Origin: Desulfotignum sp.
GTDB taxonomy: Bacteria; Desulfobacterota; Desulfobacteria; Desulfobacterales; Desulfobacteraceae
NCBI GenBank assembly: GCA_021737695.1
Contig: JAIPDL010000008.1
Coordinates: 1 to 64,000 of the forward strand
DNA: 64,000 nucleotides
Direction: 5' to 3'
Shown one piece after another: positions 1 to 64,000 of this stretch. Within the stretch, counting starts at the first letter, position 1; every line of letters starts with the position of its first letter. The position numbers were made by a program, and so were the translations under genes. The notes below the pieces were generated by a model. That model worked only from the letters and a program-made list of their open reading frames with translations. It searched no databases and was not told the DNA's origin.

Positions 1-2062
1 TCTGCTGCACCACTTTGTCCATTTCCGTGATGGCGATGTTGACCTGGTCAATGCCGCCGGACTGTTCCCTGGATGCCGCGGAAATCTCTGCAATCAGATC
101 CCCTACCTTGGCTGAACTCTGGGCCACTTTGGTGAACGCTTCATTGGTGGCGGTGACCAGCTGGGACCCGTCATTGACCTTTTTCACTGTGCCTTCGATG
201 AGCTGGGCCGTGTTTTTGGCTGCTTCGGCCGCCCGCATGGCCAGGTTTCTCACCTCATCAGCCACCACGGCGAATCCAGCCCCTGCTTCACCGGCCCGGG
301 CTGCTTCCACAGCGGCGTTCAATGCCAGCAGGTTGGTCTGGAATGCGATTTCATCAATGGTCTTGATGATTTTGGATGTTTCATCACTGGCTTTGGAAAT
401 ATCTTTCATGGACACGGTCAGCCGATCCATGGATTCATTGGCCGTGGTCACCACATGGTTGGCTTCTTTCATCAATCCGTCGGCAGTGCCGGCATTTTCC
501 GCATTGTTCTTGGTCATGGAAGCCATCTCTTCCATGGAAGAAGAGGTTTCCTCGATGGATGCCGCCTGTTCCGATGCCCCTTCGGCAAGGGACTGGCTGG
601 CGGAAGATACCTGGCCGGACGCGGACGCCACCTGATCCGATCCTTCGTTCAATCCGGTTATAATGCGGTTCACCGGTCCTGTGATGCTTTTAGTGGTGAA
701 AAAGGCTGCCAGTACACCGACCACCAGGGCCACAATCAGTCCGATGATCATTACTGTGGATGCAGTGGAAAGGGAAGCCACTGCTGCCTGGGCAATGCGG
801 TCTGTGGCTGCCATGCCGGCATCTGCGGTTTCTTTGCAGGCATCGATGACATCCTGGCCGGTTGTCGCTCTTTTGTCGCTCAATTCCTGTAAAAAGTGCC
901 ATTGTTTGAGGAAATCGGCCATAGCCGTTTTGTAACTGTTGCCGGCGGTTTTCACCTCTTCAATACGCCGCAGGTCTTCCGGCAGCCGGGTGATCTTTTT
1001 CAACGATTCAAACAAGGTATTGATTTGTGTAAAATTTTTTATCGCCTCTTCCATGACCTCAGGGTTACGCAGGGCCTGGGACTTGAAGGCACTGATCCGG
1101 GTGGCATTGCCAAGATCGATGATATCGTTGACCAAGGTGATCTTGGTCTGTCTCTCCAGCATATCTTGTGTCAATTTTTCCTGCTGGCCCTTTAAAAAGG
1201 CATCACAATTTTCCACATATGCCTGGGCGTTTTTGTCCATATCGCTGCGGATATCGTTCAGCCGGGTGACGCTGGCCATGCTTCCCTTATTATTCTCGAT
1301 CAGGAAACGATCCATGGCATCCTTGTAAGAGTTTGCGCCATTTTCTGTTGCATCGATCCGCGCGATATCCTCTTTGTCACTGGAAATTTGGCGCAGCTGC
1401 GTCAGGACCGGGTCGGCTTTTTCAATGGTTTCAATGGCAGACAGCATGAGGGCTGTATCATTGGTTGCCTGGGATTTGAAATTCAATACGCGCGCGGATG
1501 CACCGATATCCACCAGCCGGCTGACCAGGCCTATCTTTTCCTGGCGGGCGGCCAGGTCTTGTTTGAATTGTTCGTTCTGGCCGGCCAGAAATGCATTGCT
1601 GTTGGTCATGTAGGCTTCGGCAGAAGAATCCAGGGTGTTTCTTTCTTCGGCCAGTCTGGCAGTGGTGTCCACCGTCTGCTGCACCAGGGTTTTGTATTCT
1701 TCCACAGCCTGGCTGGCAATTTCCAGCTGACCTTTGAGCTGTTTCAAGTTGGGGGATGCCGCTTCGAGTTTCCTGGCTTTTTCCAGGGCCGCATCCAATG
1801 CCGCCAGTTCTTTCATGCCGTCGTCATAAAATGCGGTATCTTCGGTAAACCCATACCCCCGCATTTCATACATGACCCGGTTGGATGCGCCCCGCAGTTC
1901 ATTGGCCACAGCCACCTCAGGCACATATTCGTTGGCCAGCATGGTGCTCTGGGTCTCCACCCGTCCCATGTTCCATATGGCCATGATGCCCAGCACACTG
2001 GCAATGATGATCAAAAGGGCAAACCCCAGTGAAATTTTTAATCCCAGACTCAAATTTTTCAT
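1..2062 (-). CDS. Methyl-accepting chemotaxis protein, 3' end outside window
   Basis: This is a transmembrane chemoreceptor that signals to CheA/CheW. About 687 residues are visible. A first membrane segment lies at residues 8-30, followed by a long periplasmic region of about 400 residues, a second membrane segment near 434-457, and a cytoplasmic signalling domain. The conserved hairpin tip contains [15 protein letters not shown] near residue 570. The periplasmic region holds two similar helical blocks ([13 protein letters not shown] and [13 protein letters not shown], each followed by a KIxLVxxxxDxGxxxR pattern), which suggests a helical bimodular (HBM-type) ligand domain. I chose the ATG at 2062 because GAGGAG lies just upstream. 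The stop is beyond base 1. It follows cheW on the same strand after about 50 bases, so they are probably cotranscribed. The ligand is unknown. Confidence 0.93.
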
Positions 2063-2111
2063 TTTCAGCTCCTCACAATAGATTCACAATGGTAGATTTA
2101 TGTTTTGGTTT

Positions 2112-2624
2112 TTAGATGGCTTTTTCCATGACTTGAAGTTCTCTGGTACTCAATACCCGGTCGATGTCCAGCAGAATCTTGACCCCGGAATCGATCTTGG
2201 CCATGCCCAGAATATATGCCGTGTCCACCTGGGTGCCGAAGGACGGGGCATTTTCCATTTCTTCTTCCCGGATGTTGAGCACCTCGGAGACCGAATCCAC
2301 CACAATCCCGATCTGGATGGTCATGTCTTCGGTGTCGATCTCTACCACGATGATGCAGGTCCGGTCGGTATAGTCAATGGCCGGCATACCGAATTTGAGC
2401 CGCAGGTCCATGACCGGAATCACCTTGCCCCGCAGATTGATTACCCCTTTGACAAATTCCGGGGTTCTGGGCACTGACGTGATGGGCATCATCCCGATGA
2501 TTTCTTTGACTTTGAGTATCCCGATGCCGTATTCCTCATCCGCCAGGCTGAAGGTCAGGTATTTGCCGGCTTTCATGGGATCATCCTTGATGGCGCGGGT
2601 CATTTCATCAGTTTTGTGGGTCAT
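2112..2624 (-). CDS. cheW: CheW chemotaxis coupling protein
   Basis: CheW bridges chemoreceptors and the CheA kinase in the cytoplasmic signalling array. The protein is about 170 residues, the usual length, and one CheW domain fills it (YLTFSLADEEYGIGILKVKEI at the start, VINLRGKVIPVMDLRLKFG in the middle, and a C-terminal DIDRVLS). An ATG 15 bases upstream (2639) is possible, but the GGAGGA that would serve ribosome binding lies between the two, 7 bases before the ATG at 2624, so the shorter start is preferred. The adjacent MCP gene downstream suggests a dedicated receptor-coupler pair separate from the main che operons. Confidence 0.92.
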   Translation of the reverse strand: MTHKTDEMTRAIKDDPMKAGKYLTFSLADEEYGIGILKVKEIIGMMPITSVPRTPEFVKGVINLRGKVIPVMDLRLKFGMPAIDYTDRTCIIVVEIDTEDMTIQIGIVVDSVSEVLNIREEEMENAPSFGTQVDTAYILGMAKIDSGVKILLDIDRVLSTRELQVMEKAI

Positions 2625-2639
2625 GCGGGGTTCCTCCAT

Positions 2640-2942
2640 TCATAGTGGGTTTTCATGTGTAACTCCTGTTTGCAGATTTGTTGATATATCTATATATCTG
2701 TTAACAAGATCTGTACCAGAGGAACATTAAAAATTTTATATTTAAATTCAGCCAGTTATGAATAATTCAAATCAGAAACAAAAATCACAGAAAAGAGATA
2801 GTTCACTCTTGGGAAAGGGAAGAAATCCTTTAAGACGGCTTTAAAAAGGGGTTTTACAGTGTTGATGCCGGACCTGTCGCATAATTATGACAGTCTCAAA
2901 AAAAAGACAGATGACACCCGTTTGCGGGAGAGTAAACGGGTG
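2640..2942. other. Intergenic region between cheW and histidine kinase
   Basis: This AT-rich stretch of about 300 bases has no convincing gene. The left part (2640-2800) should hold the promoter of the cheW-MCP unit on the minus strand, but no clear consensus was found. The right end holds the terminator of the histidine kinase gene, listed separately. Confidence 0.6.
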
Positions 2943-2946
2943 TCAT
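2897..2946 (-). terminator. Intrinsic terminator of the histidine kinase gene
   Basis: A perfect 13-bp stem (ATGACACCCGTTT paired with AAACGGGTGTCAT) has a 10-base loop and, read on the minus strand, is followed by a run of eight T. The stop codon of the kinase (2943-2945) lies inside the stem. Confidence 0.85.
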
Positions 2947-4507
2947 TCATTGTTTATGTTTTGTTTGTTTCGGGGGGTCGGATTCTGGGAAACCGGCAAA
3001 AATACCTGGAACACAGCGCCGCTGCCCGGAGTGGTTGCCACGGTGATACAGCCGCCCAAAGATTTGACTGTGCCTAAGACAATGGGCAGTCCTAAGCCCC
3101 GGCCGGTGAATCGGGTGGAATAAAAAGGATCAAATATTTTTTCAAGCATGGTGTCGGGAATGCCCGGACCGGAATCCTGCACCCGGATACAGGCGAAATC
3201 AGATCCGCCCGGCTGAAAATCCATGGGAAAACACTGGGTCCCGACCGGGATGCTGCCGGAAGAGACAGGACAGATACTCACAGCAATGGTTCCCGACTGC
3301 GCTGCCAGGGCTTCCCGGGCATTGGTGACCAGGCTGATCAGAATCTGGGTGATTTCCTCGGCATTGGCCAGAACCACCGGACCTGGTAGAGGGAGTTGTG
3401 TTTTAAAGCCGATGATTTCGGGGATATCGGCCTGAAGTGACGGGATCGCAGCCTGACAGATTTCCGACAGGTCCAGCCGTTTGCGGGGGGTATTTGTCTG
3501 GCCCAGATAGGTCAGCATGGTGGCCCCGAGTTTGGAGATCCGCCGGGCCGCATGCATGGCCTGTTCCAGGTTGCCGGAAATCGGATGGTCATCCGGCAGG
3601 TCGTCCATGGCCATTTCCAGGTTTCCCATCACCGAGGTGAGCAGGTTGTTGTAGTGATGGGCCATGGCCCCGGCCATGCGGCCCAGGCTTTCTGTCTTCT
3701 GCAAGTGCAGAATCTGTTTTTCGGCATGGATCCCTTCAATGGCATGACCCAGTCTCAATGCCACTGAATCCATTAACGCTTTTTCTTCTTCAAGGAAGGG
3801 GCAATCACCGGTTATGGGCATGTCTTCAAAACCATAGATGTCGATGTGCCCGACCCGCTTGTTTTTCAAGCGGATATCCCGGGAGAGGTGCTGTCGGGTG
3901 GGGTGAAAATCCGGGGTGGCATAGCGTTTCAGGTCGTTTTCAGCGGTTTTGGCGGCTGTGATATCGGTGACAATGAGGCAGAACTGGTCAATGTCCGGTT
4001 TTCCCGGCGCTGTTTCAAAGGGAATGAAGCCTCCCTGAAGCCTGCGTGACAAAGAAACCGGTGGCCATTCACCAGCCGGACCTCGATGGTTTTGTCTTCT
4101 GGATGTTTGTAGAATGCGGAAAATCTTGAAAGAAAAGAATTGCGGTCTTCGTTGGCGATGAACCGGGAAAAAGTTTTCCCAAGCAACGCATCCGGACCTT
4201 TGCCCAGCATGTCCATCAGGGTCTGGTTCACATGGAGAATCATGCCGGTGTCATCCAGAACCACATACCCGGCCGGGGCCATGTCAAACAGCCGTGAAAA
4301 CCGGGTCCTGGATTTTTCCAGCTCTTGTATGGATTGCCGCAGCTCTTCGTTTTGCAGTTCCAGCTCCACCTGGAACACCTGAATGTCATCGATCAGCCGG
4401 GTCAGATCAGCCGGATCGATATTTTTTACATGATCGGACCGGGGTTCAATCTTTTTGTCCGCCAGATCCCGCAACTGCTTAAACCATTTTTCCTGTTTGT
4501 TTTTCAT
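2943..4507 (-). pseudogene. PAS-domain sensor histidine kinase, frameshifted
   Basis: The gene reads as one protein of about 520 residues in two frames. The first frame (4507 to about 4050) gives an N-terminal helix with LQNEELRQS, then a PAS domain (RFSRLFDMAPAGYVVLDDTG). The second frame (about 4052 to 2943) gives the end of the PAS domain (LQGGFIPFE, LIVTDITAAK), a linker and an ATP-binding kinase core. The phosphoacceptor region is GRMAGAMAHHYNNLL. The N box contains LVTNAREAL, and the G boxes are DSGPGIP and GRGLGLPIV. Adding one base in the short T runs near 4050-4057 restores a single reading frame. No receiver domain or membrane segment is visible. It could be a true frameshift, a sequencing error or a phase-variable site. 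The partner regulator is unknown. Confidence 0.8.
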
Positions 4508-4647
4508 TCAGCACCTTTCGGATTTTCCGGGGCAATCAGGTTTTGATCCCCCCCTGTCAGATATGTCAGGATTTTGACAATTAATCGATATTCTTATACC
4601 AGCCGGATGATTTTTTCAAATTTTTTAAAATATCGAATGAAAAACGC

Positions 4648-5250
4648 ATGGAAATTATGTTTGACACGCAGGGTGTTACACGGTACAAAATTGGAATGGA
4701 TATCCAAAACGCCTTGAAATTACTCGATCTTGAGCCCGGGGCCACCCTGGAAGATGCCCGGGATGCGTTCAAGAAAAAGGCCAAGCAGTTTCATCCGGAC
4801 AAACTGATGGCCGCATCAGGAAACAAAGATGACGGCGAAAAAATGAAGGATATCAATGTGGCGTATCACACCTTGACAGCGGTGTTGAAACCCGGTAACA
4901 GAAAAAAGCCGGTTCATCTGCTGCCGGAACAGTTTTCTCCAGCCTGCCGGCGCCTGGTGGACACGGTCCGAAAATGGATATCTGAACGGCGCCATCCTTC
5001 GCGGTCAAGCACGCATGCCCGGCCCAAAACAGCGCCACCCCGGACCCGCCGGAATCCTTCGCCCGGCGCGTTTGAAGATGTGCTCAAACAATCCATGCGC
5101 CGCCGCATGGCCGGAGAAAAGAGATATACGGCCTATGCCCGGTATCTGGAACTGGAAAGAAAAATGAACCAGGCCCGGCAGCAAAACCCGGGCCCCGGCT
5201 GGGAGGTGGACAGTGTGGAACCCATCTCCCGGATCAAACCGGTGAAATAA
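4648..5250 (+). CDS. J-domain (DnaJ-like) protein
   Basis: The protein has an N-terminal J domain: NALKLLDLEPGATLEDARDAF, then KKAKQFHPDK with the essential His-Pro-Asp triad that stimulates Hsp70 ATPase. The rest, about 120 residues, is basic, rich in Arg and Pro, and has no recognised domain. It lacks the G/F and zinc-finger parts of true DnaJ, so it is a specialised co-chaperone. Full length is 200 residues from 4648. A start at 4696 would begin directly at the J domain (MDIQNALK). Neither start has a strong ribosome binding site. It stands alone between divergent and convergent neighbours, so its client is unknown. Confidence 0.8.
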   Translation: MEIMFDTQGVTRYKIGMDIQNALKLLDLEPGATLEDARDAFKKKAKQFHPDKLMAASGNKDDGEKMKDINVAYHTLTAVLKPGNRKKPVHLLPEQFSPACRRLVDTVRKWISERRHPSRSSTHARPKTAPPRTRRNPSPGAFEDVLKQSMRRRMAGEKRYTAYARYLELERKMNQARQQNPGPGWEVDSVEPISRIKPVK

Positions 5251-5267
5251 CTGCCCGGCCCCGGCCC

Positions 5268-5558
5268 TTATCCCGCTTTTTTTTGGGGCACAAACCGAAG
5301 AAAGACCCGGTAATTGCCGGAATCGATGTCCGCGGGCAGATAATACCCTTCCGGCACCAGTACCACCATGACCCGGCCCGAGGCCGGATCCTGTCCCTGG
5401 GACCGGCCCCGCCGGTTGTCCTGTTTTTCCGCCAGACTTCTGGGTCCCCGCCGGGGCGGCCGGACATTGAGAATCCTTGCCTCCACCACCTGGGGCTGGT
5501 TGGGCAGCCGTTTGCCCGGCGGGCCGATGGGCTGGGGTGCCCCCACAACAAACTCCAT
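5268..5558 (-). CDS. Hypothetical small protein (96 aa)
   Basis: I do not recognise a family. The protein is basic and proline-rich at its start (GAPQPIGPPGKRLP) and ends in a compact segment with VMVVLVPEGYYLPADIDSG. The start at 5558 is supported by GGGAGG seven bases upstream. An upstream extension to 5660 is possible but has no such site. It is convergent with the J-domain gene, with 17 bases between the stops. Confidence 0.5.
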   Translation of the reverse strand: MEFVVGAPQPIGPPGKRLPNQPQVVEARILNVRPPRRGPRSLAEKQDNRRGRSQGQDPASGRVMVVLVPEGYYLPADIDSGNYRVFLRFVPQKKAG

Positions 5559-5756
5559 ATCTACCTCCCTGCACAGTCCTGCTGTGCGATATTTGACAAT
5601 CGCCTCTGAAACCCCTATCGGCACAGATGTGCTTAAACTTGAGTGCCGATACCTGTCCAACCGGCTGATTTTCCTTGCAACACGTTCGGTATGTTACTAT
5701 AATAAATAACCGTTTATAGACTCCGCCGGTCAATAAACTTAAAAAAGGAGCATGTT

Positions 5757-6398
5757 ATGGAAGCTGACGTTCAGGAAAAAATTGGATATCTTGAATCCGT
5801 GCTGGGGCAATATATCGTTAACAGCGATATGGCCCTTACCCGGCTTGAGCGGAATATCTCCAATCTTTCCAGTGAGATGCAGGCATTCAAGGCGGAGATG
5901 AAGGACTTCAAAGCCTTTGTTCTGGCAGACATCGAAGACTCCCGGGCCGACAGAAAAGCCATGAACAAAAGATGGGGCGAGCTGGCCAACAAAATGGGCA
6001 CGGTGGTGGAAGATATTGTGGCCCCTTGCATCGGCGGGGTGGCCAGGGCGTATTTCCAGGTGGACGAGCTGGACTTTTTTGCCGTGCGATTGCAGATAAA
6101 AAACACGTCCGGCACCCATCGCCGGGAATTCGACGTGGTGGCGGAAAACGAAAAATACCTGTTTATCGTGGAAACCAAATCCACGCCCCGGACCTCATAT
6201 CTCCAGGATTTCATCGATTTTATTCTGGAGATCGCAGACTGGTTTCCCCAGGCCCGATCCAAAACTGTGATCCCGGTGTTTTCCTCCCTGTACATTCCTG
6301 AAGACAGTGTCCGGTTCCTGACCAATAAGCGCATTTTCGCTTTGGCCATGAAAGACGATAACATGGACCTGCTCAATCCGGAGCTGATACACAAGTAG
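5757..6398 (+). CDS. Coiled-coil protein with PD-(D/E)XK-like C-terminal domain
   Basis: The first 85 residues are predicted coiled coil (heptad-like, rich in Glu, Lys and Met). The C-terminal half carries FDVVAENEKYLFIVETKST, which fits the D-(X)n-E-X-K core of the PD-(D/E)XK nuclease superfamily, as in DUF3782-type proteins. GGAGC lies seven bases before the ATG. The gene stands alone before the sugar cluster. Nuclease activity is an inference from the motif. The role is unknown, though such proteins are often part of accessory or defence DNA. Confidence 0.65.
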   Translation: MEADVQEKIGYLESVLGQYIVNSDMALTRLERNISNLSSEMQAFKAEMKDFKAFVLADIEDSRADRKAMNKRWGELANKMGTVVEDIVAPCIGGVARAYFQVDELDFFAVRLQIKNTSGTHRREFDVVAENEKYLFIVETKSTPRTSYLQDFIDFILEIADWFPQARSKTVIPVFSSLYIPEDSVRFLTNKRIFALAMKDDNMDLLNPELIHK

Positions 6399-6577
6399 TG
6401 CCGGTCACTGCTTTCAAGTATATTGGCCGCAATGCACAATGAAAAATTGATTGCCGGAAGCCGGGTATTTATCCGTCGCTGTTAACTAATGGTCCAGAAA
6501 TTGCTTATGTTTTGTTGTTGTCGGTTGATATCCTGATAACAGATGTTTCATGTAACCAACAGAGCGGAGCTGTGCCC

Positions 6578-7597
6578 ATGCTAAATGGCAAATCAATCCT
6601 TATTACAGGCGGCACTGGTTCATTTGGCAAGGCGTTTGTCCGAATGGTCCTTGACCGGTATCCCGGTGTGAAACGGCTGGTGGTGTATTCCAGAGACGAA
6701 CTCAAACAGTTTGAAATGTCGCAGATCTTTTCTGAATCGCACTATACCTGCCTGCGGTATTTCATCGGAGATGTCAGAGACAAGGACCGGTTGCAAAGAG
6801 CCCTGGAAGGCATCGATACCGTGGTGCATGCCGCAGCCCTCAAACAGGTGCCGGCAGCGGAATACAACCCGTTCGAGTGTATAAAGACCAATATCCTCGG
6901 AGCCCAGAACCTGGTGGATGCCTGCCTGGATACCGGCGGTATCCGGCAGGTGATAGCGCTTTCCACAGACAAGGCTGCCGCCCCCATCAACCTGTATGGG
7001 GCCACCAAATTGTGTTCCGACAAACTGTTTGTGGCGGCCAATAATATCAAAGGTAAGCGGGATATCCGCTTTTCCGTGGTGCGATACGGCAATGTCCTGG
7101 GAAGCCGGGGATCTGTGGTGCCTTTTTTTCTGAAAAAACGCAAAACCGGTGTTCTGCCCATCACCGATCCGGCCATGACCCGGTTCAGCATCCGGGTGTC
7201 AGACGGGGTGGATATGGTGTTATGGGCCATTAAAAACGCCCATGGCGGCGAAATTCTGGTACCTAAACTGCCATCATATAAAATTACCGACCTGGCCCGG
7301 GCCGTCGGCCCTGACTGTGAGTGTCAAAATATCGGCATCCGGCCGGGTGAAAAGATTCATGAAGAGATGATCACCGCCAGTGACAGTTATCACACCGTGG
7401 ATCTGGGAGACTATTTTGCCATCCTGCCTGCCGCCAGAAGTCGAAGCGTCAAATGTTATGAAAAATACAGTGATTGTGAATGGATCCCGCCCGGATTTTC
7501 TTACTCCAGTGACACCAATCCTGATTTTTTGACGGTTGAAGAGCTGCGGCAGTTGATCCGGGAGGAAGTGGACCCGGAGTTCCAGGTGCAGCAATGA
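6578..7597 (+). CDS. pseB: UDP-GlcNAc 4,6-dehydratase, PseB type
   Basis: PseB performs the first step of pseudaminic acid synthesis: inverting 4,6-dehydration of UDP-GlcNAc. The 339-residue protein has the usual length and an NAD(P)-binding TGGTGSFG at residues 10-17. The family signature STDKAAAPINLYGATK ends with Tyr and Lys near residues 140-144. YSRDELKQFEM near residue 40 is also typical. The ATG at 6578 has GGAG nine bases upstream. A longer start at 6512 would add 22 unlikely residues. It overlaps pseC by four bases (ATGA), so the two are translationally coupled. It is the first gene of the sugar cluster. Confidence 0.92.
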   Translation: MLNGKSILITGGTGSFGKAFVRMVLDRYPGVKRLVVYSRDELKQFEMSQIFSESHYTCLRYFIGDVRDKDRLQRALEGIDTVVHAAALKQVPAAEYNPFECIKTNILGAQNLVDACLDTGGIRQVIALSTDKAAAPINLYGATKLCSDKLFVAANNIKGKRDIRFSVVRYGNVLGSRGSVVPFFLKKRKTGVLPITDPAMTRFSIRVSDGVDMVLWAIKNAHGGEILVPKLPSYKITDLARAVGPDCECQNIGIRPGEKIHEEMITASDSYHTVDLGDYFAILPAARSRSVKCYEKYSDCEWIPPGFSYSSDTNPDFLTVEELRQLIREEVDPEFQVQQ

Positions 7598-8751
7598 TTC
7601 CCTATGGCAGACAGCATATCACCCAGGCGGACATTGATGCAGTGATCCACGTGCTCCAGTCTGATTTTCTCACCCAGGGTCCGAAAGTGCCATTGTTCGA
7701 ACAGGCCGTGGCGGACAAGGTCGGGGCCAAGTACGCAGTGGCGGTAAATTCCGGAACCAGTGCCCTGCATATTGCCTGCCTGGCCCTGGGGCTGGGTCCG
7801 GGGGACATTCTCTGGACTTCTCCTGTCACGTTTGTGGCATCAGCCAATTGCGCCCTGTACTGCGGTGCCTCAGTGGATTTTGTGGATATCGATCCGGACA
7901 CTTATACCATGTGTCACCATGCCCTTGAAGAAAAACTGAAACAGGCCGAACAGGAAAACCGCCTGCCTAAAATCGTCATCCCAGTACATATGTGCGGCCG
8001 GCCCTGCCGTATGGCCGCCATCCATGAACTGTCGCAAAAATATGGATTCAAGATCATTGAAGATGCCTGCCATGCCCTGGGCGGGCAATACAAAGGCAAG
8101 CCCATCGGGAGTTGTCAATATAGTGATATCACGGTGTTCAGCTTTCATCCGGTCAAACTCATCACCACCGGCGAAGGGGGGACGGCGGTTACCAATGATA
8201 CAAAGCTTGCCGATCGCCTGTTTCGTTTCCGTTCACATGGGATCACCAGTGATCGGGATCAGATGGCGCCGCGGCCGGCGGATGAGATCTGGAACTACCA
8301 GCAGATTTTTTTGGGCTACAATTACCGAATGACTGATATTCAGGCAGCCCTGGGAATCAGCCAGCTTGAAAAACTGGATGCATTTATTGACAGGCGCCGG
8401 GAACTGGCCCGGCGATACGGCCGGATTCTGGCACATCTGCCGGTGACGCTGCCCTTGCAGGACCCGGATGGCGAATCTGCCTGGCATCTTTATGTGATCC
8501 GCCTGAAGCTGGCTCAGACAGGTAAAAGCCAACAGCGGGTGTTTGCTGATTTGAGAGAAAACGGTATCGGAGTCAACCTGCATTATATACCGGTGCATCT
8601 CCAGCCCTGGTACCGGGCTTTGGGATTTGCACCGGGGCAGTTTCCGGAAGCGGAACAATATTACAAAGAAGCCGTGACCCTGCCACTGTTTTACGCCATG
8701 ACGGAACAAGATCAGGATTATGTGGCAGCGAGTTTACAAGATGTGATTTGA
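7594..8751 (+). CDS. pseC: UDP-4-keto-6-deoxy-sugar aminotransferase, PseC type
   Basis: This is a PLP-dependent aminotransferase of the DegT/DnrJ/EryC1 family that aminates C4 of the PseB product. It has 385 residues, the normal length. The start IPYGRQHITQADIDAV and the segment SDFLTQGPKVPLFE are typical of PseC. The PLP lysine is in FHPVKLITTGEGG near residue 188, and ECAC-like EDACHALGG lies before it. It overlaps both neighbours by four bases. The usual next enzyme, the acetyltransferase PseH, is not seen in this window. Confidence 0.92.
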   Translation: MIPYGRQHITQADIDAVIHVLQSDFLTQGPKVPLFEQAVADKVGAKYAVAVNSGTSALHIACLALGLGPGDILWTSPVTFVASANCALYCGASVDFVDIDPDTYTMCHHALEEKLKQAEQENRLPKIVIPVHMCGRPCRMAAIHELSQKYGFKIIEDACHALGGQYKGKPIGSCQYSDITVFSFHPVKLITTGEGGTAVTNDTKLADRLFRFRSHGITSDRDQMAPRPADEIWNYQQIFLGYNYRMTDIQAALGISQLEKLDAFIDRRRELARRYGRILAHLPVTLPLQDPDGESAWHLYVIRLKLAQTGKSQQRVFADLRENGIGVNLHYIPVHLQPWYRALGFAPGQFPEAEQYYKEAVTLPLFYAMTEQDQDYVAASLQDVI

Positions 8752-9740
8752 ATGATACTCATGGTATCAGAATTCTAAACGGAACAAGGAACCCCATGAC
8801 CCCCTGTTTTATTGCGGAAGTTTCCAGCAACCATCACCGTGATCTGGGTCGGTGTCTGCAATTAATCGATACCGCCGCAGAAATAGGGTGTGACGGAGTG
8901 AAATTTCAGCTGTTCAAAATCGATGAGTTGTTTGCCCCGGAAATATTGGCAAAAAGCCAAATGCACCGGCAACGCAAAAAATGGGAACTGCCCCTGGAAT
9001 TTCTGCCCGACCTGGCGGCACATTGCCGTGACAAAGGACTCCTTTTTTCCTGCACGCCTTTTTACCTGGCAGCGGTCGAAGAACTGTATCCATTTGTAGA
9101 GTTTTATAAAATCGCCTCATATGAGCTGTTGTGGGATGAGTTGCTGACAGCGTGTGCCCGAACAGGAAAACCCCTGGTTCTGTCCACAGGCATGGCCACG
9201 CTTCCGGAAATCGCGCATGCGGTGGCCGTGATTCTCAAAGCGCTTCCCCGGAATACCGGCACTGTTGTCCGGGAAAGTGACCTGCCTTTTCTCACCCTGC
9301 TTCATTGTGTGTCCGGATACCCGGTTCCAGAAAATCAGTGTAATCTGGCCGTCATCGAGACGTTAAGGCATTGTGCTGCCGGACAATCGAATACCATAAA
9401 GGTCGGATGGTCTGATCACAGCGTATCCATGGCGGTCATTTTTCGGGCTGTGAACAAATGGAATGCCTCCATGATTGAATTCCATCTCGACCTGGATGGA
9501 CAAGGAGCGGAATTTGATTCAGGCCACTGCTGGCTGCCGGAACAGATGGGCCGGGTGATTGCGAAAATCCGCAACGAAAAATCAGAGATACCTGGCCATT
9601 CATCAGTCTCAGAATACCTTATGGACGGTACCGGAGAAAAACAGCCGGCTCCAGTTGAATTGGCAGACCTTGATTGGCGGGCCGATCCTTCGGACGGGCT
9701 GAGACCGCTGAAATACATAAGGATAACCTGGAATGGATAG
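8748..9740 (+). CDS. NeuB/PseI-family nonulosonic acid synthase without SAF domain
   Basis: The protein belongs to the sialic acid synthase family, which condenses PEP with an amino sugar to form a nine-carbon acid. Visible family motifs are CFIAEVSSNHHRD, CDGVKFQLFK, FSCTPF, FYKIASYELLWDELL, PLVLSTGMAT and GWSDHS. It is 330 residues and ends soon after the TIM barrel. The C-terminal SAF (antifreeze-like) domain found in NeuB and PseI is not recognisable. The start used is a TTG overlapping the pseC stop. An ATG at 8796 has a better ribosome site (AAGGAA), but would remove the first strand. Position between pseC and the PseF/PseG-type fusion points to the pseudaminate-like synthase. Confidence 0.8.
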   Translation: MNDTHGIRILNGTRNPMTPCFIAEVSSNHHRDLGRCLQLIDTAAEIGCDGVKFQLFKIDELFAPEILAKSQMHRQRKKWELPLEFLPDLAAHCRDKGLLFSCTPFYLAAVEELYPFVEFYKIASYELLWDELLTACARTGKPLVLSTGMATLPEIAHAVAVILKALPRNTGTVVRESDLPFLTLLHCVSGYPVPENQCNLAVIETLRHCAAGQSNTIKVGWSDHSVSMAVIFRAVNKWNASMIEFHLDLDGQGAEFDSGHCWLPEQMGRVIAKIRNEKSEIPGHSSVSEYLMDGTGEKQPAPVELADLDWRADPSDGLRPLKYIRITWNG

Positions 9741-11532
9741 CCTCCGAGTATCTGCCATCATCCAGGCCCGCATGGGTTCCACCCGCCTTCCCGGAAAGGT
9801 GCTGATGCCCCTGGCCGGCAGGCCTGTGTTGTGGCACATCACTTATCGTCTGAAAAAATGCCGCACCATCGATGATATTGTCGTGGCAACGTCTGACCTG
9901 AAAGAAGATGACAAGCTGGCGGCATGGTGTTCGAAAAATGATATTCCGGTTTTCCGGGGATCTGAGGAAAACGTGCTTCAACGGTTTGCCCTGGCAATCA
10001 GGTCTTTGGACCCGGAATTTATTATCCGGATTTGCGGGGATTCTCCCATGGTCGATCCCCAGGTGATCGATCAGCTGGTGACACATCTTGTCAAAACTGG
10101 CGCAGATCATTGCATAGGGGACAAAAAGACCCCAACCATTCATGAAGGATTTTCCCCGTTTTCAAGACAGGCTTTTGAACGCCTGCTTGCTGAGGCACCC
10201 GATGATCCGGTAGCCATCGAGCATGTTACCGCCTATTTTGGTCAACATCCTGAAAATTTTGAAACTACAACCATTCCCATGCCCCGGGAACATTGGTTTT
10301 CCGGAGCCCGCATGTCCATTGACACGCCGGCGGACCTGCATTTTATGAATGAGATCTATGCCCGCCTCGATGTCCCTGCAGGGGAAGCGGATATGGCTGA
10401 TGTTGTCCGGCTGCTCAAAGACAATCCAGATTTACTGTCGATCAACAATCATGTCCACCAGAAAGCCGCCACAGATAAAACTTTCAAAGCCGTCATCCGC
10501 TGTGATGGGGATGAGCAGATCGGGCTGGGCCACGTGGTTCGCTGTCTGGCCCTGGCGGAAGAGCTGCGGGACAGCCAGAGTGTGGGGGTCAGCTTTGCCA
10601 TGGTTTCCGGCAAGCCGGGCATGGACCTGGTCCGGAATGCCGGATTTCCTGTCATTCCTTTGACAGATCAGACCAATGAGGACGTCTGGCTGGGCAAGTT
10701 GATCCGGACCCGGAAACCAAACGCCCTGATTCTGGATGTTCGTTCCAGTCTTTCCCCGGCCCTTGTCAGGCAATGGCGGGAAAACGGCTTGCTCATCGCC
10801 ACCATTGACGATCCCAGTGATCGCCGCCTGGAAGCGGATCTGGCATTTTATCCGCCTGTGCCGCAAGTGAAGGAAATGGACTGGTCAGGCTTCACCGGTC
10901 AGCTTTTTGTGGGATGGGAATGGGTATTGCTTCGAAACCAGTTTGCCCGCTCCCCTGAGTTTCATGGCCGTGTTTCATCTTCCGGTCGTTCACTTTCCCA
11001 CCCCCCCGAACTGCTCATAACAATGGGCGGCAGCGATCCGGCCGGATTGACACTCAAAGCAATCCGTGCACTGAATCGGGTTAAATCTTCATTTCACGCA
11101 ACAGTTATCCTGGGTTCCGGATTTACCCATGATGATGAACTTTTACGTCTGCTTGAAAAAGTGACTTTTCCATATAAGATCCTGCGTAATGTGGAAGATA
11201 TGGCCGAGGTCATGAAAAAATCGGATCTGGCCTTGTCCTCTTTTGGCGGAACAGCTTATGAACTGGCTGCATGCGGTGTGCCCGGTATTTTTTTTGCTTT
11301 AACTGACGACCATGCCCGGTCCGCCGGTCTTTTTGAAAAACAAGGGATAGGCATCAACCTGGGAGTGCATGACAGCGTCTTTGATCAGGACGTTGTTCGT
11401 GCAGTTGAAAGCCTTATCCAGAATTTAACGAGCCATGACAGCTTGGTTAAAAACTGTTTGAAAAAGATGGACGGACAGGGTGCCAAACGCATGGCAAACA
11501 AAATTTACCAGAATGTGGCAATTCTATCATGA
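9733..11532 (+). CDS. Fusion: SpsF-type CMP-sugar cytidylyltransferase and PseG UDP-sugar hydrolase
   Basis: Two pathway enzymes are joined in a 599-residue protein. Residues 1 to about 245 are a nucleotidyltransferase of the SpsF/PseF type (AIIQARMGSTRLPGKVL, then VVATSD and RICGDSP). Residues about 250-599 match PseG, a glycosyltransferase-fold hydrolase that removes UDP from the 2,4-diamino sugar. The motif is RCDGDEQIGLGHVVRCLALA, with LLITMGGSDP and LALSSFGGTAYELAACGVP further on. In the pathway PseG acts before and PseF after the synthase, so the fusion links two non-consecutive steps. It overlaps the synthase gene by eight bases and the next gene by four. Confidence 0.9.
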   Translation: MDSLRVSAIIQARMGSTRLPGKVLMPLAGRPVLWHITYRLKKCRTIDDIVVATSDLKEDDKLAAWCSKNDIPVFRGSEENVLQRFALAIRSLDPEFIIRICGDSPMVDPQVIDQLVTHLVKTGADHCIGDKKTPTIHEGFSPFSRQAFERLLAEAPDDPVAIEHVTAYFGQHPENFETTTIPMPREHWFSGARMSIDTPADLHFMNEIYARLDVPAGEADMADVVRLLKDNPDLLSINNHVHQKAATDKTFKAVIRCDGDEQIGLGHVVRCLALAEELRDSQSVGVSFAMVSGKPGMDLVRNAGFPVIPLTDQTNEDVWLGKLIRTRKPNALILDVRSSLSPALVRQWRENGLLIATIDDPSDRRLEADLAFYPPVPQVKEMDWSGFTGQLFVGWEWVLLRNQFARSPEFHGRVSSSGRSLSHPPELLITMGGSDPAGLTLKAIRALNRVKSSFHATVILGSGFTHDDELLRLLEKVTFPYKILRNVEDMAEVMKKSDLALSSFGGTAYELAACGVPGIFFALTDDHARSAGLFEKQGIGINLGVHDSVFDQDVVRAVESLIQNLTSHDSLVKNCLKKMDGQGAKRMANKIYQNVAILS

Positions 11533-12455
11533 CAAAATCGAAAAAAAGAACATGGCACCAGCATCAGGGGTTAATTTTAGAAACCAAAAACGGGTTTGAT
11601 GTTATAGATTGCAGTCTTTGCGGATTCAAGCATATTGTCCCTATCCCTACCCCGGAAGAACTTGAGAAAACCTATAAACACGAGTACTATACCCGTGAAA
11701 AGCCGTTGTATCTGGAAAGATACCGGGAAGACCTTGACTGGTGGAACATGGTTTATGATGAGCGCTATGAAATATTGGAAAAACATCTTTCGCCCACCCG
11801 TCGACGGATTCTGGATATCGGTTCCGGTCCCGGCTTTTTTCTCCTGCGTGGAAAGGAACGCGGGTGGATCACCAAAGGAATTGAACCTTCAAATCAGGCG
11901 GTGTTGCATAGCCAGGAACTCGGGCTGGAAATAGCCAACGATTTCTTTTCAAAAGAGACAGCAAAAAAGCTTGGCCGTTTCGATGCGATTAATATGTCGT
12001 TGGTGCTTGAGCATTTGCCTGATCCGGTTCATTTTTTGAGGATTGCATATGAATCGCTTGATGAGGGGGGAGTCTTATCCTCATCTGTTCCCAATGATTT
12101 CAACCCATTTCAAAACGTTCTTCGTGACACCCTTGAATATGAGCCTTGGTGGGTAGCTCCACCGCATCATATAAATTATTTTGATTTCTCATCATTGCGA
12201 AAATTGTTAGAGCGTTGTGGTTTTGAAATTGTTCATCAGGAAGCATCTTTTCCTATGGATATGTTTTTGTTGATGGGGGAAAATTATGTTGGAAATGATG
12301 CATTAGGAAGGGAATGTCATGAAAAGCGCAAACGATTTGAAATGAATTTTATAAAAGCTGAATTCAGAGAGCTTAAACAAGCTTTGTACAAGAATTTATC
12401 CAATCTCGGTTTGGGGCGAGAGGCAATATTTTTTGCAAAAAAGAAATTTTATTAG
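11529..12455 (+). CDS. Class I SAM-dependent methyltransferase
   Basis: This 308-residue protein has a small Cys-containing N-terminus (VIDCSLCGFKH) typical of the Methyltransf_23 group in sugar clusters. SAM motif I is ILDIGSGPGFFLL near residues 93-105. Motif II/III is INMSLVLEHLPDPVHFL. It starts with ATGA overlapping the fusion gene. The likely role is to methylate a sugar precursor or the finished flagellar glycan. The substrate cannot be read from the sequence. From about 12050 onward the base composition becomes AT-rich. Confidence 0.8.
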   Translation: MTKSKKRTWHQHQGLILETKNGFDVIDCSLCGFKHIVPIPTPEELEKTYKHEYYTREKPLYLERYREDLDWWNMVYDERYEILEKHLSPTRRRILDIGSGPGFFLLRGKERGWITKGIEPSNQAVLHSQELGLEIANDFFSKETAKKLGRFDAINMSLVLEHLPDPVHFLRIAYESLDEGGVLSSSVPNDFNPFQNVLRDTLEYEPWWVAPPHHINYFDFSSLRKLLERCGFEIVHQEASFPMDMFLLMGENYVGNDALGRECHEKRKRFEMNFIKAEFRELKQALYKNLSNLGLGREAIFFAKKKFY

Positions 12456-12497
12456 TGATTCCAAGATGCTTTTATTGTGAAATTAATAGGTGATAAT

Positions 12498-13535
12498 ATG
12501 AAAGATTTTGATTTTTTAACAACAGACTATTTCAAAAAAATGCAGGCATTCACTCCTGATAACCGCGAGGAATTTCACCAACACTTGCAAAGAATATACA
12601 ATTTAAAACTAAAGACACCCTTTCCTTTAGTTGTACACATTGAACCTACTAATGTTTGTAATCATAAATGTAGGATGTGCTGTCATCCAGATATGAAAAG
12701 AAAACCAGAACATATTAGCGAAGAGCTTGTTAAAAAAGCAATTATTGAATGTGCGCATCAAAAAACTTGGTTTTTACATTTCTTTTTTTTTGGAGAACCA
12801 TTCTTGAATAAAAAATTGTTATATTACATCTCTCAAGCAAAAAGAGAAGGAATAAGGAATATCGGAGTTACTTCAAATTTTGTCCCACTGTCAAAAGAGG
12901 AAATTAAAAATTTAGCGAATAGTGGAATAGATTCGGTACAAATATCTTTTCATGGTATTGATCGAAAAAAATATCATGAAATACATGGCGTTGATGATTA
13001 TTTTAAAGCAAAAGAAAATATTGAGTATTTTCTTTCATGTTTAAAAAATATTAGTAATAAAAAACCTTGGGTTGGTATTACTTACGTTCACACGGATGAG
13101 TCAAGTGAAGAGATTAATAAATTTCAAAAGTATTGGATAAAAAAAGTCAATACAGTTCATGTCAGTCCGCAGTTCGAGTATCGCAATGGAAAAGACCAAA
13201 TGACGTCTAGATCAATATATGGTAAATTTAGCACTGCAAATTCAAAAGAAATTCTCAGTAGGAATACTCAAAAACGTATTGCTTGTCGACAACTTTGGAC
13301 ACGGCTTATAATACTTTCAAATGGGGAGATTGTGCCTTGTAGTCAAAATATTGATGGAGATCTTTCTCTTGGTAATTTACAAAATATCTCAATTTCTCGA
13401 GCATGGACTGGTCAAAAGATGGCAAAACTAAGAATGGAACATATCAGCAACCATTTCACTATTAATCATCCTTGCAAATACTGTACAGACTGGGATTGGA
13501 GTGGTCGTGTACAAAATCGGCCAAAATCAAAATAG
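12498..13535 (+). CDS. Radical SAM protein with SPASM-like C-terminus
   Basis: The 4Fe-4S cluster site is CNHKCRMC (residues 54, 58 and 61), followed by FFFFGEPFLN as the GGE-like SAM motif. A C-terminal Cys-rich part (ACRQLWTRLIILSNGEIVPC and CKYCTDW) looks like a SPASM auxiliary cluster region. The ATG at 12498 has AGGTGA just upstream and gives 345 residues. A GTG at 12477 is less likely. The gene is strongly AT-rich compared with the flagellar genes around the cluster, which suggests recent transfer. Radical SAM/SPASM enzymes often dehydrogenate, epimerise or rearrange sugars or peptides, but the reaction here is unknown. Confidence 0.82.
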   Translation: MKDFDFLTTDYFKKMQAFTPDNREEFHQHLQRIYNLKLKTPFPLVVHIEPTNVCNHKCRMCCHPDMKRKPEHISEELVKKAIIECAHQKTWFLHFFFFGEPFLNKKLLYYISQAKREGIRNIGVTSNFVPLSKEEIKNLANSGIDSVQISFHGIDRKKYHEIHGVDDYFKAKENIEYFLSCLKNISNKKPWVGITYVHTDESSEEINKFQKYWIKKVNTVHVSPQFEYRNGKDQMTSRSIYGKFSTANSKEILSRNTQKRIACRQLWTRLIILSNGEIVPCSQNIDGDLSLGNLQNISISRAWTGQKMAKLRMEHISNHFTINHPCKYCTDWDWSGRVQNRPKSK

Positions 13536-13622
13536 CCTAATTAAATTACGCATGTTTTGGGGTCAAGTATCTGCCAGTGTGCAATAATTATATAACAAAA
13601 ATGAACATATTTTTAATAAATT

Positions 13623-14855
13623 ATGAATATTTCAAATTGTGGAACAATCATTTTAAGTAATTGTCCGGTTTGCCAAAATACATCTGAAAATTCTTATACT
13701 GTTATTGTTGATAGTATCGAATATAAGGACACGGAACTTGATTATTCTGTTGACATTTGTTTGGCTTGTGGATGCATGTACGCAAAGCAACGCACAGAAT
13801 GCAAAGAATTGTACACACCCAAAATGGATGTCGAAAAAGAAAACGTCCATCAGATAAATGAGGTCTACTCTCCAAAAAAAATCTGGAACTATCAGAATAA
13901 AAAACTTCAGGCTACAGAATTGCTGGCTATTGTTAAGAAAGATGAAGTAAAATATTTGGAAATTGGATCCTCTGACGGGTCCTTTTTTTATGTGTTAAAT
14001 AAACTGTCGGAAATAAACAATATTTCCATAAAGGGCACTTTGGTTGAAAGCTCAGGAGCCTCTGAAAAATGCAAAAACATATTTGACTGTAGGGTTGTAA
14101 CAGAGTCCATACTATCTGTGAAAGACATAGAGACGAAACACTATGATATTGCAGTACTTTCACATTGTTTGGAACATTTTGATAACCCAGGAACCGTTTT
14201 GTCTATAGTACACAAAGCATTGGCTGATGACGGGATACTATTCATTGAAGTGCCGGACGGCATGAAGGTCGATAGAGGGATTACCTCTCCTTTAAGTTAT
14301 TTCCATATTGTTAACTATAATCTACTGACATTGGGAGAGTTGGTCCGTCGTTGTCATTTCGAAATCCTTGATGTAATAGAACGGGATAACTACCCAGGAT
14401 TAAGGTTGATTGCTCGAAAAAAAGCCAAGGGAAAATTCCATACTGAAAACAGAGGGACACTCTCAATGTCCCTCTTGTGGACTAAAAGTGCTGTACGATG
14501 CTGGAAGCACCACAAAGAAACTGCATTAAAAAAAGTACACCATATACTCCAGAAGCTAACTCATGACAGTAGACTACTGATTTACGGGGTGGGTGGACAT
14601 ACAAAAAAAATGCTTGATCAATTCCCCGGGCTTATGAATGCAGCCAATTGTGATTTTACCGACAGCAATCCTCCCAGAATGTATAAAGGCAGATTAAGCA
14701 AAGATAGCCGGCATCTAATATTTGAATCATATGATTATGTGATCATCGCAACATATGCCGGCCAAGAGACTGTTTACCAAAAATTAGTCCGTATGGGTTG
14801 CCCGGAAACAAAAATCATAAAATTATATGAAACCATCAATTCATATGCAAACTGA
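13623..14855 (+). CDS. Methyltransferase with N-terminal zinc-binding and C-terminal Methyltransf_14-like domains
   Basis: The order of parts is a zinc-binding N-terminus (CPVC at 14-17 and CLACGC near 52), a SAM-binding core (YLEIGSSDGSFF near residue 113, LSHCLEHFDNPG) and a C-terminal Rossmann-like part (LLIYGVGGHTKKM, YVIIATYAG). This is the layout of deoxysugar C-methyltransferases such as the TylC3 family. It has 410 residues, the usual length. It lies in the AT-rich segment, 87 bases after the radical SAM gene. It could be a C-methyltransferase for a keto-sugar. Substrate unknown. Confidence 0.8.
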   Translation: MNISNCGTIILSNCPVCQNTSENSYTVIVDSIEYKDTELDYSVDICLACGCMYAKQRTECKELYTPKMDVEKENVHQINEVYSPKKIWNYQNKKLQATELLAIVKKDEVKYLEIGSSDGSFFYVLNKLSEINNISIKGTLVESSGASEKCKNIFDCRVVTESILSVKDIETKHYDIAVLSHCLEHFDNPGTVLSIVHKALADDGILFIEVPDGMKVDRGITSPLSYFHIVNYNLLTLGELVRRCHFEILDVIERDNYPGLRLIARKKAKGKFHTENRGTLSMSLLWTKSAVRCWKHHKETALKKVHHILQKLTHDSRLLIYGVGGHTKKMLDQFPGLMNAANCDFTDSNPPRMYKGRLSKDSRHLIFESYDYVIIATYAGQETVYQKLVRMGCPETKIIKLYETINSYAN

Positions 14856-14870
14856 GGATATAATAAGACA

Positions 14871-16260
14871 ATGAAATTTTTATTATGGAAACCCGGTATG
14901 GATGAAGGTACAATAAATGATTTACCTCATACTGGTTTAGGAATACTTGCAAGTGAATTAAAGGAATATGGAGAACAGATCGTTTTTATTGACAACCATT
15001 TTGCCCCGGTGCCGGACGAAGATGTTTCAGATTATATTTCTACGTTACAACCGGATACAATTTGTCTATCACTCGTCTCATCCGAATGGTTGCTTGAGCG
15101 GACTCAGAATTTGATCAATGAAGCGCACTCAAAAGGAATTGAGGTCTGGGTCGGTGGGCCTCATGCATATGGATATGGTGACTTGCTTGTCAATGATGAG
15201 CGTATAACCAAAATTGTCATAGGAGAGATTGACGGACAAATAGATTAGGTCCTTTCATCCCGGGAGAAAATCATTCGGCTGAGCAAACCAGCAAATTTTA
15301 AATCCCCGGACTTTACCGAAATGTACCATGCTGAAAAAATAAAAAATTACCCTGTTTTTGTATCCCGGGGGGTGCAACTATAATTGTTCTTTTTGTTTTT
15401 CCACTAAAACCCACGGCAATAGATGGAGAAAACGACCTGTTGATGATGCTTTTTGGAATGAAATGAGCCGAATCAAACAATTGTTTCCAAATGTTCACAC
15501 CATTTCCATAATTGATGATGCATTTACAACCAATTTGAAACATGCCAAAACATTTTTGAAAAAATATATTGAAGACCAATATCCCTTTAAAGTAACAATA
15601 TTTAATGTAAGAGCTGATCATATTGATCAGGAGCTATTATTATTATTCCAGGCTGTCAAATTAGAAACGCTGGCTATTGGAATAGAATCAGGAGATGAAA
15701 GCGTATTCAAATTAGTGAACAAAGGTGAAAAACTTACAAAAATTAAAGAAACAATCTTGCACCTCCAAGAGGTTGGCTTCACACCATGGCTTAATATGGT
15801 GATTGGCCTTCCAGGGGATTCTCTCCAATGCCACGCCAGGTCAATGGATTGGGTGACCGACATTCCCGGGAAAAAAATTGTTCAATGGCTTCATTACGCT
15901 CCATTCAGAAATACCTGGGCGTATGAATACTTTGTTAAAGAAGGCTCTATCCATGATGGGTTCATCCCTCCCTTAATGTCCGGTAGATATGATAAACTTC
16001 CTGAAGAAGGACATTTCAATGCTCGTGCATTTTCAAAAAAAGAAAAACTTCTTGCACAATTGGAAGCATACCTAAGAACCCTTGCGCCGATTCTTATCCT
16101 GAATGAAGCTAAAGTTAAACAATTGTGTGAAGAAAATAATCTTATGGCATTATATGATGAGTGGAAAAAAAAGGCCCCTATTGAGGATTTTTTTAAAAAA
16201 AAAATACCCGCAAAGATAGAAAAAGGTCAAATTTCAGATTGGGCGCTCATCAAAAATTAA
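14871..16260 (+). pseudogene. B12-binding radical SAM protein, broken by a stop and a frameshift
   Basis: The first frame gives a B12-binding-like domain (MKFLLWKPGMDEG, then GLGILASELKEYG, VWVGGPHAYGYGD). It ends at a TAG at 15246. The same frame then continues sensibly (SSREKIIRLSKPANF to NYPVFVSRG). At 15367-15372 six G put the reading out by one base. Removing one G restores VSRGCNYNCSFCFSTKTHG with the radical SAM CxxxCxxC site, and the new frame runs to 16260. The full protein would be about 463 residues. Two separate lesions argue for a real pseudogene. The TAG is consistent with a Gln codon (CAG) mutated by one base. The gene is in the AT-rich segment and probably once modified a sugar. 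Confidence 0.8.
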
Positions 16261-16545
16261 GTACTCCTCACATGTACTCACAAACAAAAGTAAAAATACT
16301 CATAGGAATTGCTTAACCTATGTTCGACAAACTTGGAATTATTTTTTCAGCATTTTGGCAAATTATGAGGATGTTTAATTCTGGCACCATAAAAGCCGGA
16401 TTCAGGCCACAGATGCGAAAATCGGCTGTGGATATCCTGGCAGGCACAATAAATCATGAAATAATCAAGCAGTTTGCACGATTATTTCATATAAAATATT
16501 ATATAGTCAATTTCAATTCGTTCTGAAAAATTGGAGAATTTTTAT
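16261..16545. other. AT-rich gap before the transketolase genes
   Basis: No recognisable gene is seen. A 68-codon open frame at 16320-16526 has no ribosome site, no family resemblance and odd composition, so it is not called. The gap may hold a promoter for the downstream transketolase block, but no consensus is clear. Confidence 0.5.
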
Positions 16546-17379
16546 ATGAACAGAAACAAAATATCGCAACTATCTGATCAGGCGGACAGTTTACGCCGGC
16601 ACATTATTACAATGAATTGTTATGCAGGTTCAGGGCATCCCGGTGGTGCGTTGTCAGCGGTTGAAATCATAGTATATCTCTTCAGTGAAGTCTTACGCAT
16701 CAATTCAGGCAATCCTCATGACCCGAATCGTGATAGATTCATACTATCCAAAGGCCACGCCTGCCTTGTTCTATACGCGGCCTTGGCTGACAAAGGATTT
16801 TTTAGTCCTGAAGAGTTTAAAAAATTGCGTCATGTGGGGGGGATGCTTCAAGGCCATCCCGATAGGCTGAAAACCCCCGGCGTTGAATTCAACTCCGGTT
16901 CTCTTGGCCAGGGATTTTCGTTTGCCCTTGGATGCGCCCTTGGTGCCAAGCTGACAAAATGCGAAAATGATGTATATGTCCTGTTAGGCGACGGGGAAAT
17001 GAACGAGGGACAGATTTGGGAAGGATTGATGTTTGGGGCCTTTCATCACTTAGATAATCTGGTCGCTATTGTTGATTACAACAAACTGCAAAGCGATGAT
17101 TACAGCCGCAATGTTACAGGTTTAGAGCCTTTGTATGACAAACTGGTTGCTTTTGGCTGGCATGTCCAGGAAATTGATGGGCATGATTTCCTGCAAATCG
17201 GCAATGCCTTTGATCTTGCTAAAAAGAAAAAAAAGCAACCTTCAATCATCCTGGCTCATACTGTCAAAGGTAAGGGAATATCCTTTATGGAAAACGTACC
17301 CAAGTGGCATGGCAGCTTATGCCCGACTGGCAAGGAACAGGAAAAGGCTTTCATAGAATGTGGTTTGGAGAACAGATAA
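16546..17379 (+). CDS. Transketolase-like protein, N-terminal (TPP-binding) subunit
   Basis: This 277-residue protein is the thiamine diphosphate-binding half of a split transketolase. The TPP motif is LLGDGEMNEGQIWEG with VAIVDYNKLQ downstream. YAGSGHPGGALS and SKGHACLVLYA are also typical. GGAG lies nine bases before the ATG at 16546. The pyrimidine half follows one base after the stop. Split transketolases in surface-sugar clusters are expected to move a two-carbon unit between sugars rather than serve central metabolism. The donor and acceptor here are unknown. Confidence 0.88.
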   Translation: MNRNKISQLSDQADSLRRHIITMNCYAGSGHPGGALSAVEIIVYLFSEVLRINSGNPHDPNRDRFILSKGHACLVLYAALADKGFFSPEEFKKLRHVGGMLQGHPDRLKTPGVEFNSGSLGQGFSFALGCALGAKLTKCENDVYVLLGDGEMNEGQIWEGLMFGAFHHLDNLVAIVDYNKLQSDDYSRNVTGLEPLYDKLVAFGWHVQEIDGHDFLQIGNAFDLAKKKKKQPSIILAHTVKGKGISFMENVPKWHGSLCPTGKEQEKAFIECGLENR

Positions 17380-17380
17380 G

Positions 17381-18322
17381 ATGAAAAATATGCGAGATGC
17401 ATTTGGAGAATGTTTGGTTGAATTGGCCACTCTGAGGGAGGATTTTGTCGTACTGGATGCTGATGTGGCCGGAGGCACAGGCACCCATGTTTTCAGGGAA
17501 GCCTACCCCGATCGTTTTATACAGTGCGGTATTGCCGAACAAAATATGATGTCCGTTGCTGCAGGGATTTCTACAACCGGATTAATACCAGTGGTAACGT
17601 GCTATGCGGTTTTTGCTGCCATGCGGGCACTCGATCAAGCCCGAAATTCAATAGCTTATCCGCACTTTAATGTAAAGGTGGTTGTCAGTCACCTGGGTCT
17701 GGATGTGGGGCCGGACGGACCGACCCATCAATGTATAGAGGACTTGGCCATAATGCGCAGCATACCCAATTTTACAGTGATTTCTCCTGCCGATCCGGTT
17801 GAGTTACATGCCGCTTTTCAGGCCATCCTTGACCATGAAGGGCCGGTGTATTTCCGGACAGGCCGCAGTCCTTTGCCGCAGATTTTTGAATCTGGAGATA
17901 TACGTTTTGAGATTGGCAAGGGACAGGTGCTTCGTAACGGGACAGATGTCACGATTATAGCCGTTGGCGTAATGGTCCACAGGGCACTGAACGCTGCGGA
18001 ATTGCTCGCTGAAGAAGGCATTTCCTGCCGGGTTGTGAATATGTCCACAATAAAACCGATAGACGCCGGTTTGATTGAAGAAAGCGCCCGTGAAACAGGG
18101 TGCATTGTGACAGCGGAAGACCATAACATCATAGGTGGTCTGGGCGGCGCCGTGGCCGAAGTTCTGGCAGAAACCTATCCGGTTCGGCTTATCCGTTTAG
18201 GCGTAAGGGACGTATTTGCCGAGTCGGGCGACCCGGAAGAACTCGCCGCCGCCTATGGCTTAATGCCTACTGATATTTATAATGGGGTAAGAAATCTATT
18301 GAGTCGTGAACAATCCAGATAA
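17381..18322 (+). CDS. Transketolase-like protein, C-terminal subunit
   Basis: This is the pyrimidine-binding and C-terminal half of the split transketolase, 313 residues. It carries the catalytic Glu in CGIAEQNMMSVAAG and the typical segments ATCYAVFAAMRALDQ-like (CYAVFAAMRALDQ), HLGLDVGPDGPTHQ and YFRTGRSPLP. The last 120 residues form the transketolase C domain (VRLIRLGVRDVFAESGDPEEL). The ATG at 17381 follows the stop of the partner by one base, so the two subunits are coupled. An upstream GTG at 17360 is less likely. Confidence 0.88.
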   Translation: MKNMRDAFGECLVELATLREDFVVLDADVAGGTGTHVFREAYPDRFIQCGIAEQNMMSVAAGISTTGLIPVVTCYAVFAAMRALDQARNSIAYPHFNVKVVVSHLGLDVGPDGPTHQCIEDLAIMRSIPNFTVISPADPVELHAAFQAILDHEGPVYFRTGRSPLPQIFESGDIRFEIGKGQVLRNGTDVTIIAVGVMVHRALNAAELLAEEGISCRVVNMSTIKPIDAGLIEESARETGCIVTAEDHNIIGGLGGAVAEVLAETYPVRLIRLGVRDVFAESGDPEELAAAYGLMPTDIYNGVRNLLSREQSR

Positions 18323-18367
18323 ATACTCATGACCAGTCTTTACAACAAAAAACACTAAGGAGATGTT

Positions 18368-19120
18368 GTGACGCTTTCATTGAAAGATAAGGTGGCTTTG
18401 GTTACCGGCGGAAGCCGTGGCATTGGGCGCGCCATCTCAGTTGCCCTGGCTTTAAACGGTGCAAAAATTTCGGTTGCCTATCAACAAAACCAGGATTTGG
18501 CTCTTGAAGTGATTTCATCGATAAAAAAAAATGGCGGCCAGGCATTGGCCTGCCAAATGGAAGTTACAGAGCGGGATTCTGTCCGTCAGGTTTTTTTGGA
18601 TACCGCCCGTCATTTTGGCGGAATAGATTTTCTCGTTAATAATGCCGGTATAAACAAACCAACTGATTTTGACCAGATTACAGAAGCGGATTGGGACCAG
18701 ATAATGTCGGTAAATCTAAAAGGCCCCTATATTTGTGCCCAGGAGGCAATTCCTTTTTTGCGACAGCGCGGGGGCGGTTCAATTGTAAATATCGGATCCG
18801 TCAGCGGACAATACGGAGGGCCACGAACCGCACATTATGCGGCAAGCAAGGCCGGTTTGATTTCTCTTGGACAGGTAATTGCACGATTTGGGGCAAAATA
18901 TAACATTAGATGTAATAATGTTTCAGCAGGACTTATTTCTTCTGACATGGCGGATGCGGGGATGCAGTCTGAGGCTGTTCGAAAAGCTGCTGAAGGTATT
19001 ATTCTCAAGCGGTTTGGAACAAAAGAAGAGGTGGCCCAGGCGGTGGTTTTTTTGTGTTCTGAAGCCAGTAGCTACATCACCGCGCAGACAATCAATGTTA
19101 ATGGAGGGTTGTATTTTTGA
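18368..19120 (+). CDS. Short-chain dehydrogenase/reductase
   Basis: The 250-residue protein is a classical SDR of the FabG type. It has the cofactor site TGGSRGIG at about 14-21, NNAG near residue 91, and the catalytic Ser, YAASK (Tyr-x3-Lys) and ending INVNGGLYF. The start is a GTG with AGGAG six bases upstream. The stop overlaps the start of the next gene. In this setting it probably reduces or oxidises the keto-sugar made by the transketolase, rather than acting in fatty acid synthesis. The substrate is an inference. Confidence 0.85.
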   Translation: MTLSLKDKVALVTGGSRGIGRAISVALALNGAKISVAYQQNQDLALEVISSIKKNGGQALACQMEVTERDSVRQVFLDTARHFGGIDFLVNNAGINKPTDFDQITEADWDQIMSVNLKGPYICAQEAIPFLRQRGGGSIVNIGSVSGQYGGPRTAHYAASKAGLISLGQVIARFGAKYNIRCNNVSAGLISSDMADAGMQSEAVRKAAEGIILKRFGTKEEVAQAVVFLCSEASSYITAQTINVNGGLYF

Positions 19121-20340
19121 AAAGAACATTGCTGGTCGTCGGCGGTGCCACCGAAACCGTGCCGGGTATCCTGCGTGCCCAAAAGATGGGTCTTCATGTC
19201 ATAGTCAGTGATATGAATCCATTAGCTCCTGGATGTATTGCGGCTGACGAATATCTCGTGTCAAGTACGTATGACGTGGAAAAAACGGTAGCTGAGGCTG
19301 TCCAGTACAACAAAAATCGGCGCTCAATTGACGGGGTTATATGTATTGCCACTGACGTCCCTCATACAGTGGCACATGTTTCGAATGAATTAGGGTTACC
19401 CGGCATTTCTTTGAAAACGGCGATCCTGGCAACGGATAAACTGGCGATGAAACAGCGATTCAGGTCAGATGGCGTGCCGGTGCCCTGGTTTAAGTCTGTC
19501 GATTCAGCCCGAGACCTGGAAATGTGTGCTAAAAGCAATGACTTTCCTTTAATCATCAAACCGGTTGACAGTAGGGGGGCAAGAGGTGTTTTGCGATTAA
19601 TCCCAGGTTTTGATTTATACGGTGGTTTTGAGGTGGCCCGCGCACACTCACCTACAGGGCGGGTAATTGTTGAACATTATCTTGAAGGGCCGCAGGTCAG
19701 CACAGAATCTCTTGTGGTTAACGGAAAAGTCTTTACTGTGGGATTCTCTGATCGCAACTATGAGTTTCTGGAACGATTTGCCCCGCATGTTATCGAAAAC
19801 GGGGGAGAGTTACCGAGCTTTCTTCCTGCATATATTCAAGACAAGGTGAAGGATGTGGTTGCCCGGGCTATCCAAAGCCTTGGCATTAAGAATGGGGTTG
19901 CCAAGGGAGATGTCGTGATTCACAATGGTGATGTTTATGTGATTGAAATGGCTGCACGACTGAGTGGTGGATATTTTTGCACCCATGAGATACCTCTGAA
20001 TACAGGCATCGATTTTGTTGGGGCTGCCATCCGCACGGCTCTTGGAGAAAAAGTGAATCCAAAAGAATTAACGCCTACACGGAATCAAGGCGTTGCACAG
20101 AGATATTTTTTTCCTCGACCTGGAAAAGTTATATCCATCAAAGGTGTCAAAGAAGTACAAGCACGTCCTGAGGTGGCGTTCTGTGAAATACGAGTCAAGC
20201 CAGGAGATATAATCGGGCCGATAGATTCTCATCCAGCCCGCGCTGGAGTTGTCATCGCGACAGGGGCAGATCGAGAAGATGCCTTGTCAAATGTCAAAAA
20301 AGCTGTCAGTGATATTCATATCATAACTCAATCGCAATAA
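19117..20340 (+). CDS. ATP-grasp family ligase
   Basis: The 407-residue protein has the pre-ATP-grasp fold (LLVVGGATETVPGILRAQKMGLHVIVSDMNP) and an ATP-grasp domain (DKLAMKQRFRSDGVPVPWF, PLIIKPVDSRGARGV, VIVEHYLEGPQVSTES, VYVIEMAARLSGGYF), like carbamoyl-phosphate or biotin-carboxylase relatives and L-amino acid ligases. It would activate a carboxylate with ATP and join it to an amine or thiol. The start is a TTG overlapping the SDR stop, with GGAGGG nine bases upstream. In this cluster it could attach an acyl or amino acid group to an amino sugar. That role is inference. Confidence 0.82.
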   Translation: MKRTLLVVGGATETVPGILRAQKMGLHVIVSDMNPLAPGCIAADEYLVSSTYDVEKTVAEAVQYNKNRRSIDGVICIATDVPHTVAHVSNELGLPGISLKTAILATDKLAMKQRFRSDGVPVPWFKSVDSARDLEMCAKSNDFPLIIKPVDSRGARGVLRLIPGFDLYGGFEVARAHSPTGRVIVEHYLEGPQVSTESLVVNGKVFTVGFSDRNYEFLERFAPHVIENGGELPSFLPAYIQDKVKDVVARAIQSLGIKNGVAKGDVVIHNGDVYVIEMAARLSGGYFCTHEIPLNTGIDFVGAAIRTALGEKVNPKELTPTRNQGVAQRYFFPRPGKVISIKGVKEVQARPEVAFCEIRVKPGDIIGPIDSHPARAGVVIATGADREDALSNVKKAVSDIHIITQSQ

Positions 20341-20341
20341 C

Positions 20342-22384
20342 ATGATGCTCCGGCTATATCTCTTTTTTCATCTTAACCTGGCCTACTCTTCCATTGAAGA
20401 AGATCAGCGGCTGGAGATTATCCGGCGCTGCTACTTGCCCCTGTTGGAACTGGCGGAGAAATATAAATTGCCCATTGGTATAGAAGCGCCGGGGTATACG
20501 CTGGAAACGATCAACTACATTGATCCGCAATGGATAGCCATGCTGCGAACGCTTTGCCGGCAGGGGCTGGTGGAATTTATCGGCAGCGGATATGCCCAGA
20601 TCATCGGGCCTTTGGTCCCGTCCGGGGTCAATGCGGCAAATTTGCGCATCGGAAATGCAGTTTATGAAAATCTTCTCGGGATTAAGCCACGGATTGCGCT
20701 GGTCAATGAGCAGGCGTTTTCACCCGGCCTCATACAACATTACCTGGATGCCGGGTATCAAGCTATTGTCATGGAATGGAACAATCCGGCCCGGTGTCAT
20801 CCGGAATGGGATCCGGAATGGCGGTATTTTCCGCAAAAAGCGGTCGGGCAGCAGGGTGAAGAAATCGCACTTGTCTGGAACAAATCCATATCCTTTCAGA
20901 AATTTCAGCGCTATGTGCATGGAGAAATGGAACTGGAGCCTTATGTTGCCTATCTGGAGCAGCACCTCAGTTCGAATCAACGGGCGTTTCCCTTGTATGG
21001 CAATGATGCTGAAATATTTGATTTCCGGCCCGGACGGTTTCATACTGAGGCGAAAATGCATGAAGATGGGGAATGGCAGCGGATTGACAAGTTGTTTGCC
21101 AGATTGTCAAAAGATGATCGGTTTCTTTTCGTGCCGCTCAAAGACGTGCTGAAGCTGATGGACCAGCTCCATACCGGTCATCGTTTATCTCTTGAATCCC
21201 CCCAGCATCCCATTCCGGTCAAAAAACAGGAAAAATACAATATCACCCGCTGGGCCGTGACCGGTTCGGATGATTTGCAGATCAATACCGAGTGCTGGAA
21301 ACTCCATCAAACCCTGCTGGAATCAAACGTATCTGAAAATGATTGGAAAGAGTTGTGTTATCTGTGGAGCAGTGATTTTCGAACACATATTACCGCCAAA
21401 AGACTGGAAAATTATCTGCTGCGACTGAAAAAATTCAAAGCAATAATTGCTAAGACAGCTGATATGTCGACTTCAAACAATTTCCAAACACTGGGCATGA
21501 AAAACGAGATCGCCTCGGATGGGTGCTTCCGAAAATCAAACACCACAGACTTTCGGATTTCTCGCGAACACAGGTTTCTTCATATTGAATCCGACCGGAT
21601 AAAGCTGATCCTGAACTGCCGGCGGGGTCTGGCCATTCACAGCCTGATCTTCAAGCAGGTCTGCAACCGCCCTTTGTGCGGAACACTGGATCATGGATAT
21701 TATGATGATATCAGCATGGGTGCTGACTTTTACAGTGGGCATCTTGTGTTAGAATCTCCGGGGATGCCCAAGATCACCGATCTTGAAACGGTTGATCCGG
21801 ATATTGTGGACAACCAGGATGGATCGGTTCGTATTGCCGGCACTGTTACGACCCCGCTGGGAGATGTTGACAAGTATATTGAAATCGGCAGTGATAAAAA
21901 CGGTAGCGCAGCTGTTAGGATATCCTATCAGATGAAATGGGAAAAAAGGCCATTGGGATCTTTGCGATTGGGTGCCGTTACCCTCAATCCGAAGGCGTTT
22001 GATCCGGATACGCTTTTTTTTGCCACCCACAACGGAGGAAAAACGCTGGAAACGTTTGCTTTGGACAGTACTCCGGTAAATCACGGCAATCCAGCCTCAT
22101 TTCTGGTCTCAGCAAATGCCGGTTTGGGAGTGACGGAAGGGGTGGTGATTTTAGGTGATCAGTACAGGCAACTCACCATGACCATTGACAAAAAACAATG
22201 TGCTGCCATCGGCATGGTTGTTTTTCGGAAAGTGTTACCCAACTATTTTTTCCGTCATGTATTTTCGATTCTGGAGATGGATGAAACCAGCAGCAGGAAG
22301 GGTTTCGTTGGACTTGGAGGATCGGAAATCTTTATCAATCTCACGGCTCAAAAAAAGGATAACCTTGAATGTCATCTCTACTGA
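20342..22384 (+). CDS. Glycoside hydrolase family 57-like protein
   Basis: The N-terminal 270 residues resemble the (beta/alpha)7 barrel of GH57: LYLFFHLNLAYSSIEEDQR, EFIGSGYAQIIGPLVP, and the putative nucleophile Glu in ALVNEQAFSPGL (about residue 123). A conserved Asp lies in YGNDAEIFDFRPG (about 220). The remaining 400 residues form a beta-rich domain seen in many GH57 proteins. GH57 members cleave or transfer alpha-glucans, but proteins of this kind also occur in surface-glycan loci where the substrate is not known. It begins one base after the ATP-grasp stop. The 680-residue length fits the family. Confidence 0.75.
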   Translation: MMLRLYLFFHLNLAYSSIEEDQRLEIIRRCYLPLLELAEKYKLPIGIEAPGYTLETINYIDPQWIAMLRTLCRQGLVEFIGSGYAQIIGPLVPSGVNAANLRIGNAVYENLLGIKPRIALVNEQAFSPGLIQHYLDAGYQAIVMEWNNPARCHPEWDPEWRYFPQKAVGQQGEEIALVWNKSISFQKFQRYVHGEMELEPYVAYLEQHLSSNQRAFPLYGNDAEIFDFRPGRFHTEAKMHEDGEWQRIDKLFARLSKDDRFLFVPLKDVLKLMDQLHTGHRLSLESPQHPIPVKKQEKYNITRWAVTGSDDLQINTECWKLHQTLLESNVSENDWKELCYLWSSDFRTHITAKRLENYLLRLKKFKAIIAKTADMSTSNNFQTLGMKNEIASDGCFRKSNTTDFRISREHRFLHIESDRIKLILNCRRGLAIHSLIFKQVCNRPLCGTLDHGYYDDISMGADFYSGHLVLESPGMPKITDLETVDPDIVDNQDGSVRIAGTVTTPLGDVDKYIEIGSDKNGSAAVRISYQMKWEKRPLGSLRLGAVTLNPKAFDPDTLFFATHNGGKTLETFALDSTPVNHGNPASFLVSANAGLGVTEGVVILGDQYRQLTMTIDKKQCAAIGMVVFRKVLPNYFFRHVFSILEMDETSSRKGFVGLGGSEIFINLTAQKKDNLECHLY

Positions 22385-23421
22385 AAATGATGCTCAAAGA
22401 TTTGATGTCAGCCCCTGCTTTGTACCAACCGACCACATTCTGGAAAATCGGTGTAGAGCGGATTTGTGATGATTTGAAACAATTCGGTATTGAAAATTTT
22501 CGAAACTTGGAAAGTATCTTGAATTTTTTTGCACCAAAATATGGTTTCCCAGATTATTATCTGGAACCTGGGCATTATCGACAAATTAGTAAACAAATTA
22601 GCATTGAAAATAAATTGTTGCAGCGCTACAGGATGTCGCTGGATCAGTTTTTTTCAGGGGAACTCCAGGCCACTTCCGATTACAGGGTTTACAAGGCGAC
22701 AACGACCCTGACCCACCCTTATGTGGATAAGATCAGCGAAAGCACGGTGGGAAATCCGGTGGAACAATTTGTTTTTGAAAACCGACGGTTCAGCCGTTCT
22801 CTGCTCAATTATCTGCTGGGAATCAATTATTTGAAACGGTTTTTCAACTTGGAAAATATCAGAACCGTTCTAGAAATTGGGGGCGGTTATGGCACGCTGG
22901 GTGAAATTCTTCTGAAAGATGATCGAAACCATTGTTTCTATATGAACGTGGATATTCCTCCCACCAGTTTTGTTGCGACCTATTATTTGAAACAGGTGAT
23001 CGGTGAACATAGTATCGGTGATTATGCGGATTTGAAAAACAAAACAACGCTGGATATCGATGCATTATCAAAGAAATACAAAGGGGTGGTGTTCTGTCCC
23101 TGGCTCATTCCCAAAATTCAGGGGGAAGTGGATCTGTTCGTGAATTTCATCTCGTTTCAGGAAATGGAGCCTGAGGTGGTTCAAAACTACCTGCTGCATG
23201 TGGACCGGCTCAGGGCAAAATTTATTTTGTTGAGAAACCTTCGTGAGGGGAAACAAAAGATCAGGAAGTCGGGCGGGGTGGGGGTCAAAGATCCCATTCA
23301 GGGTCAGGATTATGATGCGTTTCTGTCCAATTATGAACTGATAGATACCAATACCACACCGTTTGGTCACCGGACCGAAGACGGGTTCCATTCGGAGTTG
23401 AGGATCTATCAGCGAAGATAA
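22369..23421 (+). CDS. Putative sugar O-methyltransferase
   Basis: This 350-residue protein looks like the putative sugar O-methyltransferase family found in flagellin-glycan and capsule loci. The SAM-binding motif is VLEIGGGYGTLGEILL near residue 166. PVEQFVFENRRFSRSLLNYLLG and FVNFISFQEMEPEVV are further landmarks. It overlaps the GH57-like gene by 16 bases and is the last gene before the flagellin promoter region. It likely methylates a hydroxyl of the flagellar glycan. Confidence 0.78.
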   Translation: MSSLLKMMLKDLMSAPALYQPTTFWKIGVERICDDLKQFGIENFRNLESILNFFAPKYGFPDYYLEPGHYRQISKQISIENKLLQRYRMSLDQFFSGELQATSDYRVYKATTTLTHPYVDKISESTVGNPVEQFVFENRRFSRSLLNYLLGINYLKRFFNLENIRTVLEIGGGYGTLGEILLKDDRNHCFYMNVDIPPTSFVATYYLKQVIGEHSIGDYADLKNKTTLDIDALSKKYKGVVFCPWLIPKIQGEVDLFVNFISFQEMEPEVVQNYLLHVDRLRAKFILLRNLREGKQKIRKSGGVGVKDPIQGQDYDAFLSNYELIDTNTTPFGHRTEDGFHSELRIYQRR

Positions 23422-23423
23422 CG

Positions 23424-23468
23424 CATCATTCAACCATGACCGGATACTCCAGTCATGGTTGAATGATG
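23424..23468. repeat. Perfect 17-bp inverted repeat after the sugar cluster
   Basis: CATCATTCAACCATGAC and its exact complement are separated by an 11-base loop, three bases after the O-methyltransferase stop. There is no T run on either side. It could be a terminator or mRNA-stabilising hairpin that ends the sugar operon. Confidence 0.75.
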
Positions 23469-23522
23469 ATCTGTTTTGCACTCCGGCCATGATTGCAAAG
23501 CCAAAAATTATGAAAATTTGAT

Positions 23523-23550
23523 TCAAGTTTTTTTTCACAGGTGCCGATGA
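23523..23550 (+). promoter_or_regulatory. Sigma-28-type promoter of flagellin
   Basis: TCAAGTTT, 12 bases, then GCCGATGA resembles the FliA consensus TAAAGTTT-N11-GCCGATAA with one extra spacer base. The same spacing occurs at fliD. It lies 135 bases before the flagellin start. Confidence 0.65.
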
Positions 23551-23684
23551 GGTGAATAACGGGAAATAGCAGGCAAAAGGAGGTGCAAAAAGGCAAAGGT
23601 TGACAGCTTGATCCCAAAATTAAAGAACCTGCTGGCAAGGAAGCTGGCAAAAAACAACATTAAAATTCACGGAGGAATTAAATC

Positions 23685-25157
23685 ATGGCTATTTCGATCA
23701 ACAGTAATATCGCATCATTGAATGCTCAGAGAAACCTGAACAACACCTCAAATGTATTGAACAATTCCATGAAAAGGCTGTCATCGGGGTTGCGCATCAA
23801 CAGTGCTAAAGATGATGCAGCCGGGCTTTCCATCGCCAACCGCATGTCATCCCAGGTCAGGGGATTGAACCAGGCGGCCAGAAACGCCAATGACGGCATT
23901 TCCATGGCCCAGGTGGCAGAAGGGGCCATGCAGGAGGTGAGCAACAACCTGCAGCGGATCAGGGAACTGGCGGTGCAGGCGTCCAGTGATTCAAACTCCG
24001 CCACTGACCGGGCCGCACTGAATGATGAAGTCACGCAGCTGGTGGCGGAAATCTCCCGGGTGGCCGAGAATACGTCATTCAACGGGACCAATCTTCTGGA
24101 TGGCTCATTTGGAAGCAAGAATATTCAGGTCGGGGCCAACAGCGGAGAAACCATTGAAGTTTCCATGGTCAATGTCAAGGCGGATTCCCTGGGGGTTGGG
24201 TCCGCTTCCAGTTATTCCGCAACTGTAAGCGGGGCGGTAGTGACCGGAGATGGTCTGGGTGCCGGTGATTTAACCATCAATGGTTATCAGATAAGTGCTT
24301 CATCCGATGATGGGGTGTCGACTGCAAAAGCTTCGGGTAGCGCCATTGCAATGGCCAATGCTATCAATGCAAGAACTGGCGATACTGGTGTGACTGCCTC
24401 TGTAGAGGTCGCAACTGTTGAAGGAAGTGCTATCGCTTCTGGAAAAAATGCAATTACTGCGAATGATATTTTGATTAATGGAGTTGATATCGGAGCAATT
24501 GACGCATCAACAACTTCTGCATCAATCGATCGGGGTGCTGACGTGGCAGCTGCCATCAATGCGGTATCAGATCAAACCGGCGTTACAGCGACTTTTGATA
24601 CGTCAGATGGATCGGTTGATTTGACTAGTATTGATGGACGAAATATTACCATTACATATGCATCAGGAATGACCTCGAATGTAACAGGACTCAAATATGG
24701 TGGAGCGTCCTCAGGTGTGCAAACAGTTTACTCTTCAGTGAACTTGTCTTCCTCCTCTCAAAACGGTATCACCATTGGAGGTGACTCTCAGGGTAATGCT
24801 GGGCTCACGGACGGTTACACCTCTGCAACCGCTACCGCCGGTGCTGGTGTGTCTTCCCTTGATCTGACCACTCAGGCAGGGGCTTCGAGTGCCATTGCTA
24901 CTGTGGACGCAGCCTTGGCCAGTATCGACTCGGCCCGGGGGGATCTGGGTGCCATCCAGAACCGGTTTGAATCCACCATTGCCAACCTTCAGAATGTATC
25001 TGAAAATGTCTCTGCTGCCCGGTCCCGGATTATGGATGCGGATTTTGCCGCAGAAACAGCAGCCATGACCAAGGCCCAGGTGATGCAGCAGGCAGGCACC
25101 GCCATGCTGGCCCAGGCCAACCAGCTGCCCCAGATCGCACTTTCACTCCTGCAGTAA
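23685..25157 (+). CDS. fliC: Flagellin (filament protein)
   Basis: The protein, 490 residues, forms the flagellar filament. The conserved N-terminal D0/D1 region (MAISINSNIASLNAQRNL, LSSGLRINSAKDDAAGL) and C-terminal region (ARSRIMDADFAAETAAM, QANQLPQIALSLLQ) are intact. The central variable part, residues about 180-370, has two related stretches of the flagellin hook-IN type (LTINGYQISASSDDG and ILINGVDIGAIDAST, each followed by an AAINA/MANAINA and TGVTA pattern). It is rich in Ser and Thr, suitable for O-glycosylation. A GGAGGA lies nine bases before the ATG. Sugar genes lie upstream and the MAF gene downstream, so it is the probable glycan acceptor. Confidence 0.95.
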   Translation: MAISINSNIASLNAQRNLNNTSNVLNNSMKRLSSGLRINSAKDDAAGLSIANRMSSQVRGLNQAARNANDGISMAQVAEGAMQEVSNNLQRIRELAVQASSDSNSATDRAALNDEVTQLVAEISRVAENTSFNGTNLLDGSFGSKNIQVGANSGETIEVSMVNVKADSLGVGSASSYSATVSGAVVTGDGLGAGDLTINGYQISASSDDGVSTAKASGSAIAMANAINARTGDTGVTASVEVATVEGSAIASGKNAITANDILINGVDIGAIDASTTSASIDRGADVAAAINAVSDQTGVTATFDTSDGSVDLTSIDGRNITITYASGMTSNVTGLKYGGASSGVQTVYSSVNLSSSSQNGITIGGDSQGNAGLTDGYTSATATAGAGVSSLDLTTQAGASSAIATVDAALASIDSARGDLGAIQNRFESTIANLQNVSENVSAARSRIMDADFAAETAAMTKAQVMQQAGTAMLAQANQLPQIALSLLQ

Positions 25158-25214
25158 GCCGGGCTGAATAACACAGCCATCGGTATAAGCGTTACAGCAT
25201 AATACGTACTGATC

Positions 25215-25260
25215 ATCAAGGCGGGTTCAGGGATTTCCTGAATCCGCCTTGATTGTTTTA
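25215..25260. terminator. Bidirectional terminator between flagellin and maf
   Basis: A 17-bp stem with one G-T wobble (ATCAAGGCGGGTTCAGG and CCTGAATCCGCCTTGAT) has a five-base loop and is followed on the plus strand by TGTTTTATT. The stop codon of the minus-strand maf gene lies in the stem. Confidence 0.88.
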
Positions 25261-28121
25261 TTCCGGGTGATCATCTTGTATGCTTCCCGGGCGGCTTCAA
25301 GCTGTCCGGTTTCCCGGTAACAATCCCCCATTTTTTTATACAGGCCCAGTCGGTCCGGCATGGATAACAGGGCCTGCTCATAGGCCGTGACCGCATCGGT
25401 GAACCGAGTCTTTGCCTGGAGATGGTCTCCCAGTTTTTCCCAGAGAATAGCATGGGAGGGGTCCTGTAATACAGCCTGGTTGAGATAGTGGATGCCGTTG
25501 TCATATTCCTCGGCTGTAAAAAATATCTCTGCGGCGGTAGCGAACAGTGCCGGATTCTCCGGGGAAAAGCTTAGGGCGGTTTCCAGTTTTTCAAGGGCTT
25601 TTTCCAGGTGGTTCTGAGCAAACAGGGCAATGCTGTGCAGGTGATACAGATCGGCAGCCTGTTCATTGGTAAGCGGTTTGAGCACGCCCGGGGTGACAGC
25701 CAGGGCATTGTGCCAGACTGACAATATGGTTTCTGCTTGTGAGGTATTGCCGGTTTCGAGCAGTTCACGGATGTTTTGCCTGTCGATGTCTATAAGCAAT
25801 AGCAGTTCCTTTTCCAGATCGGGGTGGTCGATGCAATGACGTAGCGCCTTGAAGATCATTTTCCGGGAACTGGGCGTATGAACGCCGTTTATTTTGTATT
25901 CATTGGCAACTGTAAAATATCTGTCCCCCATTTTCCGTTTGAATGACTGTATCTGCGGCACCAAGGCTGAATCTGCTTTTTGCGCATTGTCAAAACAGGT
26001 GTCACGCCGGTTGTACCCGCCATGGACAGCCGCCAAAACCCCATGATAAAAATGGCACAATCCATGGTCAGGGGTCAGAGGTTCCAGATGTTTGATTATC
26101 GATAAGAGCCGTGAATACTGGCTGGTTTCAAAATAAAACGCCGCCAGATCGAACAGGGGCGGGATGGATGCGGCATTATCTTTCACTGCCTGTTTTAGAT
26201 CGGCTTCCTTTTTTAAAAAATCGATAATTTCCATCAATTCATCCCGAAAAAATGACAGAATGCGTTTGCGGGCTGCGTTCAGCTTGATCAACCGGTTCAA
26301 ATTGCTGCTGAAACTGGTGATAAACGCTCCAGGAGTTTTGTCAGTGGACGCGGTGGCGGCAAAAAGGGCGCGTTCACTTTCCTTGACAGCGGCCAGCGCC
26401 GCTTCTTCCAGGATCTCCCAGATTTCCATGGATCCCCCCTGGTCCATCTTTTTCTCCAGGGCCTCTGCCTGGCTGATTTTTTTCCGGACTGTCAGGGGCA
26501 GGGTATCAGCTGAGCGGATCGCCCTGGCATGGCGGTCTTTGGGCAGGTTTTTTTTGGCTGAATGGATGACCTGGTCATATTTTGAAATGATTTGATGCAG
26601 TTTTTGGGTTTTATCCAGCATACGCTCCAGCGAAAGGGAAATCTGCCGGGCAGCGGACATGTCTTGGTTTTTTCGGGCAGGCCGGAGTGCCGTGTCTGTT
26701 TTGATTGTTTCTAAACAAAAAGTGTCTATCACCTGTTTGAGTGTCAGGACGTCTGTGCCGGCAATGTGGGCCCCCCCTTCTGTGGCGTTGATGTATCTGA
26801 AGCCCGGATTGGCAGATATCATGGCCTCGAAGTGGTTTCTCATGGAAACAAAGGTCCGGGTGGAAGGGATTTTGTCACCGTCAATGCTTGTGACCATGAC
26901 AGCATCCGGATTCTTTTCAAAAAACGTTTTTTGTGCGGCATCGGGATTGTTGAGCACGACTCCTTGTGCATGATCCCGATATCCGGAGTAGGCCAGGTCC
27001 TGGCCGGTGAACACAATGGGATCACATCCCATCATAATGGCGGCGGTCAGGTTGACATGCGCAGCGGTGCTGGCTCCGGGCGTGGCTGTTTTTCCGCCGG
27101 CCAGCTGGTTGATCCATTTTTCAATGGGTTTTTTGGAAAAGGTCCAGAATATGTTTTCAGGCGGAAAGTGCTGGTGTACTTCCGGGGTGGCGTGGGGTGC
27201 GGCAATCAGGGAGGTTTGTGCATCGATGGTGCAATCTGCTATTTTTTCAAAATTCAGGGCCTGGGGGTCGATGGAGGTGACAAAGTGCGGCTGGATTCCA
27301 TGGGACTGGAGCACAGGGAGCACGGAATCCACGGCAATGATCAGGGCTTTTCCGGTCAGATCCTTGATCAGATGGATGTTTTTGTCCAGAGACGGGCCCC
27401 CGGCCACCAGAACGGCAGGCATGCCGCTGAAGCAGTTTCTCAGATTTTCCAGCAAACCGTGATATTGGAGCAGTGGTAAAATACTCAACCGGTTTTTGAT
27501 AAACCGCATGCCGAAACGATGATCCGTGTTGCCGGCGATATTCCGGTCGCTGATGAACTCGAAAACCGATGTTTCCAGCTCCTGGTAAGCTGTGATGTCG
27601 GTTTGATAGGCTCGGACCTGGCGGAGCCGGTAAGCATCTTCCAGGAGCAGGGCTTTGTCTGCTGGTTCAAGGACTTTTGCCACATCCGGATCCGGATCAA
27701 AGCTCAGGATCAGACGCTTGTCAGTCAGAACTGTTGAAAAATCCCGCACCTTCAGGGCGTGTTTGAACGCGTTCCTGTTCAGATCGAACACGGCCAGGTG
27801 CCGGATGGACCGCCGTTGTTCAAGAATGGCATGAATGATATAGCCCAGGCCCATTCCAATGAGAATGCAGGCACCGGTGGCATTTTCCGGCACCAGGTTC
27901 AGCACCTCGGCTGCCTCTTTTTCCGGGTCGTCCGGGTCATGGAGAGATGCTTCATTGCCGTCCGGTGTCATGACGTTGAGGTTGGGCTGCCCGTTTGAAC
28001 AGGAAAAAATTTCCCCTTCCGGTTCAGATGAGTCATTGATCAGTGCCTGCCATATTTGGGGATGTTTTTTCTTTAAAGTGTCCAGGTTTTTTTCATACAG
28101 GTAAGGTACGTCGGTCATCAT
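25227..28121 (-). CDS. Motility accessory factor (MAF) flagellin glycosyltransferase with TPR tail
   Basis: MAF proteins transfer nonulosonic acids from CMP donors to flagellin. The central DUF115-type domain has PAVLVAGGPSLDKNI near residue 240, followed by ALIIAVDSVLPVLQSHGIQPHF, VTSIDPQ and FTGQDLAYSG. The last 350 residues contain TPR-like helix pairs (LHSIALFAQNHLEKALEKLE, AILWEKLGDHLQAKTRFTDA, GLYKKMGDCYRETGQLEAA). Starting at 28121 (MMTDVPYLY, with AAGGAA upstream) the protein has 964 residues. Longer starts run into the fliD promoter region. It is convergent with flagellin and divergent from fliD. Confidence 0.88.
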   Translation of the reverse strand: MMTDVPYLYEKNLDTLKKKHPQIWQALINDSSEPEGEIFSCSNGQPNLNVMTPDGNEASLHDPDDPEKEAAEVLNLVPENATGACILIGMGLGYIIHAILEQRRSIRHLAVFDLNRNAFKHALKVRDFSTVLTDKRLILSFDPDPDVAKVLEPADKALLLEDAYRLRQVRAYQTDITAYQELETSVFEFISDRNIAGNTDHRFGMRFIKNRLSILPLLQYHGLLENLRNCFSGMPAVLVAGGPSLDKNIHLIKDLTGKALIIAVDSVLPVLQSHGIQPHFVTSIDPQALNFEKIADCTIDAQTSLIAAPHATPEVHQHFPPENIFWTFSKKPIEKWINQLAGGKTATPGASTAAHVNLTAAIMMGCDPIVFTGQDLAYSGYRDHAQGVVLNNPDAAQKTFFEKNPDAVMVTSIDGDKIPSTRTFVSMRNHFEAMISANPGFRYINATEGGAHIAGTDVLTLKQVIDTFCLETIKTDTALRPARKNQDMSAARQISLSLERMLDKTQKLHQIISKYDQVIHSAKKNLPKDRHARAIRSADTLPLTVRKKISQAEALEKKMDQGGSMEIWEILEEAALAAVKESERALFAATASTDKTPGAFITSFSSNLNRLIKLNAARKRILSFFRDELMEIIDFLKKEADLKQAVKDNAASIPPLFDLAAFYFETSQYSRLLSIIKHLEPLTPDHGLCHFYHGVLAAVHGGYNRRDTCFDNAQKADSALVPQIQSFKRKMGDRYFTVANEYKINGVHTPSSRKMIFKALRHCIDHPDLEKELLLLIDIDRQNIRELLETGNTSQAETILSVWHNALAVTPGVLKPLTNEQAADLYHLHSIALFAQNHLEKALEKLETALSFSPENPALFATAAEIFFTAEEYDNGIHYLNQAVLQDPSHAILWEKLGDHLQAKTRFTDAVTAYEQALLSMPDRLGLYKKMGDCYRETGQLEAAREAYKMITRNKTIKADSGNP

Positions 28122-28259
28122 GTCATTGGATTCCTTTCGGGTTGATTGGGTCCTGGTTTGATCAGGGCTTACTGATATTTCAAGCAATGTTTGTACCGGG
28201 GATGCAATAAATGGTTTCATGAATTCGGATCCGGATCGTTTTTTGCATAATTTTTGGGT

Positions 28260-28287
28260 TAAAGTTGTTTGATAGAGATGCCGATAC
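28260..28287 (+). promoter_or_regulatory. Sigma-28-type promoter of fliD
   Basis: TAAAGTTG, 12 bases, then GCCGATAC is close to the FliA consensus and has the same spacing as the flagellin site. It lies 71 bases before the fliD start codon. Confidence 0.7.
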
Positions 28288-28357
28288 CGGTATTGAGGAT
28301 ATGCAGCATATCCTTGAAAAAACAGTCTGGAACCAGAAGTCAGGGGAGAACACAATC

Positions 28358-29788
28358 ATGACCATATCCATTGGAGGGCTGATGTCCGGCCTGGATACCA
28401 ACGGAATCATCGACCAGATGCTTGCGATACAGCAGAGGCCCATTGAACGCCTGCAAAGCAAAGGGTCGGAATACCAGATCCAGTTAAGCACCTATGGCAC
28501 TTTGAAAGGAATGGTTTCCAGTCTTCAGGGTGCGGTGTCTGCCATTGATACTGAAGGGGAGCTGGCGTCCTACACCGCGACTTCCGGAGATAAGGACCTT
28601 TTTACCGTGACGTCCGGAGATGATGCGGCAGTGGGGTCCTATGACGTGACCGTGCAGCAGCTGGCAAAAGTACATAAACTGACCAGCACCGCTTTTGCGG
28701 CCGATGAAGCTATCGGGGAAGGGACCATCCATCTCAAGGTGGGGGATGCCGAGGCGGTCGATATCGCTGTGTCTGCCACAGATACCTATGATGACGTGGC
28801 ATCGGCCATCAACGATGCGGATGCCGGGGTTAAGGCGGCGGTCGTGTTTGACGGAACCGATTATTATCTGACCCTGTCTGCGGAAGAAACCGGGGCCGAC
28901 AATGTCATCAATCTGACGGTGACCGAAGCGGGAACCTCGTCCGGCGATCCGGAGAACTCAGATACCACGGGACTCTCCCGACTGGTTTTCGATCATGGTG
29001 TCACCACGAACCTTAGCAATACCCAGAATCCGGCTGATGCCATTATCACTGTGGACGGGGTGTCCAATATCATGCGGAGCAGCAATGAGATCGATGATGT
29101 GATCAATGGGGTAACATTGACCCTGGTGTCGGCACCGGCATCCCCGGACAATGCCACCACCCTGACGGTGAGCAGAAACACCAGTGCGGCCAAGTCCAAG
29201 ATCAATGCGTTTGTGAAAGCGTACAACCAGGTGGCCACATTTATCACCGAAGCCCAGAAATACACCGAAGATACCGAAGTAGCCGGCATCCTGATGGGGG
29301 ATGCCACCACCAACGGTATCCGCAGTCAGCTGAAATCCATGGTGACCGGATTGGTATCCGGTGCCGGCACCTTTAACCGGTTGTCGGATATCGGCATCAC
29401 CCTTGGCAGTGACAATCAGTTGAAAGTGGACACAGATACTCTGGATGATGCGCTGGACAACCATTTCGAGGATGTGGCTCAGTTTTTTACCCAGTCGACT
29501 TCAGAAGCCCCGGGATTTGCTGTTAAAATGAATGAAACCCTGGATGCGATGCTTGACAGCACAACCGGGACGTTTGCATCCCGTGAGGACGGAATTAAGA
29601 ATTCCATTGACAGTATCAATGATCAGATTCAGCAGCAACAGTTGCGGACAGCCCTGTGGGAGGAACGGACCCGGGCCCAGTTCAATGCCATGGAAGCGCT
29701 GCTGGCCCAGTATCAGTCTGCAGGCGATTACCTGGGACAGTTCGTCACCGGCATGCAGAACCTGAACAGTTTTGTTTCCAATAGATAA
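28358..29788 (+). CDS. fliD: Flagellar filament cap protein FliD
   Basis: FliD caps the filament and guides flagellin folding. From the ATG at 28358 (GGGGAG upstream) it has 476 residues. The N-terminus (ISIGGLMSGLDTNGIIDQMLAIQQRPIERL) is the FliD_N signature. YDVTVQQLAKVHKLTSTAF follows, and the C-terminal FliD domain has KSKINAFVKAYNQVATFI and FNAMEALLAQYQSAGDYL. A longer frame from 28265 would start inside the promoter. Confidence 0.94.
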   Translation: MTISIGGLMSGLDTNGIIDQMLAIQQRPIERLQSKGSEYQIQLSTYGTLKGMVSSLQGAVSAIDTEGELASYTATSGDKDLFTVTSGDDAAVGSYDVTVQQLAKVHKLTSTAFAADEAIGEGTIHLKVGDAEAVDIAVSATDTYDDVASAINDADAGVKAAVVFDGTDYYLTLSAEETGADNVINLTVTEAGTSSGDPENSDTTGLSRLVFDHGVTTNLSNTQNPADAIITVDGVSNIMRSSNEIDDVINGVTLTLVSAPASPDNATTLTVSRNTSAAKSKINAFVKAYNQVATFITEAQKYTEDTEVAGILMGDATTNGIRSQLKSMVTGLVSGAGTFNRLSDIGITLGSDNQLKVDTDTLDDALDNHFEDVAQFFTQSTSEAPGFAVKMNETLDAMLDSTTGTFASREDGIKNSIDSINDQIQQQQLRTALWEERTRAQFNAMEALLAQYQSAGDYLGQFVTGMQNLNSFVSNR

Positions 29789-29830
29789 GCAATCGCCTGT
29801 CATGTTTTTGACGTATCCGGCATAATCCGA

Positions 29831-29851
29831 CACCGGGGCTGCCTGCTGCCT
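29831..29851. repeat. Copy 1 of ACCGGGG(C/T)GGCCTGCTGCC-type repeat
   Basis: This short GC-rich sequence, with variants, occurs five times in the accessory island, always beside an ATPase or Rpn gene. This copy lies upstream of ATPase gene 1 and is shortened (CACCGGGGCTGCCTGCTGCC). Confidence 0.65.
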
Positions 29852-29885
29852 CGGACGTCACTGCCTGATCCTTCCGGTTTTTCGC

Positions 29886-29914
29886 TTGACTGTCCCACCC
29901 GGGCCGGGTAGAAT
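29886..29914 (+). promoter_or_regulatory. Sigma-70-type promoter of ATPase-nuclease gene 1
   Basis: TTGACT, 17 bases, TAGAAT. The same boxes and an identical spacer with a CCCGGGCCGGG palindrome occur before ATPase gene 2, so selection or recent duplication has kept it. It lies 47 bases before the start codon. Confidence 0.75.
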
Positions 29915-29960
29915 TTATCGTGTGTATGACATTGTCAAAAACCCATCGAAAGTGTCAGAT

Positions 29961-31592
29961 ATGAGATTTTTCAATACCGCCGGGCCGGTGAACTGCGACG
30001 ACCATTACTGCCTGCCGCCCCTGGAGCGGTTTGATCTGGCAGAGATCGAGATGCTCCTGGCGCAGAAAAAGTATTTTGTGCTGCACGCCCCGCGGCAGAC
30101 GGGCAAGACCACGTCCATGCTGGCGCTGGTGGATCATTTAAACGTCGGCGGGCAGTACCGGGCCCTGTACTGCAATGTGGAGACGGCCCAGACGGCCCGG
30201 GAAGATGTGGCCAAGGGGATGCAGAACATCCTGGTGGAGCTGGGAGAGCGTGCGGCAAATGATCTGAAAGACGACTTTCTGTCTGAAAACGGATCAAAAA
30301 TATTGTTCGAATATGGTGAACATGCCGCACTGAAAATGGCTTTAACCCGGTTCTGCCAGTCAAGTGACCTGCCGGTGGTGCTGGTGCTCGATGAGATCGA
30401 TGCCCTGGTGGGAGATACCTTGATTTCCGTGTTGCGGCAGATCCGCTCGGGTTATCCCCAGCGTCCCGGTCAGTTTCCATCGTCCATTGTTTTGTGCGGT
30501 GTGCGGGATGTCAGGGATTACCGGATCCATTCGGGCAGCGGCCAAGAGATCATCACCGGCGGCAGCGCATTCAACATCAAGGCAAAATCCCTGCGCATGG
30601 GAGATTTCGTAAAACAAGAAGTGGGCCTGCTCCTGCAGCAGCACACCGTTGGGACCGGGCAGGCGTTCACCCCGGATGCCGTCGCCTGCATCTGGCATCT
30701 GAGCCAGGGGCAGCCCTGGCTGGTCAACGCCCTGGCCTATGAGGTCTGTTTTGAGATGAAGGTCGGGCAAGACCGGACCCGGCCCATTGACAAGGAGATG
30801 GTGGATCAGGCAAAGGAAAACCTGATCCTCCGGCGGGAGACCCACCTGGACCAGCTGGCGGACAAGCTTCAGGAGGAGCGGGTCCATATAGTAATTGCAG
30901 GACTTTTGGGAGGTCAGGCATCGGTGGCAGGCAATCTGCCTGAAGATGATATCCAGTATGTGACTGATCTGGGGTTGATCCGCAGCAAACCCCAGATTGC
31001 CATTGCCAACCCTATTTACCGGGAAATCATTCCCCGGATGTTGACATACAGCACCCAGGTCTCCCTGAACCACCAGACCGCGTGGTACATCACCCCGGAC
31101 CACCGGCTGGACATGGACAAGCTCATGGCGGCATTTCAGGAATTTTTCCAGGAGCATTCAGCGCACTGGCTGGAGCGGTTCCAGTACAAGGAAGCCGGAC
31201 CCCAGCTGCTGCTCCAGGCGTTTCTCCAGCGGATCATCAATTCCGGTGGGCGCATCGAGCGGGAATATGGCCTGGGAAGGCAGCGGGTGGATCTGCTGGT
31301 GATGTGGCCCCTGGAGACGGAAGAAGCAGTGACAAAAGCGGGACGGCCGGCATGGACCCGGTGGCAGGGGCCGGTGCAGAAAGTGGTGGTGGAACTGAAA
31401 GTACTGCATAAAAGCCTGGAAAACACCATTGCCAAGGGCCTGGACCAGACCCGCACCTACATGGACTCCTGCGGCACCACAGACGGCCACCTGGTGATTT
31501 TTAACCGGGATCCCGATGTCCCCTGGGAACACAAGATCTTTCATCGCACTGACACCTGCCGGGGAATTCCCATCCAGATCTGGGGGATGTAG
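29961..31592 (+). CDS. AAA-type ATPase with C-terminal PD-(D/E)XK domain, copy 1
   Basis: The N-terminal ATPase has Walker A HAPRQTGKTTSML near residues 35-47 and Walker B PVVLVLDEIDAL near residue 140, as in AAA_35-type proteins. The C-terminal part has REYGLGRQRVDLLVMWP and, after about 25 residues, KVVVELKVLHK, which fits the D and E-x-K of PD-(D/E)XK nucleases. It has 543 residues, the same as copy 2 (34703-36334), and most of the two sequences are identical. The start MRFFNTAGPVN is shared by both, which fixes it. An Rpn-type gene follows on the opposite strand. Function is unknown; a role in DNA handling, defence or mobility is inferred. Confidence 0.8.
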   Translation: MRFFNTAGPVNCDDHYCLPPLERFDLAEIEMLLAQKKYFVLHAPRQTGKTTSMLALVDHLNVGGQYRALYCNVETAQTAREDVAKGMQNILVELGERAANDLKDDFLSENGSKILFEYGEHAALKMALTRFCQSSDLPVVLVLDEIDALVGDTLISVLRQIRSGYPQRPGQFPSSIVLCGVRDVRDYRIHSGSGQEIITGGSAFNIKAKSLRMGDFVKQEVGLLLQQHTVGTGQAFTPDAVACIWHLSQGQPWLVNALAYEVCFEMKVGQDRTRPIDKEMVDQAKENLILRRETHLDQLADKLQEERVHIVIAGLLGGQASVAGNLPEDDIQYVTDLGLIRSKPQIAIANPIYREIIPRMLTYSTQVSLNHQTAWYITPDHRLDMDKLMAAFQEFFQEHSAHWLERFQYKEAGPQLLLQAFLQRIINSGGRIEREYGLGRQRVDLLVMWPLETEEAVTKAGRPAWTRWQGPVQKVVVELKVLHKSLENTIAKGLDQTRTYMDSCGTTDGHLVIFNRDPDVPWEHKIFHRTDTCRGIPIQIWGM

Positions 31593-31624
31593 AAGGCCGG
31601 ACCGGTCATCTCCTGCACAGCGGA

Positions 31625-31653
31625 GCCCCCACCGGGGGCGGCCTGCTGCCTGG
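31625..31653. repeat. Copy 2 of palindromic repeat
   Basis: GCCCCC-ACC-GGGGGC forms a short hairpin, followed by GGCCTGCTGCC. It lies between the stops of ATPase gene 1 and the Rpn-like pseudogene. Confidence 0.65.
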
Positions 31654-31659
31654 CGGGTT

Positions 31660-32426
31660 TTATGCCGGGTCTTCGGCCGTCAGTTCTTCCAGGGTTTTTC
31701 TGAAATCGTCGATGTCTTTGCTTTGGAAGGTTGACCTGAGCAGTCGTTTCAGCATTACTTTATTGTTCAGCGCCTGTATCTGCTGCTTGATATCTGCCGG
31801 GGTGTCACTGCTGAACCTGGCATCCAGAGCTTCCAGTAACATTTCTCTGGCATTGTAAAGCATACCTTTGTCCATGCCTTCACTCCTTCCTTCAAGCCTC
31901 CCTTTCTCTATTCCTATTCTCTCGGCACTTGTTACATATGGCATTTTCTTTTCCTCCTCGTAGGCAATCAAATTTTGCGTAAACTGTTTGGTTAAATCAT
32001 GGGACAGCATCATCAGCCAGTCCACAAGGCGATACAGGCTCAGGATGTCTGTTGCGGAAAAGCCTTTTTCATAGAGCGCCCTGGTAATGGTCCATTTCCA
32101 GGTGTATCTTTCCAGTGGATTGTCTTTGGTTGCCTTTGTCTTTAAATGGGCCGCAGTAATGATGGCGAATGGGTTTGTGTGATCCAGCAGGTCATCGATT
32201 TTGTCAGCGTAGTCTATGAGCTTTACCCTTCTGCATGCCGTCTGCCGATTTCGGCATCCCGCACCACCTGCTGCAATTCTTTGTCAAGAAATTGATACCC
32301 TCTTTTCCAGGCGATTTCACGAGCGATGTCAGGAAAAAAGAACTGCATCAGTTCCTTGAAATACAGCTCCATCCCTTCTTTCCAGGGGCTGTCATAGTCA
32401 TCGGTATGATTTTTTTTCGTATCCAT
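31660..32426 (-). pseudogene. Rpn-family PD-(D/E)XK nuclease/transposase, internally deleted
   Basis: The sequence is a damaged copy of the intact gene at 33512-34483. The N-terminal 67 residues (MDTKKNHTDDYDSPWKEG to EIGRRHA) are present. Then about 240 bases are missing, and the sequence resumes at KLIDYADKIDDLL in another frame near 32223. The rest runs to the same C-terminus (FRKTLEELTAEDPA). The deleted part includes the nuclease core (HVMIHIEVQ). Copy 1 also has about 12 extra residues (GRLEGRSEGMDKG) near the C-terminus. It is convergent with ATPase gene 1. Confidence 0.8.
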
Positions 32427-32432
32427 ACGGCT

Positions 32433-32461
32433 ATTTTAATCAGATTGTCGGGATAAAGCAA
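32433..32461 (-). promoter_or_regulatory. Promoter of Rpn-like pseudogene, conserved with the intact copy
   Basis: On the minus strand TTGCTT, 17 bases, TAAAAT ends only six bases before the ATG. The intact copy has the same arrangement, so the transcript would be leaderless or nearly so. Confidence 0.6.
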
Positions 32462-32480
32462 GATTCAAAACGGGTTATGC

Positions 32481-32503
32481 CCGGGGGCGGCCTGCTGCCT
32501 GGC
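32481..32503. repeat. Copy 3 of GC-rich repeat
   Basis: CCGGGGGCGGCCTGCTGCCTGGC, next to the Rpn remnant at 32509-32601, in the same relative place as at the two longer Rpn copies. Confidence 0.6.
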
Positions 32504-32508
32504 AGGTT

Positions 32509-32601
32509 TTATGCCGGATCTTCGGCCGTCAGTTCTTCCAAAGCTTTTTTGAAGTCGTCGATGTCTTTGCTCTGGAAGGTAAATCTCACAGCCCCATTGC
32601 C
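32509..32601 (-). pseudogene. Remnant of a third Rpn-family gene
   Basis: Read on the minus strand, the end matches the C-terminus of the intact Rpn gene (FKKALEELTAEDPA and SKDIDDF). About 75 bases in, it jumps to the sequence that encodes CEIHF in the middle of the intact gene (TCTCACAGCCCCATTG on the plus strand). Everything between, and the N-terminal part, is lost. Confidence 0.7.
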
Positions 32602-32632
32602 CTGAACCACGGGCTTCAGAATGGTTGTTGTT

Positions 32633-32944
32633 CTATATTTCATAGGCGTCGTCATAAGGGCCGAGTAAAACGAATTTCAGCGTATCGTCCGATGTATCTC
32701 GACAATCTGAACAGGCGACTATGGCATTGTCTCCTTTTTTTCGGCACACGGCACAATACAGATAAATGATGATAAAATTACGTTTCACCGGACATGAATA
32801 AAACCCCTGCCAGTTTCTCTTCAACGGTTCACCCATGGCAATGGGGTTTTCAATGATCATGTGCACTTTCTTCTGGACCCGTTTTTTTATTGACGCATGC
32901 TTTTTAACGGATTTCAGAAACGCGGTTTCAAATTTTGTTTCCAT
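32633..32944 (-). CDS. RelE/YafQ-like toxin of a type II toxin-antitoxin pair
   Basis: This basic protein of 103 residues (METKFETAFLKSVKKHASIKK, then FYSCPVKRNFIIIYLYC and FVLLGPYDDAYEI) has the size, charge and strand pattern of the RelE/ParE superfamily. The residues CRKKGDNAIVACSDC carry four Cys and may bind a metal, which is unusual for RelE. The ATG overlaps the antitoxin stop (TGATG), typical of a coupled pair. Toxicity and mRNA cleavage are inferred from the family and setting. Confidence 0.72.
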   Translation of the reverse strand: METKFETAFLKSVKKHASIKKRVQKKVHMIIENPIAMGEPLKRNWQGFYSCPVKRNFIIIYLYCAVCRKKGDNAIVACSDCRDTSDDTLKFVLLGPYDDAYEI

Positions 32945-33201
32945 CACTCGCCAAAAACCGCATCGTATGAATGCCATTGTGCCGAACCTGTGCGTAGTCT
33001 GGCTTGAGCTTCTTCCATAGCCTGTTGAAACGCTGGATGAGCGAATATTGTTTCGACGTAATCACCATCGACGCGCCGTTTCAGGGCCAATAGGTATTGC
33101 GTGACCATATCGGCAACCGTTGTGCGGTTTTCAGTTGCAAAGATTTTGGCGAACTCGGCAAGATCCTTATCAAGACTGACATTGATTCGTGTTTTAGACA
33201 T
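32944..33201 (-). CDS. Ribbon-helix-helix antitoxin
   Basis: The 85-residue protein begins MSKTRINVSLDKDLAEFAKIFA, then NRTTVADMVTQYL, which is the RHH DNA-binding pattern of a plasmid-stability antitoxin. AGGGA lies seven bases before the ATG at 33201. It would bind its own promoter and neutralise the downstream toxin. Confidence 0.75.
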   Translation of the reverse strand: MSKTRINVSLDKDLAEFAKIFATENRTTVADMVTQYLLALKRRVDGDYVETIFAHPAFQQAMEEAQARLRTGSAQWHSYDAVFGE

Positions 33202-33300
33202 AATATTTCCCTTTTTAGTTGATTTGTTCCTATTGTGCACACGAAAAAAACTGGTGTCAAGTGACACTGGTTTTGGAGTCACCTATCAATCTGAAAAACA

Positions 33301-33380
33301 GCTATCTATCAGAACACGGGTTTAAAATATTACACGAATATGGTGAACATGATGCAATTCCGGGGGCAGGATCGAACTGA
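33301..33380 (+). pseudogene. Remnant of a third ATPase-nuclease gene
   Basis: YLSEHGFKILHEYGEHDA matches the region after the Walker A of the ATPases (DFLSENGSKILFEYGEHAA in copy 1). It is then joined directly to IPGAGSN, whose bases (AATTCCGGGGGCAGGATCGA) match the segment that encodes NSGGRIER near the nuclease domain of copy 2, read in a different frame. About 900 bases are missing. It shows that a third ATPase gene once stood next to the Rpn genes. Confidence 0.7.
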
Positions 33381-33485
33381 ATGCAAAAAAATCATGACCA
33401 CCCCTGTTGCCGGTTTGCGGTGACAGGGTTTTTTTCAGGAGACCCACAGACACCGCCCGGCACGGGCCGCTGAGGGCAGGGGGAA

Positions 33486-33506
33486 CGGGGCGGCCTGCTG
33501 CCTGGC
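33486..33506. repeat. Copy 4 of GC-rich repeat
   Basis: ACGGGGCGGCCTGCTGCCTGG directly follows the stop of the intact Rpn gene on its strand. Confidence 0.6.
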
Positions 33507-33511
33507 GGGTT

Positions 33512-34483
33512 TTATGCCGGATCTTCGGCCGTCAGTTCTTCCAGGGTTTTTCTGAAGTCGTCGATGTCTTTGCTTTGGATGGTGGATCTGAGCAATTTTC
33601 TTAGCATTACCCGGTTGTTCAGATCCTTTATCAGTTTGTGAATGTCTGCCGGCACGTTGCTGCTGAATTTTGTATCCAGCGCCTCTAATACCATCTCTCT
33701 GGCTTCGTTGAGCTGACCTTTGTCCATTCCGATTCTTTCGGCACTTGTCACATATGGCATTTTCTTTTCCTCCTCATAGGCAATCAAATTTTTTGTAAAC
33801 TGTTTTGTTAAATCATGGGGCAGCATCATCAGCCAGTCCACAAGGCGATACAGGCTCAGGATGTCTGTTGCGGAAAAGCCTTTTTCATAGAGCGCCCTGG
33901 TAATGGTCCATTTCCAGGTGTATCTTTCCTGTGGGTTGTCTTTGGTTGCCTTTGTCTTTAAATGGGCCGCAGTGATGATGGCGAATGGGTTTGTGTGATC
34001 CAGCAGGTCATCGATTTTGTCAGCGTAGTCTATGAGTTTTACCATGGGGAATTTAAAGTGGATCTCACAGCCCCATTGCTCCGAGGTATATCCATTCGGT
34101 CTCCAGGAACTGATTTCATCCGCCAGAATGGCTAGGCTGGTGACCGGCCGCTCACTTTTGTCAAAGATGCGGTAATTGTAAATGTACATCCGTCTAAGAA
34201 AGTCCGGGTCTTTGTCACTCTGAACCTCGATGTGGATCATGACATGGAACGGTTCATCCTCAAGGGACCACACCTTGACAAGCTTGTCGGCATGCTTTCT
34301 CCCGATCTCGGCATCCCGCACCACCTGCTGCAATTCTTTATCAAGAAATTCATATCCTCTTTTCCATGCGATTTCACGGGCGATGTCAGGAAAAAAGAAC
34401 TGCATCAGTTCCTTGAAATACAGCTCCATCCCTTCTTTCCAGGGGCTGTCATAGTCATCGTTATGATTTTCTGTCGTATCCAT
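33512..34483 (-). CDS. Rpn-family recombination-promoting nuclease/putative transposase
   Basis: The protein has 323 residues and belongs to the Rpn/PD-(D/E)XK nuclease family transposases. The N-terminus (YDSPWKEGMELYFKELMQFFFPDIAREIAWKRGY) and core (KLVKVWSLEDEPFHVMIHIEVQSDKDPDFLRRMYIYNYRI) show E-x-Q in place of E-x-K, which is usual for this family. The C-terminal half (MPYVTSAERIG, then the helical ending) is typical. A promoter lies immediately upstream and leaves almost no leader. Family members cut DNA and promote RecA-independent recombination, and here the gene may explain the rearrangements around it. Confidence 0.82.
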   Translation of the reverse strand: MDTTENHNDDYDSPWKEGMELYFKELMQFFFPDIAREIAWKRGYEFLDKELQQVVRDAEIGRKHADKLVKVWSLEDEPFHVMIHIEVQSDKDPDFLRRMYIYNYRIFDKSERPVTSLAILADEISSWRPNGYTSEQWGCEIHFKFPMVKLIDYADKIDDLLDHTNPFAIITAAHLKTKATKDNPQERYTWKWTITRALYEKGFSATDILSLYRLVDWLMMLPHDLTKQFTKNLIAYEEEKKMPYVTSAERIGMDKGQLNEAREMVLEALDTKFSSNVPADIHKLIKDLNNRVMLRKLLRSTIQSKDIDDFRKTLEELTAEDPA

Positions 34484-34489
34484 ACGGCT

Positions 34490-34518
34490 ATTTTAATCAG
34501 ATTATCGGGATAAAGCAA
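34490..34518 (-). promoter_or_regulatory. Promoter of the intact Rpn gene, near-leaderless
   Basis: On the minus strand TTGCTT, 17 bases, TAAAAT, then only six bases to the ATG at 34483. No ribosome binding site is present upstream, so initiation on a leaderless transcript is likely. Confidence 0.62.
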
Positions 34519-34556
34519 GATTCAAAAAACTGACCGTGTCTGGGATACTTTTACCC

Positions 34557-34593
34557 GGCAGCAAGGCACCCCCACCGGGGGTGGCCTGCTGCC
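34557..34593. repeat. Copy 5, full palindrome of the GC-rich repeat
   Basis: GGCAGCAAGGCACCCCC, a three-base loop ACC, and GGGGGTGGCCTGCTGCC form a near-perfect 17-bp hairpin. The central stem differs from copy 2 by paired changes. It lies upstream of ATPase gene 2. It resembles a REP-type element. Confidence 0.75.
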
Positions 34594-34627
34594 TCGAACG
34601 CCATTGCATGCTCTCCCCGGTTTTGCC

Positions 34628-34656
34628 TTGACTGTCCCACCCGGGCCGGGTAGAAT
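34628..34656 (+). promoter_or_regulatory. Sigma-70-type promoter of ATPase-nuclease gene 2
   Basis: TTGACT, 17 bases, TAGAAT, identical in boxes and spacer to the site before copy 1. It is 47 bases from the start codon. Confidence 0.75.
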
Positions 34657-34702
34657 TTTATCATGACTGCGGCGACCATTTTTATGGGGGTGACATACTG
34701 AT

Positions 34703-36334
34703 ATGAGATTTTTCAACACAGCCGGGCCGGTGAATCAAGCCAAGCATTATACCGTTCCACCATTGGAGCGGTTTGATCTTTCTGAAATTGAAACGCTGAT
34801 TGCCCAGGAAAAGTATTTTGTACTGCACGCCCCGCGGCAGACGGGTAAGACCTCATCTATGCTGGCGCTGGTGGATCACTTGAATGCGAATAAAAATTAC
34901 CGGGCCCTTTACTGCAATGTGGAGACGGCCCAGACGGCCAGAGAAGATGTGGCCAAGGGGATAAAAAGTATTCTGGTGACGTTGGGTAACCGGGCGGCCA
35001 ATGATCTGGATGATGATTATTTGTCCCAGAATTGGAAAGATATTCTGGCCGAATGTGGCGAGCATGATGCCCTGACCGTTTCATTGACCCGGTTCAGCCA
35101 GGCAAATGACCTGCCGTTGGTGCTGGTAATCGATGAGGTCGATGCCCTGGTGGGGGACACCTTGATTTCCGTGCTGCGGCAGATCCGCTCGGGTTATCCC
35201 CAGCGTCCCGGTCAGTTTCCATCGTCCATTGTGCTTTGCGGGGTGAGGGATGTCCGGGATTACCGGATACATTCAGGCAGCGGCAAAGAGATCATCACCG
35301 GCGGCAGCGCGTTCAATATCAAGGCAAAATCCTTGCGCATGGGGGATTTTGTAAAAACAGAGGTGGGCCTTCTCCTGGCCCGGCACACCCATGAAACCGG
35401 TCAGAAATTTACCCCGGATGCCGTTGCCTGTATCTGGCACTTAAGCCAGGGGCAGCCCTGGCTGGTCAATGCCCTGGCCTATGAGGTCTGTTTTGAGATG
35501 AAGGACGGGCGGGACCGGACCCGGTCCATTGACAAGGAGATGGTGGAACAGGCAAAGGAAAACCTGATCTTCCGGCGGGAGACCCACCTGGACCAGCTGG
35601 CGGACAAGCTCCGGGAGAGCCGTGTCCACGGCGTTATTGAAGGGGTTTTGAGCGGCCGGGCCGAAGTGGCAGGCAACCTGCCTGAAGACGATATCCAGTA
35701 TGTGACCGACCTGGGGTTGATCCGTCGCAAACCCCAGGTGGCCATTGCCAATCCCATTTATCGGGAAATCATTCCCCGGATGCTCACCGCTTCCACCCAG
35801 GATACCCTGAGCCACCAGGCCGCGTGGTATATCACCCCGGACCACCGGCTGGACATGGACAAACTCATGACGGCATTCCAGGAATTTTTCCAGGAACATT
35901 CAGCGCACTGGCTGGAGCGGTTCCAGTACAAGGAAGCCGGCCCCCAGCTCCTGCTCCAGGCCTTTCTCCAAAGGATCATCAATTCCGGGGGCAGGATCGA
36001 ACGGGAATACGGCTTGGGAAGGCAGCGGGTGGATTTGCTGGTGATGTGGCCCCTGGAGCCGGAGGAAGCGGCCTTGCAGGCGGGCCGGCCTGCCTGGACA
36101 AGATGGCAGGGGCCGGTGCAAAAGGTGGTGGTGGAACTCAAGGTGCTGCACAAAGGGTTGGAACATACCATTGCCAAAGGCCTGGACCAGACCCGCGCCT
36201 ACATGGATTCCTGCGGCACCACAGACGGCCACCTCGTGATCTTCAACCGGGACCCGGATGTCCCCTGGGAAGAAAAGATCTTTCATCGCACCGACACCTG
36301 CCGGGGAATTCCTATCCGGATCTGGGGGATGTAG
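34703..36334 (+). CDS. AAA-type ATPase with C-terminal PD-(D/E)XK domain, copy 2
   Basis: The domain layout and length (543 residues) equal those of the copy at 29961. Walker A is HAPRQTGKTSSML, Walker B LPLVLVIDEVDAL, and the nuclease-like core has RQRVDLLVMWP and KVVVELKVLHK. Differences between the two copies cluster between residues about 75 and 125 (NAND-type region, NWKDILAECGEHDA here) and in a few surface positions, while the nuclease part is almost unchanged. This pattern suggests old duplication with possible diversification of the region after Walker A. The gene ends 11 bases before the stop of the convergent DUF5610-like gene. Confidence 0.8.
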   Translation: MRFFNTAGPVNQAKHYTVPPLERFDLSEIETLIAQEKYFVLHAPRQTGKTSSMLALVDHLNANKNYRALYCNVETAQTAREDVAKGIKSILVTLGNRAANDLDDDYLSQNWKDILAECGEHDALTVSLTRFSQANDLPLVLVIDEVDALVGDTLISVLRQIRSGYPQRPGQFPSSIVLCGVRDVRDYRIHSGSGKEIITGGSAFNIKAKSLRMGDFVKTEVGLLLARHTHETGQKFTPDAVACIWHLSQGQPWLVNALAYEVCFEMKDGRDRTRSIDKEMVEQAKENLIFRRETHLDQLADKLRESRVHGVIEGVLSGRAEVAGNLPEDDIQYVTDLGLIRRKPQVAIANPIYREIIPRMLTASTQDTLSHQAAWYITPDHRLDMDKLMTAFQEFFQEHSAHWLERFQYKEAGPQLLLQAFLQRIINSGGRIEREYGLGRQRVDLLVMWPLEPEEAALQAGRPAWTRWQGPVQKVVVELKVLHKGLEHTIAKGLDQTRAYMDSCGTTDGHLVIFNRDPDVPWEEKIFHRTDTCRGIPIRIWGM

Positions 36335-36344
36335 CGGGTCTGGA

Positions 36345-36869
36345 TCAGGCCACAACACCGCCCTGGGCCCAGGCATCCAGCTTCTCCATGACCGCGTCAT
36401 AGGTGTGGCTGGAAATATCTGGAAGACTGCCGCCCAGGGCCTGGGCCGCCATGTCAAATCCCTTGTCAATGCCTGCCTTGATCTGGTCCAGCTTTGCCGG
36501 ATCACTGCCTGCCAGGGCCACGGCTGCGGTTACGATGCGGTCCGAGGTCTGTGCCACACCGAAATATCCATCTTCCGCAATTAAATCCTGTGCCTGTTCC
36601 GGCGTGAGGTCCTGAAAATCGATGGTGGTGTCATCCGTGGCGATGCGTGCGGACAGGCCCTGTTCCTTGAACAGGTTGACGATCATCTGGCGCAGGTTGT
36701 CCGTGCTGTTCGGGGCATAGGTGCCGGGCGCGGCCGAAGGGCGGTTCAACGAGAGCGTATCCAAGGCCGTTGCTTTTTCCGGGCCAGGCGCCGTGTTTTT
36801 GACGGAGCTATCCGGGCCTTGTTTCTGATACGCCGCCATAGAATCGACGGAACCGATCTGGGTAATCAT
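36345..36869 (-). CDS. DUF5610-like conserved protein
   Basis: The C-terminal 110 residues (LTPEQAQDLIAEDGYFGVAQTSDRI, then LAGSDPAKLDQIKAGIDKGF and DISSHTYDAVMEKLDAW) match a family seen next to flagellar genes in desulfobacteria, sometimes labelled hydrogenase-4 component G in databases without evidence. The first 60 residues are low in structure. The ATG at 36869 has AGGAGG eight bases upstream. A sigma-28-type promoter precedes it. The role is unknown, but the promoter suggests a late flagellar gene. 174 residues. Confidence 0.7.
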   Translation of the reverse strand: MITQIGSVDSMAAYQKQGPDSSVKNTAPGPEKATALDTLSLNRPSAAPGTYAPNSTDNLRQMIVNLFKEQGLSARIATDDTTIDFQDLTPEQAQDLIAEDGYFGVAQTSDRIVTAAVALAGSDPAKLDQIKAGIDKGFDMAAQALGGSLPDISSHTYDAVMEKLDAWAQGGVVA

Positions 36870-36926
36870 GGTCATAACCTCCTGCGGTGTGACAGGTTCT
36901 GTTTGGTTTCTCAACATTCTATATAT

Positions 36927-36953
36927 ATTTCGGCAGATAAACTGAAATCTTAA
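36927..36953 (-). promoter_or_regulatory. Sigma-28-type promoter of the DUF5610-like gene
   Basis: On the minus strand TTAAGATT, 11 bases, GCCGAAAT. This has the standard FliA spacing. It is 58 bases before the start codon. Confidence 0.55.
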
Positions 36954-37018
36954 CATGTCATTGAATTTTTTTGCCTTGTTGACCGGTGAAAGCAGGCAAA
37001 ATTATATTTTTATTATTT

Positions 37019-37034
37019 TGGAACATCTTTTGCA
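37019..37034 (+). promoter_or_regulatory. Sigma-54 promoter before the putative hydrolase
   Basis: TGGAACATCTTTTGCA has GG and GC 10 bases apart and matches TGGCAC-N5-TTGCA at most positions. It is 67 bases before the ATG at 37101. Confidence 0.7.
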
Positions 37035-37100
37035 TGAATTCTTTGCGTGTTTATGAACTATATGGAAACAGTCTCTCGGCGATGTGCCGGAAAGGAAACC

Positions 37101-38132
37101 ATGACGGTTGGCAGTCCTCAGATATCATCGGTGACACCCACGCAAGCCGGAGCGAACCCGGGCATTAAATCAATTCGGACCGGGTTGGAAAACCAGCCGG
37201 ATTTTTCCGCCCGTCTCCAGGCCGGCCAGGCAGAAATTGCCGGGTCCGGAAACAATCTGCCGGCCAAATCGGTTTTTTTGGGACGGGTAACCCGTCAGAC
37301 CCCCACCGTGTCCCATCTGCTGGTGCAGGGACCTTATCGGGACATATGCTGGGATATCCTGGCAGAAAATGTGAATGCGGACAAGCCGTTTACAAGGATT
37401 CCTGAAGGGGAAGCCATTTATATGGATCCGGATACCCATGAGATTGTGTGGGGAGAACACATGGATGCCCACACATTGACTGCGCCGGATGCGTCGCCGG
37501 TGAAAACAGCGTCTGCCATGCCGGAAAATGTGCCCCGGGCGGATTCACTGGATGGCGCAGCCGCCCATTTCATGGGCATTGCATATGAACGCATGAATTG
37601 TTACGAACTGGTGGTGGCCGGCCTGGAGACCATGGGAATTCAGTACCGGGGCCAGGAAGGCCTGGGCCGGTATCTCATCAACCAGGCGGTCGACAAGGGC
37701 ATGGCCATGAACCATCATCTGACCGGTGAAGGCGTGACCCGGGCCATCGGCCGGGACCTGCATGTGGTGTCCCTGGATTCGGTTCCCCGGGTGAATGCGG
37801 CTGTAAACCAGGCCATGGAATCGTTGTCTGAAAAGCTGAAACCCGGCCAGATTCTGTCTTTTTCCACGCCCACAAGGGGACATACCGGGATTGTTTCCCG
37901 GCAGGAAAACACCTGGACCTTTATCAATGCCGGAGTTATGGACAATCCGGTGAATGGAGGTTCCGGGGGCAAGGCTGTGGGGGAAGAGCATCTGGCCGCT
38001 GAGATCCGGAACTGGGTTACCCGGGCTCACAGGCAGAACAGCGGGCTGCGGATCACTTTAGGGACTCCGGACCCGGGCAAACTGGCCCGGTTCCAGTCGG
38101 CCAAAGACACCCATCTGTCCTTGCGTGCCTGA
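37101..38132 (+). CDS. Putative NlpC/P60- or CHAP-like protein with LysM-like region
   Basis: The 343-residue protein has no signal peptide that I can see. Residues about 70-130 (QTPTVSHLLV, CWDILAENVNADKPF, IPEGEAIYMDP) resemble a LysM-like cell-wall binding part. The C-terminal 180 residues have a Cys in YERMNCYELVVAGL, a His in TRGHTGIVSRQ and an Asn in WTFINAGVMDN, the order found in Cys/His peptidoglycan hydrolases. The ATG at 37101 follows AGGAA. A sigma-54 promoter lies upstream and fliS lies downstream. It may open the wall for the rod or filament, as FlgJ does in other bacteria. That is inference. Confidence 0.6.
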   Translation: MTVGSPQISSVTPTQAGANPGIKSIRTGLENQPDFSARLQAGQAEIAGSGNNLPAKSVFLGRVTRQTPTVSHLLVQGPYRDICWDILAENVNADKPFTRIPEGEAIYMDPDTHEIVWGEHMDAHTLTAPDASPVKTASAMPENVPRADSLDGAAAHFMGIAYERMNCYELVVAGLETMGIQYRGQEGLGRYLINQAVDKGMAMNHHLTGEGVTRAIGRDLHVVSLDSVPRVNAAVNQAMESLSEKLKPGQILSFSTPTRGHTGIVSRQENTWTFINAGVMDNPVNGGSGGKAVGEEHLAAEIRNWVTRAHRQNSGLRITLGTPDPGKLARFQSAKDTHLSLRA

Positions 38133-38152
38133 TATTTTCTTTATTTTTATAT

Positions 38153-38179
38153 TCAAGTTATCTGCGTACCTTCCGATAC
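38153..38179 (+). promoter_or_regulatory. Sigma-28-type promoter of fliS-fliT-flaG
   Basis: TCAAGTTA, 11 bases, TCCGATAC. It is close to the FliA consensus and has the standard spacing, 62 bases before fliS. Confidence 0.6.
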
Positions 38180-38241
38180 AATATCCAGAGTAGAAAAAAA
38201 TAAAGGACAAACCATCCATCTCAGTTTGAAAAGGAACGTCT

Positions 38242-38703
38242 ATGATACCCTCAGGATATGGCAGATACGCCAAAGCCGCAGTGGCTGTCGAAAAAAAAGA
38301 AGATATTCTGTTACTTCTCCTGGATGCCGCTTCCATGGATTTGAAAAAAGCCCGCATGGGAATTGAGGACAACAATCCCAAAGTTAAAGGAGAAAGTATT
38401 TCCAGGGCGATTTCCATCCTCACGGAACTGGACTGCGCGTTAGACCATGGCATCGGGACTGATATGACTGAAAATTTGTCACGGCTATACCATTTTGTCA
38501 TGGACCGGCTGACTTTTGCCAACCTGAAAAACGATCTGACCGCTATGGATGAAGCGGACCAGGTACTGGATCAAGTACATGATGCATTTAAAGAAGCGGT
38601 CAAGACCTATAAAGGGGATCAGCGACCGGAGTCAACGACATCCTATGAAAATGGAGAAGACACTTTTTCTCAAATGACGGGAAAGCTGTCCGTTGCTGTA
38701 TGA
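38242..38703 (+). CDS. fliS: Flagellar export chaperone FliS
   Basis: FliS binds flagellin and keeps it unfolded for export. The 153-residue protein shows the family pattern: GYGRYAKAAVAVEKKEDILLLLLDAASMDLKKAR, then GESISRAISILTELDCALDHGIGTDMTENLSRLYHFVMDRL. AAGGAA lies upstream of the ATG. It is longer at the C-terminus than most FliS (about 130 residues). It heads the late flagellar unit fliS-fliT-flaG. Confidence 0.93.
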   Translation: MIPSGYGRYAKAAVAVEKKEDILLLLLDAASMDLKKARMGIEDNNPKVKGESISRAISILTELDCALDHGIGTDMTENLSRLYHFVMDRLTFANLKNDLTAMDEADQVLDQVHDAFKEAVKTYKGDQRPESTTSYENGEDTFSQMTGKLSVAV

Positions 38704-39028
38704 TGATCCTGTTCTGGGGCTGTATGACCGGCTGACCCGGATCAACGACCAGGTCATGGCTGCCCTGGAAGCGGACGTGCCGGGCCCGGAACTCATGGAT
38801 TTGCTGGCGGACCACCGGGCCGCCATGGCGGAACTGGCCAAAACAGAAGCCGATTATGCCCCAGATGCCGAGACCGTCCCGGCCCGCCTGGCAGGAGCGA
38901 AGAAGCTTAAAGTCCATGTGGAGGCAGTGCAAAAAAAGTTGGAACAAAAAAGCTGTGCCCTGTTAAAACAACGGGAAAAATCCCATCGTACCCGTCAGGC
39001 CCTTGACGCGTACAAGCAAAAAAAGTAA
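38693..39028 (+). CDS. FliT-like flagellar chaperone
   Basis: This 111-residue helical protein overlaps fliS by 11 bases and starts with TTG. It has the size and pattern of FliT-type chaperones (LYDRLTRINDQVMAALEADVPGP, then a charged coiled-coil end KLEQKSCALLKQREKS). Sequence similarity within the family is low, so the assignment rests on size, predicted helices and position after fliS. Confidence 0.65.
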   Translation: MLYDDPVLGLYDRLTRINDQVMAALEADVPGPELMDLLADHRAAMAELAKTEADYAPDAETVPARLAGAKKLKVHVEAVQKKLEQKSCALLKQREKSHRTRQALDAYKQKK

Positions 39029-39068
39029 AACCCGGTGGAAAATGATTTTGTTAAATGGAAGGTGATGT

Positions 39069-39488
39069 ATGGCAATTGAAATAATGAATGCCCAGAGCAA
39101 AACTTACATGTCTTCGTCTGCCGGCATTCCACAGACCGGAGGAAACGGCGGCACTCCGGATCGGATCACGCCACCGCCCACAGATACGGCGGATAACGGG
39201 GTGGTGCAGCTGTTTCCCCAGGAAAAGAAACCAGCTTCTGAACAAGCCACCGGCAGTGCTGAACAGGTGTCGGCCATGGTGGAAGATCTTCAGGCATCCC
39301 TGGAAATGTTGCAGCAGAAAAATACCCAGTTGAATTTTTCGGTTCATGAAAAAACGGATCGGGTCATGGTACGGATTACAGACCAGAGTACCGGCGATGT
39401 GATCCGGGAGATCCCTTCGGAAGAGTTTCTGGATATGGCTGCCAAACTCCAGGAAATGGTGGGCCTGATGTTTGATGCGAAAATTTAG
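39069..39488 (+). CDS. flaG: FlaG family protein
   Basis: FlaG is linked to filament length control. This one has 139 residues, with an unstructured N-terminal half and the conserved C-terminal domain: QLNFSVHEKTDRVMVRITD, then TGDVIREIPSEEFLDMAAKLQE. The spacing of the conserved part is normal. The gene starts 40 bases after the FliT-like gene and probably shares its promoter. Confidence 0.9.
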   Translation: MAIEIMNAQSKTYMSSSAGIPQTGGNGGTPDRITPPPTDTADNGVVQLFPQEKKPASEQATGSAEQVSAMVEDLQASLEMLQQKNTQLNFSVHEKTDRVMVRITDQSTGDVIREIPSEEFLDMAAKLQEMVGLMFDAKI

Positions 39489-40946
39489 TCAATCAATCTT
39501 CTGCCTGCTGGATCGTGCCTGCTTCATGCGATACAGGTTCATGTCGGCCTGGTGAATCAGGTCCTGCTCATCCATCTGACGTAATGGATTGGGCTGAGTA
39601 TCGTTTTTTCCTGTGGTGGCGATGCCATGGCTGACGTTCACGTCGATCCGGTGTCCGTTCCATTCAAACACATGGTCGGCGATCTTGCGTTCGATCCGCC
39701 GTACCATGTTTTCAGCCATTTTTAAGTCGGTTTCCGGCAGTAAAATGGCAAATTCATCTCCGCCGTATCTGGCAACAATATCTGTGGTGCGCACCGATTG
39801 TTTCAAACATCCCGCCAGCTCCTGAAGTACCATATCTCCAGCCAAATGCCCGTATGTATCGTTGATTACCTTGAAATCGTCCCCATCCAGCATCACCAGG
39901 GTGATCGGTTTCCCGTACCGGGCCGACCGGTTGAATTCCTGTTTGATCACCTCTTTGAACCGGGTGTGGTTGCACAGCCCGGTCAACCCGTCAATGGCGG
40001 ATCGCTCCCTGAGCCGGTTGAATTTCTGGGCATTGTTCAGGGACATGGCCAGGATATTGGCCAGCGTGGACATGAGTTCGGAATTGTCCTGGGTGAACAC
40101 GGTGGGGCTGCGGGGCACCATGCTCACCATGCCCATGGGAACGGCCCCGGTGTTCAGGGCCAGGATTAAAGGCGGCGGATATGAGGAAATATCACTCATG
40201 TCAATGCGGGTTTCCACGCCCTGGGACAACTGTGTATGGGTGATCTGGGCCGGATCGATGTCTTCTCCGGAAAGTGTCATGAATTTGGCGGCTATGTCGG
40301 TTTTGATATCGTAAAATGTATCCGGGTGGATAATTTTGTCCGGGGCATGGCAGGTAAGATGCCAGGTATCACCGATGCGGTACAGCAAAGAAAACAAGGT
40401 GAGATTCACCACATCCATGAGTCCGGCATCCAGGATCCGGGGCATGATCTCATCCCAGTTCAGGTCATAGGCCACTTTGCTGCTGAGCCGGTTGATGAAA
40501 TTGAGTTCCTGGTTTTTTTGTTTCAGGGCCGCTTTTTCCGTTTCCAGCTGATCCATCATTTTGAGGATGTGGATAAAGGCTTTCCGGTTTTCCAGACCGC
40601 CTAAAAGCGTGTCCATAATCCGGTCCGGGATCAACCGGCGTTCCATGTAGGCATATACGCCTTTTTGCAGTACTTCCGATATGTTTTCCGGATCAGGCTT
40701 GCGACCATAAAGGATCATGCAGGCGGTGGAGTGGTGATTGTGCAGTTTGGACAGACAGGCGTGAACCTTGTCTTCACCCAGGTCGTAATTCATGATCACC
40801 GCTGAATGGGCATCCTTCTCGTCCAGCAGAGTGGCGGCATGATCGGGAAACGCGCCTTGAACGCGGTATCCCCGGGGTTCCAACAAGTGTGTGAACTGTT
40901 GGTGATCAGTTTCCTGGTCGCTGATAATCAGAATGGGTTTGTTCAT
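39489..40946 (-). CDS. Diguanylate cyclase with receiver and GAF-like domains
   Basis: The order is a receiver-like domain (ILIISDQETDHQQF, with VIMNYDLGE holding the likely Asp), a GAF-like region from about residue 150 to 300, and a GGDEF domain from about 315 (SAIDGLTGLCNHTRF, MLDGDDFKVINDTYGHLAGD, ARYGGDEFAILLPETD). The catalytic GGDEF is intact. An RxxD inhibitory site five residues upstream is not obvious. It would make cyclic di-GMP, which links it to the PilZ protein in the neighbouring operon. It follows the cheD-like gene on the same strand. Confidence 0.88.
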   Translation of the reverse strand: MNKPILIISDQETDHQQFTHLLEPRGYRVQGAFPDHAATLLDEKDAHSAVIMNYDLGEDKVHACLSKLHNHHSTACMILYGRKPDPENISEVLQKGVYAYMERRLIPDRIMDTLLGGLENRKAFIHILKMMDQLETEKAALKQKNQELNFINRLSSKVAYDLNWDEIMPRILDAGLMDVVNLTLFSLLYRIGDTWHLTCHAPDKIIHPDTFYDIKTDIAAKFMTLSGEDIDPAQITHTQLSQGVETRIDMSDISSYPPPLILALNTGAVPMGMVSMVPRSPTVFTQDNSELMSTLANILAMSLNNAQKFNRLRERSAIDGLTGLCNHTRFKEVIKQEFNRSARYGKPITLVMLDGDDFKVINDTYGHLAGDMVLQELAGCLKQSVRTTDIVARYGGDEFAILLPETDLKMAENMVRRIERKIADHVFEWNGHRIDVNVSHGIATTGKNDTQPNPLRQMDEQDLIHQADMNLYRMKQARSSRQKID

Positions 40947-41008
40947 ATCCGGTTTCCTGTTCCCCTGGTTTCGGTTTTTTTCCGAAAATTAAAGCACAAA
41001 TCATGCCA

Positions 41009-41521
41009 TCAGCGATCTGAATGGTAGGGGAACCAGTCGGATTTTCGAACCCCTTCTGTTTTGAGAACGGCCACGTCGTTGGTCAGTGTGTTGAACACGA
41101 TTTTTCTGCCCACTGCCCCGCCCACGTCTTCGGAAACAATGGAAATTCCCATGCGGCGGAGGATTTGCCGGGCCATAGCAATGTTTTCTTTGCCCACATC
41201 CCGGTCAGACACCTCAGGGTTGTACGCCCCCCCGAATATCTGGGATCTCAGATGCCGACGTTTGGATCCCTGTTTTAAAAGCATAATCACCAGGGCTTTT
41301 GTGGCAATGTTGCCATAAATGGGATAGGCTTCCTGGTCTTTTGGGTTGGCGGGCAGTTTGTACAGATTCATGCCGCCGATTTTCTTTTTTTTGTCATACA
41401 CGCACACGGCCACGCCCGATCCCACCACGGTGGAGATGGCTGTGGGTTTGTCCGGCATATAGATATAGCCGGGCCGCAGAAAATAATCAGCCACAGTCAT
41501 ATATTTTGTCTGGTTATCCAT
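41009..41521 (-). CDS. CheD-like protein lacking the catalytic Cys and His
   Basis: The protein has the CheD fold signature (GYIYMPDKPTAISTVVGSGVAVCVYDKKKKIGGMN, FGGAYNPEVS-like FGGAYNPE, GVGAVGR-like GGAVGRKI) but not its active site. In CheD the Cys comes in GLGSC and the His in GGMxH. Here the positions read VVGSG and GGMNL. A nearby Cys (AVCVYD) is at another place. CheD without the deamidase residues could still bind CheC/CheX or receptors. It follows cheB after 15 bases and has 170 residues. Confidence 0.82.
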   Translation of the reverse strand: MDNQTKYMTVADYFLRPGYIYMPDKPTAISTVVGSGVAVCVYDKKKKIGGMNLYKLPANPKDQEAYPIYGNIATKALVIMLLKQGSKRRHLRSQIFGGAYNPEVSDRDVGKENIAMARQILRRMGISIVSEDVGGAVGRKIVFNTLTNDVAVLKTEGVRKSDWFPYHSDR

Positions 41522-41536
41522 ACATACAATAAACCA

Positions 41537-43401
<1,865 letters not shown>

Positions 43402-43615
43402 AAAATATTATTCATCCGGTTCGCATGGCATTATGGGTCATAGTTGGTCACAGAGCAATGATTGTCAAATATATATATCCACAGGGGATACAAATGTCAA
43501 TGTGAACAATTCTGAGAAGCACATTCTTCTTGACACTGGATGAAGCAGGCTGATAATGGAAAGATAGAGCGCGTATCGATAACCACATTATTGAAGTCAG
43601 GGATGGGGACCGCAA

Positions 43616-45757
43616 ATGGCACTGAACACCCTTAAAGCACAACTGGAAGATCTGGCCGGTCAGGTGACCATCGTCAGTCACGATGATATTGACGGCATGG
43701 GCAGCATATTGAATCTGATGGACGAAATGAAGACAGCGGCGACCGACCTGGATGCGCCTGTGCTCCTGGAAGTTGTTTCCCTTTTTAAAGGGTATGCCGG
43801 CCAGGTGGTGTTGGCGGAAACCACGGACATGACCCCTTTGGAAAATGGGGTGGAAATTCTGCGGGATCTGGTGACAGACCTGGAAAACGGCAAAGGCTTG
43901 TCCGTGGATATGGATGATGTCCGATTGATGCTGGGGGGAACAGCGGCAGATACACCGTCCGCCAAAACAGCGGATGCGGGTCCGGCTGTCCAGAAACAAC
44001 TGTCTGCCGATGATCTGGAAATATTGTCCGATTTTGTGTCCGAGTCATCGGAAAATATTGAAAACATTGAAATTCACCTGGTGGAGCTGGAAGAAGATCC
44101 AGGCAACAAAGAGATTATCAACGATATTTTTCGTCCCTTTCATACCATCAAAGGCGTGTCCGCGTTTCTGGAATTGACCCGGATGAACACCCTGGCCCAT
44201 ACCACGGAAACATTTCTGGACAAAGCCAGAAACGGTGAGTTTCTCATCAATGATGTGGCCACAGATGCCATTCTGGCTTCGGTGGATGTGATGAAGCTGC
44301 TGTTGCAGCGCACCCGGGAAGGGGTCAGTCAGGGCCGCATGCCTGTGGATGATGATATTGACATCGATACCATTACCCATCAGCTGTGGGAGTTGCCGGA
44401 TCAGATCATTCGCGGTGAATCCGGCAAAGTGGGCGGGATTCTGGTCCGGGATCGGAAAATCAAGAAAGAAGATCTGTCCTCTGCGTTGGAAAAGCAGCGT
44501 CTGACTCCGGATAAGCCCATTGGTGAGATATTTGTTTCCGATCATCTGGTGGAAGCACAGGATGTGACCGCAGCCCTGGAAAAACAAAAATCCCTTCATA
44601 AAAAATCCGGGTCCCAGGTCAAGGTCAGCACGGCCAAGCTTGACGATTTGGTGGATCTGGCCGGGGAACTGGTAATCGCCCAGTCCATGCTCCGGCAGAA
44701 AGCGTCGTCGGATCCCGCGTTGCTCAACAGCCTGACCCAGCTGGGACAGATCGTGACCAGCATGCAGACTGTGGCCATGGCCATGCGCATGGTGCCCATC
44801 AAATCCACGTTCATGAAAATGATCCGTCTGGTCAGAGATCTTTCCCGCCGGTCCGGCAAAAAAGTGAAGCTGGAAATGATCGGAGAGGAGACCGAAATCG
44901 ACCGCAACGTGGTGGAAGCACTGTACGATCCCATGGTTCATATGATCCGAAACGCGGTGGATCATGCCATTGAAGCAGAGTCGGACCGGGTGGCAGCGGA
45001 CAAACCGGCCCAGGGAAAAATTACCTTGCGCGCATTTCACAAAGGGGGCAACATCGTGATCGAGATCGAGGATGACGGCAAAGGACTGGATCGTGAAAAA
45101 ATCCGTGCCAAAGCCATTTCCTCGGGGATCATTCAAGCCGGAGACACGTTGTCCACCCAGCAGGTGGACCAACTGATCATGGCGGCGGGATTTTCCACAG
45201 CCAGTGAAATCACCGATATTTCCGGCCGCGGCGTGGGTATGGACGTGGTCAAGCAGGCCATTGAAAAACTCAGAGGAGAGATTACCATCCTGTCCCGGCC
45301 GGGGAAGGGGACCCGGTTCACCATTGCACTGCCCCTGACACTGGCCATTATCGACGGCATGCTGGTGCGCATTGGAAAAGAAAAATTCATCATTCCCACG
45401 CTTGCGGTGAGCCGGTCCTTCCGTCCGGACCGGACCAATTGCAGCACGGTGAAGGGGAAAGCGGAAATGATTCTGGACGGGAATGCCCTGATTCCGTTGA
45501 TTCGAATGAAAGGGATTGCCGATATCCAGAATGAATTCGACAATCCCTGGCAGGGGCTGGTGGTGGTGCTGGAGTCCAATGAGGAGAAACGGGGGCTTCT
45601 GGTGGATGAACTGCTGGGAAGAGATGAATACGTGATCAAAAATCTCGGTTACAGTCTGGAACATATCAAGGGCATCTCCGGAGGGGCCATTCTCGGGGAC
45701 GGCACGGTGGGACTGATTCTGGATGTTCAGGGGATTTTTTCCCTTTTTTCCGAATGA
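43616..45757 (+). CDS. cheA: CheA chemotaxis histidine kinase with atypical linker
   Basis: The 713-residue kinase has an N-terminal part of unknown type (1-120), an HPt domain (VSESSENIENIEIHLVELEED, phospho-His in FRPFHTIKGVSAFL near residue 180), and then, in place of the usual CheY-binding P2 domain, two copies of a short motif (VGGILVRDRKIKKEDLSSAL and IGEIFVSDHLVEAQDVTAAL, residues about 270-325). These resemble MshEN/GspE-N-type repeats. After that come the dimer helix, the ATPase (HMIRNAVDHAIE, IEDDGKGLD, DISGRGVGMDVV) and the CheW-like end. It stands alone, divergent from cheR. Confidence 0.93.
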   Translation: MALNTLKAQLEDLAGQVTIVSHDDIDGMGSILNLMDEMKTAATDLDAPVLLEVVSLFKGYAGQVVLAETTDMTPLENGVEILRDLVTDLENGKGLSVDMDDVRLMLGGTAADTPSAKTADAGPAVQKQLSADDLEILSDFVSESSENIENIEIHLVELEEDPGNKEIINDIFRPFHTIKGVSAFLELTRMNTLAHTTETFLDKARNGEFLINDVATDAILASVDVMKLLLQRTREGVSQGRMPVDDDIDIDTITHQLWELPDQIIRGESGKVGGILVRDRKIKKEDLSSALEKQRLTPDKPIGEIFVSDHLVEAQDVTAALEKQKSLHKKSGSQVKVSTAKLDDLVDLAGELVIAQSMLRQKASSDPALLNSLTQLGQIVTSMQTVAMAMRMVPIKSTFMKMIRLVRDLSRRSGKKVKLEMIGEETEIDRNVVEALYDPMVHMIRNAVDHAIEAESDRVAADKPAQGKITLRAFHKGGNIVIEIEDDGKGLDREKIRAKAISSGIIQAGDTLSTQQVDQLIMAAGFSTASEITDISGRGVGMDVVKQAIEKLRGEITILSRPGKGTRFTIALPLTLAIIDGMLVRIGKEKFIIPTLAVSRSFRPDRTNCSTVKGKAEMILDGNALIPLIRMKGIADIQNEFDNPWQGLVVVLESNEEKRGLLVDELLGRDEYVIKNLGYSLEHIKGISGGAILGDGTVGLILDVQGIFSLFSE

Positions 45758-45777
45758 TTGTGGTTATATTTCGATAA

Positions 45778-45793
45778 AGGCATGACAATTGCA
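45778..45793 (+). promoter_or_regulatory. Sigma-54 promoter of the PilZ-che-fli operon
   Basis: AGGCATGACAATTGCA has GG and GC 10 bases apart, with a near-perfect TTGCA box. It lies 54 bases before the PilZ start and 20 bases after cheA. Confidence 0.8.
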
Positions 45794-45846
45794 AGTTTTC
45801 CGGAACAGGAACATGTGATTTTCATTTGTCAAATCAGGAGACAGAT

Positions 45847-46458
45847 ATGAGTGAACCCCAGGATTTTAGAGAGAAACGTGATTTTGTCCGGGCCAGTTTG
45901 ACCTTTGATGTAAAATTCCGGGTGGTGGATAAGGAAGAGTATGAATTGTCTCTGAAAAAGATTTCCCAGCTGGCGCCACAAGTGGAAGAGAGTCAATATA
46001 TTGACGGTCATATCGACACGGCGCAATTGGAGAATGCAGGACTTGACCGGGAATTGATCAAATTTCTGATTCATCTCAATGACAAGCTGGACAATATCCT
46101 TTCTGCAGTGTCCAAAGACACGTCGGAAACCATCCGGTTTCACAAGGGAACGGCCGTGGACATTGGCGGGGCCGGTATGAAAATGGCGGTGGAAAGCCCG
46201 GTGCGTGTGGGGGAGTTCGTCCATATTCAATTGGTGCTTTCCCGGCAGCCCTTGATGCATATTGATGTCTATGGGCAGGTGGTCCGCGTGGACGCCCCGT
46301 CGGGTGGATCCGGAGGGTTTTATTATCTGGGCATCAAGTTTTCGGATCTGGATGTCAAAACCCGGGAACAGCTCATTGCCAGCATATTCAAACGTCAGCG
46401 CCAAACCCTGCGGGAAAGAGCGGAAGAGTGCCCCCCATTCCATGACAGTGAGGATTGA
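45847..46458 (+). CDS. PilZ-domain protein
   Basis: The 203-residue protein has a likely c-di-GMP site: an Arg-rich N-terminus (REKRDFVRA, RxxxR) and AVDIGGAGMKM (D-x-x-x-x-G type) before a beta-barrel with HIQLVLSR and YYLGIKFSDL. Between them is a helical insert of about 70 residues. The ATG at 45847 follows GGAG. It is the first gene of the sigma-54 operon and could link c-di-GMP to motor control, as YcgR does in enterics. Confidence 0.82.
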   Translation: MSEPQDFREKRDFVRASLTFDVKFRVVDKEEYELSLKKISQLAPQVEESQYIDGHIDTAQLENAGLDRELIKFLIHLNDKLDNILSAVSKDTSETIRFHKGTAVDIGGAGMKMAVESPVRVGEFVHIQLVLSRQPLMHIDVYGQVVRVDAPSGGSGGFYYLGIKFSDLDVKTREQLIASIFKRQRQTLRERAEECPPFHDSED

Positions 46459-46461
46459 TGC

Positions 46462-46941
46462 ATGCAGCTGATTGTCGGGGTGGGGGATATGAAGGTGGCC
46501 GACGATCCTTCCGCGGTTCTGGCTACATATTCACTGGGATCCTGCATCGGGGTGGCTGTTTATGATCCGGAAGTCCGGGTAGGGGGACTGTTGCACTATA
46601 TGTTGCCCGAATCCAAGATTGATCGGGAAAAAGCGGCCAGAAACCCTTATATGTTCGGTGATACCGGGATACCCTCTCTGTTCAAGACCGCGTATCAATA
46701 TGGCGCCAAAAAAGGGCGGATGCGTGTGATTGTGGTAGGGGGTGCTCAGATTCTGGATCAGAACGATCTGTTTAACATCGGAAAAAGAAATTATGCCATG
46801 TTGCGGAAACTGTTCTGGAAGAACAGGGTCATGATCCATTATGAAGCCGTGGGCGGCACCGTGAACTGCACGTTGAAACTGGAACTTTCAACAGGTCGGA
46901 CCCTGCTGAAAGTGTCCGGTGCAAAGGAGATAGAAATATGA
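46462..46941 (+). CDS. cheD: CheD chemoreceptor glutamine deamidase
   Basis: This 159-residue CheD has the full active site: Cys in ATYSLGSCIGVAVYD (near residue 29) and His in GGLLHYMLPES (near residue 46), plus RVIVVGGAQ and GKRNYAM. It deamidates receptor glutamines and, in CheC/CheX-type systems, responds to CheY-P. It overlaps the next gene by four bases. Confidence 0.93.
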   Translation: MQLIVGVGDMKVADDPSAVLATYSLGSCIGVAVYDPEVRVGGLLHYMLPESKIDREKAARNPYMFGDTGIPSLFKTAYQYGAKKGRMRVIVVGGAQILDQNDLFNIGKRNYAMLRKLFWKNRVMIHYEAVGGTVNCTLKLELSTGRTLLKVSGAKEIEI

Positions 46942-47795
46942 CGGACGTGACCCGGATTATCTCTCAAATTGACACGCTGAAACCGGTTTCCCATGTTGCC
47001 ACCCGGCTGATGCAGCTGATTGAAAACCCGGATACCAGTGGTGCGGATCTGGCGGCGGTGATCCAATATGATGCGTCCATGACCGCCAATGTGTTGCGTC
47101 TGTGTAATTCTGTCGCCATGGGCGGGGTTAGAAAAGTGACCGATGTGAAACAGGCGGTCAATCTGCTGGGTATTGAAAAATTGATCTCTTTGGTAATACT
47201 GGCGGATAACGCCCCGAATTTCAGGTCCGGTCAGTCCGGGTATGATCTGGGGTATGGGGAGTTGTGGCGGTATTCGGTATCTGCCGCAATCATTGCCCGG
47301 GAACTGGCCGAGGAAAAGGATGCCAAAGACGTGTCGCTGGTATTCACTTCCGCGTTGATCAAAGATTTAGGAAAAGTGATCCTGCACACGTATATTTCAG
47401 AAGCGTTTGACGAGATCAAGTCTCAGGTGTTCGGGGCACAAAAAAGCTTTCTGGAAGCGGAAAAACAGGTGCTGGGGATCGATCATGCCGAACTGGGGGC
47501 TTTGGCCATGGAAAAATGGGGATTTGATCCGAAACTGGTGGACATCATTCGTCATCATCACAATCCATTGGAAAGTGACAATCCGGGGCTGGCCCTGCCC
47601 ATCGTCTATATGGCGGACTGCATCTGCATGATGATCGGTCAGGGGGTCGGGGCCGACGGCCTGGCGTACCGGTATTACAAAGAGACCGTGGATCGACTCA
47701 ACATGACTGCGCTGGATATGCAGCGTATCATTGTCCGGTTCCGGGAAAAATATGGACAAATTGAAGAAATGATACAACTTTCAGCAGGAGAATAG
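46938..47795 (+). CDS. HDOD-domain protein
   Basis: The 285-residue protein is a single HDOD domain: LKPVSHVATRLMQLIENPD, DASMTANVLRLCNSV, VTDVKQAVNLLGIEKLISLVI, then LAEEKDAKDVSLVFTSALIKDLGKVIL and IDHAELGALAMEKWGF. HDOD proteins are relatives of HD phosphohydrolases without the metal site and act as signalling scaffolds. Its place between cheD and cheY suggests a link with chemotaxis or motility, but its job is unknown. Confidence 0.9.
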   Translation: MTDVTRIISQIDTLKPVSHVATRLMQLIENPDTSGADLAAVIQYDASMTANVLRLCNSVAMGGVRKVTDVKQAVNLLGIEKLISLVILADNAPNFRSGQSGYDLGYGELWRYSVSAAIIARELAEEKDAKDVSLVFTSALIKDLGKVILHTYISEAFDEIKSQVFGAQKSFLEAEKQVLGIDHAELGALAMEKWGFDPKLVDIIRHHHNPLESDNPGLALPIVYMADCICMMIGQGVGADGLAYRYYKETVDRLNMTALDMQRIIVRFREKYGQIEEMIQLSAGE

Positions 47796-47799
47796 GTCA

Positions 47800-48225
47800 A
47801 TGGCATATAGGGTACTGGTCGTGGATGATTCATCCTCCATCCGGGCGATTATCAAGAAAATTATCAAGGTGTCCGGCTTTGACGTGGGCGGGTTTCTCGA
47901 TGCATGTGATGGTCGGGAAGCTTTGACAGTCATGGCCGCCAATCAGGTGGATCTGGTGTTGACCGATATCAACATGCCGAATATGAACGGGCTGGAGCTG
48001 ATCGCCCGGATCAAGGAAAATCATCACCTGGCATCGGTCCCCGTGGTGGTGGTGTCCACCGAAGGCAGTGAAAAAAAAATGGCGGAAGCCATGTCTCTGG
48101 GGGCCGTGGGATATGTGAAAAAACCGTTTGTCCCTGAAGAGATCAAACAGACATTGAATAAGATACTGGAGGTGGGCAGTGGAAATGCCGGATTGGATGA
48201 CGATGATGAAGACGTCGATTTCTGA
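47800..48225 (+). CDS. CheY-like response regulator
   Basis: The 141-residue protein is a lone receiver domain: VLVVDDSSSIRAIIKKI with the acidic pair, the phospho-Asp in VLTDINMPNMNG, the Thr/Ser in VVSTEGSE and the Lys in GYVKKPF. The acidic tail (LDDDDEDVDF) is unusual. It is followed by the CheX-like gene, which overlaps its end, and then CheZ, so it is probably the target of one or both phosphatases. Confidence 0.92.
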   Translation: MAYRVLVVDDSSSIRAIIKKIIKVSGFDVGGFLDACDGREALTVMAANQVDLVLTDINMPNMNGLELIARIKENHHLASVPVVVVSTEGSEKKMAEAMSLGAVGYVKKPFVPEEIKQTLNKILEVGSGNAGLDDDDEDVDF

Positions 48226-48670
48226 GGTGTTTGAAACCGCTTTTTTTGAAACTGTGGAGGTTCAACCGGCCCGGGAAGCATTTTCCATGGCGGTTTTTGG
48301 AGTGCAGGACCTGACCGGGGTAGTGCTGGGATTTTCAGAAGGACTTGACGGCGCGGTCTATGTGGTGGCCCCGGACCGGTGGGTGTCACGGATCACCGCG
48401 GATTTTTTGGGGATCGATCCGGATCAGGTGACAGATGCCCAGAAAGCAGATACGATCAAAGAAGCGACCAATATGATTGCCGGTCACATGTTTTCCCAGT
48501 TTGACAGTGATGGCCGCATTCAGCTCGGCATTCCCGAACTGATCCGGGAATCATTCCTGATCCCGGCAGATCTGGAGTCGATCAAGGGAACAATGGTTTG
48601 GGTAACAACTGATACGGATAAACTGGCCGTGGCAACGGTTCTGAATTCGGCCGGATTTCCGGCATCATAA
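48179..48670 (+). CDS. CheX/CheC-type phosphatase-like protein
   Basis: The 163-residue protein has the CheC/CheX/FliY signature helix IKEATNMIAGHMFSQF with its conserved Glu and Asn. A second such helix is not clear, as in CheX. The GTG start at 48179 has GGAGG six bases upstream and overlaps the end of the cheY gene. It would remove phosphate from CheY-type regulators. Its presence beside CheZ gives the system two possible routes of CheY-P removal. Confidence 0.8.
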   Translation: MEMPDWMTMMKTSISEVFETAFFETVEVQPAREAFSMAVFGVQDLTGVVLGFSEGLDGAVYVVAPDRWVSRITADFLGIDPDQVTDAQKADTIKEATNMIAGHMFSQFDSDGRIQLGIPELIRESFLIPADLESIKGTMVWVTTDTDKLAVATVLNSAGFPAS

Positions 48671-48690
48671 CCTGCAAGGAACAAAATAAT

Positions 48691-49452
48691 ATGACATCTG
48701 ATTACAAAGCAGAAATTATCAACATTGTCTCCGGGAAACTGTCTGAAAGTGAAGTGGAAGAGTTGACTTTTTTTTTCAAACAGGCCGTATCCCATGCCAT
48801 GGACCAGGATGACGAAGCATTTTACCGGTCCGTGACAACCGAGATGTCCGGAAATGTCAAGGAACTGGCCCTGGTGCTCATCAATTTTAGAAAAGATTTC
48901 ACCCAAAAAATCCGTCCCCATATCGAAGACATTGCCAATGTGTTCATTCCCCAGACATCCGACCAGTTGGAAGGCATTATCGAGACCACGGAGCAGGCCG
49001 CCAATACCATCATGGACAACCTGGACCGCATGAATCAAATGGTTGCTGAGAACAAAAGCCTCATCACGGCCATGCAGAACGGCACGGTCAACGGGGGTAT
49101 CCTGGCCCCGGACGTGGTAGCGGATCTGGCGCCGACCCTGGATGTTCTGGCGAAACACAATGGAGAATATCTGGATTTGATCACAGACACCTTCACCCAG
49201 ATGAGTTTCCAGGATTTGACCGGTCAACGGCTCCAGCGGATCATCAAACTGGTGGGTGAAATCGAGGAAAAAATTACCAAAATGGTGATTTCATTTGGCC
49301 TTAAATTGACGGTGCGGGAGAAAAATCCGGAACTGTCCGCTGAAGAACTCCAGAAAAAAGTGGATGAACAGGCCCAGTTACTGGCTGGACCCCAGAAAAA
49401 AGGCGGCGGGCTGGATCAGGACGGTATTGATGACCTGCTCAACAGTTTTTGA
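48691..49452 (+). CDS. cheZ: CheZ-type CheY-P phosphatase
   Basis: The 253-residue helical protein carries the CheZ active-site pattern TQMSFQDLTGQRLQRII (with the conserved Asp and Gln) near residue 170, and a C-terminal CheY-binding peptide DQDGIDDLLNSF. A linker of variable charge joins them. These two parts define CheZ. It sits between the CheX-like gene and fliG. Confidence 0.88.
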   Translation: MTSDYKAEIINIVSGKLSESEVEELTFFFKQAVSHAMDQDDEAFYRSVTTEMSGNVKELALVLINFRKDFTQKIRPHIEDIANVFIPQTSDQLEGIIETTEQAANTIMDNLDRMNQMVAENKSLITAMQNGTVNGGILAPDVVADLAPTLDVLAKHNGEYLDLITDTFTQMSFQDLTGQRLQRIIKLVGEIEEKITKMVISFGLKLTVREKNPELSAEELQKKVDEQAQLLAGPQKKGGGLDQDGIDDLLNSF

Positions 49453-49470
49453 TGTGTGGATGGGAGATAA

Positions 49471-50469
49471 ATGGCTTCAAAACAACTGCAGGCGGGAGAA
49501 CTGAACGGGTATCAGAAGGCCGCCATTTTTCTTATGAGTGCGGGTGAGGAATTCACCACCTATTTCATGAAAACCCTGGACAAACAGACAATCAGAAAAA
49601 TCGGCCAGTGTATGCCCGAGATTTCCAACATTTCCACTGAGGTGGTCAATGAGGTGATGGATGATTTTCTGAAAACCTATAATCAGACAGACACGTTGAT
49701 GATATCCGGCAAAGAGTTTTTTGCCAGTGCGGTCAGAGAAACTCTGGGAGAAGATGATGCCGACCTTGACCTGGAAAACGAACCGTTCGAAAACCTGGTT
49801 CATTTATCCCCGGAACAACTGACCACTGCCATCCGGGCCGAACATCCCCAGACCATCGCTCTGATTTTGTCCTATGTGTCCGACCGAAAGGCTGCGGAAG
49901 TCCTTCATCTGCTGCCCGAAGATATCCGGATCGAGGTGGCCTACCGATTGACCGACTTAGGGGATGTACCCATGGAATTTGTCCGGGAACTGGATCAGAC
50001 CATACAGAAAAACCTGATTGCCACGGGAACCAGTTCCCGGGAATTTGATGGTATAGAAGCGTTGGCTTCCATACTCAACCAGGTGGATGGCACCACCGAA
50101 GAAAACATCATGGCCTATCTGGAGAAACAGGATGCCGATCTGGCCCAGTCCGTCCGGCAGAAAATGTTTGTATTTGAAGACTTGATTGAGTTCGATAACA
50201 AGAATTTTCGGGAGATTCTGCAGAATGTGGACAGCCAGTTGCTGATCAAAGCCTTGAAAACCGCTTCGGAAGAATTAAAGGAAAAGGTGTTTCAGAATTT
50301 GTCCCAGCGGGCTGCGGAAATGCTCAGAGAAGATATGGAAGTGATAGGGCCGGTCCGGTTGAGTGATGTGGAACAGGCCCAGCTGGAGATCCTGTCTGCA
50401 GCCAAACGCCTGGAGGCGGAAGGTCGCGTGATATTTCCTGGAAAAGGTAAGGAAGATGTCCTGGTCTGA
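49471..50469 (+). CDS. fliG: Flagellar motor switch protein FliG
   Basis: FliG forms the rotor ring that meets the stator. The 332-residue protein has the usual three domains: N-terminal (YQKAAIFLMSAGEEFTTYFMKTLD), middle (LSPEQLTTAIRAEHPQTIALILSY, with the EHPQTIAL motif), and C-terminal (DLIEFDNKNFREILQNVDSQLLIKALKTA, with charged residues and AAEMLREDMEVIGPVRLSDVE). The C-terminal charged residues for torque are present. FliF is not next to it but lies 11 kb downstream. Confidence 0.96.
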   Translation: MASKQLQAGELNGYQKAAIFLMSAGEEFTTYFMKTLDKQTIRKIGQCMPEISNISTEVVNEVMDDFLKTYNQTDTLMISGKEFFASAVRETLGEDDADLDLENEPFENLVHLSPEQLTTAIRAEHPQTIALILSYVSDRKAAEVLHLLPEDIRIEVAYRLTDLGDVPMEFVRELDQTIQKNLIATGTSSREFDGIEALASILNQVDGTTEENIMAYLEKQDADLAQSVRQKMFVFEDLIEFDNKNFREILQNVDSQLLIKALKTASEELKEKVFQNLSQRAAEMLREDMEVIGPVRLSDVEQAQLEILSAAKRLEAEGRVIFPGKGKEDVLV

Positions 50470-51307
50470 TGGTCCGCCTAAGGTGTTGAAAAAAGTACAT
50501 TCATTTTCCAAAGTGAATTTTGAGGCATTTGATGTGCCGCTGGATGATGCAGTCGATGAACGCCCGAGAGGGTCTGACAACCATTTTGATACACTGGCGG
50601 ATGGGCCGGAGTCCCCGGGAGAATTTCTGGCCATCACGGATCATCCTGATCTGGCACCTTCGAAATCCGATGGTCCTTCGGCCCGGGCGCGTTGCAGTGA
50701 GGCCCTGGAAATTGTCCGCCAGACAGAGGAAGAGATGGCGGCTTTCAAGGAAGAAACCTGCCGCCAGTGCACATTGCTGGAACAGGAAGCCTATGACAAA
50801 GGGTTTGCCACGGGTGAAAAAGATGGTATCCGGGCGGGTGAAAAAAAGATGCAGACGTTGGGGGCGGATCTGTCTGCGGTCATTGAATCTGTGGCAGAAC
50901 TTCGTAAAGAGCTGGTTGAACAGTATGAAACTGAATTGCTGGATCTGGTTCTGGCCATTTGTCGTAAAATTATTTATTGTGAGATTTCGGTGAATCATCA
51001 GGTTATCCAGGAGACGATGCGCCATATCCTGGACGATGCACCGGCTGGCCAACCGGTCACTGTGCGGCTGCATCCAAAGGACATGGCAGCCGTTGAAAAA
51101 CTCATATCCAGTGCAGAAGTCTCTGCCACAGACATGAACCGGGTGTCCATGGTTTCTGATACATCGATTTCCCGGGGGGGATGCCAGCTGGAAACCCCGC
51201 ACGGCGATATGGACGCCTCGATTGAAACCCGGCTGAAAAATGTGTATGACATCCTGAAACGCCCAGGGGCCGAATCTGATGGGACATCTTTAACCAATGC
51301 CGGCTGA
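50456..51307 (+). CDS. fliH: Flagellar assembly protein FliH
   Basis: FliH is the regulator of the export ATPase FliI. The 283-residue protein has the family layout: an unstructured N-terminus, a long helical stretch with EEEMAAFKEETCRQC and EAYDKGFATGEKDGIRAGEKK (GxxxG-like repeats), and the C-terminal domain (IVLAICRKIIYCEI-like LVLAICRKIIYCEISVN, VRLHPKDMAAVEKL). It overlaps fliG by 14 bases and fliI by 11. Confidence 0.88.
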   Translation: MSWSDGPPKVLKKVHSFSKVNFEAFDVPLDDAVDERPRGSDNHFDTLADGPESPGEFLAITDHPDLAPSKSDGPSARARCSEALEIVRQTEEEMAAFKEETCRQCTLLEQEAYDKGFATGEKDGIRAGEKKMQTLGADLSAVIESVAELRKELVEQYETELLDLVLAICRKIIYCEISVNHQVIQETMRHILDDAPAGQPVTVRLHPKDMAAVEKLISSAEVSATDMNRVSMVSDTSISRGGCQLETPHGDMDASIETRLKNVYDILKRPGAESDGTSLTNAG

Positions 51308-52637
51308 CACACTGACATATGATGCGTTTCCGCCGATTGACTGGGAAAAATACCACAAGGCATTGGCTTCCTGCCCCATGGTTCGCCTGACCGGGTCCAT
51401 CCTCAAGGTGACGGGGTTGGTGGCCGAAGCCAACGGCCCCCGCCTGAGCGTGGGCAGCATCTGTGATATTGAGGACAATCAGGGGGGCCACATAGCGGCC
51501 GAGGTGATCGGATTCAACGAAAAAAATATTATCCTGATGCCGTTTGGTGAGATGGGCGGGGTTCGGCCGGGCAGCCGAACCCTGGCGGTCAGTGATACCC
51601 CGGATGTGCCGGTGGGGGACGCGTTTCTAGGAAGGGTGGTGGACGGAATGGGCCGTCCCATTGATGACAAAGACGCGCTGGTGGCCAAAACCACTTACCC
51701 GGTATACGGCAATGTGCTCAATCCTATGAAGCGCAAAGTGGTCCATGAAGTCATGGATGTCGGGGTTTCCGCCATCAATGCCATGGTGACCGTGGGCAAG
51801 GGGCAGCGAATGGCGATCATGGCCGGTTCTGGGGTGGGCAAGAGTGTGCTCATGGGCATGATTGCCCGGAACACGGCAGCAGATGTGATCGTTATCGGCA
51901 TGATCGGCGAACGGGGCCGGGAGGTCCGGGAATTTATCGAGCGGAGCCTGGGAGAAGAGGGACTGAAAAAATCCGTGGTTGTGGTGGCCACGTCCGATGC
52001 GCCGCCCCTGGTACGGATTCGCGGCGCATACACGGCCACCGCCCTGGCTGAGTATTTCAGGGACCAGGGTAAAGATGTCCTGTTGATCATGGATTCCATC
52101 ACCCGTTTTGCCATGTCCATGCGGGAAGTGGGGCTGGCCGTGGGCGAACCCCCGTCGGCAAAAGGGTATACCCCCAGCGTGTTCGGCCGGATTCCCAAAT
52201 TGCTGGAACGGGCCGGAATCCTGGAACAAGGTGGCAGCATCACCGGGATCTATACGGTGCTGGTGGAAGGCGATGACATGAATGAACCCGTGGCCGACAC
52301 AGTGCGGTCCATCACGGACGGCCACATCGTGCTGTCCCGGACCATTGCCCAGAAAGGCCATTATCCGGCCGTGGATATACCGGCCAGTATCAGCCGGGTC
52401 ATGAACGATATTGTTTCATTGGAGCATGCACAGGCAGCCAGGCGGCTGTTGCGGGTATTGACCGCGTATCGGGAGGCGGAGGATTTGATTCGGATCGGTG
52501 CGTATGTGGACGGCAGTGATCCGGAAATTGATTTTGCTAAAAAAGTGATCAAGAATGTCAACGCTTTTTTGCAGCAGGGGATTCATGAAAAAGTTTCTTT
52601 TGAAAAGAGTCTGAAACAATTGAAGAATTTTTTTTAA
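51297..52637 (+). CDS. fliI: Flagellum-specific ATPase FliI
   Basis: FliI is the export ATPase of the type III flagellar secretion apparatus. The 446-residue protein has Walker A GSGVGKSVLMGM near residues 180-190, Walker B DVLLIMDSITRFAMS, and the FliI-type landmarks GMIGERGREVREFIE and PPSAKGYTPSVFG. The ATG is at 51297. Length and motifs are standard for the family. Confidence 0.96.
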   Translation: MPADTLTYDAFPPIDWEKYHKALASCPMVRLTGSILKVTGLVAEANGPRLSVGSICDIEDNQGGHIAAEVIGFNEKNIILMPFGEMGGVRPGSRTLAVSDTPDVPVGDAFLGRVVDGMGRPIDDKDALVAKTTYPVYGNVLNPMKRKVVHEVMDVGVSAINAMVTVGKGQRMAIMAGSGVGKSVLMGMIARNTAADVIVIGMIGERGREVREFIERSLGEEGLKKSVVVVATSDAPPLVRIRGAYTATALAEYFRDQGKDVLLIMDSITRFAMSMREVGLAVGEPPSAKGYTPSVFGRIPKLLERAGILEQGGSITGIYTVLVEGDDMNEPVADTVRSITDGHIVLSRTIAQKGHYPAVDIPASISRVMNDIVSLEHAQAARRLLRVLTAYREAEDLIRIGAYVDGSDPEIDFAKKVIKNVNAFLQQGIHEKVSFEKSLKQLKNFF

Positions 52638-52646
52638 AAGGAAGAG

Positions 52647-53096
52647 GTGGACTTGAAACAGTTTCAATTCAAGCTGGACCCGGTGTTGAAATACCGCAGG
52701 CATCAAGAAGAGAAAGCCCGGTTGGATCTTGCGGAAGCCCGGATAACGTGTCAAAAAATCCGATCCCGGATCGAGGATATGTGCTGTGAAAAAAAACAGA
52801 TGCACGCACAATTGAAAAAAGACAGCCAAAAAGGGATCGTTGCCGGCCAGTATCTGGCGTGCCAAAATTTTGTCAGCCGACTGGACCGGGAATTGACATT
52901 CAAACGGGCTGATTTGGAAAAACAGGAAGAAAAAATTCAGAAGCTTCGGTCGCAATTGAAACAACAGTATATTAAAAAAGAATCCCTGGAAGGTTTGAAA
53001 ACCAATTATGCCGGGATTCATAAAAAACAGGTGGAGACCGAACTGCAGAAATCCAGTGATGAGCTGGTGCTGCTCCGCAAAGGAGGGTGTATATGA
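52647..53096 (+). CDS. fliJ: Flagellar FliJ protein
   Basis: FliJ is a coiled-coil chaperone of the export apparatus. The 149-residue protein is almost entirely helical and charged, with FQFKLDPVLKYRRHQEEKARLDLAEA at the start, the usual FliJ opening. The GTG start at 52647 has AAGGAAG upstream. The stop overlaps the start of motE (ATGA). Confidence 0.85.
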   Translation: MDLKQFQFKLDPVLKYRRHQEEKARLDLAEARITCQKIRSRIEDMCCEKKQMHAQLKKDSQKGIVAGQYLACQNFVSRLDRELTFKRADLEKQEEKIQKLRSQLKQQYIKKESLEGLKTNYAGIHKKQVETELQKSSDELVLLRKGGCI

Positions 53097-53770
53097 AACA
53101 GTTTGTTTTGCCGGTACTGATGTGGATGATTCTTTTAAAAGTGGCCCTGGTAATGGTTTATCTGACAGGTCTTCCCTTGGGATCATCAGACAACAGCTCC
53201 GGCATCCCGGAAAATCAGACAGTTGCGGTTCCTGTGTCGGTTGAACCGATGGTTTCGTCGTTCCATTCCCTGATGGCGACGGCCAATGCGGCGGATAAGA
53301 CCGAAATCAACGAAATCGACGAAACCGACAGTGTCAAGGAAACAGCCGGGGAAAATACTGCAGCACCGGGTCAGACAGCGGCGCAGCTGGATGCCCAAAA
53401 AGAACGGCTGTCGGCACGGGAGCAATATCTTGAAAGCCAGGAAGCCCGGCTTTTGGCGCTTAAAGAGGAAATTACCCAAAAAATCCAGGAATTGACCTTG
53501 TTGCGGGAAGAGATTCTTGCCACATTGGACCAAAAAACCGAGATCCAGGAAGCGGAGGTCAAACATTTGATAAAAATTTATTCCACCATGAAACCCCAAA
53601 AAGTGGCCCAGCTGATCGAGCAGCTGGATATCGATCTGGTGACCGCACTGTTTTCCCGGATGAAAGGAGATGTGGTCGGCGATATTCTGTCATTTGTGGA
53701 TTCGGAGACCGGTGCCCGCATCACCCGGGGACTTTTTCCCGATCACCCGGTTGAGACCGGTATGCCATGA
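53093..53770 (+). CDS. MotE family flagellar motor chaperone-like protein
   Basis: The 225-residue protein has an N-terminal membrane segment (LPVLMWMILLKVALVMVYLTG), a Thr/Glu-rich stretch and a coiled coil (EQYLESQEARLLALKEEIT), then an MgtE-N-like C-terminus (IKIYSTMKPQKVAQLIEQLD, LFSRMKGDVVGDILSFVDSE). This is the layout of MotE, a MotC-stabilising periplasmic protein. Position after fliJ is also typical. The ATG at 53093 has GGAGG six bases upstream. Confidence 0.82.
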   Translation: MKQFVLPVLMWMILLKVALVMVYLTGLPLGSSDNSSGIPENQTVAVPVSVEPMVSSFHSLMATANAADKTEINEIDETDSVKETAGENTAAPGQTAAQLDAQKERLSAREQYLESQEARLLALKEEITQKIQELTLLREEILATLDQKTEIQEAEVKHLIKIYSTMKPQKVAQLIEQLDIDLVTALFSRMKGDVVGDILSFVDSETGARITRGLFPDHPVETGMP

Positions 53771-53939
53771 AACGGATGTTTCTTTGGCCCGCGGGCTTGA
53801 CAGAATACCTCTGGAAAGATAAGATTCGTATCTGAATCCGGGGATGGTCTGGGATGGCGACATTGCCGGACATGCAGCCTCCTTCGGGACAGAAACAAGG
53901 TACCTGATTAACAGCAGATAAGAAAAGGGCGGTTATCCT

Positions 53940-54317
53940 ATGGATCTCAATATGGAAGTGCTGATTGTCGATGATTTTGCGACCATGAGACGAATTTTGA
54001 AAAACATTCTCGTTCAGATCGGTTTCACTCACATTTATGAAGCGGACAACGGCAAAAATGCACTGAAAGTCCTGAAGAATCAGAAAATCGATTTAATCAT
54101 GTGTGACTGGAACATGCCGGAGATGACCGGTCTGGATCTGCTGACAGCGATTCGATCCGATGATGCTCTCAAGAATATTCCTTTTGTCATGGTGACGGCG
54201 GAAGCCCAGAAGGAAAATATCATCCAGGCGGTCCAGGCCGGGGTGAACAATTATGTGGTCAAACCATTTACCACTGAAACCATTACCCAGAAACTGGAAA
54301 AGGTTTTCGGCAGTTGA
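53940..54317 (+). CDS. cheY: CheY chemotaxis response regulator
   Basis: This 125-residue lone receiver domain matches the motor-binding CheY type closely: EVLIVDDFATMRRILKNIL, LIMCDWNMPEMTGLDLL, VMVTAEAQKENIIQA and NNYVVKPFTTETI. The phospho-Asp, Thr and Lys are present. It lies 169 bases after motE with no recognised promoter in the gap. It is the stronger candidate for the CheY that meets FliM. Confidence 0.94.
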   Translation: MDLNMEVLIVDDFATMRRILKNILVQIGFTHIYEADNGKNALKVLKNQKIDLIMCDWNMPEMTGLDLLTAIRSDDALKNIPFVMVTAEAQKENIIQAVQAGVNNYVVKPFTTETITQKLEKVFGS

Positions 54318-54336
54318 TGCCGGCAGGAAGGCATGT

Positions 54337-54750
54337 ATGAAGATTTATGGTATGGATATCCCTTTGAACGGATACCGGCAGACAGCTTCTCCATCCCGGG
54401 ACACTTTAACAGCATTTGATCATGTGTTTAACAAGGAGCTTACCGCACTTCAAAAAACCTCTGAGATCCCTCTGGAATCGGGCAAGCCAGACGATAAAGC
54501 CCAGATGCTGTCCCAGGGAGACGGTATCCTGACATTACTGGAAACCTATGCCGCTGATCTGGAAAATCCCGGTAAAACATTGAAACAGATGGCACCCCTG
54601 GTGGAAGCCATCGACCATGAAGTGACCCGGCTTGAAGAAAAAGCCAATGCCCGGTTTTCCCGGGATGAAGCGTTGATGGACTGGGTCAATGAATTGTCAC
54701 TCACAGCCCGGGTTGCCACGGTCAAATTTCATCGGGGTGATTTTTTGTAA
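54337..54750 (+). CDS. Hypothetical flagellar-region protein (137 aa)
   Basis: I do not recognise the family. The protein (MKIYGMDIPLNGYRQT start) is helical, acidic and low in Cys. The C-terminal part (ADLENPGKTLKQMAPLVEAIDHEVTRLEEKANA, then LMDWVNELSLTARVATVKFHRGDF) may be a helical bundle. GGAAGG lies six bases before the ATG at 54337. It lies between cheY and the enhancer-binding protein, so it is probably cotranscribed. Confidence 0.6.
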   Translation: MKIYGMDIPLNGYRQTASPSRDTLTAFDHVFNKELTALQKTSEIPLESGKPDDKAQMLSQGDGILTLLETYAADLENPGKTLKQMAPLVEAIDHEVTRLEEKANARFSRDEALMDWVNELSLTARVATVKFHRGDFL

Positions 54751-54765
54751 ACGGCAAAGGGATAC

Positions 54766-56184
54766 ATGAAAGTCACTGAAAAAATAATGATTCTGGATGA
54801 TGATCCCGAGATTCTGAATCTGCTTGAAGATATGCTCAAAAACAGGGGCGGATATGATGTGACAGTCCATCAGGATAGCCGGGCTGCGATATCGGACCTG
54901 GTCCCCGGGGCGTTTGATCTGGTGATTACCGACCTGAACATGCCGGATCCGGACGGTATGCAGGTTCTGGATCATATCATCGGCCATACACCGGAAACAT
55001 TATGTATTCTTCTCACTGGTTACGGCAGTATTCCGGGTGCGGTTGCGGCCGTGAAAAAAGGCGCGTTTGATTTTATCACCAAACCCGTGGGTTTCCGGGA
55101 ATTGTTGAACCATGTTGAAAATGCGCTGAAACTTTCCCGGCTTCAAAAAAAAGACGCGGCAAGAAAGCAGTCCGGTTCCACCGGGTACAGTTATGATGAT
55201 TTCATCGGTGAATCTTCGGCCATAAAAAAAATTCACGGTCTGGTTCAAAAAGTGGCAGACACGGATAATACGCTGCTGGTGACCGGGGCTTCGGGTTCAG
55301 GTAAAGAGCTCATTGTCCGGACCGTTCATCGATTCAGCTGCCGGAAACAACATCCGTTTGTGGCGGTTAATTGCGGCGCTATTCCTGAAGCGCTGTTGGA
55401 AAGTGAGCTTTTCGGACACGAGAAAGGCGTGTTCACCGGGGCCCACAAAAAACGGGTGGGCCGGTTTGAACTGGCAGGAGAAGGGACGATATTTCTGGAC
55501 GAAGTGGGGGAAATGAGCCCGCTGCTGCAAGTCAAACTCTTACGGGTCCTTCAGGAAAAAACCTTTGAACGGGTGGGGGGGACTCAGAGTATTGATGTCA
55601 AGGCCCGGATCATTGCCGCCACCAACAAAGACCTGGCTGAAGCGGTGAAAGACGGCACGTTTCGAGAAGATCTTTTTTACCGGTTGAACGTGATCCCCAT
55701 TCATGTGCCCCCATTGACCCGGCGAAGTTCCGATATTCCGCTGCTGGTGGATTTTTTTCTGAAAAAATTCCAGAAAGACCAGGATACACGCATTCAGTCT
55801 TTTTCCTCAGAAGCCATGGCCGCACTGGTACGTTATGATTGGCCGGGCAATGTCAGAGAACTGGAAAACCTGATCAAACGACTCATCATTTTGTGTGAAA
55901 ACCCGGTGGTGGCATTGACCGATTTGCCGGAACATTTTTATGCAGGGAGTGATGTCGATATCTCCGATGCCGCTGATACCCCTCCCGTTAAAGGAGAACT
56001 GTCGATGCTGGAAAATGATATGAATCTGGCCGACGCGGTCAAGGCCTATGAAACCCGGATGATCAGCCATGCCCTTGAAAAAAGTGACGGGGTCAAGGCA
56101 AAAGCGGCCCGGATGCTTAAAATCAAACGAACCACATTGGTTGAAAAAATCAAAAAACACAATATTTCCTCTATTGATTCTTAG
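54766..56184 (+). CDS. Sigma-54-dependent response regulator, FlrC/FleR type
   Basis: The 472-residue NtrC-type activator has a receiver domain with an intact phospho-site (IMILDDDPEIL, LVITDLNMPDPDG, FITKPVG), an AAA+ domain (VTGASGSGKELIVRT, ELFGHEKGVFTGAHK, GTIFLDEVGEMSPLLQ, YDWPGNVRELENL) and a Fis-type HTH end (KAKAARMLKIKRTTLVEKI). The sigma-54 contact loop reads GVFTGA rather than GAFTGA. It probably activates the class III flagellar sites found here. No cognate kinase is adjacent. Confidence 0.9.
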   Translation: MKVTEKIMILDDDPEILNLLEDMLKNRGGYDVTVHQDSRAAISDLVPGAFDLVITDLNMPDPDGMQVLDHIIGHTPETLCILLTGYGSIPGAVAAVKKGAFDFITKPVGFRELLNHVENALKLSRLQKKDAARKQSGSTGYSYDDFIGESSAIKKIHGLVQKVADTDNTLLVTGASGSGKELIVRTVHRFSCRKQHPFVAVNCGAIPEALLESELFGHEKGVFTGAHKKRVGRFELAGEGTIFLDEVGEMSPLLQVKLLRVLQEKTFERVGGTQSIDVKARIIAATNKDLAEAVKDGTFREDLFYRLNVIPIHVPPLTRRSSDIPLLVDFFLKKFQKDQDTRIQSFSSEAMAALVRYDWPGNVRELENLIKRLIILCENPVVALTDLPEHFYAGSDVDISDAADTPPVKGELSMLENDMNLADAVKAYETRMISHALEKSDGVKAKAARMLKIKRTTLVEKIKKHNISSIDS

Positions 56185-56301
56185 ATACGGCAGTCAAAAA
56201 AATGTCGGCCATTTGACATATTCCCCACTGGCTGTTGCTGAAACTTCCTTATTGCTCTTTGGATTTCCTGTATAATACCGACGTATGACGATTTTTTTGT
56301 C

Positions 56302-56317
56302 TGGCATTTTTCTTGCT
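56302..56317 (+). promoter_or_regulatory. Sigma-54 promoter of the TPR protein and regulator unit
   Basis: TGGCATTTTTCTTGCT has GG and GC 10 bases apart and follows the consensus TGGCAC-N5-TTGCW closely. It lies 115 bases before the TPR gene. Confidence 0.78.
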
Positions 56318-56431
56318 ATTCTTTTTTCAGAAAGACGGTGTCCGGTTTTCGACGGAGTCAGCAGAGAGGGGTTTTGAATCCAGGAACGCTGCGGGTGCCG
56401 ATGGAAATCAGGATACCAGGGAGTCAATTTT

Positions 56432-58549
56432 ATGACAAAATTAAAAAAGTTTCTTGTATTCGGAGCGGTTGCCATGCTCCTGACTTTGGCTCGTGTGGCG
56501 ATTTCTGAAATCCCACCGGTGATCTTCATGGATCAGACCGATTCGGTCCGGAATGACCCGGTACGTTCCGGAACACCTCTTTTTGAAACATCACATATCA
56601 TCCGGCAATTATTGGGTGATATGGTCGATCCACTCACAACGCCGGAGAGCCGGCTTTTTCAGGAAGCGATGATCCTGTTTGACAATGGGCAATGGGCCAT
56701 GGCCCGCAACAAGGTACAGCAAATCTTGAACCGGTATTCAGAAAGCCCGTATGCGGCAAAAGCCCGGTTTTTACTGATCGATATTTTCCAGGAACTTTAT
56801 GCCGATGATCCTGGCGCACACTACCCGGAATTGACGCAGGTTTTTGAAGAGGTGTTGAACCGGTATCCGGATTCTCCTTACAGGGGGGGGGCTCTGCTGG
56901 GGCTGGCACGACTGCATCGAAACATGGGCAACCATGCAGAAGCCCTGGCGTATTACAAATTGGCCCGCACCAGTAAGTCTGACCCGGGTGCGTTGATTTC
57001 CGGATGGGCCATGCTGGAAACAGCAAAAATTTATCAAATAACGGGCCGGATGAATCAGGCCCTGCTTCTTCTGGAAAATATTTTTGAATCAAATGATGTG
57101 CCCAAGATTCGAAATGAAGCCCAGCTTGAAATCGCCAAAATTCGATATAAACAAAATTTTTTTAACGAATCTTTGAAATTGCTGGAACAACTGATCTCCA
57201 GGAATAAAGATCTTTATTTTCAAAATGCCGACGTGTCGCTCTATATTGGGAACAATTATTTTCAACTGGGCCGGTATGACCGGGCTGGAAATCATCTGCT
57301 GCATTATTACAACGCCATACCCGAAAAACGGAGAAAAGATATACTCCTGGCCCGCGTAGGCGATGCCTTTCTTCAAGGGGGGGAAATGATGGATGCGGTT
57401 CGGTATTTTCAGTGGGTGGTGGACCGGTATCCGGGCAGTGAGGGTGCTGCCTTAAGCTGGCTCCGCCTGGCCGAACAAATAGAAAACGATTCGGACGAGC
57501 GGATATCCATGTCTTATTCTGCCAAGCAGATTTATGAAAATATCCGAGACACATATCAGGGCCAGTCCATCAACGATTCTCTGGCACAGCTGGCCATATT
57601 GAAGCTGGCCGTGTTATATCAGGAAGAAAATAATTATTCGGAAAGCCTGAAAACCCTGCAATTGTTCTTTGAAAACAATCCGGATCCGGCCTTGCAGGAA
57701 AACGGGCGGTTTGCCTTGAAGAACGTGCTGGAAGGCATGATCCAAAAGGCGTATGAGGAAAAAGATTATGATCGGGTGATCGATCTTTTTACACAGGAAG
57801 CCAGGTCGGTGCTTCCGTTGATGGATCTGGATTCAGTGCAGCTGATGGTGGCCCGGGCATATCGCCATTCAGGGGACAAGGCTGCTGCGCTGGATCTTTA
57901 TCAAAAACTAGTCGTATCCATGCCTTTGACGGATATGCCGGATGATGTGTTGTTTTTCACCGGCAGTGCGTTGGTTGAAGCTTTGGAATTCGATAGTGCC
58001 AAAGAAAGGCTGTCGCAATTGATTAATACACATCCCCAAAGCCCCTATACCGGGGCAGCCATGGATCTGATGGGACAAATTTTGACGGCCGAAGAAAAAT
58101 ATCAGGATGCGGTGAACATGATGACCCGGGCGTTGACCCATCCGTTATCGCCGTGTGACCAGGCCAGCCTGCTGGTACGAACGGGTCGGGCTGCACTGGC
58201 ATATCAGGATATGGAAAAGACCTTGTCCGTTCTGGAAACCGCCCGGCAAGTCATGGACAAGTGTCCGGCCATGGCCGGATATCTGGGGGATCAGATCGGA
58301 GACTTGTATTTTCAGGCTAAATATTTTGACCAGGCCGCTGCCGTATATTCTCACGTGCTGAGTCTGGCTGATTTGCCATTGGAAAAAGGGTTTGTTCAGT
58401 ACAAGACGGCACTGAGCCTCTGGCGGTCCGGACAGTTGGATGCGGGGCGTGCTCTGTTTGAAACACTGGCTGCGCAGAATGATTCCTTCTGGAGCCGGTT
58501 GGCGGATGAACACCTGGCATCGGCTTCGTTCGACAATGTGGTCCGATAA
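56432..58549 (+). CDS. Secreted tetratricopeptide repeat protein
   Basis: The 705-residue protein begins with a signal peptide (KKFLVFGAVAMLLTLARVAIS) and lacks a lipobox Cys. The rest is a long run of TPR-like helix pairs (SRLFQEAMILFDNGQWAMARNKV, ILNRYPESPY-like NRYPDSPYRGGALLGLARLH, and so on). It is expected in the periplasm. It is driven by a sigma-54 promoter and lies between two sigma-54 activators, so it is probably part of flagellar assembly or function. AGGGAG precedes the ATG. Confidence 0.82.
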   Translation: MTKLKKFLVFGAVAMLLTLARVAISEIPPVIFMDQTDSVRNDPVRSGTPLFETSHIIRQLLGDMVDPLTTPESRLFQEAMILFDNGQWAMARNKVQQILNRYSESPYAAKARFLLIDIFQELYADDPGAHYPELTQVFEEVLNRYPDSPYRGGALLGLARLHRNMGNHAEALAYYKLARTSKSDPGALISGWAMLETAKIYQITGRMNQALLLLENIFESNDVPKIRNEAQLEIAKIRYKQNFFNESLKLLEQLISRNKDLYFQNADVSLYIGNNYFQLGRYDRAGNHLLHYYNAIPEKRRKDILLARVGDAFLQGGEMMDAVRYFQWVVDRYPGSEGAALSWLRLAEQIENDSDERISMSYSAKQIYENIRDTYQGQSINDSLAQLAILKLAVLYQEENNYSESLKTLQLFFENNPDPALQENGRFALKNVLEGMIQKAYEEKDYDRVIDLFTQEARSVLPLMDLDSVQLMVARAYRHSGDKAAALDLYQKLVVSMPLTDMPDDVLFFTGSALVEALEFDSAKERLSQLINTHPQSPYTGAAMDLMGQILTAEEKYQDAVNMMTRALTHPLSPCDQASLLVRTGRAALAYQDMEKTLSVLETARQVMDKCPAMAGYLGDQIGDLYFQAKYFDQAAAVYSHVLSLADLPLEKGFVQYKTALSLWRSGQLDAGRALFETLAAQNDSFWSRLADEHLASASFDNVVR

Positions 58550-58572
58550 TTCGTAAGGAGTCTGACGATTTC

Positions 58573-59910
58573 ATGAAAGAAAAGAAAATTCTAATATTTG
58601 AAACCACGCCGGCGGATAAAAAAGATCTGGTTGAAGTGTTTGAAACATTGAATCACCATGTTGTGACCGTGGCGGATCCGGTGGCCCTGGTTGAAAAAAT
58701 GGACGGGAAAGCCTGGGACCTGGTCGTCATCGGTGCTTGTCCGCCAGTGGCTGATGCCCTGACATTGCTGGGGCGGATCACAGCCCGGCATCCGCTGGTG
58801 CCGGTGATCATGGCAATGGCCGGCGCTGATCCGCAAACTGCGGTCCAGGCCATGAAGGCCGGAGCAAGTGATTTTTTTGTCAAACCGATTCAAATAAACA
58901 TGGTAAAGAACATTGTCTGGTCCAGGGTGGCAATACAGCCCAAACCGGATGAGCGGGGGGCGGACCGGTTTGCCATTGTTACCCGGGATCCGGGAATGAA
59001 GCACCTGCTGGCCTCTGCCCGGAAAATATGCGACAGCCAGGCCCCGATTCTGATCCACGGCGAATCCGGAACCGGCAAGGAGCTTTTTGCCCGGTATGTG
59101 CATTCGTGCAGCCATCGGCGGGACAAACCGTTTGTGGCTGTGAACTGCGCGGCCTTGCCGGAGTCTTTGCTGGAAAGTGAGCTGTTCGGTCATGAAAAAG
59201 GAACATTTACCGGTGCAGTGGCACAAAAAAAAGGGAAATTTGAACAGGCAAACGGTGGGACCCTGCTGTTGGATGAGATCAGTGAAATGGATTATTCTCT
59301 CCAGGCAAAACTGTTGCGGGTGCTTCAGGAGCGGGAAGTGGACCGGGTCGGCGGGACCGGCCCCGTTCCTGTGGATGTCAAAGTATTGGCCACCACCAAC
59401 CGGGATCTGGATTCAATGATCCATGCCGGTGAATTCAGGGAAGACCTGTATTACCGGCTCAATGTGGTGCCGTTGCAGGTGCCGCCGCTGCGGGATCGAC
59501 GGGCAGATATCCCCTTGTTATCGGATTTTTTCATTCGAAAATACAACCGGATCGACAACCGGAACGTCAAAGGCTTGACACAGGAATCCGTGTCTTTGCT
59601 GATGAACCGGTCCTGGAAGGGCAATGTCCGGGAACTTGAGAATGTGATCCAGCGGGCGGTATTGATGTGCGAGGGGTTGACCATCACCTGTGAAGATTTT
59701 ACCATGCCTGGCAGTCAACCTTTTGTCGGAAACACTGCGCCGGTATTTTCCCCCGGGCTGTCACTCAAGGAGATGGAAAAAAATATTATTTTCAGCACCC
59801 TGGATCACACCAATGACAATCGGACCCATGCCGCTCAGATTTTAGGAATCAGTGTCCGGACCTTGCGAAACAAACTCAATGAATACAAAGATAAAATGGC
59901 AGTCCAGTGA
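58573..59910 (+). CDS. Sigma-54 activator with degenerate receiver domain
   Basis: The 445-residue protein has a receiver-like N-terminus whose phospho-site is gone: FETTPADK replaces the acidic pair and LVVIGACPPVAD has no Asp, although the C-terminal Lys (FFVKPI) stays. The AAA+ domain is intact (IHGESGTGKELFARYVH, ELFGHEKGTFTGAVA, GTLLLDEISEMDYSLQ, WKGNVRELENVIQR), and the end has a Fis-type HTH (THAAQILGISVRTLRNKL). It resembles FlgR/FleQ-type flagellar regulators. Regulation is likely not by phosphorylation. Confidence 0.88.
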   Translation: MKEKKILIFETTPADKKDLVEVFETLNHHVVTVADPVALVEKMDGKAWDLVVIGACPPVADALTLLGRITARHPLVPVIMAMAGADPQTAVQAMKAGASDFFVKPIQINMVKNIVWSRVAIQPKPDERGADRFAIVTRDPGMKHLLASARKICDSQAPILIHGESGTGKELFARYVHSCSHRRDKPFVAVNCAALPESLLESELFGHEKGTFTGAVAQKKGKFEQANGGTLLLDEISEMDYSLQAKLLRVLQEREVDRVGGTGPVPVDVKVLATTNRDLDSMIHAGEFREDLYYRLNVVPLQVPPLRDRRADIPLLSDFFIRKYNRIDNRNVKGLTQESVSLLMNRSWKGNVRELENVIQRAVLMCEGLTITCEDFTMPGSQPFVGNTAPVFSPGLSLKEMEKNIIFSTLDHTNDNRTHAAQILGISVRTLRNKLNEYKDKMAVQ

Positions 59911-59913
59911 AAG

Positions 59914-59929
59914 TGGAATGATAGTTGCA
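59914..59929 (+). promoter_or_regulatory. Sigma-54 promoter of flgB-flgC-fliE-fliF
   Basis: TGGAATGATAGTTGCA has GG and GC 10 bases apart with an exact TTGCA. It lies 56 bases before flgB. Confidence 0.82.
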
Positions 59930-59984
59930 TTGTTCTTGTGCAAACAAAAACGAATCGACCCAGTGATAGAAAAAGGACATGACC

Positions 59985-60404
59985 ATGATACAAAATGCAT
60001 CGGTTTTCAATCAGTCATTCCAGGCCCTGGAAAAAGCCATTGATATTTCCCGGAAACGTCAGGGTGTTATTGCCAGCAATCTGAGTAATCTGGATACGCC
60101 CGGATACAAATCCAGGGAAATCGATTTCCAGGCCACACTGAAAAAAGCCATGGCATCGGACGAAAACATGGCCGGCCCCACCATGACCCGCACCCATGCC
60201 GGTCATCTTGGAGGTGAAAAACAAGGCGGCGTTGATGTGGAGATCCATGAAGCCCCTTCCTCCTTTGACGGCCTTAATTGGGTGGGGGTGGACAGTGAAT
60301 TGAAAAAATTGATGGAAAACAAACTAGTTTACCAGACGGCGGTGGAGGCAATGAAGAGAAAAATTACCATCATCAAGGAAACCATCAGAGACGGAGGACG
60401 ATAG
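59985..60404 (+). CDS. flgB: Flagellar rod protein FlgB
   Basis: FlgB is a proximal rod subunit. The 139-residue protein has the rod signature near the N-terminus (ISRKRQGVIASNLSNLDTPGYKSREIDFQ) and a typical C-terminus (VDSELKKLMENKLVYQTAVEAMKRKI). An earlier ATG at 59979 is too close to the ribosome site AAGGA, so 59985 is preferred. It heads flgB-flgC-fliE-fliF. Confidence 0.94.
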   Translation: MIQNASVFNQSFQALEKAIDISRKRQGVIASNLSNLDTPGYKSREIDFQATLKKAMASDENMAGPTMTRTHAGHLGGEKQGGVDVEIHEAPSSFDGLNWVGVDSELKKLMENKLVYQTAVEAMKRKITIIKETIRDGGR

Positions 60405-60405
60405 G

Positions 60406-60831
60406 ATGAATTTTCAGAACGCATTTGATATCAGTTTTTCCGGTATGTCCGTGCAAAGAAAACGGATGGATATCATCAGCCATAACCTAGCCAACATTGA
60501 AACCACCCGCACTGAAGAAGGAACGCCTTACCGGCGTAAAATGCTGGTCATGAGCCCTGCAGACAGCGGACTGGAATTTTCCGATGCATTGACCGGGGCG
60601 CTTACCGGGGTGCGTATCGATGAGATCGTGGAGGACCAGACCCCGTTCAAAGAGGAATTTGTGCCGGCTCATCCGGATGCGGATGCAAGAGGATATATCC
60701 AGAAACCCAATGTGGATCTTTTTGTGGAAAATGTCAATATGCTTACGGCCAAACGGGCATTCGAGGCCAATGTCGCTGCGGTGAAAACAGCCAGGGAAAT
60801 GGCCCTTGCAGCCCTTGAGATCGGGAGGTAA
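60406..60831 (+). CDS. flgC: Flagellar rod protein FlgC
   Basis: FlgC is a proximal rod subunit. The 141-residue protein has the N-terminal rod motif (ISFSGMSVQRKRMDIISHNLANIETTRTEEG) and the C-terminal helix (PNVDLFVENVNMLTAKRAFEANVAAVKTAREM). Start and stop are one base from flgB. Length is standard. Confidence 0.95.
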   Translation: MNFQNAFDISFSGMSVQRKRMDIISHNLANIETTRTEEGTPYRRKMLVMSPADSGLEFSDALTGALTGVRIDEIVEDQTPFKEEFVPAHPDADARGYIQKPNVDLFVENVNMLTAKRAFEANVAAVKTAREMALAALEIGR

Positions 60832-60834
60832 TCA

Positions 60835-61128
60835 ATGAATCCCATCACTGTCAACGGATTGACACAATTGCCGGTCAATCAAACGTATCCGGGAACAAAG
60901 GAGAAAGAATCTGCCTCTTTCGGTCAGATCATGAAACAGGCCGTATCCCATGTGGATCAGATGGGTGAAACTGCAGATAAAGCCATTGTCGATATGCTGG
61001 CAGGTAAGGCGGATGTGGCCAAAACCATGATCGAGCTTCAGAAATACGATATCTCCATGAAAACACTGGTTTCCTTCAGAAATAAGGCCATCGAGGCATA
61101 TCAGGAAGTCAGCCGCATGCAGTTTTAA
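60835..61128 (+). CDS. fliE: Flagellar hook-basal body protein FliE
   Basis: FliE joins the MS ring to the rod. The 97-residue protein has the family core: FGQIMKQAVSHVDQMGETADKAI, then AKTMIELQKYDISMKTLVSFRNKAIEAYQEVSRMQF. The ATG lies three bases after flgC. Confidence 0.93.
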   Translation: MNPITVNGLTQLPVNQTYPGTKEKESASFGQIMKQAVSHVDQMGETADKAIVDMLAGKADVAKTMIELQKYDISMKTLVSFRNKAIEAYQEVSRMQF

Positions 61129-61182
61129 TATATAAATATATACTGTTTTTCAGAACCGGGACAATAAAGGAACAAGGATACG

Positions 61183-62778
61183 ATGAGCACCTCCTACAGG
61201 GATTTCATTCGATTTGTCGCTGCGCTGCCGCTTGCCAAGAAAATCAGCATTGCCGCTGTTATTTTGATGGTCATTGCCGGATTCGGGGTGATGTTTTATC
61301 TGGCCAATCAGGACAATTATCAGGTGTTATACAGTGGACTGGCTTCAGATGATGCCGGCGCCATTGTGGCCCGGCTCAGGGAGCAGAATATTCCGTATAA
61401 GATCACTTCCGGCGGCAGCGGGATCATGGTGCCTGAACAATCGGTTTATGAAACCCGCCTGGCACTGGCCGCTGACGGGTTGCCCGGTGGGGGGACCGTG
61501 GGGTTTGAATTGTTTGACAATCCGGATTTCAGGACCACCAATTTTGTTCAGCAACTGAACTATCGGCGGGCGTTGCAAGGGGAACTGGCCCGAACCATCA
61601 TGAATTTCGATGAAGTGAAAAAAGCGGCCGTGTTTCTGGCCATTCCCAAGGAATCGTTGTTTGTGGAAGACGAAAAACAACCGTCCGCGTCCATTCAGCT
61701 GGACTTGAATCAGTCCCTTTCCCGGATCAAGGTGGAATCCATTGTCCGGCTGGTGGCCAATGGGGTGGAGGGCCTGGACAGCAGCCGGGTCAGTGTCGTG
61801 GATACCCGGGGTCGGGTGATTTTCAAGGGCAATGCCGGTGAAGCTGGCGAAATGGCCGGCATGGGCGGCACTTTGCTGGAATATAAAAAAAATATTGAAA
61901 AAGAGATTACGGACAATGTCCAGTCCATGCTGGAACAGGTGGTGGGCCCCGGTAATGCCATTGTCCGGGTGAGTGCGGAAATCGACACATCCGAAATGGT
62001 GGTCAGTGAGGAAGAATATGATCCCACAGTGGTGGTGGTTCGAAGCAACAAGCTGATGGAAGAGACAATCAATGAAGGAAATAATGATGATGCCATGGCC
62101 GGGGCCGGGGATGAACCTGTGGCAAACCAGCGGGCAGGGATTCTTCCTGCCGGGGTGGGTAATGCTGGAAAATCAAAGGTCAGCAAAAACGCCACCACCA
62201 ATTATGAGATCAATAAAATCAACCGTCGGGTGGTCCGCCCTGCCGGAACCATTCAGCGGCTTTCAGTGGCGGCGGTGATCGACGGAGAATACCGCACAGT
62301 CACCCGGAGTGACGGCACCACGTCCCGGGAATATGTGCCCCGAAGTGCCGAGGCATTGAAAACGTTCGAGGCTCTGGTAAGAAATGCCATGGGGTTCAAT
62401 GAGGACCGGGAAGATCAGGTATCGGTTCAGTCCGTTCCATTTAAAACCGATGCGGCTATAGAGGACATGACAATGGTGAATATGGAACAGCCGGTTATTT
62501 CCCGGTTTCTGGAGCAATACGGAAAAATGATTTTCAATCTGATATTGATTGTCTGCGCATTTTTTCTGGTGGTCAGACCCTTGATCAAAAGCGTGAAAGA
62601 CATCGGAAACCAGGCGGGTGACGGGAAAAATGCACTGCCCCCAGGTGATGAATCAGTCAAACAGATTTCAGAATCTGAAGAAACACGAAATCCCCGCCAG
62701 CGGGTAGCGGAATTGAGTGCCAGAGAACCGGAAAGGGCTGCCGCCGTTGTGCGGAGCTGGATATCCAATGAAGCATGA
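61183..62778 (+). CDS. fliF: Flagellar MS-ring protein FliF
   Basis: FliF makes the MS ring in the inner membrane. The 531-residue protein has a first membrane helix near residues 20-45, the YscJ-type ring region (QVLYSGLASDDAGAIVARLREQNIPYKI, PSASIQLDLNQ), a Thr/Asn-rich loop (SKNATTNYEINKINRRVVRPAG), a second membrane helix near 445-465 and the C-terminal FliG-binding peptide (PERAAAVVRSWISNEA). FliG is not adjacent, which departs from the common fliF-fliG-fliH order. Confidence 0.95.
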   Translation: MSTSYRDFIRFVAALPLAKKISIAAVILMVIAGFGVMFYLANQDNYQVLYSGLASDDAGAIVARLREQNIPYKITSGGSGIMVPEQSVYETRLALAADGLPGGGTVGFELFDNPDFRTTNFVQQLNYRRALQGELARTIMNFDEVKKAAVFLAIPKESLFVEDEKQPSASIQLDLNQSLSRIKVESIVRLVANGVEGLDSSRVSVVDTRGRVIFKGNAGEAGEMAGMGGTLLEYKKNIEKEITDNVQSMLEQVVGPGNAIVRVSAEIDTSEMVVSEEEYDPTVVVVRSNKLMEETINEGNNDDAMAGAGDEPVANQRAGILPAGVGNAGKSKVSKNATTNYEINKINRRVVRPAGTIQRLSVAAVIDGEYRTVTRSDGTTSREYVPRSAEALKTFEALVRNAMGFNEDREDQVSVQSVPFKTDAAIEDMTMVNMEQPVISRFLEQYGKMIFNLILIVCAFFLVVRPLIKSVKDIGNQAGDGKNALPPGDESVKQISESEETRNPRQRVAELSAREPERAAAVVRSWISNEA

Positions 62779-62929
62779 TACAAAGGGGAATATTTTTCCC
62801 GGCTGGGGACAGTGGCTTGCAAAATGTTCCTTATCTCCTGATTCCTGGGTTTTATTCATGAGATGCAAAAAAAATCAACCCTTTGTTATCATTAGATAAA
62901 ATAGAAATATTTGCCTGAAAATCAACCCC

Positions 62930-62945
62930 CGGCACATGATTTGCA
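62930..62945 (+). promoter_or_regulatory. Sigma-54 promoter of the FliK-like gene
   Basis: CGGCACATGATTTGCA has GG and GC 10 bases apart and matches GGCAC-N5-TTGCA exactly. It is 73 bases before the start of the next gene. Confidence 0.83.
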
Positions 62946-63002
62946 GTATCCATAATACATAATGATATTTTTATTGTTTTCATAACTGAATAAACCGGGG
63001 AT

Positions 63003-64000
63003 ATGGTGATGCACAAATCATCCGCATTTTTGAATTCGTTTTTCATGTCTTCTCAATCTGCGTTACAAGGCAAGACACTATCGTCCGGATTGAAATCGGG
63101 TGGATCCACAACAGCGCCGGGAGAAAACCTGTTTGCCAGGCTGCTTGCCAAAACAACACCTGGTGTTGTTTTGGCTGAAAACCGTCATGTCCAAACACCT
63201 TTTGGCGTGGAAAAATTTGCCCCTGCTGTTGTACATCGGCCCAAAGGAGACAACCATGCGCCGTTTGCGGCTGTCCTTGAGTCCGCATTTCTCAAACACG
63301 GGGTTTCTCCGGATAATGTGGTGCTGTCCCGGGAAGATTTTGATTTTCTGGCCACCGTTCTGGAGGACATGGGATTTTCCAGATCCAGCCTGAAATCGTT
63401 TTTTCAGGAAATAAATGAAACCCGGTCAGACGGTCTTGTTACACTATCCCATTTTCTCAAAAATCTGTCTGGATTTGAACAAACCACAGCCCGGGAATCC
63501 AGCATTTTCAATTCATTGACCGATTCTCTGGACAAATCCGCTGTGCCGCACCTGGAATTGATTTTAAGGGATTTAGGCATTCCACCAGAAAAAATAGATT
63601 CCCTGCTTTCTTTGGCTGCCCGAAAAACCGGTGCCATTGATATCGAAAAACTGGTGTTTCAATTAAAGTCTTATGTGGATACAAAAGAGAAAAATGCTGG
63701 TGCAGTCCAAGGGCCTGGCAAAGGTCAGATTGCCAAACATACAAATACAAATGGGTTGCAAACAGACCCGTCAACGGTGCAGCGGTTGGCATCCGGGTTG
63801 GAGAAACTGGGTTTGTCGGTGCCGACCAAAGTGTCCCATCTTCCATTTACCCTGGAGACGCTCATCCAGTCTTTGGAGAAAAAAGTTGGAGAAACAGTTT
63901 CCGCTCCTAAAAATATGCCCATGGATGCAACCCGGATCGCTGAATCAATCCTGGAGATGCCGGCTGTGAAATCCATGGCAATGGAGAAGACAGAGACCTA
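63003..64000 (+). CDS. FliK-like flagellar hook-length candidate, 3' end outside window
   Basis: An open frame runs from the ATG at 63003 (or 63009) off the window end, giving at least 332 residues (MVMHKSSAFLNSFFMSS start). The visible part has weak structure with scattered Leu-rich helices (SLTDSLDKSAVPHLELILRDLGI, LVTLSHFLKNLSGFE, ASGLEKLGLSVPTKV) and many Ser, Thr and Lys. This fits the low-conservation N-terminal region of FliK. The conserved FliK C-terminal domain would lie beyond the window, so the name rests on position after fliF and on the sigma-54 promoter. Confidence 0.6.
   Translation, partial: MVMHKSSAFLNSFFMSSQSALQGKTLSSGLKSGGSTTAPGENLFARLLAKTTPGVVLAENRHVQTPFGVEKFAPAVVHRPKGDNHAPFAAVLESAFLKHGVSPDNVVLSREDFDFLATVLEDMGFSRSSLKSFFQEINETRSDGLVTLSHFLKNLSGFEQTTARESSIFNSLTDSLDKSAVPHLELILRDLGIPPEKIDSLLSLAARKTGAIDIEKLVFQLKSYVDTKEKNAGAVQGPGKGQIAKHTNTNGLQTDPSTVQRLASGLEKLGLSVPTKVSHLPFTLETLIQSLEKKVGETVSAPKNMPMDATRIAESILEMPAVKSMAMEKTET

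Follow-up and report, generated by a model that had tools for sequence, protein, structure and literature searches.

Two array-forming nuclease families as neighbours, not partners, in an island between flagellar genes of Desulfotignum sp.

The ATPase-nuclease and Rpn-type genes that lie together between fliD and fliS/flaG in Desulfotignum sp., a sulfate-reducing bacterium, are neighbours here, not partners. The island represents no new system but a recombination hotspot with nuclease genes of two known, array-forming kinds. Our analysis of a 64,000-nucleotide stretch of this genome (the window) makes it very probable that the island is a hotspot where two independent families of this kind collect together with a RelE/YafQ-like pair.

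Results

The flanking genes place the island among flagellar genes, as a first, sequence-only reading of the window had it, with FliD on one side and matches to FliS (E 2e-27) and FlaG (E 2e-27) on the other (Table 1). That reading had also listed an intact Rpn gene, a deleted Rpn copy, an Rpn remnant and an ATPase remnant, all of which were located, and had described two ATPase/PD-(D/E)XK genes as equal in length and highly similar; both are 543 aa long and share 86% amino acid identity. Repeats inside the island have 80-96% nucleotide identity in blocks of 100-300 nt, far above chance. From position 36360 onward the window is colinear with a congener, G003, at 83% identity, whereas the island segments are 91-96% identical to it. 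Local tandem duplication of an ATPase-Rpn unit, as the reading had proposed, is supported, and G003 also has this arrangement. Congeners other than G003 are without this fliD, and in G003 the left flank of the island is unassembled; comparisons at genus level rest on draft MAGs, in which contig breaks are frequent within these repeats.

Table 1. Features of the island and its flanks, in window positions
Feature	Position	Strand	Basis
fliD, left flank of the island	28361..29788	+	FliD_N E 5.5e-24, FliD_C E 2.7e-56
Sigma-70-like promoter TTGACT-17 nt-TAGAAT before copy a	29885..29913	+	sequence
Intact 543-aa ATPase-PD-(D/E)XK gene (copy a)	29961..31592	+	sequence comparison; dN/dS 0.17 vs copy b
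rpn copy, internal deletion (residues ~68-146 gone) and frameshift, toxin part broken	31660..32426	-	
rpnS within broken rpn copy, 94 aa	31660..31944	-	AGGAGG and ATG, open to the stop
rpn C-terminal scrap	32509..32601	-	27-aa match (32512-32592), 78% identity, E 5.4e-6
RelE/YafQ-like toxin gene	32633..32947	-	TIGR00053 E 1.7e-6, RelE_StbE E 1.3e-5; both under curated cut-offs
DUF6364 gene, antitoxin-like, paired with the toxin gene	32947..33219	-	PF19891 30.3 bits, cut-off 27.3
ATPase scrap, residues ~101-123 fused to ~426-433	33289..33377	+	repeat families D7, D9
Intact rpn gene (RpnL, 323 aa)	33512..34483	-	sequence comparison
Intragenic rpnS of intact gene, 82 aa	33512..33760	-	AGGAGG and ATG (M242)
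Intact 543-aa ATPase-PD-(D/E)XK gene (copy b)	34703..36334	+	sequence comparison
Flank gene, right island edge	36345..36956	-	weak DUF5610 match

Inside the island there is also a RelE/YafQ-like toxin gene with a DUF6364 antitoxin gene, a pair absent from the first reading. The two small genes adjoin, as in a RelE/YafQ-type toxin with DUF6364 antitoxin, but the window toxin scores below the curated cut-offs and is a bystander in the island; in G003 the toxin gene is broken.

Neither intact ATPase gene is eroding: dN/dS is 0.17 between the two copies and 0.12-0.17 for each copy against its relatives. The picture of amplification and erosion is otherwise supported for both families. An identical promoter block precedes copy b (about 34627-34655) and the ATPase copy in G003, and was not found before ATPase copies in the other congeners examined. 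G003 carries a slightly longer version of the ATPase scrap. Within the AAA module, residues A43, P44, G48, K49 and T50 (Walker A) and D144 and E145 (Walker B) are invariant in 33 ATPase sequences, as are E435, D444 and E478xK480 of the PD-(D/E)XK domain, with Q496 present in at least 90%. The ATPase fold resembles those of two archaeal ATPases (2qen, Z 15.7; 2fna, Z 14.4); sequence searches of solved structures gave nothing significant for the ATPase or the Rpn family, and comparing the Rpn model with PDB folds gave no significant match either. We infer that the ATPase cleaves DNA under NTP control and may serve in defence.

The ATPase resembles the DUF1703-type NTPase-nucleases, in which AAA-ATPase_like (PF09820) is joined to PDDEXK_9 (PF08011) (PMC1913061). 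Common to both are the order of AAA module, helical linker and C-terminal PD-(D/E)XK nuclease, an atypical Walker A containing an arginine (APRQTGKT in the window, cf. RPRRFGKS) and motifs I-IV (E, D, ExK, Q). Both also show horizontal transfer and expansion in copy number, which for DUF1703 is described in Cardinium (PMC6387759). Unlike DUF1703 proteins, the window proteins fall under the Pfam cut-offs, and their N-terminus is called AAA_35 or AAA_22. Copy a scores 11.4 bits for PF09820 against a cut-off of 26.1, with PF08011 not listed, and neither model is listed for copy b at E 0.1; weak matches occur among the relatives, to PF09820 in 28 of 33 and to PF08011 in 4 of 33. A further difference lies in close head-to-tail arrays, which the portions of PMC1913061 and PMC6387759 available to us do not mention for DUF1703. 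Tandem ATPase arrays of 3-4 genes are present in three further genomes (G038, G073 and G096). No phage record was found to encode the ATPase.

Rpn (YhgA-like, COG5464, PF04754) is an intragenic toxin-antitoxin, RpnL/RpnS (PMC10327210; PMC5350276). The window Rpn and its relatives share with it the PD-(D/E)XK-type core residues, an internal AGGAGG-ATG start giving a C-terminal product of 82-96 aa, a variable count of 4-aa repeats 8-20 residues past the RpnS start, and the occurrence of tandem arrays and standalone rpnS frames. They differ in that the window protein has no PF04754 match; no Pfam or NCBIfam model recognises it, and 6 of 30 relatives match PF04754, the best with E 0.005. It is a divergent branch that is common in Desulfobacterota. 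The internal start is preceded by AGGAGG in 29 of the 30 relatives and by CGGAGG in the remaining one, and the start codon is ATG in 29 and GTG in one; as a control, a perfect AGGAGG stood before none of 210 other in-frame Met codons. The active site (D, E-x-Q) is likewise conserved, with D66 and Q88 invariant and E86 in at least 90% of the 30. Nuclease-type folds had been claimed for both families, and the nuclease residues have indeed not been lost but are conserved across the homologues of each. Judged by sequence, the Rpn part of the island appears to be explained by the published RpnL/RpnS system, and by analogy with E. coli the protein would act as a phage-defence toxin.

The deleted rpn copy had been taken as a product of erosion, which is true of its toxin part but not of its RpnS reading frame, which is intact with its own Shine-Dalgarno sequence. 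The deletion junction is identical in G003. Compared with the intact gene, the 94-aa rpnS of this copy carries three additional tetrapeptide repeats; extra repeats after the RpnS start number 0-3 in the genus and are more numerous in G061. Rpn arrays occur in G061, G129, G127 and G034, and broken copies that keep an intact rpnS frame were found in several arrays. In the broken copy pN/pS is 0.28 in the rpnS frame versus 0.12 in the upstream, presumably untranslated, part, and this comparison detected no selection specific to rpnS. The equal or stronger constraint on the upstream codons is probably due to recent exchange or gene conversion.

The sequence-only reading had raised the possibility that the ATPase and Rpn genes form a two-component system, for which the neighbourhood counts show no link. 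Among 28 ATPase loci in public genomes this Rpn lies near the ATPase in one, and that locus is the same island in G003; in seven genomes with several copies of each family, ATPase and Rpn genes never come closer than ~7 kb, and no Rpn gene is listed in the seven annotated plasmid neighbourhoods of the ATPase. Matches to the ATPase without Rpn were obtained in G009 and G004, and the reverse in G002. At one other site in the genus, G004, G009 and G007 have the ATPase and G002 a PF04754 Rpn array. In the tree, array copies group by array. A point on the other side is one weak ATPase-like stretch (18 residues, 11 bits) that G034 has close to a scrap of Rpn. Genome co-occurrence was assessed with the unrelated Uma2 family as control, and gave odds ratios of 33 for ATPase-Rpn, 50 for ATPase-Uma2 and 43 for Rpn-Uma2. 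Because Uma2 is equally strong, co-occurrence is not specific, and we rejected it as support for pairing. In genomes without Uma2 the two families are still associated, occurring together in 6, versus about 1 expected (p 8e-5, uncorrected for phylogeny). On the neighbourhood counts and the Uma2 control we reject a conserved ATPase-Rpn two-part machine. The reading knew of no described system with this pairing; its Rpn half, however, is a described defence toxin-antitoxin (PMC10327210).

Discussion

We propose that the island, with fliD to one side and fliS/flaG to the other, is a small hotspot of recombination that gathers self-spreading, self-duplicating genes. DUF1703-like AAA-PD-(D/E)XK NTPase-nucleases have duplicated there in tandem, with purifying selection keeping two intact copies. 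The separately translated C-terminal RpnS would restrain RpnL, the full-length DNA endonuclease. The adjoining rpn copy has lost its nuclease half with rpnS still open, and the RelE/YafQ-like pair is the third gene set.

A two-component division of labour, with DNA sensed or loaded by the ATPase and then cut by Rpn, amplified as an array, is very improbable. The convergent ATPase-Rpn order does recur in the window and in G003, and the families co-occur in genomes, but adjacency is limited to this island in two congeners, each family forms arrays at sites or in genomes without the other, the co-occurrence is not specific, and the ATPase has a complete nuclease domain of its own. It is possible, if short of probable, that the three gene sets are grouped as a defence island because each of them counters phages or plasmids. 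Rpn protects E. coli from some phages (PMC10327210), the RelE/YafQ-like pair is close by, and some plasmid-borne ATPase relatives adjoin DISARM drmA or a phosphorothioation-associated gene; against this, chromosomal ATPase neighbours include the housekeeping genes mutL, gatB and queuosine genes, and their flanks gave scattered PADLOC matches with no recurrent defence system.

Somewhat unlikely, in our estimate, is that these are selfish or addiction elements without host benefit, the broken rpn copies with open rpnS being toxin-neutralising relics. The toxin-antitoxin behaviour of Rpn (PMC10327210), the intact rpnS frames in broken copies of several arrays and the patchy distribution of the families are consistent with it. 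However, the rpnS of the broken copy exceeds intact RpnL by three repeats and no rpnS-specific selection was detected; in E. coli RpnC a single additional repeat was enough to abolish inhibition (PMC10327210), so this RpnS may not neutralise the neighbouring RpnL. More doubtful still is a broader reading in which the AAA-PD-(D/E)XK family would be an undescribed nuclease that forms arrays and is either defensive or selfish, its single genes duplicating head to tail, exchanging segments by gene conversion and spreading across phyla and onto cyanobacterial plasmids. Adjoining rpn arrays would then retain copies that lack the toxin but have an open rpnS, and these would serve as a store of antitoxin variants.

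The hotspot reading resolves a tempting two-component system as a coincidence of adjoining genes. It also draws attention to an expanded ATPase-nuclease family in sulfate reducers, and shows conservation of the RpnS internal start within an Rpn branch that current family models miss. An rpn copy that looks decayed may still encode an antitoxin, and such copies should be read with caution.

Anatomy of the island

The 6.5-kb island is bounded by fliD and the fliS/flaG side, and the coordinates assigned to its genes by the sequence-only reading hold on re-examination. Its order is ATPase a (+), a broken rpn copy (-) with an internal deletion and a frameshift, an rpn scrap (-), a RelE/YafQ-like toxin with a DUF6364 antitoxin (-), which that reading had missed, an ATPase scrap (+), an intact rpn (-) and ATPase b (+). 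The promoter-like block before both ATPase genes also precedes the ATPase copy of the congener G003, and is absent before the ATPase copies of the other congeners checked.

The window belongs to a Desulfotignum-like MAG (G000, contig C92), and its named relatives are Desulfotignum MAGs. Within a comparison set of 13 members of the genus, G003 (locus L085) carries the same toxin-antitoxin genes and scraps in rearranged order, with the toxin broken; a further rpn copy there separates an ATPase end from the right flank. Identity between the window and G003 is 91-96% over island segments and 83% over the right flank, which suggests that the island was exchanged after the species split.

Features of the island, its flanks and the ATPase-relative runs of genome G129
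Feature	Position	Strand	Remark
fliD	28361-29788		left flank
Promoter-like block	29885-29913 and about 34627-34655		identical before ATPase a and b
ATPase a	29961-31592	+	543 aa
RpnS of broken rpn	31660-31944		94 aa; frame intact, same start signal, three more repeats
Toxin + antitoxin	32633-33219	-	RelE/YafQ-like + DUF6364
RpnS of intact rpn	33512-33760		82 aa
ATPase b	34703-36334	+	543 aa
FliS	38242		right-hand flagellar side
FlaG	39069		right-hand flagellar side
G129 run L151	C1:5136500-5156000		spacing about 1.64 kb
G129 run L152	C1:288500-307500		spacing about 1.64 kb

A predicted internal RpnS in the Rpn genes

In E. coli, rpn encodes the toxic endonuclease RpnL and, from an internal start, the C-terminal inhibitor RpnS; tetrapeptide repeats of variable number follow the RpnS start, rpn genes form tandem arrays, and rpnS can stand alone (Zhong et al., PMC10327210). 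All sequence features of that description were checked against the window Rpn and its relatives. The internal start is preceded by AGGAGG in 29 of 30 relatives and by CGGAGG in the other, and a perfect AGGAGG was found upstream of none of their 210 other in-frame Met codons. As inhibition by E. coli RpnC is abolished by one added repeat (PMC10327210), the predicted 94-aa RpnS of the broken copy may be inactive against the neighbouring RpnL. Between the window and G003, pN/pS in the broken copy is 0.28 in its rpnS and 0.12 in the upstream codons, which gives no sign of selection specific to that rpnS. Elsewhere, in genome G127 (L168, C1:46500-51500), two distinct rpnS frames (76 and 80 aa), both preceded by a Shine-Dalgarno of their own, lie after an rpn gene.

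The ATPase-nuclease family

In all 33 homologues, which come from Desulfobacterota, Aminicenantes, Gammaproteobacteria and Lentisphaerota, the nuclease residues E435, D444, E478 and K480 do not vary, and neither do those of Walker A and B. Among copies and relatives dN/dS is 0.12-0.19, so the intact copies are maintained. Residues 1-366 of the model (pLDDT 82) match the archaeal ATPases 2qen and 2fna and ORC/Cdc6. The window ATPases share the order and motifs described for DUF1703 (PMC1913061) but score under the Pfam cut-offs, and are therefore filed as DUF1703-like rather than as members. In Cardinium the DUF1703 genes have expanded and recombine (PMC6387759).

Chromosomal neighbours include housekeeping genes, and PADLOC matches are scattered. 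Cyanobacterial plasmids carry relatives of 39-42% identity, two of which adjoin drmA or a phosphorothioation-associated gene. On Pseudanabaena plasmids (L206, L212) a tyrosine recombinase lies 12 nt downstream of the relative; at L210 the order is ATPase relative, purT, tyrosine recombinase.

Partnership or shared hotspots

The sequence-only reading proposed that ATPase and Rpn might form a two-component system, amplified and then eroded. By the neighbourhood statistics it named as its own refuter, this Rpn lies nearby in 1/28 ATPase loci from public genomes, and that locus (L028) is the G003 island itself. In seven genomes that have multiple copies of both families, no ATPase-Rpn pair occurs within about 7 kb; the closest distances are about 8 kb (G127) and about 9 kb (G129). 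An Rpn gene is listed in 0/7 annotated plasmid neighbourhoods of ATPase relatives. Of 291 genomes from the order, 60 encode the ATPase, 55 encode Rpn and 41 encode both (odds ratio 33); the control odds ratios with Uma2 are 50 (ATPase) and 43 (Rpn), so that co-occurrence is a mark of genomes in which families of this kind build up. In genomes lacking Uma2 some residual association persists (p 8e-5, a value that ignores phylogeny).

Each family also forms arrays without the other: Rpn in G061, G129, G127 and G034, and ATPase, head to tail in three to four copies, in G038, G073 and G096, where the most closely packed genes are 25-160 nt apart. Distant ATPase relatives in G129 run head to tail in about nine (L151) and six (L152) copies. 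In the tree, array copies are mutual nearest relatives (window a and b, 98/90; G073 and G096 arrays, 100), so they arose by local duplication; the G038 array groups with G135. Synonymous divergence between a and b is patchy (0.00 to 0.74 per 30-codon block), which suggests gene conversion. At one locus of G047 (L159, C3:463528-465798), ATPase-module pieces are concatenated, partly inside one 531-codon open frame. A second site in the genus, beside a 227-aa gene adjoining gatB, holds an ATPase in G004, G009 and G007, and in G002 a PF04754 Rpn gene (190 bits) with a truncated copy; that either family occupies the same site argues for shared hotspots over partnership.

The island is confirmed and its parts are of known kinds; partnership is supported neither by the neighbourhood counts nor by the Uma2 comparison. 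The side-by-side position is best read as the product of shared recombination hotspots and tandem duplication. Judging from residues and relatives, RpnL would most likely cut DNA once inhibition by RpnS fails, as in E. coli, and the ATPase would most likely control its own nuclease domain through NTP binding.
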